From Ciborinia camelliae (taxonomy: Eukaryota; Ascomycota; Leotiomycetes; Helotiales; Sclerotiniaceae): a DNA stretch of 64,000 nucleotides. The notes under the pieces were generated by a model, which saw nothing but the letters and a program-made list of their open reading frames with translations, was not told the DNA's origin and searched no databases. A program made the position numbers and the translations under genes. Position 1 is the first letter of the stretch, and each line of letters starts with the position of its first letter. Positions 1 through 64,000 of the stretch are shown piece after piece. The stretch is taken from contig JANPYM010000004.1 of the NCBI GenBank assembly GCA_025890175.1, forward strand, positions 341,684-405,683, in the 5' to 3' direction.

Positions 1-590
1 AAAGTCCAACGGGGTTCCGGGGGTAAATTCATGATTCCACAGAGATATGAGTAGTTCGTAATACTCTGATGTGAAGTTTTCCAGTCTCTGATCTCACACC
101 TTGACTAAATCGTGTTATGTATGTTTGCGGGAAGATCATGGGAGAAAGGGGGGCAAAAATGCGGGGTTATTATGTTTGCATCACAAATACTCTTACCGTA
201 GGCTTCAAATTCACCATACATGACATGATCTACATGCACAGATACTTTTAAAGTCAGATCATCTCCGATTTATTAAGTGATTTGTCCCTTCCATATCTCA
301 ATTATCTGCACATCTGCCTGCTTCCACGTATCGCGTGTCCCGTTGACATCCGATTCAAATGAATCCCATCAAAAAGTGAATAAACCCCAATCATCTCCCA
401 CCCATATGTGTGATTTCTGACTCAAATTTACCAACATGCGTCTGCCATTCCTACACGATATCATCTGCGAATGAATATTCCAATTGCGACGTGGTATTAC
501 ATCTGCGAGATACAGTTAGCTCAATCTAGAGAGAACAATGTGCGGATTATTGTGATAGGCTTACAAGCTGATGACAACCTAGGTTTTATG
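1..590. other. Intergenic, no gene seen
   Basis: No open frame with fungal protein character and no splice-consistent exon series is visible on either strand. It lies downstream of the minus-strand Myb-like gene and would contain its 3' UTR. Confidence 0.5.
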
Positions 591-592
591 GC

Positions 593-1505
593 TTAACCCT
601 CGGCATCATAGTAGTCCTCGTCATCATCATCATCATCCTCGTCATCGTCGTCATCCTTGGTGTTGTCCTCGGAGTCTTCCTGGTCACTAACCATAACGGT
701 GTTCTTCTCCTTGTTAAATCCAGAATATGTATTCAAGGTGAAGATCTCATCATTTTGATACTCATTCTCGCGATCGAAATCATCACGCTCATTAGCGGAG
801 ATGATGAAATGTGCTGCCTTGTCATCCTCTCTCTCATAGATGTATCCTTGGCCATGATTGTGTGGGAATTTTGATGGCTGCTTTTTGTCAACATTCCAGG
901 GAGCAGCAGCTATGGAGGACTTTCGAGTGACCTTGACGACTTTGGAAGCAGCTATCTTTTCTTTGCCAGGCTTTGGGGGTGGATACACGACCTTGGGGAT
1001 GATTTTATCTTCAGGGTGTGGATGGCCATAATGGAGTCGGAGTTGGCGCCTAATCTGTCCAAAGCGACTACGAGCCGAATAAGCATGGGCATAACCAGCA
1101 CGCTCAGCAACAAGAGCCCAGTCAATCTGTGTAAGGATAAACATGTCAGTAAATGTGATCACATGATCGCCTATTGTAAGGAGTGAATGAGGTCGAAGAT
1201 GAAGATATAGATAAGAAAAGTAACATGAATGAAGGTCTTGAGGCGGAAATAGATTGCAGATAAATTGCATGGTAGGTCTCCCTTTACGATGAATGAGCAG
1301 AATTGAGACGTACGCTAGGAGGAGTTCTCATAGAATTGAGAATGCAGAAAAAGAAGTGGGCATCTTTCACAGTTGCTCCTCGGGGAGTGAAATCAAGGTG
1401 GATTTCTTTATTGAAGTCATCCGTGATTCTAAATAATGTTAGTAAAACGTGTTCAAGAATGAAGTATACCAACTTCTGGATTTCCGCTCTGGTCAAGGGA
1501 CGCAT
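593..1505 (-). CDS. Myb-like DNA-binding protein with acidic tail
   Basis: Proposed exons are 1314-1505 and 593-1126, joined by a 187-base GTACGT...ACAG intron in phase 0. Joining them makes one continuous Myb/SANT-like helical domain: 'KDAHFFFCILNSM' from exon 1 runs into 'IDWALVAERAGYAHAYSARS' and then 'RFGQIRRQL'. This is the pattern of the small Myb-like proteins common in Leotiomycetes. A lysine/proline-rich linker follows, then an extremely acidic C-terminus made almost only of D and E, with the tail DYYDAEG. The protein would be about 241 residues. The N-terminus is unsure: a TACTAAC branch point and TTTAG at about 1429-1446 suggest a further in-frame 45-base intron (about 1429-1473), and the first ATG at 1505 may not be the true start. 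The domain is seen; nuclear DNA binding is inferred from it. Confidence 0.6.
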
Positions 1506-3501
1506 CGTCTAGATAGAGAGTTGATCAGTATCGGTATCAGTCAGACTTTTGAGAGGGAAGCATGCAAAACTTACCGAAAGCGAAAGCTTTTAGTATGTTG
1601 GACTGAGGTGTATGATCAAGCAATTTTGAAGTTATTGGAAGTTGTTGGCAAGGTGGGAAATGTAGGAAATAAGGAGAAAGGTTTGTATTTCAAGATGGTT
1701 GATTTGAGGTTGCAAGCTTGTAGAAATTTCCCCAGCAACAAGCAGCGAAATTACAGAAAGTGAATAACAACAACAAAGATGAGGGGTGAACTGGTGAGAT
1801 TTTTTTGTTTCCTGGAATCCGAGGCTAGAAACTTCAGTTGAGTTCATTTTCTTTTAAAAGAAATCATCTTTTACCTTTCATAGTGAATTGAATCTATTTC
1901 TGGTACCTTCGCAGATAAGATTTGCTAGAAAAACCTAGCTCGAAGATGGATAATCTAAACCTACCACACGATCACACGAGATTGTATATTGAAAGGACGA
2001 ATACCATTGGTCAAGTGGGCATTTCATAAAGATAGAAATAACTGGATAGATCTCGGGTTTGTGATATTCTCCTGCTTTGGAGAATTCTTTGCTCTTTTCT
2101 TTTCTCCCATAGGCTTGGAACTGTTATGCTTAGAGAGTATTGTGTTAGGTGCTTTCTTCCCGCAGAACTCAAAGGCTAATGTATAACAGTACCTCCAACC
2201 ATATTAGCTTTCATGCAAGTCTCAGATTTCGTCTTATCTTATCCGATGATCATCATATCGAAAAATAATAACTGTGAAGACGGGATTGAACAAGAACCTT
2301 CTCCAAGTTACTTGTAGATTAGATCAGTTTTGCTTAGAATATTCCTTGTGCAACAGCTTTCACGCGCCTCAAAGTGACAGAACATGCTCTTCCTTACACT
2401 AATCATGCGAGATCCTGCAGATGTTGGTACCCGAGATTCGCACAGTAGGAACGTCGATCATTTACCTACAATGGCTTTTTCGTTTGCATGAAAATGCATC
2501 TACGATTCTCTGGATTGATAGGATTCCCAGTCTTCAGGGCGAAAAACTAGCCATTAATAGATTTAACATCTCTCTCTCTCTCAAATGCCACGTGAACCAT
2601 TCATTGCACACAAATTCACGATATTCACAATATCATATCTCATATCTTTGGCATGTCATCAACTACCGGCAGTGTTTTTATCTTTCTAACTTATAATATG
2701 TTCTTCACTTAATTTCACGTGGCAGCGATCTAGCCGCCGATGAATTCGTATTCAAATACATCCCCGCAAAGCAGTCTCGGCAGGGCAAGGGGGATATCGG
2801 AAACTAAATTTTAGCGGCCGATGCACTCTAATACAATAGGTAGGTAGGTAGGTAGGTGGTTAGGGCAATGTCTCAGCCCTTTTATATGCCTCGCGTTCAT
2901 TCGTACGACCTCATTCCTCATCAAGCACGAACAATAGAAGAGAGTAACTTCACACGGCCCAACCATGATCTCGGGAACTGTGTGACATCTATGACCATAG
3001 ATGCACAACTCTCTCAAGACCTAGGGTTTCTCGGAAAGCTACATTCATAGTTGTTAATTCCCTGCTCATATTTGCTTTATCCAGCTTGTCCCGCTTCCCC
3101 GTGTTTTTGAATCTTGTATTCGTAACTATAGGCCAATCTAAACCAATAGTAGCCAATCCCACTTTCTGCAAGAAAAACTGTACTCGGCAAGTTCTGAGAA
3201 GGATTGGACAAATCTTGGATGTACCTGGAATATCACATCGAGGTCTGAGATTTCGGGGTGATGTGATTGCGGCAATGGCGAGCGTTTGCAAGTGCAGAAA
3301 TTTACCGGGAAAGGCCGAGAAAATTGAGGCAGCTTGATTGAAATATACTCAACGGGCTCCGGGGATTATCAATCTGGACCTTCTTTGGGATATTTGAAGA
3401 AACCCCTTTCTTTACTATCACTTAATACTATAATCCTGCCAGATTGCATGTCTTTGGCGTGTTTTGAAGCATAACTTCAGTTGTTTCTCATCAATAAAAT
3501 C
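1506..3501. other. Intergenic, no supported gene
   Basis: Only short open frames occur here. They lack ATG contexts, recognisable domains or partner exons. A GGTA tetramer run lies at about 2840-2857. The region separates the minus-strand Myb-like gene from the plus-strand BTB gene and must hold both 5' regions. Confidence 0.4.
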
Positions 3502-4718
3502 ATGAGTTACATTCACGAGTAAGCCTTGCATCTTTTGATATCACACTGAAAAATACCAAGTCTGACCCATGTGCCAGACATGCATGCTCCGGCATCGTCA
3601 CCGTAATCGTTGGGTCAGAAGGAAAGGCATTTTTCTTCCACGAGAGTCTACTCTGCGAGAAGTCCCCATGGTTTCGTGCGCAGCTTCATAACCAAATGAC
3701 CGAAGATAGTGATTCCGCGGTCGAGTTATCCCCAATTGAAACCTCATTTCGCGATTTCCAACAAAGTCAACGAAAGGTAATATACCGGTACGAGGACGAT
3801 ACTCATACATTCAACCAATTCTTTACTTGGATTTATGGATGCTGTTTCGACATGCCTCGACGTGATCCAGCAAATTACAATCCCGCAACGCATATTTCAG
3901 AATGGATAATACTTCATGAATTAGCAGTGGAGATGGGGGTTATGGATCTAGCCCACAAAGCTTTATGGGAGTATGTGCATTGTAGGGACACGTTACGCAC
4001 TGGATACTGGATGCCTCTGCCATCGGAAATACAATTTATTTACAGCTGTCGTGCCACTACAAATGATTTGAGGAACCTCATTATCGAAAAAACCCGTGGT
4101 CTACTATTTTCATCGAGATGTAAGCTAATCAGTTCAACGATTCCATTATCTGATTCCTCAGTTCTACTTTCTGATCACACAACCCATTTTGATGTCTCAT
4201 CTTGCGCATTTTATTTACCTGCTAGTACGGCTTTGACTTCATACCATACTTTCCCCAAATATAACCTTTCCATCATAGCCAATTACTAACTTCCCAATCT
4301 TTTAGTCGATGGGATAGACAGACAACTATCCACCCTCTGCCATAGCCACCCCGAATTCCACGCCGAAATGTTTCGCGAAATACAACGCCACATCGAGCAA
4401 GCAAACCACTGCGACTGCGGAGACTGTTGGATGAATATATCCTGCAACACCAACGCCAATACCAGCGGATACCCCAGTCCAGATTCCCACCTGGAAGTTG
4501 AGTCGCCTCCACAGGAATCCGAATACCTGGACAACATCTCGGAATTCGCGTTAGATGAAGCGAACCCTTCTTTGATATCGGATCATGGTACGATATCCAC
4601 AGAAGAAGAGGAGGCGTATTCAGAACAAGGGCGAGATGAGGCGATGGCTGAGTATCATGAGAGTAGGGACGTGGTCATGTCTTTCGATCGGGGGAATTCG
4701 AGGTCTATTTTGAATTAA
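3502..4718 (+). CDS. BTB/POZ-domain protein
   Basis: The three-exon model is 3502-3518, 3578-4119 and 4306-4718, giving 323 residues. Intron 1 (59 bases) runs GTAAGC to CCAG. Intron 2 (186 bases) runs GTAAGC to TTTTAG with a TTACTAAC branch point 15 bases before the acceptor. The frame is kept through both junctions. The start of a BTB fold is clear in exon 2 ('IVTVIVGSEGKAFFFHESLL', then 'CEKSPWF'). The middle ('TFNQFFTWIYG') and the helical second half ('WIILHELAVEMGVMDLAHKA') follow. The C-terminal third is Ser/Glu-rich with a short Cys cluster (HCDCGDCW). Fungal BTB proteins of this type often act as protein-protein adaptors, some with Cul3 ligases; no partner can be named here. It is the first of three BTB-type loci within 4.5 kb. 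Confidence 0.8.
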
Positions 4719-5250
4719 ACAGATGGAGGCTTGTTGATGCGAGGGAAAATTCTGAAAATTTCTTTATATTGGCGTTTTGGGTTACGTTAACTTGACTTGA
4801 GATGTATGAGGGAGTGAGTCTTGGAAAATTAGGATGGGGAACCATGGGTCTAAAGGGGCGGGAATTTGGGATAATGGCGTCATTTGATTTTGGTAGGATA
4901 TTTCTAGTAATTAATGAGGAATGATCATTTTTTATATTTTCAGAAGTAGAAAAAAATACCTGCTTGAAGTACAGTATCTAATAGATTAAAATGCATATAT
5001 CGAAGCCTCACATGGGTCAAGAATTTGATCTAGTCTTTTTGTACAGTAGGTAGATCGAGAAAGGCCTCAAATAAACATGCGAAGCGGAGGAATGCATCAA
5101 AGAGTAGAAGAAGTCGAATATCTCACAATAATATTTAGCATTTACTAGGCCAGATCAACCCTCGCAGGCCTAATACCCAGTCAAATAAAAGTGGGAAAGG
5201 GGTATACAAGTGAAGGCAGCCAAAACATTAATCTATCTCGTCATTCGAGC
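4719..5250. other. Intergenic between two convergent BTB loci
   Basis: AT-leaning spacer between the stop codons of the plus-strand BTB gene and the minus-strand BTB pseudogene. I see no gene in it. Confidence 0.5.
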
Positions 5251-5815
5251 TCATTTGACAGACCCAGGCCTCTCCCTCCTCTCAATCTCCTCCCTTTCAG
5301 TCTCCTCTTTAATAGCCTTCTCAAATTCCGGGACTACCACGAAATTCTTCCGCCAATTTACCAGCGTATCTTCACTTAAACCTCCAAAATTCGCAATCAT
5401 AATTAACCTTGATCATCGAGCTCGCCAAAAACTCACGAGCCTTCGAGTCCTTTGTTAAATCATAGATCAAGTTGACTTCTTTAGCGATGGGGACTGTGGG
5501 ATGATATTTGCGATGATGTAGACATTTCCACAATTTTTTCGAGAGCGCTCACATGCGAATGGCATGCAGAGGTAGGAAGCAAGATTGTAGAGTTTGCACC
5601 AAGCAACGAGGCAACCGGTATGACGGTCGAGATAGGAGGTATGGCAGGCGAGATCATTTCCGTACATATAGGAGACGATCTGAGCCATTGTGTCAACTGT
5701 ATAGAAGTTCTAGGGGTTGGGATCGTTGTCGTCGCCATCGTCGTTCTCGAGTATGAAAGCTAGCTCAAAGCTGGCAGGATAATCTTGGTAGACTTTTGCG
5801 AAGAGCTCGGAGGTA
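5251..5815 (-). pseudogene. Decayed BTB-domain gene
   Basis: Read on the minus strand, the segment gives BTB-type protein blocks that move between frames. 'FAKVYQDYPASFELAFILEN' is followed in frame by a TAG stop (5710-5712), after which the same frame continues with 'NFYTVDTMAQIVSYMYGNDL' and 'GCLVAWCKLYNLASYL'. The reading then shifts (about 5570-5510) to 'KYHPTVPIAKEVNLIYDLT' and 'KAREFLASSMIKV', and shifts again near 5400 to 'MIANFGGLSEDTLVNWRKNF', ending at a TGA at 5251. At least one stop and two frame breaks are needed to read the protein, so I call it a pseudogene. An intron could hide one shift but not all of them. No 5' exon was found. It lies between two intact BTB genes and is probably a dead copy of the family. 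Confidence 0.65.
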
Positions 5816-6507
5816 CTGACTGCAATGTGTCGGTGAATTTCAAGTATAACATTCGGCTATGTAGCATGTACTGTACACTAAAGATGCTTTTGGCAGTAAC
5901 ATTTGGTGAAAGAATGACTTACTTGAAAAATGTAAGTGGGATAGGATATAATTCTTTGATGGCATTTTGTTCTAATAAGACTACACAGTTTTGAACAGTA
6001 ACAATAAATATTGGCAAAAATGTCCAATCAAAAGTTTCAATAGTTGGACTGGAGTTAAATAATATTATTGATCTTTGGCCATAAAAAGACATAAATTGTG
6101 CGATGCTACGTGTTTCATCTTTCTGAAAATGCTCATGAGCACCAGAAAAATGGCCAAATCATTCAAAACTAAATATTGCATGAGGAAGAGCTAGTTAAAA
6201 GTCTATCCATACCGCATAGCTACCGTACTTCATATGTGAAGCCAAGGGAGCAATTTATGCCAGAAGCACCGTCTGCACAAATGAATTACATTATATGGAT
6301 ACGGCAATTTGGGAAGAGTAAAATAGAATTTCTCACAAGGTACATTTTAAGCGAGAATGAAGCACTTCGAGACTTTCCAACCACTTTATCTCATACAGAA
6401 AATGAAAGCAAGTCTGCATGATCAACAATAGAAGCAACAAGACGACCATTACAAGTGCAGAACTGTGTAGATTTCTCTCATCCCCAATAAAATCTCATAC
6501 CTTGAAA
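5816..6507. other. Spacer between BTB loci
   Basis: No exon series recognised. Part of it may be the lost 5' end of the BTB pseudogene, but no matching protein block is visible. Confidence 0.4.
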
Positions 6508-7847
6508 TTATTCTGAGTCACTGAGGCTGCATCCCATCATCGCAGATCCCAGTACAAGACTTAATACATTGAGATCCTCCATCTTCTCATCATCTTCTGG
6601 ATGAGAGCAATCAACAAACGGAATCGCGCATGATTTATGACCCTTGTGTGCCTGGCCCGTCTGAATAGAAGTAGTTAGTAGCTGCAGAAGATTCATGCGT
6701 CAAGGGCCCACTGAGACTTACAGGATGTACATGAAAGTGGCAAGGACAGAGCTTAGATCTATGGAGCATGCTAAAGCCTTCATTCACATCCCATACGGCA
6801 GGCACGATTACCTCCGAACGTCGACCCAATAATTGAAAATTTCTCGAAATCCATTTGAGCATCATGGGAAGGTATCCAGGAAGCATAATGCAGTTCATCA
6901 TCACTTCTTGGCGAAGCTTAGTGCAGCCACGATCTAGTGCAAAAAATCAGTACTCGTCTACCAAGATATGTTTTGAAATTAAATGAAGAGGATTTGAAAC
7001 CGAATCTGAGAGTCATGATAATACAATAAATGAAACACCAAACAATGGCTGGATAGATTGGGTGTGGCTGGTAGATGAGAATAATTCAGTGTGCTTACCA
7101 AGATGCATGATTGTGGTCGAAATGCAGAACTCGCGCAATGTAGATCCTGACTTGGTTTCCTTCCAGATTTGGGAAGCGAGACCTGGTCCAAAAACAGTAC
7201 CGTACTCGAGGTAACCATCCTGAATGGCATCAATGGCACGGTTCATTAGATCATGGACTTCCCATCTTTCACCCAATGCGTACAAGCTAACCAGATCCCC
7301 GAGGGTATTATTGAAATCTTTGAGTAGCTCAGCCTCGAGGCGGCAATTCTCTAACTGGGATATGTTGTTCTTGACATATATCTTTGTTCGAGGCTTTTGA
7401 ACGGTGCCTATATACCATACTTCATGTTAGTCATTTTCCCATTGACTTGTATTCAGACTTTATGCATGATGAATACAGCGTACCATTATAAGCCCAATCA
7501 ACAAACAGTTTGAAGATTTTTGGATCTTCTTCATTGAGAAATATTAATCCCTTCTGCCCGGACAATGTCTCAAAAAGCTTCTGCATCTCAAAGTATTTGG
7601 TACATTTTTGAAGTATGTCTTTGTGGACAGTGAAGGCTTCACGCTAAAGATTGATTAGATCAATTGACCTCTTGACACAGGACATATATTACATACAGCA
7701 TTGCCAACACCAACATGAACACATACGGTTTCCTTTCCCAAGTTTCTGCATAAGTCAGTTCCTGGTGTTTATTGGGAGAAGATGCTTGATTTTGGAGGAT
7801 GCCACTGACTTGAGGAACTTGTTGGGTTTGAGACTGTGGCAAGACAT
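6508..7847 (-). CDS. BTB/POZ-domain protein, six exons
   Basis: The model is exons 7810-7847, 7697-7745, 7484-7643, 7099-7407, 6722-6933 and 6508-6660, giving 306 residues. All five introns are GT-AG and the frame closes exactly. The first intron (64 bases) has a CTGAC branch point just before its CAG. The first two exons give 'MSCHSLKPNKFLK' and 'NLGKETVCVHVGVGN'. The BTB core then reads 'REAFTVHKDILQKCTKYFE' and 'EEDPKIFKLFVDWAYNG'. The helical half includes 'LVSLYALGERWEVHDLMNRA'. The C-terminus is Cys/His-rich (LCPCHFHVHP, GHKSC), possibly metal-binding. The start ATG at 7847 is the first that joins the BTB strand in frame. Such proteins are adaptors; the specific role is unknown. Only single exons would be found by simple frame scanning, so the gene is easily missed. 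Confidence 0.8.
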
Positions 7848-10028
7848 GTTGATGGATGAGGTTTCGAAATTGAGATGTATTTGATGAAGGAAGCTCGAGA
7901 AATATATCAAATATGTCTCACTCTCAGTATTAAGTTCTATGTTGAGATGCGTGATTCAACTAGAGAAAGCGACTATCTGTGAGATATATAAGAAAAGAGT
8001 CTGGTTGTCTTGCGTTCAAGATGAATAGATAAAAAGATGAAAATGGTAAAATACTTGCAGAAACGCGAGTTCGAGACTAAAGTTGTCACGTGTATTGAGT
8101 CATCCAAGAACTGCACGAAGATGAGATGAGGAAGTGGCAGTTGAGGCAAGAGCGATGGGATAGAATCTTGGGATATCCCAAAAGAGCCTTTGAATGCATT
8201 GACGAGAGATATCAGATATCTAATAGTTACCTAGGTAGGTACCTGATCAATAACTACCCAAAGGTGCTTTGTACCTACCTAGGTATGGTATAAACTCGGA
8301 GCTCTACTCTACCTACCACTTGGCAAGAGGTCATATCTTCATGACGGTTGATTGATATCAAATGTTGGAGTATGTGTATAGAATGTTTGGATTTACAATT
8401 ATTTGATGGAACTAATTGCAAATGAGGAAGAAATCCATGATCAAAGGCCTCAAGCCAGATTGCAAGAGCTTCGAAAGCCTCTAAGAACATTGGGGTCCGG
8501 GAACAATTGATTTCCAGTATGATTCATGCCATGAAGTAGGTAATCTTGACTGGGCAATGATATTTACTCAACCAAACGAAACGGGAAACAAAAAGTCCCA
8601 ATATGTAACAATTCGACATAAAATTCTTTGAATTCGAAATGATAGGACCACGTTCATCCATCTGTAGGATGTTGCTTTCCGTCAATCCATCCTGCAAAGA
8701 ATAGCACAATGCCGCTCTGCCCCTGCACCTCTCAAATCAAGAGCAAACAGAGGAAGGATTGTATAAAATTTCGAAACTGTTATAGAGCCATCATCTCCTC
8801 TCAAACCGAGAAAGAACGAAATACCAAAGCATCATCTCTTAACACTTGTTTCCGAGTTACGATTTTGTAACTTTCAACTCCCAGCCCCCACAAAGTTTTC
8901 TCTTATATTTAAGCTTGGATTTGAAAGTAGGGACTAAAATCCCCTTTTTGGGTTTCTATGTTTCCGGGATATATGCAGGACGGCAAGGTGCATTGCAACT
9001 CAGGGATTTAATGCCAATACTTCGGTCCAATCGCGATACGTCCCTTCCCGGTGGACTGGACTGAGCTGCTTGCATGCATACCTTTAGAAGAGTCGGGTGT
9101 CTAATACTATAGAGTCTAGCCCCAATAAGCAAAATAACTGTACATCATTAATTCGGCAAACGCATCTATCCATTGCATCTGGATATATGAAACTCCTACG
9201 GATAACGTTGAGCTTGAGCTTGAGCTTGAACTCAAGAAACCACATTTTTCCTCTAAACCAGACTTTGACATGAATATGATTATCATTCAGCTCATGCCTG
9301 CATCTAGTACCCCTCTTCATGCCAAACACGACGGTAATTATTACAAATTAAGCCCATCCACAACGAGCATAAGATGGACGACGGTTTGATGATCCTCGCT
9401 GCTCTCGGGAGGTGTCTTCGATCTGGGGTGTCGTTAGATTTCCGGAGTAATATAGCCAATCAATAAATGATCCAACCTATTCATGCTGGTTCTCGAGTAG
9501 AAGTACTTGGTTTCGCTGCTCCGGTTACCTTCCAACTTCACTTTCTTGAGTTCCTCTACTAGGACTGTAACACCGTAACCATCAAATTCTACCCCAGGTC
9601 TTCAAAAATCCCCAAAAATAAATGGTGACAAACGATTAAAATTTACATGCATTGGATGGAAGACGGACAAAAACGGCGTGAGTAGGGTTTTTATACAATT
9701 TTCAAAAAAAACATGAGCTAGTATACACCAGGACTACGCTAGCCTCCACCTTTTCTTGACTCGACCATAGAATTTGATCTTTCTTCTACTCCCATCAAAA
9801 AAATCAAAAACAATTGAAATATTCTTTGAAAAGAATTCACCCGAAAGTTTTCTCGCTCCTGAATAAGGAAAGCGGATTCTTCAAAGTTGACCACGCTTTA
9901 TTTCTTTGAGCACCGATAGACGTATTGACTCATCAACCTTGGGAGAGACAAATTTCTCAAAACCATTTCATTTTGCAACACCAGCATCTGTTTCGCACGA
10001 AGGGTTGAAAGCTCGAGATCACATCAAG
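7848..10028. other. Intergenic, no supported gene
   Basis: Scattered short frames only. The stretch just before 10029 is rich in pyrimidine runs (for example CTTTTCTTGAC, TTTCTTCTACTCCC), as is usual upstream of fungal start codons, and is probably the promoter of the following RNase H-fold gene. Confidence 0.45.
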
Positions 10029-11264
10029 ATGGGTCAAAGTATTTTGTCGGAGCAAGGTCAACAAGAATCTTCCAGGGACCAGGCAATTCAGGCACGGGCT
10101 CGGAAGTTTCATCCCGCTCAATATTTTCGCGATATCACTCCTGCAAATATCATTGATTACGATGGTGCTACTGGTCTGTCTACCTTGGAATCTGTTGGTG
10201 TTGATCTATCCAAGAACTCCAAAGGATCTTTCCAAAAGGCGTTGGTTGTAGCTGTCGATGGAGCTTGTCCCCACAATGGAACATCTTTGGCCACAAAATC
10301 CTCCTTTGGCATTTTCTTCGGCCCTGAATCACCACTCAACACATGTGATAGGATTTCAAGACCTCCCGGAATGAAACACACAAACAATTACGCTGAGTTG
10401 ATATCCGTCCTTCATGCACTTGAGCTTATCAAACATCACATCAAATTACGAAATTGGAGGATCGAGAGGGCCCAGAGGATCGAGCATGTGGTCAGAAATG
10501 TCATGGTAATTATGATGACGGATTCGGAGTACGTTCATGATTGTCTTACGAAATGGATTCAGGTCTGGTTGAAGAATGGATTTAAGACTTCTGAGGGGAA
10601 TCCAGTTGCCAATGCAGATGCTCTCTTACGCATCCACGAAATAATTCAGCTCCTTTCAAACGATAATATTGACGTTCGGATCTGGAGTATTCGCAGAGAA
10701 CAAAACCAAGGTGCAGATGCATTGGCTAACCTAGCACTGCAAGTCCGGCTGCCCAGTGAGGTAGGTTTTGCATCGCGAAGCCTTCAATACTTCCAAATGA
10801 GTATCCGCATAAACGACCCGCGAGTAATAGATTTATTGAGTGAGTTGGGCATTTTCTCTCTAGAAAAGGATTTCAAGAAAATGAATCTGGGGGAGATCAT
10901 CATGTATATGTTAATGGCTGGAAAAGATCGCGGAGAGAACTTCACGACTCTTTTCGGACCAGATTACAGCAGCGATCATCATTACATCATGTATAGGAAG
11001 CTGTGTCGCACGGTCCTTTATCTTCTTTTGGATAAATATGGCTACTGTTCCTATCCTGATGTCTCTGTTTGGGGATATAGGAAGAGTACATATGAATATG
11101 GCTTTGCAGGTGGGCACCCTAGACCTATCGAAGCAGAGGAGGCAGAAAAATTACAGCAGTGGTGTATCAACAACAATTTGTTCTCCAACGGGGAACGTCT
11201 CACTGCGCTATTGGAGCTCATACATACAACCCGATTGGAATTCGGTTCTGATGAGTACGATTGA
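10029..11264 (+). CDS. RNase H-fold protein with C-terminal extension
   Basis: Single exon, 411 residues from the first in-frame ATG; the frame stays open upstream to 9906 without an ATG. Residues 71-240 form an RNase H1-type domain. The acidic positions are all present: D77 in 'VVAVDGACPHNG', E123 in 'NNYAELISVLHAL', D165 in 'MMTDSEYVHDCL' and D230 in 'NQGADALANLAL'. The family cuts the RNA strand of RNA:DNA hybrids, so catalysis is plausible. The fold also occurs in domesticated retroelement proteins, but no reverse transcriptase or integrase is nearby. The C-terminal 170 residues match no domain I know, but the decayed paralogue at 24.3-25.6 kb shares them ('LMAGKDRGENFTTLFGPDYS'), so they belong to the family. 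There are no introns. Confidence 0.85.
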   Translation: MGQSILSEQGQQESSRDQAIQARARKFHPAQYFRDITPANIIDYDGATGLSTLESVGVDLSKNSKGSFQKALVVAVDGACPHNGTSLATKSSFGIFFGPESPLNTCDRISRPPGMKHTNNYAELISVLHALELIKHHIKLRNWRIERAQRIEHVVRNVMVIMMTDSEYVHDCLTKWIQVWLKNGFKTSEGNPVANADALLRIHEIIQLLSNDNIDVRIWSIRREQNQGADALANLALQVRLPSEVGFASRSLQYFQMSIRINDPRVIDLLSELGIFSLEKDFKKMNLGEIIMYMLMAGKDRGENFTTLFGPDYSSDHHYIMYRKLCRTVLYLLLDKYGYCSYPDVSVWGYRKSTYEYGFAGGHPRPIEAEEAEKLQQWCINNNLFSNGERLTALLELIHTTRLEFGSDEYD

Positions 11265-12483
11265 TGAGGACGCCTCGAATACCGCAACAGACCACCACCA
11301 CATCTCCCACGACATACTACGTCCACAAGATATCGACAAATTTCTTTTCACTTTCTGGGTTCGACGCGAGTTTTAGCTCAATAGGGAGCTATATTTGGAT
11401 ATTTGAGCCTACATTTATTGCTTTTGTAGTCGAAAATGCCCACTTTAGATCAAGTCTACATTGCGATACCCTTTTCCGACACCCAGCGAACACAACTATT
11501 CATCTCACAACACGCAACGAAGCTTCTTTTACGGGATAAGAGAGAAGGATGGTGTATTAGTTGATTAAAATTTCAGTTTGATTGCAAGGAGGCACGATTG
11601 CATGTACATTTGCCCGAAGGATGGGGACCTGACCGGATCATCTCTTGAGTGATTAATGAATAAAATACCAATACCCATACCTTATCTGTCTCACTTGTTG
11701 ATTTCCTTGTTTTTCTTCTGAATAACTACGTAAGTGCGTTCGGATTGTTTTGAATACAAGTCTATCATTATCTTCTTTTCGAAGAACTAGCTGTCTGTCT
11801 AAATATTCAATCATCATTATTCAATTTACTTCTAGAATTCAAGCTAGCTTTGTTTAATATCATTTCAAGTATTCAATTTATCATTCAACATGCCTTTAGA
11901 ATTTAGAATTATTCTTTGAAGAATAGATATATCTGACCTTACACACGTGCACTTCCATGGATAAAATTGTTACTGTAAGTCTTTCCATTCCCAATCATTT
12001 CCCGAGGAGTAGCCGTACTGTACAATAACCCCTTCATGACTAACCGAAACTATCCAGAGACTTCAATTACCTACCTACATACCTAACCAATTCTACTTAC
12101 TAATTATCAAGCATAACTATCATCTTAGGCCTAATTGATTAGCGAGACCGATGCTCCGCATTTCTAGCATCTCCAATATTTATCACCGCGAACACAGCAT
12201 GCAGATATATAAGCAAAGTGATAGATGGTGTGTAACTAGAATGAATTCTGTTGAAGAAGCTCATCTAGTATGCAAAGTCACGCTGTCTGCCGAGCAGAAA
12301 TAATCCTCCAATTGTGCTCTTTTAGCATATCCAATCCCCTTAATGTAAAAGCATGCTGTCTGCTGAGCAGTAAAAATCCTTCAACTCGAGGGCTCTTTAG
12401 CCCATCTGATTCCTTCCTTCAAGCCATAAGAGATATGTATAATCGAGATGGACTAACATATCCTTAGCGATAATTCCTTGAAA
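11265..12483. other. Intergenic with a short duplication
   Basis: No gene seen. An imperfect direct duplication of about 60-70 bases lies at about 12282-12342 and 12354-12415. Both copies begin GCTGTCTGC(C/T)GAGCAG and continue with related CTCTTTTAGC / CTCTTTAGCC blocks, spaced 72 bases apart. Confidence 0.5.
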
Positions 12484-13018
12484 TTATCTGGCTTGTGGTG
12501 TGGATGCAGTCACCATCTTCCCTAGCGGTCTTTCGATATCCGAACAGACACTATCTATATATTCAATGTACTTGGTAATACCATCTCTCTCCCGAGAAGC
12601 TTCCACGAGCGCTTCTTTTACTCTTTTAAGAGATTTTTTAACATCGTCGTATTGCTTCAACTGTTGAGCCAGTTGTAGATTCGGAATAGCCTTTTCGAAG
12701 TGAGTTAACTCAACTGATTTGTTATACTCTTTACTTTTTAGTTCGCCATAAAATTCAAGCGTATGGGTCTGTTCCTTCAAGAGATCGGACTTCATATCTT
12801 TTGCCATAGCAAGCACTCGCAGGGCATATTGGTCATACGACGGTGCACCTTTCCTGCCTTTGAGGGTTTCAGCATGTTTTTCGAGATCTTGAAGACGTTC
12901 CCAATCAAACCTAATACCGTCAATTATGTTGGCTAATATCAGGTCAGCATGTTTTCATTGCCACAAATTATGATAAGGACTTACGACAAGGGATGATGTC
13001 CGGCGAAGCATTCGCCAT
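12484..13018 (-). CDS. Small coiled-coil protein, unknown function
   Basis: Two exons, 12985-13018 and 12484-12932, with a 52-base intron (GTAAGT...ATATTAG), give 160 residues in frame. The N-terminus is MANASPDIIPCPNIIDGI. The rest is almost entirely helical, with K/E/L/Q spacing typical of coiled coils ('WERLQDLEKHAETLKG', 'LQLAQQLKQYDDVKKSLKRV', 'KEALVEASRERDGITKYIEY'). No catalytic motif, signal peptide or membrane segment is visible. The family is not recognised. The real N-terminal exon is supported by a good ATG and a canonical donor/acceptor pair. Confidence 0.65.
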
Positions 13019-13329
13019 GATGGTTTGTAATAGGAAGGATATGTGAAGGTGCGGTCGAGAAAGAGACTTTTTGGGAAGTGGGACCGATGAAGATTTAAAG
13101 GGCGGTAATGGAGCCAGGAAGAACTTCTGAGGGTGTAGGTTGAGTTATTTTGATTCGGGGCAGGAAAAGGCGGGTAGGTGGACGAGGAAGTGCGATGGTA
13201 GAATGATATGGAGGTTGGTGTAATTTGATTAGATGGAGGATCAGGAGGGTGGATAGGCGATAGAGTTCGATTGCAGAGGATGTATGTTGAAGTGCGTTTG
13301 ATTTTGTGGAGGATAAGGAAGTTGGGTAG

Positions 13330-13760
13330 ATTGATGATGAGGTTTGATGGAGTGTTTGTTGATTTGATGAAGGATTAGTTAAGTTGATGAAGGGTAAGGT
13401 AGCTTGATATATAGTGAGATAGGTTGATGGATGACGAAGTAGGTTGATGAATGATAAGATAGTTTGATGGATATTGAGGTAGGTTGATGGAAAATGAGGT
13501 GGGTAAATTGATAGGGAGTTAGGTAGATGGATGATGAGATTTTATTATGGGAGGTGGAGGATGTATGATCAAGTGTTTGTTGATTTGATGGAGGATAGGT
13601 TAGGTCTATGAAGGATAAGGTAGTTTGATGGATAACGAGGTTTGATTATGGAGGATGGAGAGAGGATGGAAAATGAAATGTTTGATGATTTGATGGAGAA
13701 GATTTGAAGTGTTTGAAGTGTTTGATATGTTGGGTTTCGATGTTCGATGTTCGATGGTTT
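13330..13760. repeat. Degenerate short tandem repeat (GGTTGATGGATGATGAG-like)
   Basis: Variants of 'AGGTTGATGGATGATGAGGT' recur roughly every 20-35 bases, for example ATAGGTTGATGGATGACGAAG, TAGGTTGATGAATGATAAG and TAGGTTGATGGAAAATGAGG. The copies differ by substitutions and small indels, as in an old minisatellite. It lies just upstream of the small coiled-coil gene's start. Confidence 0.55.
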
Positions 13761-13870
13761 TTGGCTGTTGAATTTTGACCTCGAAGGGAAGTCCCACTCT
13801 ATTTAAGGACTTCCAGAGCGCGCTGAAGCCGTGACACTATCAACACGGAATTAGAAATACAGTCATACAC

Positions 13871-13984
13871 CCTCAAATGATGCCTCATAGTGCCTCCAAA
13901 GAACCCTAAACCCACCATTTAATCGACGCCAAGTGATGATTCCAGTCGTCCATCCTCAAATGATGCCTCATAGTGCCTCCAAAG
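13871..13984. repeat. 31-base perfect direct repeat, spaced 83 bases
   Basis: The segment CCTCAAATGATGCCTCATAG followed by TGCCTCCAAAG occurs at 13871-13901 and again at 13954-13984 without a mismatch. The sequence between is unrelated. No function can be assigned. Confidence 0.8.
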
Positions 13985-15516
13985 CCCCGGAAAACCGGCG
14001 AGTAATCAACGCTAGTCCCGCTATTCAAGTCACCCAGTCACAAAAGTTGATGCCAAAAATACTCAGAGGCATATGGAAACCGATGTGCCATGGACGACTA
14101 TTTTCCACCCTGTAACATATTCTTAGATCGTGACATTTACCAGTCATACTTCAGTTCCCACTCATACATCAGTACCCACCCATACATTCACTGCCCGCAC
14201 GCTTCCCCCCTCGACGCAAAACTTCCCAAAAAAAAAGGCACCGCAACACCCCCAAAACAGTACGCCCGCTCTACCCTTCCAAATATTCAAAAGAAAAGAA
14301 TATATACCATTTCATGCTACGCCAATGCATCTGGGCATCTCAGTAGACAAGAGGTGAACAACATTACGTTATGCCCGAGCAAACTACTAGATGTTTGTCT
14401 GCATGAGGAAGAGAGGGAACATGAAAAACGAAATGTACCTCGCAACGTTTTACTTGCACGAGATATATGGAATGATTTTATTGTAATGTGAAAATTTTCC
14501 CGCCGCACCCGGCAACCCCAGCAATCCCGTTTGCGCAAAAAAAGAAAAATTCCGCAAGACCATTCATCCCAAGCCCTCAAAGAATCGAAATGCCGACCGT
14601 GACATTACGTTATGTTATGTAGTAATGATACGTTATGTAATCCCAACAGATGATCCCCGCTTATTCCTTCGTCTGAAAAAGGGGGTTTGGTTTGGTTACG
14701 CGACAAAATTTTCGCGAGGCCACGCCCAGCCCAACCCACCACCACTATTGTAAGTAGCATTTCACGAGGGAACAAAGTAAGATTGCTTGGCCGAAAAAAA
14801 AAACAAAGGGGGGATTGATATTTTATCGAGTCATACTACTATGAGCTGTGCTAGGTACCAAGCAACCATCACTCGATATACCATATATATACCTATCTAT
14901 CTATAGAGTAAGTAGTGTAGTATTGTGCACCGTCGTGGAACCTTGACAAAGTGTAAATTAAGTATTCACATATTTTACCAACAACACCAGTCGAGCGGAA
15001 CAATCCGCAGCAGCACGAACCAGGAGGTATAAAAAACCAAACTCCTCTTAATTCATGATATATATATCTCCAACCCGCTAGCAATATCCATAATATTATC
15101 CGACGAATCGAAACCCCGAGAGCCGAATGATAGGAGTAGAATACAAGGAAATACAAGTATGAACCCGATCATCAGTCATAATCTTCATAGCTCTATTAAG
15201 CTTTTTGTTCGTTTTCATTTCCACATCTCATCGTATGGCATCCCATCCATTCACCTAAATAAACCCATCCCGCCCAACCAAGGATATTCTTTTGCCCAAA
15301 TATACGCCTAGCGTGGTGTCGCCCAAAAATTCCAAAAAGAGAAGAGCATTATGCAAATAGTGTAGTAAAAAAAACCCCCCATTCATCATCTCATAATACA
15401 ACCCAAGATCCACCTTACCCATGTCGTCATATTTCTTGCGTTTTCTATCCGATAATGTACTATCCCAAAGAATGTACAATGCATGCCCTCATGCCCGATT
15501 CGTTCCTGACATATGC

Positions 15517-18500
15517 TCATAATTCATTTACTACGTCTCGAATACTCCATCTCCAAGAGTTCCCTTCAGTGTCGCGTGCAGCACCGATCCATTTCTCACA
15601 TTTTCTTTTCCAGCGCTCCTCCTCTTCTCTCTGTCGTTTGACAAATTCTGGGCCAACGTCAAACTCTTCACCGACAAGCCAGTCGCTGAGCCCACTGGCA
15701 CCTTCACCCTTCAAGCCAGAAGCTTCATCGAATTCCTTAGAGGGACCATCTTCGAGATCGGGGACATCCTTGAAAACATCCTCTTCATCATCAAGTGCAT
15801 CAAAACCATCCATAGTATCGCCAGAATCGCTCTTTGTTCTTTTGATATCACCGGGCATCTTGAGCCAGCACATACGCTGTGGATCAAAGACCATCCCACC
15901 AACAACTTGAACATTCTGGGCAGAATTTATATTGGTAATAAGAGCAGGACGAGGCGTGGAGGACTCCTTCTCTCGATATATCTGTGGTGCTGATGCTCGT
16001 GGTGTCTGAACAGGTATTGAAGCCGTCGATGTTGCGGAAGCGGGTATATCAAAGGCCGATACCTCGATTTCATTACCTTCCCATCGGTAATTAACAGGGT
16101 CATATTGCATCCCTTTCACAGCTACACGAAAAAGTTAGTGGCAGTTAAAAAATAAGAATAGGGGAAAGTACACACATTTAGGATTATTGATATTCCCCAA
16201 TGGTTTAATTAGTTGAGGTTTTTGAGGCATCTTATTCTTTTTCGATTTAACTGAAGCTTGGGCATGAACGGGACTAAGTCCAGTCGTTGCTGCAACCTTG
16301 GCCCTCCATTGGTTTGTAAGCGCAGCAAGAGGAGCTCCAGATACAGAGACCGAGCGATGAGATGATGTTGCTTCCCGTGCCATGCGACTGGCGGCAGTAT
16401 CGCGAGCAAAACGCGGCAGCTCACTCCTATTCTTGGCTGATATTAATGGTGTCAAAGGTATGGGCGATGAGGTTCGTGTGGGCATAATGTGTTGGTGAGT
16501 TTTGTTGCGAAGTGTAAGTTGTTTCGGCGGGCCACGCCCAATTGGCTCCTTAACAAACCTTTGTTCTGCATCTCGCGATGTGGGTAGATCATCAAAGGCG
16601 TCAAGCTCACATCCGTCACCAAAATGTCTTCGTCGAATAGGTTTTGTAATTTGTCGCTTCAAAGTAGCTTCACGAGCAAGCATATCAGCACCTCTAAGAC
16701 TTCTACGCGGACTTGGCGATCGCATTGTTTGCCTTGAAAAGGTTCTTGATGAAGGACGAAAATCAGTGCTGTTGGTTGAGGATTCAGAGTCGGTACGGCG
16801 AAAATGCCGGGATGTTTTCGCGGTGACGTGATGCGATTGAGAAACTGGACCACCGGCAGGTAGAAATGGAACAGAATTCTTCCTGACAAAAGACATGCTG
16901 GACTCAGCCCCGGATCGATCTCTTTCAACAGGATCCCTAGACCGAGACATTGAAAGTGGCCTACTGCCACTCTCCGTCTGAGACGGTGGTCTCTCATATC
17001 GTGTAGGCATTGGCTTAGCTGGCGAGGGCTGATAGGTTTTCATGGTTGGCATTGATCGCTTGAGCTTCAAGAGCTGCGAACTGGTCGTTGTAGGTTCATT
17101 GCGTAAAGTCGAGGCGGATGTTTTTGGGCCTAGTTCACGACGCCTTGGCGTTGATGGAGGCAATGGATTATTGGAAGATGGAGTGTTAGATGCGCCAATA
17201 CTATTAATTGAAGAGTGAGTTGAATGTCCCATCCTAGATTGCGACCTACGATTTCGACTTGGTATTGGGCCGCCACTCTCCGAGACAGGTTCAAGGGACG
17301 ATGGAATACGTTCATGTCCAAGTGGTCGAGGGAGTCGTGAGGTAGAAGGCGGCGCAGGTTTGTTTGTGAAAGTTAATGAAACAGATGGCTTCGGTCGAGT
17401 TGGGCTTTGTTGCTTGGTGCTTTTAATCTTGACATTACGATTTAATGTGAGCTTCTTCGAATCAAACACGTCGCCATCGCCAATCTCAAGCCCAGTCAAG
17501 AAATCATCTTTTCCACCGAAACTTTTTCTTGGTTGCTTTACCTCCACTTGACGTTCGGGCCAATCGGTCTGCTGGCGCTTCTTGAGAATATCATCGAAAT
17601 TTAGGGGACCGCTAGGTAGCACTAAACCATCAAGACCTTCATCTTCGCTCTCGGCAGTCATGGAAATGGAACTGGCAATACTGGGGCTCATAGCAAATGA
17701 ATCTGAATTTCTGTTGGATCGGCCATCTCTTCTTGTTCCGCCAAATCGAGTACCTAAACTACCTTCACCCCAATCGTCAAAATCGTCCTGAATACTCTGG
17801 GGGGTTTTCGGGATATCTTTACGAGTAGTGAGCTTCAAAGCTCCATCCGAAGGGAGTTGCAGGTCTTGTTCGAAATCTTCTTCGGTCTCTGTGGGGTTCT
17901 CTGGCGTGGGTGACGCGATGGATGATAGGATGGATAGAGGATTCCGTTTCTTTGCAACTTTTATGGTAGCTTCACCATCTCCAAAGAAATCATCATCCTC
18001 ATCGTCTCGAAAACGATCAAGCATGCTGGTCGGCGTGGTCTTTGTTTTTAATTCAGGTCTAGGGCTAACATGGAATACTGGAGCTGCCATCAATGTTTTC
18101 TGTGGACTTAGGGAGCCCGGGCCGCTCACTTGACGGAGTGTCTCTGGGAATTTGGATCCATCTTGCCTTTTGATTTTCAGGGCTTCTCCAGCGGGGACTT
18201 CGAGATCCCCATCATCCCAATCGTCGGAAATTACTTTTCTAACTTTTCTTCCACCAAGCCTTTTAATTGTTCCTCCCAGTAAAGCCGACGAAGGTATATT
18301 TTCCGGCAAGGGTATGCCAGCTCTTTTAGCTGTAGCTATCGCATCATTCGTGGCTCGTTCATCATCTTCTGGTATATGTACTTGCTTTTCTTCATTGAAG
18401 TCCGATCTTATAGATAAACGTGAAGAAGCAGACTCTCTGCGTGTCGAAGCCATGGTTGTAGTCGTTGCTGCTGAAGTACTTCGAAATGTAAAATCATCGC

Positions 18501-18582
18501 CCCCAATATCAAGATCATCATCATCCCAATTCTCCACATCTTCCTCCACCGGTTTCCGCGGTTTCAATACCAATTGATCCAT
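15517..18582 (-). CDS. byr4: Byr4/Bfa1-type cytokinesis regulator
   Basis: Two exons, 16176-18582 and 15517-16121, with a 54-base intron (GTGTGT...TGTAG), encode 1003 residues. Byr4/Bfa1 is the scaffold half of the two-part GAP (with Cdc16/Bub2) that keeps the septation initiation network GTPase Spg1/Tem1 inactive at spindle pole bodies. The signature is the set of acidic W/F-D repeats followed by 'LPxGxLKL'-like cores: 'VENWDDDDLDIG', 'ISDDWDDGDLEVPAGEALKI', 'DFEQDLQLPSDGALKL', 'DEGLDGLVLPSGPLNF' and 'KDDFLTGLEIGDGD'. The middle is Ser/Arg/Pro-rich and probably disordered, with many possible phosphosites. The conserved C-terminal block contains 'KGMQYDPVNYRWEGN', 'MVFDPQRMCW' and 'FVKRQREEEERWKRKCEKWI'. 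It is divergent from the XRCC4-like gene. Confidence 0.88.
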
Positions 18583-20153
18583 TTTGGATCACAGGTTGTG
18601 TGTCGCAGATAACTGGAGGCTAGAATAATATTGCGCGTGTGTGCTCTTTCTCAAAATACGAGCGAAAGGATGGGGGATCGAAATAAGCTCAATCGCGAGA
18701 ACGTCAATATCGTAAATTCATGTCGTAGAAAGGTCGTAAATTGGAAATTTTATTGTTGTCGCTATCGTCAAAAGGTATCTGGAACAGTAATTTGTTTTGT
18801 TTCGTGTTTATTGAATAGCGAATGTAATGAGTAAATCAATCAAATCAGTGGTTTCGCGGTCGCGACGAGTAATTTCGTGGTTTCGAACTTGTGGTGCTCA
18901 GCGCGCTCGGTGCTCGTTCTTGTTCTTGTTCTCGTCCTGGTTATTTCAGTTTGCTGATTTCAATTGAATTGAATGGTTATTGTATTGTATTGTACTGTAT
19001 TGAATTGTATTGAATTGTATGGTATGGTATGGTATGGTATGGTATAGGTATCTTTTCCACCTTCGCCGGTATCCAAACCTCCAGCGCCCTTTTAGGGCAG
19101 GTTCCAAGAGTTGTTGTGAGAAATTGGAAATGAATCTCTTGATACGGTTCTCCTGGCGTGGCGGGTAGGTGGTGGGTGGGTGGTGGGTGGTGAGTGGATA
19201 TTCAAGATTGAAGTGGGTTGAAAATTTAGATCTCCGCTGTGTTCAGTGTTCACTGGGGAATGAGTGGATGACCCAGGTGAGTTGTGATATATTGAAGCTT
19301 TCTCTGTGGCTGGCTAGTTCCGGGAAAAAGCTTCATAAAAGTTTGACCAGCCACGAGGATTTGATGGATTTGAGGTGAATGAGACAGATTGATTGGATGG
19401 ATTAAGTATATTATATTAAATGAAGGGAAAATGAAGGGAAAATGAGAAAATTAAAAAATTAAACGCGTCGCGTATATGAATAAGGTAATATGGTTTCTTT
19501 TCTTTGACAGGCTGTTGCTTGCTATTATTGCTCTTATTCTTGCTCTTATTCTTTTCTTTTGTTGGATCTTATCTTGTCTTGTCTTGTCTTGTCTTGGTGT
19601 TTGGTCTTCCAGGTTGGTTGGTTGTCATATCATACCATATCATAGGTATCAATCATATCATCTTATTATAATCATCGAGCTGACTATCCTATACCATGTA
19701 AATACCTACCTATCTAGGTATATTATACACTAGGTAGGTAATATCAACAAAAACCTCTTTTATTAATTTGTTACTGAATCAAGTGAAGTCTGACCCATCA
19801 CCATTACCATCACCGTACCTATCTATCAGGCAACTAATATGAAAAGAGAAACAGCTTCTCGTTGCCTGATCAGATCTACAAAGTAAATAGATTGATTATC
19901 CCATCATTCATCATCCATCATAACATTTATTAATCTATTGTTATAATCTCATCCTTTTACCTTCCTTTACACTTTCCAATGCTTGCAATTTTGGAATCAC
20001 AAATTCACAATACCGGTCATTTGATGAGATAACAACTCTTCTCATATTCTCCGTCCTCTTATTAATTATCCTTTGAATTTATTGTTTCGTCACCCAATCA
20101 CCAACCAACATCATTCAACACCAAACCGCATTTGATCAGCATCGAGGGATACC
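18583..20153. promoter_or_regulatory. Divergent intergenic region byr4 / XRCC4-like
   Basis: This 1.57-kb spacer lies between two genes read outward, so it should hold both promoters. It contains a pentamer-like TATTG/GGTAT run (about 18966-19047), G-rich GGTGGGTGG blocks (about 19165-19200) and CTTGT repeats (about 19570-19600). No discrete operator can be named. Confidence 0.35.
18966..19047. repeat. TATTG / GGTAT pentamer microsatellite
   Basis: An imperfect TGTAT/TGAAT pentamer run passes into five copies of GGTAT. It is a simple-sequence repeat in the byr4 upstream region. Confidence 0.75.
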
Positions 20154-21461
20154 ATGGCGGCGAAGCAACTTCCAGCAGTTCTACGTATCACATCGAGCGC
20201 TACGAATAAAGATGAAGTTTTTCTTGTCCATGTCGAATCTGTTGCGTCGCGGCCTTTGGATGTGAAGTTAATTGGGACGGATGGTGAACTCGTATTTGCG
20301 GTCTCATGTAAGCTCCAACCTTGATTGTCCCGTTCTGGAAGTCCCTCCCTGTTTCTCAACCCCGATTTCCAAATTCATGCATTAATATTGTGGGACCTTG
20401 ATTTAACTTCATTTATTTTTTCTAGTGAAGCACAGCAAGATATCTTCACTCAGATCAAAAAACTCTCCATGTACCGATGAAGAATGGATTCTCATATTAT
20501 CCTCCGTTCTGCTCCATGATCCTCCGAAGGATGGGGAAGAGAATGTGACGAGAGGAGTTGAGATTCATGCCAAAGTGGAGAAGAAAGTCATGACCCTTGT
20601 GATCCAAAAGGTTATTGAAGGGATCAAAGTATGTTCCTCCTTCCTGGTCATTATGTTGGCATCTCTATGATATCAGATGTTGATATATATTAGCAACGTC
20701 TGGGCGCAATCAAACTCGATGAAACCGAAGAAGAAGAAATTGGCCTCTTCGAATGGTGCGCCCTGGCAACAAAATCGGCGGATTCGTCAAAGGATGAGCT
20801 GGAAGCACTACGAATCAAGTACAAGGAACAACGGGAAACATTGGATAAACTCAATGCGAAATTCAATGAATTGAATAAATTAAGAGTCGACAACGAGAAC
20901 GAATTTTTGGAAAAGTTCGGACTCTTACTAAATGAGAAGAAGCTCAAAATAAAGGACCAACAAAGATTATTGGCAGGCGCCAAAGTTGATCCTGAAAAGG
21001 TCGAGGCATTACAAGCTTCAAGATCCGGAAAGCCCAGAGCTGCTGGCACATCCAGAAGCGGAAAGAGGAAAGCTGGTAAAGAAGTGCAGACCGAAAGCTC
21101 GGATGATTCTGATGATGCGTTCGAGAAAATGGATGTCGACAAAAACCAAGATGAAGATGATGATACCGTCGACGAATCAGATCAACCAGAAATACAAACT
21201 CCCGATCCGTCAGATGATGAGACTGCTTCCGAAGATGAGGCAGATGCGCCGCCGCCAATGTCTCGGCTCCCCACGAGGAAAAATGTTGTTCATGAAGACT
21301 CTGATGAGGAAACGCAACCAGCACCGAAACCAACAGAAACAGCAAAAATCGCAGAGTTACCACCCAAAAGGGTATTACCATTCGCGAAGAAGCCAGCTCC
21401 CGTACCTGCGTTCAAGCCTGCAGATGATGGATCTGAGACCGAATCGGACGACGAATTATAA
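20154..21461 (+). CDS. XRCC4/Lif1-like DNA end-joining factor
   Basis: Three exons, 20154-20307, 20426-20628 and 20694-21461, give 374 residues; all junctions are GT-AG and in frame. XRCC4-family proteins bind DNA ligase IV and act in non-homologous end joining. The N-terminal 120 residues fit an XRCC4-type beta-sandwich head ('LPAVLRITSSATNKDEVFLV', 'DEEWILILSSVLL', 'VEIHAKVEKKVMTLVIQ'). A long amphipathic helix follows ('SKDELEALRIKYKEQRETLD', 'LNEKKLKIKDQQRLLAGAKV') and would make the dimer stalk. The C-terminus is acidic, Ser-rich and disordered, ending 'SETESDDEL'. The assignment is by architecture and motif feel; XLF-like proteins share the fold but usually lack such a long stalk plus acidic tail. 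Confidence 0.78.
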
Positions 21462-23321
21462 CGTAATATTCTATTTCGATACCAATGCTCTCTCAGTTAA
21501 CTACGAATCAAATCAAAGGAATGTCCCAAAATGTCTCATCAGTAGGTAGTCAAGTGATATGGTTGTGTGATTGGTACCGTACCTGAGAGCTCATATGCAT
21601 ATCATTACCACAAATTTGGCATGCCTTCTGAATCCCATTTATACATTTCGGTTATCCAAAGCTCACGCTCCATTGTGACTCGTGCGTATCCCTGATAACC
21701 ACAATTTCAAACGGGATTTATATCACGGTGGGGTTGCAATTGTGCATGTCGATGCGCACAGGTGGGGTCGTGAATATGTATGTATGCACCATGAGAGTGT
21801 GGATATCACACCGACATTTTCAAATTCCAATATGATATGCTGATAAAGAGGGGCGTTGCTGTGGTAGTGATTGTTTATGGTGGGTGATCTTGAGAGCCTA
21901 GACTTTAGTTGAACTCTTGTTTTGTGGGAGAGGAGAGGAGAGAAGAGAGGTGATAGGCTATATGGTAAGCTACTCTAATATGATAAGTGCGGAGATGTAC
22001 TGGTAGTGTCTATTTGTCTATTTTTGTTTCTATGGTAATGCCATGGATTATCGAGATTCCACAACTGTCTAGTGACAGGGAGGATCAGAAAATCTCGAGG
22101 ATATTGGCAACCACTCTGGAGAAAAGTATCTTGAACTTAAACTTCAGCACTTTACCGCCAACTCGAACATCCCATCTGCAATGTCTGGCTTGTCCATGAC
22201 ATGTTGCCATTCTCACAAATTCCTCTTTCATTCTTTACATCTGGTTTTGTATCGATATCTTCCTATTCAATCGGTTTCAAACCGGCGACTAATAACAATG
22301 CGATGATGCAGCAGAGTTCTCAACATGCAGATTCTTGTCGAGAAGCTTGCAGCTTATCACGAAGTCTTCATGATCATACTTGATGAAGTTCTCATGTTGC
22401 TCTCGGGTTGAGATGGAGGCGATATTAGCAATGAATAGGTATAGGTATAAATGAGAACTCGAAGTATGTTTTGTCATTTGGAATGGGTTGGAAGAGATGA
22501 TACCAATGTTGACTCTATCTACATCAATGACACTTCGATGTTGGGGCTCACTAATGGAGAGAAAGGTTCTCTTGAGGTCAAACAACGTTCTTTAGCCAAC
22601 TTCACTTGTAGGTTTGTTATCCTCTAAGAATCAACGTACCGAAAACTTTAGCAGGCATCCTGTTTATCAAGTAAACTCGAATCTATCAATCAATCTACAT
22701 ATCGTTCTACAATAGTACTTGATCGTCTATCTATCTGCCTCATCCTCATCCTAAATCAAATCAACATATCCGCATCTCCAATTCCACATTTCTCTCCCTC
22801 CTGCTTTCTCACAACCAAACCATCAACCCATTCATCCCCTTGCCAGTCATCATCATTTTCATCCCCTAAAATATCCTATATACCCTACATCAACCCAAAC
22901 CAACCTAACATCATCCCCAATCCCCAACCCCCAACTCAAAAATCAATGACAAGACCAGCTTAGCTTAGCTCAGCTGCACCAAGCCTCGTGTATGTATTCG
23001 ACCTCCAACTCATCAAAATCCCAATTCATATCCAACTATAATGCATACATGCAATTCCTTAATCTTGCCTCCCCCCCCGCCGCCAAACAAAAAAAGGAAT
23101 TAAATAAAATCCTCGTCGCATCTCAAAGCCTAACCTAACAATAACCCCCCCCCCCAAAAAAACGAAAAGAAAGAAAGTGTTACGCCTTAGGTACCTAGCC
23201 ACATCAAAATTCCAAATCTCAAAAAACAAAACCGCAGCTAACATGCGAGGAACGGTTTGAGAATACTGGTAGTAGAATATTTGAATATTGGATAAGATCT
23301 CGGGTATAGTGTGAGTATGTT
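21462..23321. other. Intergenic, no supported gene
   Basis: No exon series recognised. Homopolymer C/A stretches occur near 23070-23160 (runs of about 8 and 11 C), just before the purine heptamer array. Confidence 0.45.
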
Positions 23322-23635
23322 AGAGAAGAGGGAAGAGGGAAGAGGGAAGAGGGAAGAGGGAAGAGGGAAGAGGGAAGAGGGAAGAGGGAAGAGGGAAGAG
23401 GGAAGAGGGAAGAGGGAAGAGGGAAGAGGGAAGAGGGAAGAGGGAAGAGGGAAGAGGGAAGAGGGAAGAGGGAAGAGGGAAGAGGGAAGAGGGAAGAGGG
23501 AAGAGGGAAGAGGGAAGAGGGAAGAGGGAAGAGGGAAGAGGGAAGAGGGAAGAGGGAAGAGGGAAGAGGGAAGAGGGAAGAGGGAAGAGGGAAGAGGGAA
23601 GAGGGAAGAGGGAAGAGGGAAGAGGGAAGAGGGAA
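23322..23635. repeat. Perfect GGGAAGA heptamer array, about 44 copies
   Basis: From about 23322 to 23635 the plus strand is an uninterrupted head-to-tail run of the 7-base unit GGGAAGA, purine only. The open frames across it (EEGRGKR on one strand, LPSSLFP on the other) are arithmetic products of the repeat and are not genes. Homopurine tracts of this length can form triplex (H-DNA) structures. Confidence 0.97.
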
Positions 23636-24288
23636 TATTTTGGGTATTGTTTTATTACTATTGTGTTGGGTGATGTTGAATAGAGGATTGGAAATGATGG
23701 GATGGGGGAGGATGATGATAGGGCGATCAGGGGATAGGGAGCGAAGATTTGAGGGGTTTTGTTGTGGGAAGATTGGTGGGTGGTGTGCATATATGGATGA
23801 TGTGAAAAAAGGGATACTTTATCTTTCTTGACTATATATATATAGATATTATATTGGGTTTAGAAAAGAGGGGGGGCAGGGTCAGATGTGCTAATGGGTC
23901 TCTTGACTGGTGGTTGTAATGTAGAGATTGGATATATTGGGTAGGAGAACTGTGGATGTGAAAAAGGCAGTTGGATACATCAGGCGCACTCATTTGATTA
24001 GGGGACAGGAGAAACTCTTGACATTGGGAAGTATGAGAAGGGGTTTGAACACTTCTCTGTGTGATGCTTGATTCTGGGGAGGATGGAAAAGTGGACAAAC
24101 AGTTGTCTGCGTGTTATGAGAGGAGTGGCCAAAAAGCATGGGTTTTTTTGTATGCTGAAGCTGGGTTTCTGGTAATACTGATATGCTATCATATTGACAA
24201 CAGAACCAGTCTTCCAAACCTGCACAACTAACCGCTAGGCGTCCATCTATATTTACCCAGAACTTTTACACCCACACAGTCTGGTGAT
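23636..24288. other. Intergenic
   Basis: AT-leaning spacer between the purine array and the decayed RNase H extension. I see no gene in it. Confidence 0.45.
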
Positions 24289-24786
24289 CTAATAGACATC
24301 CTCCACACTCATGATTGCCACTTTGTCTACCCAATGCACGGACACTTTCATACCCTCCATGATATTAAACAATGATTCAACCACCTCCTCACTTAAATAG
24401 GGGTATTCCTCTCTGTAGCATCTCAAAATTTTCATTTCTTCCATGTCGAAATTTATTGGAAGACCATCACCACTGGCAAAACGTCAACAGTCTGCTTGTA
24501 TAGGCTGCCATAGTCCTGGCGGATTATCGCTATGTCCACGGTCGGCATTCCGAATAACGAGATATTGGGCCAAGTGAAGAACATTCCATGCAATGTAAAG
24601 AGCTGCGTCGTGACAACCCAACCCTAACAGAGATTGAAAAGTCTCTACATTGTCCTCTCCGTTCAACCAAAGGTCGAACAAGATGAATCAAGCATGTGCA
24701 ACTCCCATTTCTCACAGAAATAAGCCCAAATCGCTCTAGTGCCGAGCTATCTGTATTATATGGCACGAGGAAATATATATGACTTT
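24289..24786 (-). pseudogene. Decayed C-terminal extension of RNase H-fold paralogue
   Basis: Directly after the stop of the RNase H frame, the same strand still shows blocks related to the C-terminal extension of the 10.0-kb protein. 'LFDLWLNGEDNVETFQSLLG' and 'ALYIAWNVLHLAQYL' align with that protein's 'MYMLMAGKDRGENFTTLFG' and 'HYIMYRKLCRTVLYLLL'. This frame is cut by two TGA codons upstream (about 24690-24730) and another at about 24482-24484, after which 'RFASGDGLPINFDMEEM' to 'MSVEDVY' continues in frame to a TAG at 24289. TGA for an expected CGA or TGG fits C-to-T type damage, but that is inference. Confidence 0.6.
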
Positions 24787-25623
24787 CTATATCTGATCAT
24801 CTGCCTGAGTCTTCTCTAATAGTATCGGCCCATCATTCAAAGCCAAATTTGCCAACTTATCTGCCTCGGTATTATCCTCTCTTGGAACACTCCAGAAACG
24901 AACATTAATATTTTGCTTCTCAAGATTTCCGATAAGCTTATCAATCCTGTCTATCAAATCTGCATTAACAACAGGGAGGCCCTTGAAATTCTTGAAGCCA
25001 TTTTCGCGCCAGGTCCAGATCCACGTGGTAAAGCTGTCATACACATATGTTGAGTCGGTCATGAGTATGACCGCAAGCTTTTCCTCGCTCTTGTAATTGA
25101 CCCTCCAGCTTTCAAACAATGAACTATCCCCGATAAGTTCCAGGGCGTGATAAACTGCCATAAGTTCCGCGTGATTGTTGGTGTGAACTTCCCCTGCAGG
25201 TTTTTTAACCATGTCATACACATTGAATATCGAACCCTCCCCGAAGAATATCCCAAAAGATGATTTCGTTGCCAAATCGCTCCCATTGTGAGGGCAAGCT
25301 CCATCAACAGCTACAACCAATGTCTTTGGGTCTCCGGATATCGAGTTGGCATCATGAACCATGGAAAGTCCCGTGAGTCTATCGTAGTGGATGAATCTTT
25401 TGGTATTTCTGCTTGCTGGGGAGAAATACTGATGGAGATCAAATTTACGAGAATATATCTTCTGCTCCATTGGAGACCTGCGCTGTTGCCGTGCCCGCTC
25501 ACGCGAGAGATATTTTTCCAGCATGGGGAAAGTGAAGATGATAGATCTATCGACTGCTTGAAGGAGGCAATTTTTAATGTCTGATGGTCTTCGGAAGTAC
25601 TTAGTTTGGATCTTGAGTTTCAT
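24787..25623 (-). CDS. RNase H-fold protein, truncated paralogue
   Basis: Single exon, 278 residues, starting at a genuine ATG (25623). All four acidic RNase H positions are kept: D107 in 'TLVVAVDGACPHNG', E153 in 'NNHAELMAVYHAL', D190 in 'VILMTDSTYVYD' and D255 in 'NTEADKLANLAL'. The domain is clearly paralogous to the 10.0-kb gene, with the shared string 'LATKSSFGIFFG'. The protein ends soon after the domain (TQADDQI), and its former extension persists downstream as a pseudo-segment. It may still be an active hydrolase or may be a dying copy; an intact domain beside a broken extension argues for recent loss. Confidence 0.75.
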   Translation of the reverse strand: MKLKIQTKYFRRPSDIKNCLLQAVDRSIIFTFPMLEKYLSRERARQQRRSPMEQKIYSRKFDLHQYFSPASRNTKRFIHYDRLTGLSMVHDANSISGDPKTLVVAVDGACPHNGSDLATKSSFGIFFGEGSIFNVYDMVKKPAGEVHTNNHAELMAVYHALELIGDSSLFESWRVNYKSEEKLAVILMTDSTYVYDSFTTWIWTWRENGFKNFKGLPVVNADLIDRIDKLIGNLEKQNINVRFWSVPREDNTEADKLANLALNDGPILLEKTQADDQI

Positions 25624-26179
25624 AGAAGTGAAGTGGAAGTATATCTATGATATTTTAGTGTAGGTAGGTAGGTAATATTCTCTGGTAAAGCAGAAGTAGC
25701 AGAAATAGTAGCATGGTTATGGTACTAGCGTGAATGACTAAGCAGATCCGAACATAAATACCTCACGCCCACGGTACAGTACTGGTCGTAACAAAATGTC
25801 TACGATTTAATTTTTACCCTTCAGTTCCACCCATATGGATAATATACTCGCGCAATTTACCCAATGCAACTTCCGAATTAGGAATATCCAATCAATCCAT
25901 ACAAGCACTTCTACAGTTATTTCTCCAGTATAGGACACAGTGCCTTCCGAACTGACTTCACTAAGGGTTGAAACTCGGGATTGCTGATTTTGACTAATGT
26001 GATTATAATACTTTTCGGGGATTTGTTAGAGGTGAGATGTAGTTACTGAATGCATCGAGGCAGTCATATCAGTATGATATATTGGTATCATAACCGCAAT
26101 GGAAAAATCACCCTTGAATAATATAAACAGTCGAATATGTTCACCAAGTCCTTTTCGATCTTTCCCGCAATACATCAAT
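25624..26179. other. Intergenic
   Basis: Contains a short GTAGGTAGGTAGG run near 25661-25673. No gene seen between the truncated RNase H gene's start and the end of the aldo-keto reductase gene. Confidence 0.5.
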
Positions 26180-27191
26180 CTACGACCTATCATCCGGCGC
26201 AAACCTTTGATTCCACCAACCCCTATAATGTTTCTCGCTACCAATCTTAGAAATCTCCTCTACCTCCTTGGGCGTCAACTTAAACTGTTTAACCTTCTGA
26301 TAAGCTCTCAATCGATGCTCATTCCCACTAGTTGTCAAAGCCACCATTCCCTGATCGATAATCCATCTTAATGCTATTTCTCCCGGCGAGACTCCGTATT
26401 TCTTAGCTAAATGAGCGTGTGTATTGTCCAGGGGTCCAGGGGAAGCCTTGATGACAGCTGTTAGAGGAGAGTAGGCTGCTATTGCTATACTCTTTTCGCG
26501 GAGATATGGGATGAGAGATCCGTGTTGAAGATATGGATGGTATTCGATTTGGTTGATAGAGGGGATTATTTTGGCGGTTTCTAAAATAATTTCCAAATCC
26601 TTTTGTAGAAAATTGGACACCCCAATGGACTTGGCTTTTCCAGAAGCATGAATAGCTTCCATATCTGCCCATTTTCTTTGTAGGTCTTGAGGATTATTCG
26701 CAAAGAATGGAGCGTGGATTAAGTAGAGATCGACATAATCGAGTTGGAGCTTCATGAGGGAGTCTTCAAAGGCTGCTTGGGTGTCAACTGCTTTAGTACC
26801 AGTGATTTTGGTGGTTATGAAGAATTTCTCTCGGGGAACGCCAGATTCTTTGATTGCGATACCCATCTCAGTTTCATTGCCGTATACTGTAAATGTGTGT
26901 TATAAATGTTTACGGGTTAGAATGGTTTGAATGATTGAAAGTACCTTGAGCTCCATCCAAGTGATAGTAGCCAGCCTTGATGGCCATAATCGTCGTCTGG
27001 ATAATCCCCTTGTCTAAAGTTCCGTCATCATTGGATTTGTAATTAGCAGTTCCAAGCCCATATCCAAGCATTGGAATCTCAGATTCATCATTTAACTTGA
27101 GATTTTGCAATTGAGACATTTGCTTTGGAGCAATTCCTAGATTGCCTTCAGCTCCGAAAGAGCTTTGGTATGCTGAAGTTGCTGAATTCAT
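26180..27191 (-). CDS. Aldo-keto reductase
   Basis: Two exons, 26945-27191 and 26180-26886, with a 58-base intron (GTACTT...TTTACAG), give 317 residues. The intron falls exactly inside the catalytic Tyr motif: exon 1 ends 'YYHLDGAQ' and exon 2 resumes with 'VYGNETEMG', restoring the Asp and Tyr of the AKR tetrad. Lys (FFITTKI) and His (LYLIHAPF) are also present, as is the C-terminal NADPH-binding stretch ('[18 protein letters not shown]'). The family reduces aldehydes and ketones with NADPH in the cytosol; the substrate cannot be named. An upstream ATG at 27233 would add 14 residues, but the ATG at 27191 has the better context (A at -3). It is divergent from the SelO gene. Confidence 0.88.
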
Positions 27192-27681
27192 GATGTGCCG
27201 AATGGGAAAGCAATTGAGATGAGATGAGATCATACAAAGGTGCGAGAGAGGTACAAGAGAGGACGAAAGGAAACTTTGGGAACGGATTTGAATAGCGGTA
27301 TTTATGTTACCGAATGGGCAGGTAGGTAAGGTTTCTCATTAAGGTTTCGATTTACTGATACAACTGGTACATTTGATACATACACACCGGTACTTTACTG
27401 TATGCACCCAATCTTAACCCCACCACCCCACCTTTCAAAGCTCCTACCTACATATGAGTAAGCATTGCATTTGTATTTGTCTCATTTCTTGTTTCCTCCG
27501 AATATCGACATCCACGTAAATATCACCAATACTGGTACTGATCCTGATCCTGATCCTGATCCTGTTACTGTTACCGATACCCCAAAACCACAGCTAGATC
27601 ATACCAGTTGTTGATAAAATTTCATATTATACATAATATTATTTGGTCTCTATTACATCTGAATAACCGGCGCAATCGTTT
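27192..27681. promoter_or_regulatory. Divergent promoter region AKR / SelO
   Basis: The two start codons are 490 bases apart and read outward, so the spacer should serve both genes. It contains a GATCCT hexamer run at about 27538-27570. No specific factor site is claimed. Confidence 0.35.
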
Positions 27682-29610
27682 ATGCTTTTGCGGCTCCTCT
27701 CAAGATCCCTGGTGCCCCGCATGCGAATAGCTCAGATGGCAGCCCAACTCTCACAAGGCAATGCCTCAAAGTTCTCCTCCTATGCTGGCACATCTCTCGC
27801 AGATCTCCCCAAATCATGGACATTTACCTCCTCCCTTCCTCCCGATCCTCTCTTCCCAACACCTGCCGCGTCGCACAAAACTGCTCGCGATGACATTGGA
27901 CCTCGGCAGGTGAAGGGCGCATTATTTACTTGGGTTCGGCCTGAAGAATCGGAAGAACCAGAACTTCTCGCGGTAAGTCCTACTGCGATGAAAGACTTGG
28001 GGATTAGAGAAGGAGAAGAATCCACGGAAGAATTCAAACAAACTGTTGCGGGCAATAGAATATTGGGATGGGACGAAGAGAAACAAGAGGGTGGATATCC
28101 TTGGGCACAATGTTATGGTGGGTGGCAATTTGGTTCTTGGGCTGGTCAACTCGGGGATGGACGAGCTATCTCTCTATTTGAGACCACGAATCCGAGCAGG
28201 AATATCCGGTACGAATTACAATTGAAGGGTGCAGGAATCACACCTTACTCGAGATTTGCAGACGGAAAAGCCGTGTTGAGATCAAGCATAAGGGAATTCA
28301 TTGTTTCAGAGGCATTGAATGGCTTGAAGATACCTACCACTAGAGCTCTATCTTTGACTCTTCTACCACATTCGAAGGTTAGGAGAGAAACAATCGAGCC
28401 GGGTGCCATTGTGGCAAGATTCGCCGAGTCTTGGCTACGGATTGGAACATTTGATATACTACGGGCTCGCGGTCAGAGAGCTTTAATCAGACAACTTTGT
28501 ACATATATCGCGGAGAATGTATTTGAAGGATGGGAATCACTACCCGCGAGAAATCCTGCAGATGATGGAAAGGTAGAAACAATCGAAAGGGGAGTATCCA
28601 AAGATACAATTGAAGGCCCGGCCGGTTTCGAAGAAAATCGGTTTACTCGTCTGTATCGCGAGATTGTGCGTCGAAATGCAAAGACAGTCGCAGCGTGGCA
28701 AGCATATGCCTTCACAAATGGTGTCCTCAATACGGATAATACATCTATCTTTGGTCTATCTATAGACTTCGGACCATTCGCCTTCCTCGATAACTTCGAC
28801 CCTAACTATACCCCTAATCACGATGATCATATGCAGCGCTATTCCTTCCGCAACCAACCCAGCATTATCTGGTGGAACCTCGTCCGTCTCGGGGAGTCCC
28901 TAGGTGAACTCATGGGCGCCGGTGCCAACGTTGACAGCGAAGAGTTCATCGAAAAAGGCGTCCCTCACGAAGAAGCCGACGAACTTGTCTCCCGCGCAGA
29001 AGCCCTCATAATCCGCATTGGCGAAGAATACAAAGCCACATTCCTAACCGAATACCAACGTCTCATGACCGCTCGTCTCGGACTCAAGAATTTCAAAGAA
29101 TCCGACTTCGAAACTTTATACAGCGAACTCCTCGATACAATGGAAAGGCTCGAATTAGACTTCAACCAATTCTTCCGCAAACTCTCCTCCATACCCATCT
29201 CCTCCCTCGATACATCCTCCTCCCGCAAAGAAGTCTCCACCCAATTTTTACACCATGAGGGCGTCACCGGACTGAACAATACCCTCGAATCCGCCACTTC
29301 CCTTCTCAGCGACTGGCTTGAAAAGTGGCAATGGAGAATCTATGAAGATTGGGGCCCCGATGGCGATGACGAAAATCGCATGATGGAAATGAAGAAAGTA
29401 AATCCGAAATTCATACCCAAGGGATGGGTTCTCGATGAGATTATTAAGAGGGTAGATCAGGGCGGAGAGAGAGAGGTGCTCAATAGGGTGATGAAGATGG
29501 TGAGCGACCCTTTTAGAGAGAGCTGGGATGGGGATAGGGAGGAGGAGGAGTGGTGGTGTGGGGATGTTCCTAAAGGGGACAGGGCCATGCAGTGTAGTTG
29601 TTCTTCGTGA
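27682..29610 (+). CDS. SelO/YdiU-family pseudokinase (protein AMPylase)
   Basis: Intronless, 642 residues. SelO proteins (yeast Fmp40) have a protein-kinase-like fold with ATP inverted and transfer AMP to target proteins in mitochondria. The N-terminus (MLLRLLSRSLVPRMRIAQMA) is Arg-rich without acidic residues, as in a mitochondrial presequence. Family motifs include 'YELQLKGAGITPYSRFADG', 'VLRSSIREFIVSEALNGL', 'IVARFAESWLRIGTFDI' and the metal/active-site stretch 'LNTDNTSIFGLSIDFGPFAF' followed by 'LDNFDPNYTPNHDD'. The C-terminus is MQCSCSS: cysteines stand where animal SelO has selenocysteine near the end. Length and order fit the eukaryotic family. Confidence 0.93.
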   Translation: MLLRLLSRSLVPRMRIAQMAAQLSQGNASKFSSYAGTSLADLPKSWTFTSSLPPDPLFPTPAASHKTARDDIGPRQVKGALFTWVRPEESEEPELLAVSPTAMKDLGIREGEESTEEFKQTVAGNRILGWDEEKQEGGYPWAQCYGGWQFGSWAGQLGDGRAISLFETTNPSRNIRYELQLKGAGITPYSRFADGKAVLRSSIREFIVSEALNGLKIPTTRALSLTLLPHSKVRRETIEPGAIVARFAESWLRIGTFDILRARGQRALIRQLCTYIAENVFEGWESLPARNPADDGKVETIERGVSKDTIEGPAGFEENRFTRLYREIVRRNAKTVAAWQAYAFTNGVLNTDNTSIFGLSIDFGPFAFLDNFDPNYTPNHDDHMQRYSFRNQPSIIWWNLVRLGESLGELMGAGANVDSEEFIEKGVPHEEADELVSRAEALIIRIGEEYKATFLTEYQRLMTARLGLKNFKESDFETLYSELLDTMERLELDFNQFFRKLSSIPISSLDTSSSRKEVSTQFLHHEGVTGLNNTLESATSLLSDWLEKWQWRIYEDWGPDGDDENRMMEMKKVNPKFIPKGWVLDEIIKRVDQGGEREVLNRVMKMVSDPFRESWDGDREEEEWWCGDVPKGDRAMQCSCSS

Positions 29611-30444
29611 GTTGATGGTTGTGAGGCGAGGGATGATTGAGGTTCATGAAATTACGTATATGACCAATTCTACCGTTGGATAGATGGATATATTGCTGCA
29701 TATTCCGAACCTGCATACATTGATGACAGGGGGTGGTAAAATTAAGGTTAGAAAAGATACACCATACGCTGTGCATTGTGCATCAAACAACGTTCAAATA
29801 CGTCGATCAAAGTCCAATTGGTACACTCCACCATATCGTAATACGCACATTAGAGTTGGTTTAATGGTTGCGCATTTATTTATCCCAAGAAGATGTAAAC
29901 TGCGGTATCTAGTTCTCCACCTTCCATTGACCATCAAACGCATATCCCCATTTTCTCACTCGTTCATTCATATCATCTGATTCTTTTGGCATATCCTCCA
30001 CCGGTGAGGAAGTCCCTCAAATCTTCATAATAAAGACGGACAACAATCTTCATTCAAGCAAGATCAATCCATCCCGGCTAGCCATTTATTTCATCTCATC
30101 ATTGACACCAAACTCCCCGTAGTATAGGTTTCTGATATCAAAGAGACCTTTTTTTTCTTCGTAAATAAAAAAATTCCACCCACTTCGCTCAGGATTAGGC
30201 CGCTTCATGCGCCGCCCAAACCAATGAATGTCCAGTGTTATCGTAGGCTCGATAATGAGACCCTCCTGGTGATACACGCGAATAGAATGCAAAGAGAAAA
30301 CGACCGTAAATACGTGTAAAAAGAGCCCCCATTACATGTTGCTGTTGTGATCTGAAACCCAGAAATTCGTCGCAAAGTTTTTAATACAGAGCAAAGAAAA
30401 CCTATCCTGATCCAGCAAATCTCAATCGATGATTCGGTATGGCT
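29611..30444. other. Convergent 3' spacer SelO / Lsm14
   Basis: The stop codons of the two convergent genes face each other across 834 bases, which must hold both 3' UTRs. No gene seen. Confidence 0.55.
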
Positions 30445-32483
30445 TTATTGTACCACGGTTTGGGCATCGCCACGACCTCGATATCCTCCACCGCGGCCAC
30501 GTGTAGGCTGACCGTTACCGGCATACCCACCTCTTCCTCTGTAACCACCACGGCCACGACCTCGTCCGCGATATCCTCCACGATAGCCGCCGTTATCTAC
30601 ACTTCCCTGTCCGAAGGTCTCAACATTCTTCTTTTGTTCTTCACCTCGCCACTCACGTCCACCAGGTCTACTTCCGGCAGCTTCTGTGCGATCCTTCGCC
30701 TCACTCGAAATGTTGTCAAAGAATGATGTGGCTTTATTGTATGCCTTGGGTGGGTTGTCTTCCTCAACCTCAGGTGCAGTGGAATTATTGGGAGGCTGCT
30801 CTCCAAGTGGAGATCCAGCAATAGCCTCCTTAACTAGATCTTGTTTGTTGAATTTTGCATTTGCAGATTCGAAATCAAAGTCGGTCGCAGGAACATCAAC
30901 TTTAGCTGGACCAGGAGCCCGACCACCTCGACCACGACCTCTCGCCGCAAATCCATTAGGACCTGGTTGTCTAGGAGTGCGAATCGGATCCGTTGTTCGC
31001 ATTTCGTTAACCTTTCTTGTCAAGTTGTCAACTGCACTTCCATTGGTTTGCTGACCTCCAACCGGAGGGAGTTTGGCCATTGCAGCAGCAACAGCGGCAG
31101 TCGCTGCTTGTGTAGCATCTCTCAAACTTGTGGCATCGTCCTTCTGTTTTGGAACTGCAGGGGCAGTGGTATTTTGCAATGGAGCCTTAGCGACTGCAGG
31201 ACTAGCTAATGGCATAACGGGTTGAACGCGACCGCTCTTGGGGCCGCTTGGGGTAGCTCGCGCAGCTGGCGGAGCTGCAGGTTGAGATGATTTCACAGCG
31301 GTTGTGTCTACTTCAGTTGGAGAAGTCTTATAGGGGGGTGGAGTTGCTTGTTTGGGCGCTGGTGCAGCAGTGCTTCCAGCGCCAGGGGCTTGCGCATCGG
31401 TTGGCTTGTCTGATGGGGTTGCGGAAACTGGGGTTTGTTGTTTGTTTGCACCAGGTCCAATTGGCGATGGCTTTTGTTGCAGGTTTTGTTGTTGGAAGTG
31501 CTGATTTGATGGTGGGAAACCATACCCTGGAGGAGGGGGAAATTGACCAGGATGTTGTGGAAATCCATGTCCAGGGGGGGGATACCAACCTGGCGGGCCA
31601 CCAAATGGCGACATTCCTGGAAAACCTGGACCAGGGGGAGCACCTCGACCCCATCCTGCAGGTGGAGGAGGATAAAATCCAGGAGGCGGATATTGTCCAA
31701 AAGGAGCCATTCCTGGAGGTGGTCCTTGTTGTTGGGGACCATTTTGTCCTTGCGGCGGAGGTCCTCGTGGGTTCTGGTTTTGGGGAGTTGGAGGTGCTTG
31801 TGCCGAGGAGGGGGCTGGACGAGTTCCGCTCTATAATGGAAAATCTCATTAGTAAAAGCGCGGTAAACATTTACTTTGAAACATATGGTTGAGGTATCTA
31901 AAATCAGAAGGAAGGCAACGGAAAATCTCCACACGGTTTTGCGCTCTCGGAGACAATATGATTTAACATCCGAAATATTTCATCACTTAAAGAAGTTGAA
32001 AGGTAGCAGTACCAAGAATGACTGGTATTCTGGGCTTTAAAGAAGATCGTACTTACTCCAAGAATCGCAGGATCATTGGGCACCTGTGGGGGCTTGTTTT
32101 CCTTAGGTGCAGGTGCCTCCTCAATGCGCAGGTCTTTCACATCGCTACCACGGAAGACAATGTACTCGTAAACGCTGTCTGACGGTGGGATCTCATCATC
32201 CGGGTTGTTCTTTCGCCCTTCTGTTCCATGGGACTTGACATTCTCCAGGGCGACTGTTGAGTTTTCCGAGTTGATCTCATGGAGTGTACCGACATATCTT
32301 AACTCGTGTCAATACTCGGCCAAATAAATACATGTTAACCATAGTAAATACCTAATATCACTCCTTGATACCAAAGATATCCTCGAACTATCAACGCGCC
32401 AATGTCAGTATGCATTGCAGGAAGTTAAAGACACACTTTCAGTTTCATTCAGCCTTTCGTACTCACCCTATGAATTCTGACAT
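30445..32483 (-). CDS. Lsm14/Scd6-type RNA-binding protein
   Basis: Four exons, 32467-32483, 32352-32387, 32057-32297 and 30445-31830, give 559 residues. Proteins of this family (yeast Scd6, fission yeast Sum2, human LSM14) bind eIF4G and the decapping machinery in P-bodies and repress translation. The N-terminal LSm domain is split over the first three exons: 'MSEFIG', 'SRISLVSRSDI', then 'YVGTLHEINSENSTVALENV' and 'DSVYEYIVFRGSDVKDLRI'. A Pro/Gly/Gln-rich linker follows. The C-terminus carries the FDF/DFDF motif (VPATDFDFESANAKFNK), an FFD box (NKATSFFDNISSEAKD), a TFG box (EWRGEEQKKNVETFGQGSV) and RGG repeats. The order is exactly that of the family. The tiny first exons are supported by GT-AG sites and frame. 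Confidence 0.92.
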
Positions 32484-33150
32484 GATGCTTGAATTCAACT
32501 GCGATCAGCTCACAGCTAGCTGTAGAGTTAAAAAAAGAAAAAATCAAAAGAAAAGAGAAGGTATTGGGTATCGGGCAATTGAGGTGTTGATGTTAAGGTG
32601 ATGGGAGAGTTGTAAAGTTGGGGGTATACTATTGTGAAGGAGCACAAGAGGAGTTGGTTTGTGTGTTATTCTGCTGAAAAGCTAAGCTAAGGTGCGGCAA
32701 GGGAAGCGCTCGCTTGAGCTTGTCTTCTTTCTGCCATGAGACCCGCTTTAAAGGTATCGAATTTGAGAAGATAAGGGATAATGATTGGTTCAAATAAAGA
32801 TTACGGTATACTATACCATACCCCTCTTAACTCACTACGTTTAGTCATTTGAACCAGTCATCCCCTTACCCTCAGCCACCCGAGCCACCGGAGCCACCTG
32901 AGCCACCATTGATTGACAGGTGGGATTCTCCCTCAACCTCAGCCTCATCCTCAGCCTCATCCTCAGCCTCAGCCTTACATTTACTTTAATGTTACTTCTA
33001 TACAATAACCACCTCCATACTTCCAAGGCTAGGTATTATCAAAAAACTTGAGATCTACCAGCTAGCTACCTTCTCTATATCTTTACTCTTGATACCACCA
33101 TTCCATACCATACATTCATTTATTCAGTAACCGGTTACTCTAGAACCAAA
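32484..33150. promoter_or_regulatory. Divergent region Lsm14 / PEX39-like
   Basis: This 667-base spacer lies between outward-reading starts. It includes a CCTCAG/CCTCAT hexamer repeat at about 32932-32975 and, before the plus-strand gene, pyrimidine-rich tracts. No discrete sites are claimed. Confidence 0.35.
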
Positions 33151-33890
33151 ATGACGGCCACCGAAACTTCAGAGCAGTCTCAAACCAGCGATATCAACAT
33201 TTACAAGGATCTCGAATCATATCCATGGGGTACCGATAATGAGTTCCAGGTAAGTAAGCTTTTTGGTTATTCTTCCTTCCGTCGTAACCCTAGGCAATGT
33301 TACCCCTTCTCATTGTCCCCAATGACTTATCTTAACCTTCATATGCTTCCATAGATATACGTACTGACATTTAATAGGGTGGTCTCTCTGCTATATTAGG
33401 CAAAACGTCTTCTCCTGATCAAATCAGAGAATTGACTCTTCGGGCTCAATGTTTCTATCTTTCTCGTAAGAATAAGGTCGACATCAATTTTGATGGATAT
33501 AAAGCATATCTCTCCGCCCAATCTTCGGCACCTTCTTCTACAGAAGCCTCTACGGCCAATGTCGCACCCTCAAACTCTACTCCATCCCCCAACGTTCCAC
33601 TTCATCATGAAAATGACCTACCACCTGCAAGCACTGCAGTCGATCAAAAGACCGCGCCTTATCCTCCTTCTTTCGTTGAAATCGTCGCTTTGATCAAAGC
33701 TGGTGCTCCAATTCCAGGCATCCGTGATATTCCCGATACGGTTCTTACGGATCAAGGTACCAAGCCAGTCGCCCGGAAGCGCCGTAAGCCATGGGAGAAA
33801 GACGTCGATGAAGAGACGATCCAGGGCGGTGGAACTTTTGGTGATCATCGAGACGACATTATTCAGCAAGAATATCCAACTGATGTCTAG
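33151..33890 (+). CDS. PEX39-like KPWE-motif protein
   Basis: Two exons, 33151-33249 and 33378-33890, with a 128-base intron (GTAAGT...TTAATAG), give 203 residues. The C-terminal block 'YPPSFVEIVALIKAGAPIPG' followed by 'IRDIP' and 'RKRRKPWEKD' is the PEX14-like KPWE domain. Proteins with this domain (yeast Yjr012c, human C6ORF226) have been described as PEX39, a helper of the PTS2 receptor Pex7 in peroxisomal matrix import. The N-terminus has a second short motif, 'DLESYPWGTDNEFQGGLSA', which is the other conserved part of fungal members. The middle is Ser/Pro-rich and disordered. The link to peroxisome import is family knowledge; the domain itself is read directly. Confidence 0.8.
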
Positions 33891-36265
33891 GGGATATTCC
33901 TTTTGATTTCAGTCACGTTCTATCTCGCCTATCATTACCTTGGTAGGTAAAGTATTCGGAGTTTATGGCTGGGGATATATCTAAGGCTGATAATATTATC
34001 GAAGCTACATATCGGGCTTTATTTAATCCTTTTTGTCGGTTCAAATCAAAGGCGACATGGATATTGAGTGATGTCACTGAGCTAATGGCCGACTAATATC
34101 AAAATTTCCATACCTCACTCAAACTTGACCCATTGATTTGTGATGAAATTCATTGGTTTTCAGAATGAATGTGAATTCTAACTGCCAAAACCGATCTACA
34201 AATCAACTTCATATGTTAATAGGAGTTGTGTAGATTGGTAAATTTATTTCTCAATTTCAACCTCCTGAGTTCTAGTGAACATTTTATGTCCAGTAATTTT
34301 TGTCTACTGTGACATATACAGTGGCTCCAAAAGGTCTCCGCGACCAGAGTATCAAAAGCGGCTTCATGTAATGCTTTGGAAATTTGTGGGTTCATTCTGA
34401 GCACTCCTCCACCACAACTGAGGAATCCCGCCCGAAATAAAATCGCCACACTCTACCCTCGAAGGATCTCTACTTGATGACATGAAACTGGAAATACAAA
34501 TGTGACGAACTTCGTCCCTCGATCTATCTCCAGATCATTTTAGCATCATAAGCTTTATCTTCCATTCCCACCTCATGAAAAATGCAGAAGTCGCCGAGCC
34601 TGATGATTGCATGTCATTCTAAAAAGCATAAATAGTAAACATATAGTTCAATACCGTACACGACCCCCTCTTCCCCCCGGCGCCTTATCATTCCTCTCTT
34701 ACAAATCCTAGTATGCCAGGCTCACTAGGTATGAAAATGTCCGGGCAAGTTGGACGATGAGAAAGCTTTTCGAGGGGTGAGGTCGAAAGGTTGGGGTTTG
34801 TATGGGAAGATTTGTTGTGGTGCGCAGAGATTGAATATTCTCAAATGTGTACGGTTTTTACTTTCATCTTCTGTCTTGACGAGATACTCGTGATGTTACG
34901 TTTCTGGTGGGAAACATGTCCGCGCCATAAGATGAGCACCCCCATTTCCAAGTTTTGAATATGGCAATAGTAGTATTTTCACTGTTTTCGTGTTTGAATG
35001 AAATATAATGTGTACTTTGGGTCGAGTATTGATTATTGATTGTTGCATGTTGATTTGACATACAAAAACGTAATTTAAGATGGAACTGAGGAATCTGTCA
35101 GGTGTCAAAACTCGCAGACTAACTTATAAATATGCATAGATTACCGGCGGATATTGGAACCATGGTTCGATGATGCCATCTCCTAATTCAGAAGTACTGT
35201 ATCCTTTTCGTTTCGTTTTAAGCTAGAATTTGCCTTTGATATCTCTTCTCTAACATACATATTTTAAAACACCTCGTTAATTATGCGAAACGAATGTTGA
35301 TTGGGTTGTTTAAGTATCAAGCTCTACAAGCTGCACAGCACGAGCTGCAAGGGAAATCGTAGAGAGTCGTAGCCAATAATAAGAAAAAGCCATAGGCGAA
35401 AACTATTATTGGTCGGCCCGAGCAGCCGTACTCAAAGTTCGTGATTTTATATTTTATTAACAGCGTATAAGAGTGCGGGCCTCATAGATGGGCCTGGTTA
35501 GGTGGACTTCAACTGCTAGTGCAGATGTTACCTATACATTTATTCCACCCGAAATTCCTGATAAACTTGTATCTTCCAAGAATGGATTTACAGTCACAAG
35601 TGCAGTTTAAGGAGATGAAGATAAAGCTTCCACTGTTGGTAGGTGCAGATGACTAAATCACTGGTAGACTTTGCACCAATAACCAAGCACTGCTGCATGT
35701 TTTCCATCTACTCCTAACTATGTGTAGTACTGTTTCAAATGATAGGATCAGAGGGAATGAAGGGGTAGACCTCGGGATGCCTCGGCAATTGTCGGTGTAA
35801 GATTATGGTCCAACATTGAAGTGAATCCTCAATTTTACACTCCATATCATTCCAAGGTTCGCTCGGCTCTATGTAAAAACAAACCGACGATGAAAATTTC
35901 AGAATCACTTCATATTGGTTATTAACTCTATCAATACAGAAAATATCACGATTCACTGTCGCAGGTGACATCCAACCACACCAACCACACCAAGGAAATT
36001 ATAAGGTACTCTAAACTAGGTACTAGGTACCTATCTAGTATGTAATAGGTACGCACAATCGGTCAGCAGTACCCGTGGACCTCTACGGTTATCCCCTCAC
36101 CCGATCTACCTACCTTATAAGAAGGTTTCCCTGCCATGCACAACTCCTTGATCTTTCTACCTCGACATCAAACTTGACCAAACTAAGAACAAATTCAACT
36201 AGATACTTTGAGACACTCTTGTATCCTTCATCTACAACTTTTATCATAACTCCAATAGCGTCAAC
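33891..36265. other. Intergenic, no firm gene
   Basis: No multi-exon model closes here. One minus-strand ATG frame at 35735-35971 is listed separately as doubtful. The last 270 bases contain tacctaggta-type words and lead into the secreted-protein gene. Confidence 0.4.
35735..35971 (-). CDS. Doubtful small ORF, 78 aa
   Basis: A genuine ATG opens 78 codons (MSPATVNRDIFCIDRV..., ending FIPSDPII). The composition is unremarkable, with no domain, signal peptide or splice partner. It could be the remnant or last exon of something larger. It is kept only because the neighbourhood is otherwise empty. Confidence 0.2.
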   Translation of the reverse strand: MSPATVNRDIFCIDRVNNQYEVILKFSSSVCFYIEPSEPWNDMECKIEDSLQCWTIILHRQLPRHPEVYPFIPSDPII

Positions 36266-36831
36266 ATGAAGGTTCTCTTTTTTATCTCTGCCCTGGTTGC
36301 ATTCATTCCAGTTATTCTTGCTGCTGGTGTACCCCTTGAATACAGACAAGTTGGTGCATGGGGAAAACCTACAGATGCTTCTGTTCAGAACTGCTATAGT
36401 AAGTAACTTTTAAGTATTCTTAACATTGAAATCAACCACATTATTTGAGCTGCACCTGACAAATATCAATTATAGTGGGTAGTGATTGCACGGCAACACG
36501 CCAACTATGGCAACACTGTCAAGTAGATAATAATACTCCAGTTGGCAATCCCGAAGCTCGTAACGAAATTGTCGCCTCATGTCTTTGTGGAGGCAACTAT
36601 GTTGATACACAAGCTAGTTGTCTTCAATGTCTCAGCGTTGCGAGCAAAAACTTTTTGGTTCGCGATACCCAGACTACCAATGCCGAGAAGGTGTGCAATA
36701 AGACGTCCACTCTCTCGCAATATGAGAATTATTCATTCCAGTTCGGTGGTTTCTTGCAGTTCCCCCTCATTTTGCCATCTCTTTGGATCAGTGGTACCAA
36801 CATTACATACCCCGATCAGATCCTTAAGTAG
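36266..36831 (+). CDS. Small secreted cysteine-rich protein
   Basis: Two exons, 36266-36398 and 36476-36831, with a 77-base intron (GTAAGT...ATTATAG), give 162 residues. Residues 1-19 (MKVLFFISALVAFIPVILA) are a typical signal peptide with a cleavable end. The mature part has eight cysteines (NCY, SDC, QHC, SCLC, ASCLQC, KVC), suggesting four disulfides, and Asn-X-Ser/Thr sites (NKTS, NYS, NIT). Size, secretion and cysteine content match fungal effector-like or cell-surface proteins; no named family is recognised. A canonical GTAAGT...CTAACTAATTCAACTAG intron at about 36849-36921, just past the stop, implies a 3' UTR intron or a longer spliced isoform with a different C-terminus. Confidence 0.65.
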
Positions 36832-37915
36832 TATCTTCAATGTCACTCGTAAGTTCACACTGTCAACCAAGCATTGAAGCTTCGACATATCAGCTTTGTT
36901 TAGACTAACTAATTCAACTAGAGTCTCGATAACCTTCAGGTGGAGGTCAATTCTGAGCATGCGGAAAGGAACAGTGGCAACATTGGAGTGGAGGTTTTCC
37001 TTAAAGCGGGCTGTTGTTATTGACGGATTCACGACTGATAATATGATTGATTTAGTGGGGCTGTTGATGGGAAGATGGGTTACTTTTCAGATTTAACAAA
37101 ATGGTTTCGGTTTCCCTCCAAGGAAGTTGTGACTTCGTAATGAAAGAGCTTTTCATTTATTGGTGTGATTGTTACATTCGTTAGGTGAGCATGACTGACT
37201 TGACTATGTTTTTGCGTCACGAAGCCTCACACGGGACAGATACTTGACATTGAAAAATCTGTTAACTTCCCTGGCATGATCACCAAGTTTTAATATTTAT
37301 CCTCACCATTTCAACGAAGTCCTTGAAATCAGCGATAAAATTTTCATTATAAACTAATCCACCTCTTAAAATCTAATAATCCGCGGTCCACATAATACGA
37401 CAATGCTCCTCACCCCACGGCAGTAGCGACTTCCACAGGTAAGATAGGCTCTTTTCTTGAACGTATGATTACGGTTCTTGCGACGACGAAAGCTTCCTTA
37501 TTCAACATTTTTGACTTTTAGAAATGCTCCAGCCTTCAAACTTCGTATTTTCAACAACCGGTGTATTTGTCGAACCGGGCTTTGGCTCCACCCTCAAGTC
37601 TTCATCTCCGAACCAGCTTCCAGTTGCTGCATTTTTCATTGTTGCCATGGTATTCTCTCGGAAAAGGCCGACTGTTGAATTTGGTTTCGAATCTGCTCTG
37701 ATTGATGCTGGTCCTTGACTTTCACTGGACTATCAGGGGTCGTAAATCTTTACAGATATATACTATCAGCAGCAGGCGAGTCGGTAACTGCAGTGGGATT
37801 TTCAATGATAGGACCCATAGGTGATCTCTCCGAAGCCTAGGAAGAAGATATTGAACTTGTTGTATTGTTGTATCGAGCTAGTGTATGTAGAACTATTTTA
37901 TATCAACAGAAGATA
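36832..37915. other. Intergenic
   Basis: Holds the possible downstream intron of the secreted-protein gene (about 36849-36921). Open frames at 37478-37718 have no recognisable character. Confidence 0.4.
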
Positions 37916-38416
37916 TCAGCTCATCCTCCACAGCTTCAGTAAATCCGCCGACGAATATCTGTCCTTGATTTGGAGGGTGTGATAGCCGTAAATAGTAGGA
38001 GGGAGGTCGGAGATGCAGAAGGAAAGTCGAAGTTCGAGGGTGAGGGTGCGGATGAGGGCTAGAGTGGAGGGGAGGCTTAGGAAACCGAAGCCAGTCGTGT
38101 TGTTAGGGTCTGTGAATTGGTTCATGGGTTGAGAAAACCAAGGCCTGGAATCTTTCTTCGTTGATTGAGAGAAAAATTGCCAGACCCATTCTTGACGGAA
38201 TACCATAAATCTTTGACACACGCCTGCCTTTTCAGTAATCTTCAGATCTCCGAATTCTCCTAATCCTCCCTTCTTGATCTTCGTAGTGAGACTAGACTAC
38301 TAACAGATGGAAGGTCAACAATTGCCTATATTAAAAGTGTAAAATGCAAGAATAGATGGTACTTACACGAACTTGGTCCGCTGTGACAGAACACGGCGAA
38401 AGCCTTGCGGCGATAC
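37916..38416 (-). other. Orphan spliced gene fragment
   Basis: Two minus-strand exons can be joined: 38367-38416 ('IAARLSPCSVTADQVR') and 37916-38296 ('SSLTTKIKKGGLGEFGDLKI' to 'SADLLKLWRMS'). The 70-base intron is GTAAGT...GTTAGTAG. The frame is open for about 143 residues. Further upstream (38.4-38.85 kb), other coding-like blocks ('TRPQIREQITRYRESLGDID', 'NFSIYRSTRGRNFPAA') and a perfect-looking intron (GTAAGT...TGCTAACTCTTTCCGATAG) occur but do not join without stops. This is either a gene with an unsolved 5' part or a decaying one. The family is not recognised. Confidence 0.35.
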
Positions 38417-39419
38417 CTATTTATAGGTTGTCATGTTTGAAATCATCTGGAGGAGAGTTGCTGCAGGATGGTCTCCATCGTAATATCATTTAGTCTGAGG
38501 CCGGCAAGATTGCCACTCTTTTGCATTCGGCGCAAGCCGAGACTAATGCTGAGAGAGATTATCGCTGCGGGAAAATTTCTTCCTCTCGTAGATCTATAGA
38601 TCGAGAAGTTTCCAGAGGACGGAAGAAGATGGGCCACTTTTCTCTTCATGCAAGAAGTCGGTAACGAGGAGCTCTTCTTTAGGTTTTATTCTATCGGAAA
38701 GAGTTAGCATTGAAAGTTCTAAATGGAAGAGTGGTTTGAATTTGACTTACCTTCTTTAGATCTCAGATCGATATCGCCGAGAGATTCCCGATATCTAGTA
38801 ATTTGCTCTCTGATTTGAGGTCTAGTAACGAGGTGCCGATGGACCTTTTGTCGATCTCAAAAGGTATTAGTTCATCTAGACAGCAGGACGGTGGCCATGT
38901 AAATTGAAATCGAGGTATGTATGTATACTGGCTTCCGCGGCGTGGTTCGTTTGAATACTTGTGTTGGATGAATTTGAGGTGGGTAAGATTGGCACTCCGA
39001 AGGTGATGAAGCGAAGGATGCCAGGAGCATGTGGATGTACGTTAATTCTGGTATGCTATAAGTACAAAATCTTGCTGAGCGTTAGACTTCCTGGTACCAT
39101 GAGATGATTGGTAGCAGGTCGAATCTTTCGCAGCTGTGCAATCACGTAATGAGGGATATAATTGACACAGGGACAAACGTTATTAGGTGAAGAATTCTCG
39201 TTAGACAGAAGGTCTTATAGACGCAGATACAGACACAAATATCCGTTTTACCTGCTGTAATATGAAAATCTGTTGATCAGTTGGACACATAACTTTTCTA
39301 GACGCAGATACCGACCCAGGTGTTCTTCTTTCTCTGCCTGTAACATGAAACTAATCTTTATCAGTTGAAAGGTAATTACCAGACTCCAAGTCTCTTATCT
39401 ATTCCTACTTCCCACCGAT
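38417..39419. other. Coding-like debris and a short duplication
   Basis: Contains the unjoined blocks described for the fragment just before it. An imperfect direct repeat of about 70 bases (both copies begin GACGCAGATAC) lies at about 39219-39290 and 39301-39372. No complete gene. Confidence 0.4.
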
Positions 39420-40865
39420 CTACCACTTTTGGATTCTTATAGTAGGCTCTTGTATTTCTCGAGTTTTAGACGTCGTACTCAAGCTTGCCGTGACAACTCT
39501 GACGATTGGTACAACCCAGGTATCTAACTCGCGTGGGGTCTCCCAACTATTAACATAAACTATTGTTATTTGCATCGGTTAGTTGAATATCCAAAACATT
39601 GTATTGATATTGAGTGTGTGTTTAACTTAAGAAAAAAGCACTTACACCTATATCCCGTTGCAATGGCGCGTGCTTTGATGCCTCTCAATATACGCGACGC
39701 ATCAGAAGCCAATTCTTCTGCTGTCCAGTATTCAATGTGAGTTTTGATTGCTGGTGATGGAGGTTCCTTGCGTAGCACCCGCTTCCAGACATTGGAGACG
39801 ATTTCCCGACGCGTGGGAGGAGGAGGAGTATCGTCAAGAACTTCTGTCAGCATTTTGATTAATGTTGGAGTTGTGAAGTTGATCTCGCCATTATGTATCG
39901 GTCTCTCCGCTATGACATCTGCGGAATCCAATACCATGGTGATGGTTTCCAAGACGGGAAAGGTTGAGATGATGCATCCAGCAAGATCCCACATGTCTGA
40001 AATCTCGAAAATTGTTTGATTGCGCGTTTTGTAAGGTATTGCAAGATGTCGCAGACCATAGAAAACTGAGCGAGCTAGTGTAGTTCGGCGTAGCTCATCG
40101 AGCCAGAAGTCTCCTTGAATCCATACAGTATCTTTAGGATTGTAAATGATGTTTTGACGTCTGCGTGTGGCAAATACAGGAAAGGCGTTAGCTAATGAAT
40201 CATCGGCCACAGTGGAAGACTCATCATCATCGATTCGCTTCTGTGCATCCTCAATACTCAATGTAGTGAGAGATGTTGGCAATCCTGGGACAGTAACCCT
40301 TTCGAGGAAGATATCTCGATATTTATGGTTGATGCATATTACTGGAGGAATAGATCCACAGATCAGACGGTAGCTTCTTACACCCACAGAAAAGAATGAT
40401 ATAGCAGTTTCGGATTGAAAATTGATGGTTGTGATTCTAGCTTCTTCGAGATAGTATTCCCAGACCGCAAGCTGTTTGAATAGAAACCGTCAGCTGTCAG
40501 TGATCCGGAATTATACTTGACTTGAGTACAGAACAGTAATAGAATTTACGTAGAATGAAGAGTATACATACCCTAAGCTCGACTGGCAATTCTTCAAATC
40601 TCACAAATGACCTTCTATTTTCTCCCCCTGATTGGACTATTGCGAGGTTTTCCTCATCAATTTGTGCTTCGGAATCAGGATCAGTTACACCCAAGTTATT
40701 CTCTGTCAATAATTTTGAATCTTTAGTAAATAGTCCCTTTGAAAAGTCCTTGAATTTGCTGAAGAGCCGATGGTGGGCTTGAAGTGTTTCTGTTTCTAAT
40801 GGAGCTTGCTGTGTATTGAGAGCTGATGGCCATTGTGTAGTTCCAGCATCTCTTTCAATATCCAT
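39420..40865 (-). CDS. 2EXR-domain protein
   Basis: Exons 40572-40865, 39646-40471 and 39420-39559 give 419 residues with all junctions GT-AG. The fungal 2EXR domain is recognised by 'FVRFEELPVELR' at the end of exon 1 running into 'LAVWEYYLEEARI' in exon 2, the family's F-x-x-LPxELR-x-x-W-x-x-x-L signature. Downstream are the usual features of the family: 'NPKDTVWIQGDFW', 'LRHLAIPY' and 'LETITMVLD'. The third exon (frame reading 'YVNSWETPRELDTWVVPIV') is inferred from a donor at 39645 and a CAACTAAC branch point. 2EXR proteins are very numerous in Leotiomycetes and their function is unknown; an F-box-like role has been guessed from the fold. Confidence 0.75.
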
Positions 40866-41129
40866 GTTTTTGATAGAAGAGATAAAACGAATCATCATTG
40901 AAATTAGAACAAAATTATGATGACTCTGAGGTTGTAGGTTGTTGAGAATAAATCCGGGAATATTGAGGTTATAGATAAAAATAACCGAGAAGCTGTTGCC
41001 CGAAATCGTTAGTGCAAACAAACTCTACCTTGTTGAATCCAAATAATAAAACATTCTGCCATTAATGCCGCTAGAGAGTGGAATTGTCTGTAAGTTTTCT
41101 TCATTCAACCACCCAGGTCAAACTCAAAG

Positions 41130-42080
41130 AAGGTACCTTGTAGTAATCTGGGTTATCCAGCCCCTTTTCTTCGCTTTGTTCTACCCGACAGCAAACAACT
41201 CTCCCATCATAGTCTAATTTAGTAACCCCAAGTACCCAAGTCTGAGAGAAATATGGAAACAGAGAAGAATGACAAGAAATGAGGCTGCAGGGAAGTCACA
41301 GTATGAATACGATAGGCGGTGATCGAGAATGTCTTGTGCTAGGTCAGGTCTGCCCCCTTTTCCCCTTGTTGTATTGCCCTATGCGATAATAAATACCACT
41401 TCCATTACAGCCTCGTACAGTAGAGGCCGGAATTTCCAGGAAGTAGGAGACAAGTAAGAGGTCGTGGAAAGGTCAAATTTTAGAGGGAGCAGGAGGTATC
41501 TTGTACTAATCCAGATGTGCTAATTTAGATTTACCTCCCCTTCGACTTGCTTTGCGCGATAGCGAGTATAACGATCGCTCATCTCTCACATACGACACAG
41601 TAAAAGATTCAAAGAGACGAAGAAACTAAGAGGAATAGGTTGTGGGAAGGAATAGTATGAGCGGGAGAGGTACTTGAGAGTATCTCGTGCTAATTCAAGT
41701 TCGCTCGTTTGGATTTGCGTCATACAGGAGTAAACGCGCCAACTACATAGTTCATTCTCAGAGTGAAGAGTATCAAGGCCAAAAAAGACGACGAGGTTTG
41801 TAGGGAGGCGGAGGTTACAAGCGAGTAGTAGGACGAGACCGAGAGTAACATGAGCTAACTTAGGCCCACCTCCCTTTCTTTGCTTTACACGACGGCAACT
41901 TCGAAATTACGACATCTCCTTCACCCTCAGAATTATAAATATCAAAGACAAAAACAGGCAAAGAGGCTGATGGAGAATAGGAGCGAGGTGGGGGAGCGAA
42001 AGCTTAGCGAGTCTAAAGAAGCAGAAACTGCAAAAAGGGGTTTAAAACATGGAAAGGCGTGGATCACAAGAACCAATGGT
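41130..42080. repeat. Degenerate tandem repeat of about 180 bases, 5 copies
   Basis: Related blocks recur at about 41170, 41353, 41535, 41710 and 41870. Each has a pyrimidine-rich start (CCCCTT...TTGCTTTGCGCGA-like), then an A/G-rich part (AAGAGACGAAGAAACTAAGA-like), then a junction of the type GAGAGTATCTCGTGCTAATT. Copies differ strongly, so the array is old. No open frame runs through it. I cannot assign it to a known element. Confidence 0.55.
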
Positions 42081-43408
42081 GCTAGAACATAGATCAAGAT
42101 ATATTAGAACCGAATATGGATTGAAACAATGGAAAAATATATAGAATTCATGGGCCTGAGTTGGAAACACAAGGGGAGAACTTAATCTACCTATTTCAAT
42201 ATTTTTACATCACGAAGTCAGTTACATCCCTTACGACTCTCTGTCACGCCACACAGTCAGAAATAACTGCGAGAATACTGCGAGCACCATCGAAAAGCTT
42301 GCTGTTCTTCATAGTAATTTAAGCAATACTAAATTGCTAATTTCAACTCATGTATTCCCATTATAGCTCTGCTCTACCCAGAACATAGTAGTAGTTGGCG
42401 AAATATTTGCCAAGTACTCTAAATTAGATACAAACCAACCAGCCGACCGGAGCGATATCCAGAGGCCTTGATTGCTCTCTTGGGTCTGCCAAATGATTTA
42501 CCCGGAGTTGCGATATAGAGACTACGATCATACAGTATCTATAAAATACATTCCCATTATATTGGAAAAGCTTGGACGGAGCAGGATCGGCATGAGAAGA
42601 GAGAAGGAAAGGTGGAAGCAGAGCCAGAAGGGGTTTCAGTGGGGTAAGGTTTAGTTGAAAGGATAAAGGTTGCTAAATAACTATAAGAGGTATCAGGAAA
42701 CAACCGAAGTGCATTAGAGGATTGTAGTTCTCGATATGCTGTTACCAAACGTTTCTTCTCCTAACCCTTTTTTTCCCCTGTAAATCGCAACACCGCCGCA
42801 TTTTCCACACATGTGGTATCATTAGATACATATTAAACCTGAGGAATCAGAATGACTTTTGAAGAATTTACATCGTCTATTTATTCCCATTCACAATCTC
42901 ATATAAGAGGTTTCGTGAGAAGACAACGAAGTTAGGGCCATTAGTTGTAAAAATAAACGGAACCTACAAACTAATAGAGATCAGTCCATCTTCAAAATTC
43001 TAGACAATTATGATTCAATGGACAAATGAAACATATTTGATCATTAAAGTAAGGTCATAATTTATAAATACAGAATCCGTACTAAGTATTTCGTTCCGGA
43101 CAGCTTTCAGTGCGCATCATCAATCACTTGAAAGCCTCATTTTAAGGAAGAAGAGAAGTTCATATTATGAATTGATAATCAATTACGCAACATCGCTACG
43201 CTCCCAGTACCAAAAATTGGACTAAGTTTATGTATCGAAACAGGAGGACCAGAAACAGAGGCAGAAGAGTCAGCTCCGGTCACTGACCAGTCGATCATCA
43301 GCCCTGTCAAGCTCGTTTATAACCCATAGTGCTTTCAACTTCTCATGCTATACTGCTAACTCCCTCGACTTCAATCCCCTCATCTCACCTTTCATCCACA
43401 AATCGCTG
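42081..43408. other. Intergenic
   Basis: No gene recognised. AT-leaning sequence between the degenerate repeat array and the stop codon of the microexon-array gene. Confidence 0.5.
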
Positions 43409-44627
43409 TTAGTCTCCCCTCGCCACTGCTAGACCCTCTTCTTCTGGCATATCCTTCATACCTTCTGGGACGGAGATTGAAGCGGGAGTGGAGGTAGTGG
43501 CGCTAGTGTCATGGTCGCGAGTGGCCTTTTTTGCCTTCAAATAGTCAATAATAAATCATCAATCCATACTATCAATATACCTTATTTTCATAATAATAAG
43601 CCTTATTTCTAACCGTTATCTTCTCCTTAAAATAATCAGTAATAAATCATCAATCCATACTATCAATATACCTTATTTTCATAATAATAAGCCTTGTTTC
43701 TAACCTTTATCTTCTCCTTAAAATAGTTAGTAATAAATCATCAATCTCTACTATTAACATACCTTATTTTTATTATAATAAGCCTTACTTTTAGCTTTTT
43801 CCTTCTCCTTAAAATAGTTAGTAATAAATCATCAATCAATACTGTCAATATGTCTTATTTGCCTTTATCTTCTCCTTAAAATAGTTAGTAATAAATCATC
43901 AATCTCTACTATTAACATACCTTATTTTTATTATAATAAGCCTTACTCTTAGCTTTTTTCTTCTCCTTAAAATAATCAGTAATGAATCGCCAATCAATAC
44001 TGTCAATATGTCTTATTTGCCTTTATCTTCTCCTTAAAATAGCTAGTAATAAATCATCAATCTATACTATTAACATACCTTATATCTATTATAATAAGCC
44101 CGGCTGCCAGCTTTTCTAGCCTCCTGCTTTTTTGCCTGCTCTACCTGAGCTAACTGTGTGGAGAAGATATTATCGGCATGAGTTTCTGGAGACTATACCA
44201 ATATTAGTTAATTGCAAACCAATTATGAATGTTTGCATACTATTTCTGTATAGTGATAGAGGCTAGGGGCCATCCGAGCATGCGTCTGGGTGTGTTCAAT
44301 CTGACAATGAAGAATGACTTGGTTTCTGTCATCGAAGCGAGTCTAATTAATCATTAACTGGCTGAGGGCATGAGGGCAAGTGTCTGCAATGAACATACCG
44401 TGTCTATACATAGGCTCCCATCCTGATTAGGCATGCGACAAAAAACCTCACAATCGGGAACGTAATAGCCCTTGCGGGTAACCTGTAAACTTATGTTAAT
44501 TAGTGGTCAATCGACTATAACGATGATTCCATACACCCTCCTTATCCTTCCAATTTTCCTCCTCCCATGCTGTCATCCCCTGCGGCCGGAGTTTTAAGTT
44601 GAAATACTGATGTCTATATGGATTCAT
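43409..44627 (-). CDS. Unknown protein built from repeated 15-aa microexons
   Basis: Proposed exons are 44535-44627, 44399-44482, 44241-44342, 44079-44192, then microexons 43921-43965, 43763-43807, 43672-43716 and 43581-43625, and last exon 43409-43534, giving 232 residues. Every junction is phase 0 with GT donors, and the frame is open from MNPYRHQYFNLKLRPQGM to a TAA after EEEGLAVARGD. The N-terminal half has no known domain (TRKGYYVPDCEVFCRMPN, RNQVILHCQIEHTQTHARM). Exon 4 ends 'RKAGSRAYYNRYK', the apparent parent of the repeats EKKKAKSKAYYNKNK, EKEKAKSKAYYNKNK, EKIKVRNKAYYYENK and EKITVRNKAYYYENK: a highly basic Lys/Tyr/Asn helix. The last exon is Ser/Thr/Pro- then Glu-rich. No exon is long enough to be seen in a frame scan. 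The function is unknown. Confidence 0.72.
43535..44078 (-). repeat. Tandem intron-microexon module array
   Basis: The array is two 91-base units (45-base exon plus 46-base intron: 43581-43671, 43672-43762) and two 158-base units (45-base exon, 46-base intron, 21-base ghost exon, 46-base intron: 43763-43920, 43921-44078), closed by one more 46-base intron at 43535-43580. All seven intron units are exactly 46 bases. Introns 43717-43762 and 43875-43920 look identical. All end in TTTTAAG or TTTGAAG, with a TTACTAA/TTACTGA/TTATTGA-type branch point. Two of them (43808-43853 and 43966-44011) begin ACATAT instead of GTATAT/GTATGT. Confidence 0.9.
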
Positions 44628-44910
44628 GATTAATTAATACTGTGATGGGTACCGTAGTAGTCAGTATCGTAATCTCATACTGAATGATTGCACCTGAAAG
44701 TGTATGCCAAAACTCGAGACGACAGTTACATACCGAGAGTTGGGTCTGTGAATGTAAGATTTGATTAACAGTTGAATGATAATAAAGATTCCGCAGGGTA
44801 TTGATGTGAAAGCTCTACCAGTCAATTAATGAAGTGGAATAAAAAATTGTTGAGAAAAGAAGAAGAGGAAACAACTTCATCGATTGAGTGTGGTAATCCC
44901 CTCCCCTAAA

Positions 44911-45192
44911 ATGCGGAAGGAGACACCATCGCTTAACATGGGTCTTTCTAACCAACCAGGTTACTACAGTTCCTTACGTTTTGAGGAACTTGTTGCCTCC
45001 TTCCACAACTTTATATTCGATACATATTCTTTTTATGCTCAAAGTCCAATTTTGCATGCGCAGGGACAGTCAGAGGATATTAGGTATGATTGGAAGTTGT
45101 ATTACATTGAACAGTTCCGAGGAAATTTCATATTATCAAGAAATTACTTAGAGTTGCGTAACGCTATACCTCAAGTTTACCATCTGGTTTAA
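44911..45192 (+). CDS. Doubtful small ORF, 93 aa
   Basis: It starts at an ATG in good context (AAAATGCGG) and gives 93 residues rich in Tyr, Phe, Ser and Asn (for example 'FHNFIFDTYSFYAQSPIL'). No domain or signal peptide is recognised. It is divergent from the microexon-array gene, 284 bases apart. It may be a real short gene or a chance frame. Confidence 0.3.
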   Translation: MRKETPSLNMGLSNQPGYYSSLRFEELVASFHNFIFDTYSFYAQSPILHAQGQSEDIRYDWKLYYIEQFRGNFILSRNYLELRNAIPQVYHLV

Positions 45193-45790
45193 TCCATCCA
45201 TAGATTTATAGATCTATCTATACTAACTATTGGCACAAAATATTGTTCTCAATTTTCGTACAGAGTGTTTCCGTGAAATCCCATTATGTACCATGCGAGA
45301 CCAGGAAACTTACTCCAGAGTTTGCTTACTGTATCGGGCAAATAAGTTCTCCGTCATGGTAAAGTTTTAACATAAACTCTGTATGGTTGATCAAGATAGC
45401 ATCTACCGACCTAACATGACATACCTCAAGGGTCATACCATAATAATAATAATCATAACTTTTGGAAGCAATCAGTTTGATTGACCTCGTTTACTAAACT
45501 TTGGTATTCTGGTCTAATTATTTTCGTCTCAAGGCAATTGCGTGTGGAATACTTTAGCATTCATACAATATAGAGCAAATCAGCGATACGAATACTGGCT
45601 CAAGAATGTATGAGATACGTAAACAATTTGCATCGCCAATAAATGAGATGGCGGCGATAGGATTGATATGGACCAGATAGGTATTGCAGCATTTCATGGC
45701 ATTGTTGCTCTTAATCTACTACTATACTATACTATGAACGTTGCCCCGGTTTCCGATCCAGAGTTCCAAATTCAATGCCTCCATGTCCGT

Positions 45791-47286
45791 CTAGTTGTCA
45801 TTCTTTCCCTCAAGTTGCTTGTGGGTAGCAGCTGCTAGAAGCTTTATGGTAGGTATCTTCCATAAGCGAAAATCATCGATCATTCTGCGTCGTTTTTCTG
45901 AGCCATTGTCTGTGTATTAAATTTTAGTAAAGTGTGTCATACAGCAGGAAAAAAGGGAAGAAGCTCACCATTCAAGATCTCAATGCGGGACTTCCAATAA
46001 GACAGACCGGAGTATAACTTGGCTGCGGAGACCTTCTCAATTGGGATTGGGACACTCGGCTCAGCTTCCTTTTTCTTCGTGAGCAAGGACTTTAATGAGT
46101 ATGTCAAAGAAGATGCTAATGTTTGCCAATGATCTGGTTTCCATTCTCCGTAAAACACGCCAACGATGAATTCGGTCGTCAAAGAAAAAAAGGCAGGAGA
46201 ATACTTGGTGACTACACGACGTTTTGGAAGCAATCTGGACTTACAGCTCACGAAGGTAATCTCATCGCGAACGCCAGGGGTGGTGAAGTCAAAATCGTCC
46301 ACAATGACAATCAATTCTTGCAAGCCATTGAACCAGAGAGAGAGATTACAAGCCAAGCGATACAAGTTATCCCTATCCATAACTACCCAGTTAGATGATG
46401 TGGTAATTGCCAAACTGCGAACAGCTCGATTCGGATTCCGACCAGGAAGTGCAAACGAACAGCTATATCTGTTGGATGAAGACCAAAAGTCACTTTCGCG
46501 AATCCAGATCGTATCACTGGTAGGGTTGTACTTGATTGTGGGAAAGTCACTAACTCCAGTATACATAGTGCAAGGGTTATATTGTACCAAGTTATGTAGC
46601 TGTCGAAGGGATTGGAAACGAGTGAGGCGATTGACATATAGATGAGGATTTTGCGGACCACTGTAGATAAGTCGAGCATGACCTTGACACAAGGGTTTAT
46701 GTTTAAGTATCTTGCAGGAAACAGAAACTATACGGGGATCTTCGAATGCATATGCAAGAATTTTGAGCTAGGTTATTGATTAGCTTTTTTCAATTCCATA
46801 ATACAATGACATTTTATGACCCAGCAGTGAATGGCTTGTACTTACTTTGACTTCCATTGGTAACCACTGGAATAGACCAAACTCGTGCTCGCTATTAATT
46901 TCTGTTAAGGTCAGTTCTGTGATAGAAGAGTTAGAGATCTTCTATTTACCCTTAATGGTGTTCAAGTGATCTTGACCGTGTTTACCGAGTCGAAAAAGAC
47001 CGCTCAGAAGTTTGCGAACAGGTTCAAGGCCAAAATTATCAATGAAGAAGTGCAAAAGATCTTTTCCTCGCAGAACTTGATCTGACTTGATATCTCCATT
47101 ATCATTCACAGGGCTTGATGCGATGGAAGTGGGCGAATTTCCAGTAAAGAATGCCAACGGGTTGGAATTTGCTGGCAGGGTTTGGCTCCGAGGTCTTGGA
47201 GTGACTCGAATTGAAGTAGAACTAGGCTGCATTATATCATCAAGAGTAACCTGAATGCTGGACACTGATTCGAAGTTGGAAGACAT
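45791..47286 (-). CDS. 2EXR-domain protein
   Basis: Four exons, 46950-47286, 46846-46901, 45969-46767 and 45791-45909, give 436 residues. The 56-base second exon carries the domain start 'FGLFQWLPMEVK', which runs into 'LKILAYAFEDPRIV' of exon 3, the 2EXR signature. Later blocks match the other 2EXR gene in layout: 'NPTSDTIWIRESDFW', 'VRSLAITTSSNW' and 'GLQELIVIVDDFDF'. The last exon (reading 'DNGSEKRRRMIDDFRLWKI', ending 'LEGKNDN') restores an open C-terminus after a GTGAGC...ACACAG intron. The first exon is Ser/Pro-rich and probably disordered. The family has no known biochemical function. Confidence 0.78.
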
Positions 47287-47995
47287 GATGTATATGGGGC
47301 ATCTATAGCCAGATGTTGAAGGTTGTTGTATGGGAGGTATGCAGGTCTGCTTTTTCAAAATTGAAGTATATTTATAGTATGGAATTACCCGAGAACTATT
47401 ATATATAATCCAACTATCAGACCAAAGTGAAGTGAAGTGAAGATATGAAGTGAATATAATGGGACCTCAGTATGAATACTAGTTAGTATAGTTTAATAGA
47501 TATATCCAGTTCTAGTATTGATACCAGACAGCTTATGGAACTGATCCTGTGATTTAACAGTCCCAATGCCCCCAAAATAGAGATTTTGGATGTCCAATAA
47601 CTTTTATAGATGAAACAAGAGGTTGAGAAAGACGTCAAGCTTTGTGTACTTTTTAGTAAGGCTTGTCATGTGACTTGTCATGTGATCCAACCAACAAACA
47701 AAAGGAATTTTGTTGAAGTCAAATTTCTCTTATATTTACTCATTGTCTACTCCACTTTCATCTGTTATCATCCTTCACCCGCCTCAATTAATTGGACTTT
47801 TATACATTTGATATAGGGCATGTCTTATAATATAGATGGTTTTGGTACAAGTAATTGTAAAGAAGAGATGTGACTAAGTTTACTTCACCCCTTTCACAAT
47901 CTACAAGGAACCCAGTAGCCAACAAAAAATGAATCATATTCTTTTATACAAAAACATTATAAATTATATATATAAATAATTTACGAAGATCACAG
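47287..47995. other. Intergenic, AT-rich towards 48 kb
   Basis: No gene seen. The last 60 bases become strongly AT-rich (AAATTATATATATAAATAAT) just before the truncated gene fragment, which looks like a breakpoint. Confidence 0.45.
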
Positions 47996-48343
47996 GTATG
48001 TAAGCGTCCTGACGCTTTTTGCAGCTATCACTTTCCCCTTTCTGACTCTCATAGATGGATTGAACGCCTTCCTGTATTGTTTAAGCAATTCAATTTAGAG
48101 GATATAGAAGAGGTCTTTACCTTTGAGCAGCCATGGCAGTCGAGAATGGCTGCTGATATGGCATGTAGCGTTGTTGAAGAAATGGGAAATAATGGAAGTC
48201 CTTTCATCGCGGAAAAGCTAAAGACCTATGGAATGTCTGTACCGCTGGCATATTCTGAGATCTGCAAAGGTGCACGTCTTACCCAGCCGTTTTGCGTTAC
48301 TGTTGGAAGAAAGCCACTTGAGACTCGTCCTTCCGTTGAATAG
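47978..48343 (+). pseudogene. 5'-truncated gene fragment, perhaps methyltransferase
   Basis: A well-formed 59-base intron (47996-48054: GTATGT...TTTCTGACTCTCATAG) joins a few upstream codons ('IIYEDHR') to an 96-codon exon reading 'WIERLPVLFKQFNLEDIEEV' to 'KPLETRPSVE' and a TAG. Upstream of 'IIYEDHR' is an immediate stop and AT-rich sequence, so the 5' part of the gene is missing. The block W-x-E-x-LP-x-LF plus a following acidic 'LEDIEEV' resembles the C-terminal part of LaeA-like fungal methyltransferases, but that is only a weak family impression. Confidence 0.45.
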
Positions 48344-49038
48344 AGTTCAGCAGAATAAGAGCTTATCTCAGCTATAGCTTAAAGTTTCTATGCTAGATAC
48401 AATATCCATTTTTATTTGAAGCTTGCAGTCAATAACCTTGGAGTAATAAGTATATACATCTAAGTTAATAGGGACTTTTGAGTAACAAGAGTGGAGCGGG
48501 AGGTGAAGTAGAGTAGAAGGAAAATATTAACCTTATTTAATATATAATTATAAGAGCTTTTTAATTTCGTTTTTATATTCATCTTTATATTAGGTATTAA
48601 AAGTTTAGTAATAACACTTAACTACTGGATTGAGTGGTTGTGAAAGATAATAGAGAAGTTTCGTGTGAGGTGAATTTACCGTCCAAATGGATGCTTTAAA
48701 GATTGAATGATGCAAGATATGGGTATTCGCATCGGAATAGGAGGGTGAGATTTTATGAGGAAGATAGTAGAGAGAGCACGATAAGGACTATAGGAACTAA
48801 TTTATTTATTTTTAATTTCATATACAATTTACATACTGTACATACTTTTGAAACTTCCCCTCATGCAGCGCAAATATGTTAATTCCCATCAAAAATATCT
48901 ACCGGATATTGCATACCTATAGATAGTCGTACAATAAACGCCAGAGGTAGGTTTGATATCAAGCGCCCCCTTTCATTATTTGGCCTCAAAAGAAATATAC
49001 CAACAATTTTGCCAACGCAACTCAACACGTTGGCACTT
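48344..49038. other. Intergenic, AT-rich
   Basis: AT-rich spacer with TTAATATATAATTATAA-like words at about 48540, possibly old mutated repeat. It includes the 3' side of the large Snt1-like gene. Confidence 0.45.
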
Positions 49039-52000
49039 TTACCGCCGTGTATCTCGTTGATCCTCACGACTTCGGTAATATTGTTCCCTATCATAATCAT
49101 GCCTTTCTTGCCTTTCTTGTCTCTCTTGTCTCTCTTGTCTCTCTTGTCTCTCTTGTCTCTCTTGTCTCTCTTGTCTCTCTTGCCTCTCTTGCCTATCTCG
49201 CTCACGCTCTCTCTCGTAATGATCAAAACGCTCCTGAGATTGCTGTTGCTGATACTGCATGTGATGAGGAGGTGCCTGGGAATAACTTTGCTGCGCTGGA
49301 GCCGAGGCAGATGTAACAGCATTATAGTTTCGCCCGTCGAAACTATTTTGTCGTGATGTGTGCACATGATGACCCACTTGATGAGCTGGGATCCATGAGC
49401 CGCGTGCCGGTGGTGTTCGGTGTCCACTTTGCCCAAAAGCCATCGATCGATGACCGCCTGCCACTTGAGGTGCTGGGTGGAAGTCTACCGCTGCATTTGG
49501 TTGCTGTGGCACAGCGAACTGTGATTGACGATTATAGATTTCACGATCGGAGGCTTGAGCTAAGTCGTGAGGAGAAGACATTGGCTGACGTGTCATCTGT
49601 TGGCCGGCTGGAGGTGGAGTAGCAGAATAGGGCGACTCATTCAGTTTTGTAACTGGACTTCTTGTATATCCACTAGGAGCATTCATTTCGTTTAGAGGCT
49701 CTCGACGAATGGATGAAGGTTGTGAACTAATTGCTTGACGAGAGGGTTGCGAATACATTGGGTGATGTTGAACAGCTGGTGGGGGCACATGACCTCGGCC
49801 TTCGTAAGGCGTTGGTGTGTAACTGCGACCCACTGAAGATGAATGTTGGTGCATAGATTGGGATGATGATTGCGAGTATCCGTGCTGTGGATTTGTCTGA
49901 GAAGATATGTGATGTGGAACCTGTTGTATTTGCTGGTTTTGTGGCATCTGTTGGGGAATCTGTTGGGGCATTTGTTGCGGCATCTGTTGAGGCATCTGTT
50001 GCGGCTGTTGTAAAGTCTGTGATGGATGTGATGAATAACGCGATGTCTGTAATGAATGTTGAGGAGGTGGCGGGGTTCGAGAATTTTGCACTGGAACTAC
50101 TGTGGAACTGCCACCTCTCTTAGGTTGTGCTTGTGCTGGCGGTTGTTGAGCTCTGCTAGGTTCACTAGATTCATCGTTTAACAATGACATGATATTGGAA
50201 GTCTTTCTTGGTGTTTCTTGCTGGCGAATAGCACTAACAGCCGCTGGTGGAGGCGGTGGTGTCGAATACTGCTCTTGGATTGGTGGAGTGCTGATAGCGG
50301 GCCGACCGAAGGCTGGAGATGAAGATTGAATCATGTTTTGAGGAACACCCATTCCATCACTAAGCAAATTTCTAGCGACTTGGCTTCGTGGAGGGTATTG
50401 TTGGTGTGGAACTGGAGGTGGAGCTTGCCTTCGAATGTCCGTTGGAGGAACTGCCGAATATGGAGCCTCAGGTCTCGAAGGTGCCATTGATCCTGTACGG
50501 CTAGAAGGCGCGGAGTATAATTCATACTGTTGTGGATTTCGTACCTCAATTTCCTCTTGCTTCAACTGAAAATTTCGTTCTCGTTTTTCTTTTCGATCTT
50601 GTTCTCGTTGTTCGCGATCCCGCTCCTGTTTTCTCTTCAAATTTCGTTCCAATTGTTCTCGCTCATTTACTCTCTCTCGCTCTAACTCTCTCTCTCTTCG
50701 CTGCTGCTGCTGCTGTTCATTGGCACGAAGCTCCATTTCCCTCAGCTCACGCTCTCGTCGATAAGCTTGCTGCTCTTGTAGAGCTTGCTGTTGTAGGGCT
50801 TGTTGTTGTTGATGCTCCATTCGTTTTTGCTCCTGTATGAGAGCTTTCCGCCTCTCCCGATCGGCTTCCTCTGCGACCCGGGCCGATCGTTGAGATGCAA
50901 TGGCGGCAGCCGGATCTGAAATTGGCGAAGCATTTTGAGATTGCTGAGAAAGAGCATTCTGCATCGTGGAGCGTTGATTGTCAGTCGTGAAGAAGCCCAT
51001 AGCAGGACCCCTCGACTGTCTAACTTGTTGGGTTTGCATTTGCTGTGGCTGTGATTGTAATTGGGAGATTGTTGTTGTTAGTGGTGGTGCTGATGCCGGT
51101 TGTTGCTGTTGCTGGGGAAGTTGTTGTGATAGATGCTGTTGCCGCTGCTGCTGTTGCTGTTGTTGCTGTTGCTGTTGTTGCTGTTGCTGTTGCTGCTGCT
51201 GCTGCTGTTGTTGTTGTTGTTGTTGAGGTATCTGAGATAAGCTCTGTTGGTTAGCTTGATGATGGGAACGTTTAGATGGCAAGGTACTAGGAGTTATCGT
51301 TTGATTCATTGATTGAGGGACCGGTCCGGCTTGAGCCAACGCTGGGAACCTAGTACTCAACGTGGGTTGAGGAGGGGAGGTTTGAGGGAGAATTATAGGT
51401 TGGTTAGCAGACAATTCATCGAGATCCATAGCAGATGCTGATCTGGACAGAGTTGTAGGTGTGGGATCGTATCGTCGCTTTGTTGGAGCAGAAGGAGTTG
51501 GTGCCGGCCCAGTAGATTCGCCTCTTTCACGTTTCAAATCAGCCTCTCGGGTGATATTTTCCCATTCCTTTTTATTTCCAGAATCGACAGAGCGCTGATA
51601 GTAATTCTTAACCTGTTTAGCAATGTTAGCCTGACGCCTAGGGCCATTTTGGCCGTTTGAGATCTTAAGCCATTCTGAAAAATTTGCTTTATATACCATG
51701 GTATGCGTTTTTGTCCCCATATGTTTTGCAATTGCAGCCCAATCAGTGCCAAAATGACGTAGTAGTCCAGGAAAATCAGTCACTTCCGGAACACTCCAAT
51801 AGCTAGAGGTTTGTTGTTGAACGGCGGAACGACGGTCCGGCTGGGACTCACCACCCGTTGGAGGGGCAGACCCAATGCGTTCGGGTGCAACTGGCACCTC
51901 TAGATTAGCTGATGTGAGTCTCTCAGGTGGCATAAATTGGGGAAAGGTTGGCAGTTGGTGAGGACCAAGATTATCAAATGGTGTAGCAAAACGAGTGGGA

Positions 52001-55000
52001 GCGACAGGAGGCCTGATAGGTGTAGGCTCAGGTGCAACGGTTGATGGCGGAGGATTTGGTGATTCACCGTTACGATTGACAGGAGACGGGGCAGCCGCTA
52101 ACAATTGACTGCCCTTAGGTTGCTTTGGGGCCTTTTCTCGAGGAGTTTTGGCTTTTCTCTTGGTTGGAGCTGATTCGCCATTTGTGTCTCCTTTAGGAGT
52201 AGCAACTTTCTTCGCTGGGGTTGGTGCTGGACTAGCACCTTCATTGTCGGTAGCTGGCTGCGCTTCAAAATTCCAAGTTGGAGCAGCTGCTCGCCTGGGT
52301 CGTCGTCGCTCGTTTCCATTCTCGACATCTGGTGTAGCCTCGGTTTCGTTGCCACCTCCATTCTCAACGTTGGTAATGAGGGCGCTAGATTTTTTTGCTC
52401 CTTTCCTCCTACCAGTTTTGACTTGATTATTCTTCTTCGACTTGAAAACTGCCTTCCATTCATCGGTTGTTTTAACAATATAATAGTGCTGAATGCAAGC
52501 CTGGTAGTCGCGATGCGGAAGAGACTGTGCAATAATGGAAAATTGCTTGGCGAAACTATGATATTTTTCTTGGAAAATTTGAGCTTCTTCTTCTGTGAAG
52601 TTATCGATAGACTCGCCAAACTCAAGCATACGAAATGATCGCTCAAAGGGAACTCTGTGGGTAGTGTCCACAAACATAGTCTCTTTATATTCTTCATCCC
52701 AACACATATCCGGAATAGTCGCTTCCTTCGTCTTTTCCCTATCATCCTGTTCTTGCTGCTCTTTCGATTCTTTAGCTTCACGTTCAGATTCACGAAGCAC
52801 ACGTTCGATATCATGCTCTGTAGCAAATCTACTCCCCGTGCGCCGCTGTCCCTCTGATCTGAGCTCAGAACCAGTTGCCGACTTGCCTTTCTCATTTAGT
52901 TCCTCGGCCTGCTTGTCTCGGGCTTTAGTAAATGCCTCTCTGCTACGGAGAGCAATTGGATCCTGATCGTCATCTGTGAATCTGCGGTAATTTTTGTAGC
53001 TCTCTGACCACGACCTTCCCTCTTCTTGTTGCTCCCTCCATCTCTGCGCCATTTTCTCCTCGATGAACCTCGTAAGAGCAGATTCAGTATCCGGGCCATT
53101 TTCAAGGTGACTCATAAACTCGGCATCCTTGTCCCATTTATTGTAATCAAGTACTGGCAAAGATTCTGGAGGAGGTGTCTTCGTATCCCTGGGGTGCTTA
53201 ACAGATTCAAGAATTTTAAACTGGCGAACCTCTTCAAGGGCAGCTTCTTGTTGGACAAGTCTCTGACGAAGATGCTGGTATCCGGCTTGTTCGGCCTCAT
53301 ATTCGTCATCATCACTTTCCTCGGGCACCTCCATCGTGAGTTCTGGTGCTTGCGGTACTGGAGACGGTATCTGTTGTCGGACATAATCGCGAGGTCTATC
53401 TGGTTCTCCTCGATTGGGGGACATCTCCCTTTCGGAACGGTCAAAGTTGCCATTGCCAATTTCCAAGTTAACAGATCCATCCCTTTCATAAACCCCTTGT
53501 ACTATACCTTCCATCGGATGATCACCGCTTGTAACTGCAGGCACTGATTTTTGAATAGGGACCTTGGTTTTTGGACTAATCGATGAGTCATCTTCAGGTG
53601 AATGAGCATCTGGCAAGATCTCAGTGTCGATAGGGCCTAGAGATGGCGGTAGGTTGTGAATTGGTTCGGGTTCCGACTTCTTATCCTTCTCGACACTGAA
53701 CTCGGATGTTTCGTCTGAAACGGAAAAGGGCATGCTTGTGTGAGATCCTCCAGTTCTCTCTCTAGGGGGCTCCAAAATATACTTTGAATGTTTTTCCACT
53801 GATTGCGTTGGTCTCTCTGAACTCGAATGTTCCGCTCCAGGAGATTGAGATAGCACGCTAGCAGGATCCTGATTAACGTTTTGGAGATTTGCAACTTCAA
53901 GATCAGTGGTTGGTAGTAGCGATATCTCAGTTGTAGAAGATTGAGTACCTGTAGGCTCAATGTTGGCAGATTGAATGGCAGAGACTTTGTCATCTTTTGA
54001 TGCACTGGGAACAGCTCCCTCGGAAGCATCAAGTTTGGGAATACTCTCGTCAATTGACTGGTCTTTGAAATGTATTGCATCCACTCTTGTAGCCATGTGA
54101 TTAGTTGGAATATCACCATGGTCCGCCACTTTGTTCGGAGTGCGAGATTCTCCTTCTAAAGTCGATTGACTTTTTCCAAGAGGCAATGATGTATAATTAA
54201 TCACTGGCATGGAGGGGCTTTCATCGGTAATAGAATCCTTTGAAGTATCATCAGTGATGACAATAGAATCTTTGGCGGGTGTAGTAGATGTCGGCAGAGG
54301 TGGTTCTTCCTGGGGGATAACCGACTTCTCAACGTCAGTTACTTGGAATTGGCGGATAGGGTTTTGAGATCGCTCATATTCTCCAGCACTGGTCGTTGTC
54401 GCCAGGGTGGATGATGTCAGAGGTGGTAAAACTGCATGGGTAATATTTTCACTGGGAAGCATTTTATAGTCAGCGGGATTTAAATCATGTGCCTGGTCTA
54501 GCACTGCGTCGGGCTCTTTATGAGGTTCGGGGTGATATTCAGGCTCAGGCCGGGACTTTATTGCGCCCTCCATCGTGATGCCAGGCACGTTAGTTGCGCT
54601 TGCGGGAGGAATGCATTCTACAAACGCATCGGAACCGTCTCGTGCATCTTCTGCGACTAGAGGTAGGTCTTTGTATGACTTAACAATGAAGACCTGGTCA
54701 GAAGTAGGCGGGTCGGGCCTGTTGCGGGCAATGTCCATGTCACCTCCAACCTCTGCCAATTCACTCTCAAAATTGATCTCGTCCTCTGGGTCGTCATCAT
54801 TAAAGGGATCTACATCTGAATCGGAATAATCATCACTAATTGGAATTTTGGGTGGGCGTTTACCAAAAAGGGGTTTTCGCTGGCGACGTTTTTCATTGAC
54901 TCGTGCTGCTTCGTCCAATTTATGTTCAGGTGTTGCAACAATTTGTCTTTCCGATCTGAACTCTGATGGCGGGTTTTCAATCGACTGTGGAATAATAGGT

Positions 55001-56198
55001 TTCACAGGAACATAGTGATTGCTGGGAGCCCCTCGGCCGGCATGAAAACGAGGCGCAGTTGGGACCGATACTCCTGGAACAGGACTTTGACTGACCGATG
55101 CTGAGGCTCCAGTAGATCCAAATGCAGGCACCTGGGGAGGGGGGGCTATATATAGTCAACATCATATTAGAAGACACACATGTATCTCGTATAAGTAAAG
55201 GAATCAGAGCCACGTGAGAAAGAGGAAAAGTGTTAAGACCATGAAACTTACTAGCTGAAGGTTGAGTTCTGCGAGGAAAGCTGGGTTCAGGAGACCTACT
55301 GCGAACTTGGGGTCGATGATAGTGTTCATCATAATAGCGACCGCGTCCACGTCCTACTCCATTTCCTCTAGCCCTGCCGTAGCCATGGATAAACGGTTGA
55401 GATGACTCGGAGGAAGGGGAGGTAACAGACATTGGACCGTCTCGAGAACCTCTTCGAGCACGATCCAGGTCCAGGCTTGAAGGCGCATCACGGGTATCCC
55501 TACTATTATAATTAGGAGATCTTCCTCTACCAAGAGGTGAAGAAGGCCTCCTTCCTTTGAAGCTGTCCCGACCGCCCCACTCTCTATCACGGCTTCGATC
55601 ATCGCGAAATGGTACCAAGGGCCCTCTATTATCTCTTCGCATATCTCTATAGTCTCTCTCTCTCTCTATTTCTCGGCCACGGTCTCGGTCTCGATCTCGG
55701 TCGCGATCTCTGCTCTCATCCCGCCAGCCACCTCTTCCGCGACCACGACCTCTGCCGCCTCTAAAATCACCCCGATATCCGAAATCGCCTCGATACCCAT
55801 CGCCAAAACTATTGCCACGAGGACCACTCGGGGGATCTATATAACTTTTCGAGCCAGCTCTTGGCCCACGGGGTGGATCGCGTAAGGATGAATCTCGATT
55901 TGTATCTCGCGGAGGGATATGCCTATCTGAAAAAAGTTCTCGATTTTGGTTGTGGTTGAATGAAGCAGCATTCACTCTTGAATTCGATGGTGATCGACGT
56001 CTTTCTCCGCCACGCGCAGCACCTCTGTAGGTATCCGAGTCGCGCGAGTCGAGGTATCGTCTTGGGGATCGTTCCACCGGTGAGCGATCTCGAGGGGACC
56101 TTCTTCCATCATTAGAATCATATTGTGTGTGTGGTCGAGTCCTGAAAAGTTAAGGTTAGAGCAAAATATTGTATAGAAAGGATTGGAGTGGCTGACAT
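49039..56198 (-). CDS. snt1: Snt1-like SANT co-repressor subunit (Set3C)
   Basis: Exons 55252-56141 and 49039-55145, plus a proposed first exon of only two bases (AT, 56197-56198), give 2332 residues. The frame closes exactly. Snt1 is the SANT scaffold of the Set3 histone deacetylase complex, related to N-CoR/SMRT. A first SANT-type region lies near residues 1115-1235 ('RVPFERSFRMLEFGES', 'FTEEEAQIFQEKYHSFAKQF', 'HYYIVKTTDEWKAVFKSKK') and a second near 1410-1490 ('SSYWSVPEVTDFPGLLRHFG', 'VKNYYQRSVD'). The N-terminal 300 residues are RGG- and RD/RE-rich. A polyglutamine run of about 30 residues follows the second SANT, then Q/R/E coiled coil, Pro/Gln-rich sequence, and a terminal (RQE)n tract. 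The N-terminal RGG region is unusual for Snt1, but no stop or break separates it. Confidence 0.82.
49108..49195 (-). repeat. 9-base coding repeat (Arg-Gln-Glu tract)
   Basis: About nine head-to-tail copies of the 9-mer CTTGTCTCT (plus strand) encode a run of R-Q-E triplets near the C-terminus of the Snt1-like protein. A nine-base period keeps the frame, so copy number can vary without breaking the gene. Confidence 0.9.
51142..51226 (-). repeat. CAG/CAA polyglutamine tract
   Basis: A mixed CAG/CAA codon run encodes about 30 consecutive glutamines in the Snt1-like protein, C-terminal to the second SANT domain. The opposite-strand frames of cysteines, valines and alanines here are artefacts. 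Confidence 0.95.
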
Positions 56199-57800
56199 TG
56201 TATGAGGGGTAGAGGATACTTCCCCTTTCCGAAGATCTGTTATGTCCTCGTAGTAGATAACTTAATGATTCTTCAAAATGACCGGCTAGCCATTAGTGCT
56301 CTGCCGGTCAGCGCTACAAACTGAAGTCAAAAGAAGAAGAATAAAATGCCCACTGAGTATTAACGTCGAGTCGAGTATTAACACTGAGTATAGACGATGA
56401 GGAACACATAGAATGGTGTATGAAAATACTGAAATTTATTCCTGTTGTTAATTCGAGGAATCAAGATTGAATTGAAGTTCTGAAGTTCTGAAGTTCTCGA
56501 CAGGTCCTTAGGTTGTTCAAATGAGACAACCTGCACCGCCCGATATCAACCTTGGAAATCCCAGGTTACTTGCCTTGGAAGTGGGCCGAGGGCTCAATAC
56601 CACCTGCAATATCACCTGCAATAACATTAAATCCTTAACTTTTAGGCATTGCAGATCAGCTGACCCTCTCAACCCCCCTCTCTTTTCCTCAAAAAGAAAA
56701 GAGAACATCTAGATACGACGAGATCATATAAGAATTTCAATAAATTATTTAAATTTACATCTTATAAGTACTAATTGGATTTCGAAAATACTAGATATAG
56801 AGTAAAAACGAGTAAATTCTTAGAAATTGTTGATATAATTATATAATCGTATATACGGGCCGCGGTACGAAGTTATACTATATAAACTAGTATAGAAACT
56901 AGCGTTTCAATATCTCTACTTCGTATTTAAAAAATTACTTTAGTATAGTCTCTAATTAATAGACGTCTTACGTAGATTTTTTATTTTCTTTAATAGAATT
57001 TCGATTAAATTAGTATAAATGCAATTCACTAGACCTTACCAATCCTTGCTAAATGGAGTATAAGGGTTATAAGGGTTCGCGGGAGCTATACTTATTCTAG
57101 CTAGTTGTATAGCACTTGTACGTGATAGCGCGTTGTCATCAATTTACACTAACTAAACTTAATAGATTTAGAGGCAGTACCCTTATTCTAAAGCTATCTA
57201 TCCGTGTTGACCTCGGGAATGGCTGGAGCTCAACTCAGTTCAACCAGAATATCTGGCCACTAATATCTGGCCACTCAGAACCACAGGATCCATTATATAA
57301 TCTGCAACCAAAAAAATCAATTTTTTTGCGCAAGATCTGTATTCGGTCATTTTGATGATCCTTTTTAAGATTTTGTTTAACAAGGGCTACCCCATAAATT
57401 CAGCGTGGTAAGAGGGGCCAAAAAAGATCCGTGCGTCAATGTACACGCCACAACATCGAAAATATTTTCAGAACTTACCTATATTACCTAATCACTTGTG
57501 ATGTGGCTTGATGGTGAATCATAGAAGATTTTTTGGTAGGTATTAATATTAGGATTATTCAATTTGCTTGAGATCAGGAATTGATACCAGACGCTAATTG
57601 ATTGGCAACATCTTGAAGTCTTGGTGTTAAAACGGTGATCTCATTAGTCATCATCGAGAAGATGCGACCCGTGGATGTGTTGGGGTCCATATATATACAG
57701 TTAGGGTACCTACAGGTTTATTAGCTTAAGTACTAGTATAGGCAGACCCTAGGGGTAGGTATACCTATCTAGAAATAATAAGGAGGTTATAGAATCTATC
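56199..57800. other. Transition to AT-rich block
   Basis: Close to the Snt1-like gene are short repeats (GAGTATTAAC words at 56352-56390; GTTCTGAA run at 56476-56497). From about 56720 the sequence becomes AT-rich with degenerate, stop-riddled words such as ATATACGGGCCGCGGTACG, as in repeats mutated by C-to-T changes. No gene seen. Confidence 0.5.
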
Positions 57801-59963
57801 ATTGATCGGGTAAATAACAAATATTTTTTTATTTTCAAAATATTAATAAACCAAACAATTCTTTATTTTTTTTTAGTGTAAATGTAATTTTCAAATTAAA
57901 TATAAAAGTTATAATAAATATAAAATAAATTGGATGTAAAATTTATATTGATGTATTTATAATATTAAAGTAATCTTCGAATTTATTGTATTACAAATTC
58001 AAATACAAACTTTATATCCGCTATAATTTATATTCGATTATATGTTGAAATTTGTAATTATTTATATTTTATTAAAATTTCAAATATGATATATAATAAA
58101 TAATTTGATATTATTAATTTTAAAATCTTTTTTTAATATATTTTATATTTATTTTATAATTGTATTGAATATTATTAGTTTTGTAAATAATTGAAATAAT
58201 TAATATAAAATAATTAATAATATTCTTTATATTAATATTATTTGTTAATAATATAATTATAATATTCTTTATTATCAATTAATAATTTTTATTATTAATA
58301 ATATTTAATTATTATTTATTTTATTATAATATTTTATTTATTACTAATATATTTTAAACCTAAAATATAATCCAATCTATTAGATTTATATTATTCATTT
58401 GTTTTATTTAATATTTATATCTATCCTTTTTTTTTAACTTTATTCTTATATTTAATTATTATAATTTCAATAAAAAATATAATTTAAATATTTCTTATTA
58501 ATATATAAATTAGATTTTATTTAAAACATTATATTAAAATAATTTATATCTAATAAATACTTTATTAATTTATTTTTTCTCCAAAATATTATAAGGAAAT
58601 TATAATAAAAAATTAAAATTATAAATAATAAAGATTAATAATAATACTATAAACAATTAATTAAATAAAATATATTAAATCAAAAAATTTTAATAAAACA
58701 ATAAAAACTTATTTTTTCAAATATTTCTTTTTTATTTAATAACTAATTCGATTTTTATCTAATTTATATCTTTTCCAAAACTTACTTTTTCATACCTCAC
58801 TATTTTCAATTTCATTATTACCCATATTATTCATTTATATTATCTATATTACTTATTAACTTTTTTCAATATTCAATAAAAAATTATTTTATATTACTTT
58901 TTTTATATTTTTTTTTTATAAAATAAATTTAATTTTATTTATTAAAAATATATCAATCTTATCATCAAAAATTATTGAAAAATAAAATTTACATATTTAA
59001 AAATATATAAAAAAAAAATCTTACTTACAAAAAAACAAAAAAATAAAAAATATTTATTTAAAATAATAAAATATTTAAACTTATTAAATAAATAAATATA
59101 TTTTTATTCTATTTTATTATTTTACATTATTATTTTTTTATTTATTTTATATTAAAACTATATCAACTTTTGTATTATTAAATAAATATTAAATAATATT
59201 TATCAAATTTATTTTTATCTATATTTTCAGATTTTTAGAAAATATTAAGTATATATTTAATATTTTTATTAATATAAAATAATTTAAAATTAATATTTTA
59301 AATAATTATTAAATTAATAATTATTTAAAATAATAATAAAACATTTATATTATCTATAATATTTTAAATTTATTTACAAAATATAACATTTAATAATAAA
59401 AAAATAATATAAAAATAATAATATATTATAATCGCTAAAAATTATTTATTTCGGAATTGTTTATCTTTTTATTCAAATTTAATATAATTATAAATATTAT
59501 TAAAATATCAATCGAAAATCTATATTTACTCTTTAAATTTCCGATTTTTTTATCAAAATTATAAAATTGCAATATAATTTTATATTTCAATAAAACTATA
59601 TTTAAAAAAGTTTTTTAAAAAACATTAAATCCTAATTTTATAAATAATAAAATATTATATTTAAAAACTTATTAAATATTTAATTATATATATTCAATAA
59701 TTTTAAATTTTATTTCATTTAATTTCTTTTATTAAATTTCATTATCAATCGATATTTGAATTATTTGTAAATATAATTAATTTATCTAAATTATTTTTAA
59801 TTTTCAAAAAATATAAAAAATAATTATTTTATATTTTAAATAATTAAAAAATCCTTAATTAAAATAAATATTAATATAATAAAATTAAAATTATAATTAA
59901 TATATAAAAATCTATACTTTTATCTACAAACTAATATTATATATTAAAATTGTTGGATAAATC

Positions 59964-60058
59964 ACGTGCCTACGGCACGCTTGCGCAAGCGCAGCGTACG
60001 GCCGCGGCGTGCTGCTACGCAGCACCCCCGCGCTACGACGCTAGCTTGCGCTAGCGGG
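59964..60058. other. GC-rich chain of hairpins inside AT block
   Basis: A 95-base island made of adjoining inverted repeats: CGTGCC-TAC-GGCACG (59965-59979), the perfect palindrome GCTTGCGCAAGC (59979-59990), GCCGCGGC (60001-60008), GTGCTG-CTACG-CAGCAC (60009-60025) and GCTAGC-TTGC-GCTAGC (60040-60055). Such back-to-back GC hairpins are typical of GC clusters and double-hairpin elements in fungal mitochondrial DNA. The next 120 bases are also less AT-rich than their surroundings. Confidence 0.75.
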
Positions 60059-62104
60059 CATATATAGTTGATCTGTAGCATAGTTTTCAAAGCTTCGAGC
60101 CAAATACACTGCATACTATAGTACATTTGTTCTCCATCGCCCATAGTGATTCCAACAAAAATTTTTACCCATATTATAAATTTCATTTTTTCAATAATAA
60201 AAACTTAATATACAATAATTTTTATTATTTTACAAAATAACAATTAAATTTTATAATTAAATATTAAATATTAATAATTTCAACAATAACAATATTAATA
60301 TTACAATATAACAAAAAAATATTTATAATATTTTTTATATATAAAATAAATATATTAACTATATATTTTTTAAATATACAAATTATTTAAAAAAAAAGAT
60401 TTATAAATATTAATTAATTAAAAATTTATAATAAATCCTAAATATTTATAAATATTATTTATAATATATATCTAATAATTAAATATAATTTTTAAACAAA
60501 CTTTGTTATATTATTATATTATTATTATATTATAATTATACTATTATTGCTATCAATATATTATTTTTAATTAATATATCGAATAAAATTTTTAATTTTA
60601 AAAATTTATATAAAAAAAGTTTTATTTATTATAATCATTTATATATATTTATATATATTAATTATAATTAATTATTTAATAAAAATCAATAGAAAATATA
60701 AATATTTATTTATTTTTGAAATTATTAAAAAAATACATTTATAATATAAATTTTAATAAAAATAATAATATTATTAGTTTTAATAAATTTATATATTAAA
60801 TCAATATATTTTATTATTATATAAATATTAATTTGAATATATATAATTATTGAAAAATATATTAATAAATATAAATTAATCTAAATCTTATCGCATCGTT
60901 TATAAATATATTTTATTTATTTATACAATTAATATTAATTATATACAATATTAAATTTTTTTATTAAATTCCAATCTTATTTTTTTTTTTAATTAAAAAC
61001 AAAAAATATATCATTATACTTTATTATTCTATTATTTCCAATCAAAATAATTCAGATTTTGAAATTATATTATATTTTATTAATAATAACAAAATTATTT
61101 ATTATAATTAAATTCAAAAAATCAATAATAAATTATATTCAAAAATCGAAATATATTTTAAAACGAATACTTACATCATAAAAATTTGAATTAAAGAAAT
61201 ATATTGAATAATAATTAATATTTAAAAATAATATAATATTATTATATAAAGTTTAATAAATTTATTATAATAAATCAATAAAACTTTTAATAAAAATAAA
61301 AAATATAATAAAGATTTAAATAATAATTTTATAAATATTAAATATTATAAATTATTATATATTTCAATTTTTTTATTATTTTTCAAATATTAAAAATTAT
61401 AAACAAAAAAAATATAAATATATAAATATTAATATAATAATATATTTTTTTATAAAACAATAAACAAATAATATATTTAAAATTAAATAATTAAAAATAA
61501 TTAATAAACAATTTTTTATAAAAAATCTTAAAATTATATTTATAAAAATTTAATATTTCAATTATAATATAATAAAATATTATTTTTTAAAATATTTTTT
61601 AATTTAAATTTAAATAACTTTTTATTTTATTTTAATATAAAATTACAGAATTTTGTATTAATAAATATAATATATAAATATTATATTAATAAAATATTTA
61701 ATTTAAATATTTTTTAATTTTTTTTTAAATTTATTATTTTTAATTTTATAATAAAATTTTGTTTTAAAAAAATCTTAATTTTAATAATTAAAGCAAATAC
61801 TTTATATTTTTTAAATAATATTTTTTAAATAAAAATAAAATTGAATTAAAAAATTGATTTATATTTATATTATTTAATTATAATAAAATTATTTTAATTA
61901 AATATAATATATTTATATAATATATTTATATAATACTAAATTTATTTAATTAATATATTAAAATTATTAAATAATATTTATCCTTAAATTAATAATATTT
62001 AATATTTAATAATCTTTTTTAAAAACTTTTTTAATATTTATTAAAAATTTATTTAAAATATTTAAATTTTTGTAAATCATAAATAATTTGAAAATATTAA
62101 TTAT

Positions 62105-62300
62105 TTATATCGATTCATCTCAGGGTAATGAATATACATATGTGGTAGTAAGGTAACCAGCAATATAGGTATTAAATCTTTTGTAGTATTAATGATGTTT
62201 TAGCTAAGAGGGTGTGGGTGGGAGCACCCTAATATAGATGTATGCCGCGCCTAGTGTTACATTAATATATACATAGACGAAATTATGTGATAGGGTTATA
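62105..62300. other. Second less AT-rich island
   Basis: About 195 bases with ordinary base composition, including AGGGTG-TGGGTGGGAG-CACCCT (a six-base inverted repeat) and GCCGCGCC. There is no open frame of note. It stands alone in sequence that is otherwise nearly pure A and T. Confidence 0.65.
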
Positions 62301-62542
62301 TAATTAACAAAAGTAATCTTTATTATAATATTAATATTTTTTCAAAATTAAATTAATTATATATATATATAAATAAAAGTTTGCAAAAAATTTGAATAAA
62401 AAAATCTATTTCATTTATTCGCTAATTTATTATTTGTATTAAAATGTAATATATTGGGGTATTATTTTAAACTTTGTAAATACAAAATGCTATATATTAT
62501 TTTTATTTATTCCTAATAATTTAAAATCAAAAAGTTAAGAAA

Positions 62543-62573
<31 letters not shown>

Positions 62574-64000
62574 ATTTATTAACTTTAAATTTATAATAAT
62601 TAATATTAATAAAATTTATTAATACTGAATAATATTTCGATTTAATTATAATATTAATTAAATTAATATTATTGTTAATTCATTTAACTTTTATAATTTT
62701 TTTTTGTTTGTAAGATTGTTAAAAATATATAATATTAATTATTAGTTTTTTTTTTATAATAATGTTAAGTTTTATAATACAATTATAAAATAATTTGAAA
62801 TTGATATATACAATAAATAATATAATAATTAATATAATTTTGTTAATAATATTTTTAAATATAATAATAATATTAAAGTTTAATATTAAAGCATAAAGTT
62901 TGGTGATTAATATATTATATATTATTTTTTTGTATTTAATAAATAATCAATAAAGAATATTGGTATTTCTGGATTTATTAATTAATATAATAATATATTC
63001 GATTTACAAAAAATAATCTTTATTATTAATAAATAATGTATTAATAAATATAATAAATTGAAAAAAGTTAATATTAAAAAATATAAATATAAATTTTTTT
63101 GTAATATTATTTTTTTATTATTAAAATTGTTTATTTAAAAGTTTTATATTTTTTTAATAAAATTAATAATTTATATAACAAAAAAAAGATTATATATTAA
63201 TTTTAATTGGAAAATTATATTAATATAAATAATATAAGTTTATTAATTAATAAATTGATTTTTTAAAATAGTTTTTTTTTATATTTTATCTTTATTTTTT
63301 AATATATTTTAATAATAAATTTAAATAAATCAAATTCATTTAATCTGATTTTTCTAAATTAAATAAATATATTTTTTTTAAATCTAAATAATAATATAAT
63401 TGTTAAATCAAAAAAACATTTCAATAATAATTTATTTTTTAGATTTTAAAAGAAATTTAATTTTGTTTTATTTAATTTATTTAAATATAATAAATATTAA
63501 ATTAATAATAATAAAAATATTATTAATTTGTAATCCAATAAAACCAAAATTATTTATAATTAAATAAAACAAATATACATTATAAATCAAAACAATTATA
63601 TCAAATTTATTAATATAATAATTTTAATATATATAAAACCAATAATTTCCAATTTTAAATATTTTATAAAAAAATTTATAAACAAAAAATATTTTATTTT
63701 ATAACAATTCCATTTTAATTAACAAATAAATATAAAAAAATTAAGTTATTTTTATAGTAGACTATATATAAACTTAAAAAATATCTTAAAACAAAATTAT
63801 TAAATTTTTTTTTTCCAAAAATTAATATAAAAAATTAATAATAAATATTAATTATATTATTAAATTATAAATAATTAAATAAAAATAATAATTTTTTTAT
63901 TATTATTATATATTTATATAATTAATCTAAATTTTTCAAAAATTTTATTTATTTTTAAATTTTTGATTTTATTAATAAATCAAAAATTGAAAATTCTTTA

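Follow-up and report, generated by a model that had tools for sequence, protein, structure and literature searches.

Growth of a fungal exon-intron array by tandem copying, with probable microexon decay, at a single locus of Ciborinia camelliae

How does a gene come to hold seven copies of one 46-base intron unit, each preceded by a copy of the same piece of exon? The question is raised by the minus strand of a 64,000-nucleotide stretch of the Ciborinia camelliae genome (contig JANPYM010000004.1, positions 341,684 to 405,683), which is called here the window and whose numbering is used throughout. Positions 44123-43535 (589 bases) are a tandem array of five 91-base and two 67-base modules, arranged head to tail. 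Each 91-base module is made of a 45-base exon end and its 46-base intron unit, while in the two 67-base modules an in-frame deletion has shortened the exon part by 24 bases, leaving one mismatch against the deleted form of exon copy x5. The pieces lying between the seven 46-base units are, in order, x1 (44012..44032), x2 (43921..43965; EKKKAKSKAYYNKNK), x3 (43854..43874), x4 (43763..43807; EKEKAKSKAYYNKNK), x5 (43672..43716; EKIKVRNKAYYYENK) and x6 (43581..43625; EKITVRNKAYYYENK), with lengths of 21, 45, 21, 45, 45 and 45 bases; x1 and x3 are identical and both read EKIKANK.

The array is real. TRF reported periods of 91, 67 and 158 bases in it, and repeat finding gave 158-base copies with spacings of 91, 91, 158 and 158. 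Intron units i3 and i5 are the same over all 46 bases and i1 differs from them at two positions. The last 45 bases of the preceding exon e4 (44123-44079; EARKAGSRAYYNRYK) constitute a seventh exon copy, with 12, 13, 15 and 17 differences out of 45 against the four intact copies, and the array therefore starts at 44123. Neighbouring copies hold coding and intron sequence in register, the coding status being that of the gene model described below. All the exon pieces are multiples of three and all the junctions are in phase 0, so that every added copy contributes 15 residues and the reading frame is preserved. These data lend good support to an earlier note on this DNA, which had proposed that the gene grew as modules of exon plus intron were copied in tandem, had pointed to two identical introns, and had taken the end of the upstream exon as the ancestor; that segment is the likely founder of the 15-residue unit. 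An opposite-strand reading of the array was discarded, as several stops occur in each of the three plus-strand frames across it.

A protein search with the predicted product retrieved NHQ30_003610 of C. camelliae (P0001; 168 residues, E 1.2e-63; three proteins at E<=10 among 106 candidates). This deposited protein corresponds, letter for letter, to exon e1 (44535..44627; 31 codons, starting at an ATG), e2 (44399..44482; 28 codons), e4 (44079..44192), x2, x4 and a terminal exon (43409..43534; AKKATRDHD...ARGD, stop). The model omits x1 and x3, which fall within 113-base introns, as well as x5 and x6, which fall within a 228-base intron. It also treats as intron an open, phase-0 stretch of 102 bases (44241..44342) that is bordered by GT-AG stretches with consensus donors on either side; its codon score was higher in another frame, making a cassette exon doubtful. 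P0001 is probably an automatic model and comes from the same assembly as the window, so it is no independent support, and because x5 and x6 are dropped it backs only two copies beyond the founder. The main text of the mitogenome paper (PMC10512376) contains neither 'RNA-seq' nor 'NHQ30'. By eye, the predicted N-terminus (MNPYRHQYFNLK) is non-hydrophobic with no signal peptide evident. No Pfam family, HNH included, was found at E<=10 with an early 200-aa join that lacked e1, and among NCBIfam models P0001 matched surE alone (E 0.043), far below the cut-off.

The explanation competing most seriously with a coding array is a decaying minisatellite lying in an artefactual or pseudogene model, with the open exons as leftovers; we consider it unlikely, yet deserving a full hearing. 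In its favour, the protein search with e1, e2 and e4 returned one match, which was the same gene, and no other relative; donors have been lost in two intron units and are off consensus in two more, and the branch point is damaged in one. Comparison of the exon copies likewise gave no clear sign of purifying selection: no third-position excess was present, dN was lower than dS in four of six copy pairs and higher in two, with 15 codons each, and with the observed number of changes the chance that all five 45-base copies stay open without selection was 0.30. Against it, the coding frame was the best of the six in 8/8 exons (the six of P0001 plus x5 and x6), with e1 taken two bases short and rival frames often losing by their stops. 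The codon score reached 14.9 bits in the terminal exon and 7.6 in e4, and was poor in e2 (-6.3).

Further evidence against a mere minisatellite came from the repeat itself. P0002 and P0003, both matched by the query, and the relatives reached through P0003 (seven proteins listed, P0003 included, of 7995 scored) contain basic repeats with a unit length near 15 residues. In a shuffle control the residues of the unit were reordered identically in all units, with 300 shuffles per target. The in-frame units scored 59.7, 41.3, 39.0 and 33.8 bits against P0002, P0003, P0008 and P0009, respectively, and the shuffles reached at most 28.3, indicating an order-specific 15-residue pattern for four of five targets; P0007 did not pass the control, 6/300 shuffles attaining the real score. 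As P0002 and P0003 had been found by the query itself, P0008 and P0009, found via P0003, are the cleaner controls. The repeats of P0002, P0003, P0008 and P0009 share with the array a KAYYxxNxEK-like pattern of period 15. They differ from it in that the repeats of the array are split over separate exons, and in that P0009, the one protein with an HNH domain among five relatives scanned against Pfam, has a domain for which, as for every other Pfam family, the early join of the array product gave no match. P0003 matched TolA among NCBIfam models (E 6e-5, far below the cut-off), which we take as a composition effect. P0003-P0006 are four related repeat proteins, perhaps encoded on one contig and possibly forming a local family whose members differ in repeat number. 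A coding gene is the more likely reading of the locus, with a decaying locus as its serious rival.

AlphaFold2, run on P0001 alone, predicted one helix over residues 61-138 (mean pLDDT 63.8, pTM 0.35), averages over ten-residue stretches being 85-95 in the part that holds the repeats (residues 81-130). This model is weak evidence, a confident helix being easily given by a lone Lys-rich sequence. Fifteen helical residues span about 22 angstroms, which would be the gain per exon copy.

The splice signals of the seven units were read against a consensus given in a figure legend of PMC6616335 (donor GURWGH, branch DYURAY, acceptor HAG). Five of the seven units begin with GT, and three, i1 (44033..44078), i3 (43875..43920) and i5 (43717..43762), have the consensus donor GTATGT. 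Units i6 (43626..43671) and i7 (43535..43580), the latter providing the last acceptor, begin with GTATAT, outside GURWGH, while i2 (43966..44011) and i4 (43808..43853) begin with ACATAT and have no GT donor. The acceptor is AAG in all seven units, and a YTRAY branch point lies 10 bases from the end in six, i2 included; i1 has CTAGC at that position and otherwise only weaker candidates, the nearest of which (ATTGAT) lies 24 bases before its end. As a local yardstick, 27 exon pairs from 30 protein-kinase loci yielded 20 with an intron and seven without; YAG ended 18/20 of these introns, which counts against the AAG-ending units of the array, G occupied position +5 in 16/20 and GTATAT opened 0/20, the yardstick being weak since the rule of choice rewarded YAG and a +5 G. 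The first GT inside i2 and i4 occurs 11 bases in, downstream of an in-frame TGA, and splicing of i1 or i3 by itself, with the GT-less unit retained, would close the frame at once (EKIKANK-TY-stop). In the simplest productive reading of these signals, the GTATGT donor of i1 would be paired with the acceptor of i2 and that of i3 with the acceptor of i4, giving the 113-base introns. Since i2 and i4 have no GT donor, both 21-base microexons are most likely dead and buried within those introns. A stwintron reading of the 113-base stretch was rejected: on paper, removal of i1 places AAG beside GAGAAG, which does not make a donor again.

The array might also serve to diversify isoforms, skipping of its phase-0 exons giving helices of varying length, a proposal that we find improbable. 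Fungal splicing operates mostly by intron definition, which counts against it, and splicing to the acceptor of i1 or i3 would run into a stop codon. On the other side, the four intact 45-base exons, all in phase 0, could by simple arithmetic be combined in 16 productive subsets, and SP7, a fungal repeat protein whose transcript occurs in five versions (PMC4617103), is a precedent. Much less credible is the model of the earlier note, in which splicing takes out each of the seven 46-base units and keeps the 21-base pieces as microexons. The seven units and the phase-0 pieces of 45 and 21 bases do stand, and the model is consistent with a branch point in six units, AG in all seven and lengths that fit phase 0; the description as seven introns is not borne out at i2 and i4, where AC replaces GT and the next GT lies past a stop, and the claim that the 21-base pieces are exons is not supported either, as the units following them have no donor and the deposited model skips both.

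In the 46.2-Mb genome, the intron core at up to three mismatches had seven matches and 7/7 were inside the array, with the exon parts copied along, so that repeated insertion of an introner-like mobile intron, which several near-identical introns within one gene might bring to mind and which should leave near-identical copies at unrelated genes, can practically be set aside. The repeat peptide searched against the genome at E<=10 gave five matches, all in the array; two weak protein matches were located on contigs C11 and C1 (E 0.32 and 0.92). DNA flanking the array on both sides matched only itself in a first-look search whose counts are lower bounds. Origin from a paralogue or a transposon was rejected on these grounds, and the array is a single locus at the sensitivity used.

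Two other features of the window were recorded. At 23325-23635 (311 bases) the heptamer GAAGAGG is repeated 44 times without a mismatch; several frames are open, and one minus-strand frame reads (LFPLPSS)n. From 58000 to 64000 and for at least 10 kb beyond, GC content falls to 3-14% over at least 16 kb, possibly representing a regional centromere or erosion by repeat-induced mutation.

The similarity among copies bears on the order in which the array was built. The two 158-base segments [x1 i2 x2 i3] and [x3 i4 x4 i5] differ at 7/158 positions, five of which are within the donor-less units i2 and i4; the contrast of 5/46 differences in that unit with 2/112 in the rest gave a Fisher p of 0.02, on a split chosen post hoc. 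Between x5 i6 and x6 i7 there were 5/91 differences. Over its last 30 bases i4 is the same as i3 and i5, from which i2 differs there, a pattern that suggests exchange between copies. As the 24-base deletion and the ACATAT start are common to both 158-base copies, parsimony places both changes before the 158-base duplication.

Module copying, donor loss, duplication of the composite and a coding product together make up the explanation that we consider probable. The ancestral gene NHQ30_003610 would have had exon e4 followed by a 46-base phase-0 intron and the terminal exon, and slippage or unequal exchange would have copied the last 45 bases of e4 plus the intron, 91 bases in all, several times. 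One copy would then have lost 24 exon bases and the GT of the intron following them, whereby an intron, a 21-base piece and a crippled intron may have become one functional 113-base intron, and the 158-base composite would later have been duplicated as a unit. If expressed, the gene would give a basic protein containing a single long helix that gains about four turns with each repeat and has a role perhaps in nucleic-acid binding. A bolder proposal, which we put forward as a speculation unlikely to hold in full, is that what expands in tandem is a whole module able to be spliced: copy number and splicing would tune one basic helix in 15-residue steps, while the donor-dead composite spreads by duplication and turns exons into intron.

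Fibrillar collagen genes, which are ancient animal genes, have exons of 45 and 54 bases, each holding one repeat or a few, and resemble the array as genes for a repeat protein with phase-matched exons. Intron gain through tandem genomic duplication is described under that name, with 188 events listed, Cryptococcus included (PMC3443670, citing Gao & Lynch 2009). Like the array, genes that gained introns by being duplicated in tandem or internally (PMC3443670; potato RdRp, PMC4974935) did so by inheriting existing splice signals; here the copies are short, seven of them stand in a single array, and later loss of donors would have merged copies into longer introns. In rtnA of Aspergillaceae (PMC6616335), where a 15-24-base exon was intronised and stwintrons occur, splice-site loss likewise turns a microexon, together with the introns on either side of it, into one longer intron. 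In the array no stwintron was seen, and the event would have taken place inside a tandem array and itself been duplicated. The SP7-like effectors of Glomeromycotina (PMC11333574, PMC4617103), likened here by description only, are also fungal repeat proteins with a variable number of repeats, SP7 having several transcript versions, and they differ in having a conserved intron before the first repeat, whereas the introns of the array lie between repeats. Schistosome micro-exon genes (PMC4699917) have tandem, symmetrical short exons in multiples of three; they are an animal family with exons of 6-36 bases, and the array falls outside it, its intact exons having 45 bases and its 21-base pieces no donor. 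The statement of the earlier note that no named system of this kind was known in fungi was thus too strong in view of tandem genomic duplication and of the parallels in PMC3443670, PMC4699917 and PMC4617103, although no identical fungal case was recognised in the literature searched.

The processes involved, tandem or internal duplication and intronisation of a microexon, are known, and the array is a neat fungal case of them with microexon decay built in. It is apparently young, and one 589-base stretch may show how exons arose, introns multiplied and microexons died, with copies similar enough to suggest the order of events. If the gene is transcribed, the array would offer a test of how the fungal spliceosome chooses among near-identical neighbouring introns, and variation of copy number among strains could be tested.
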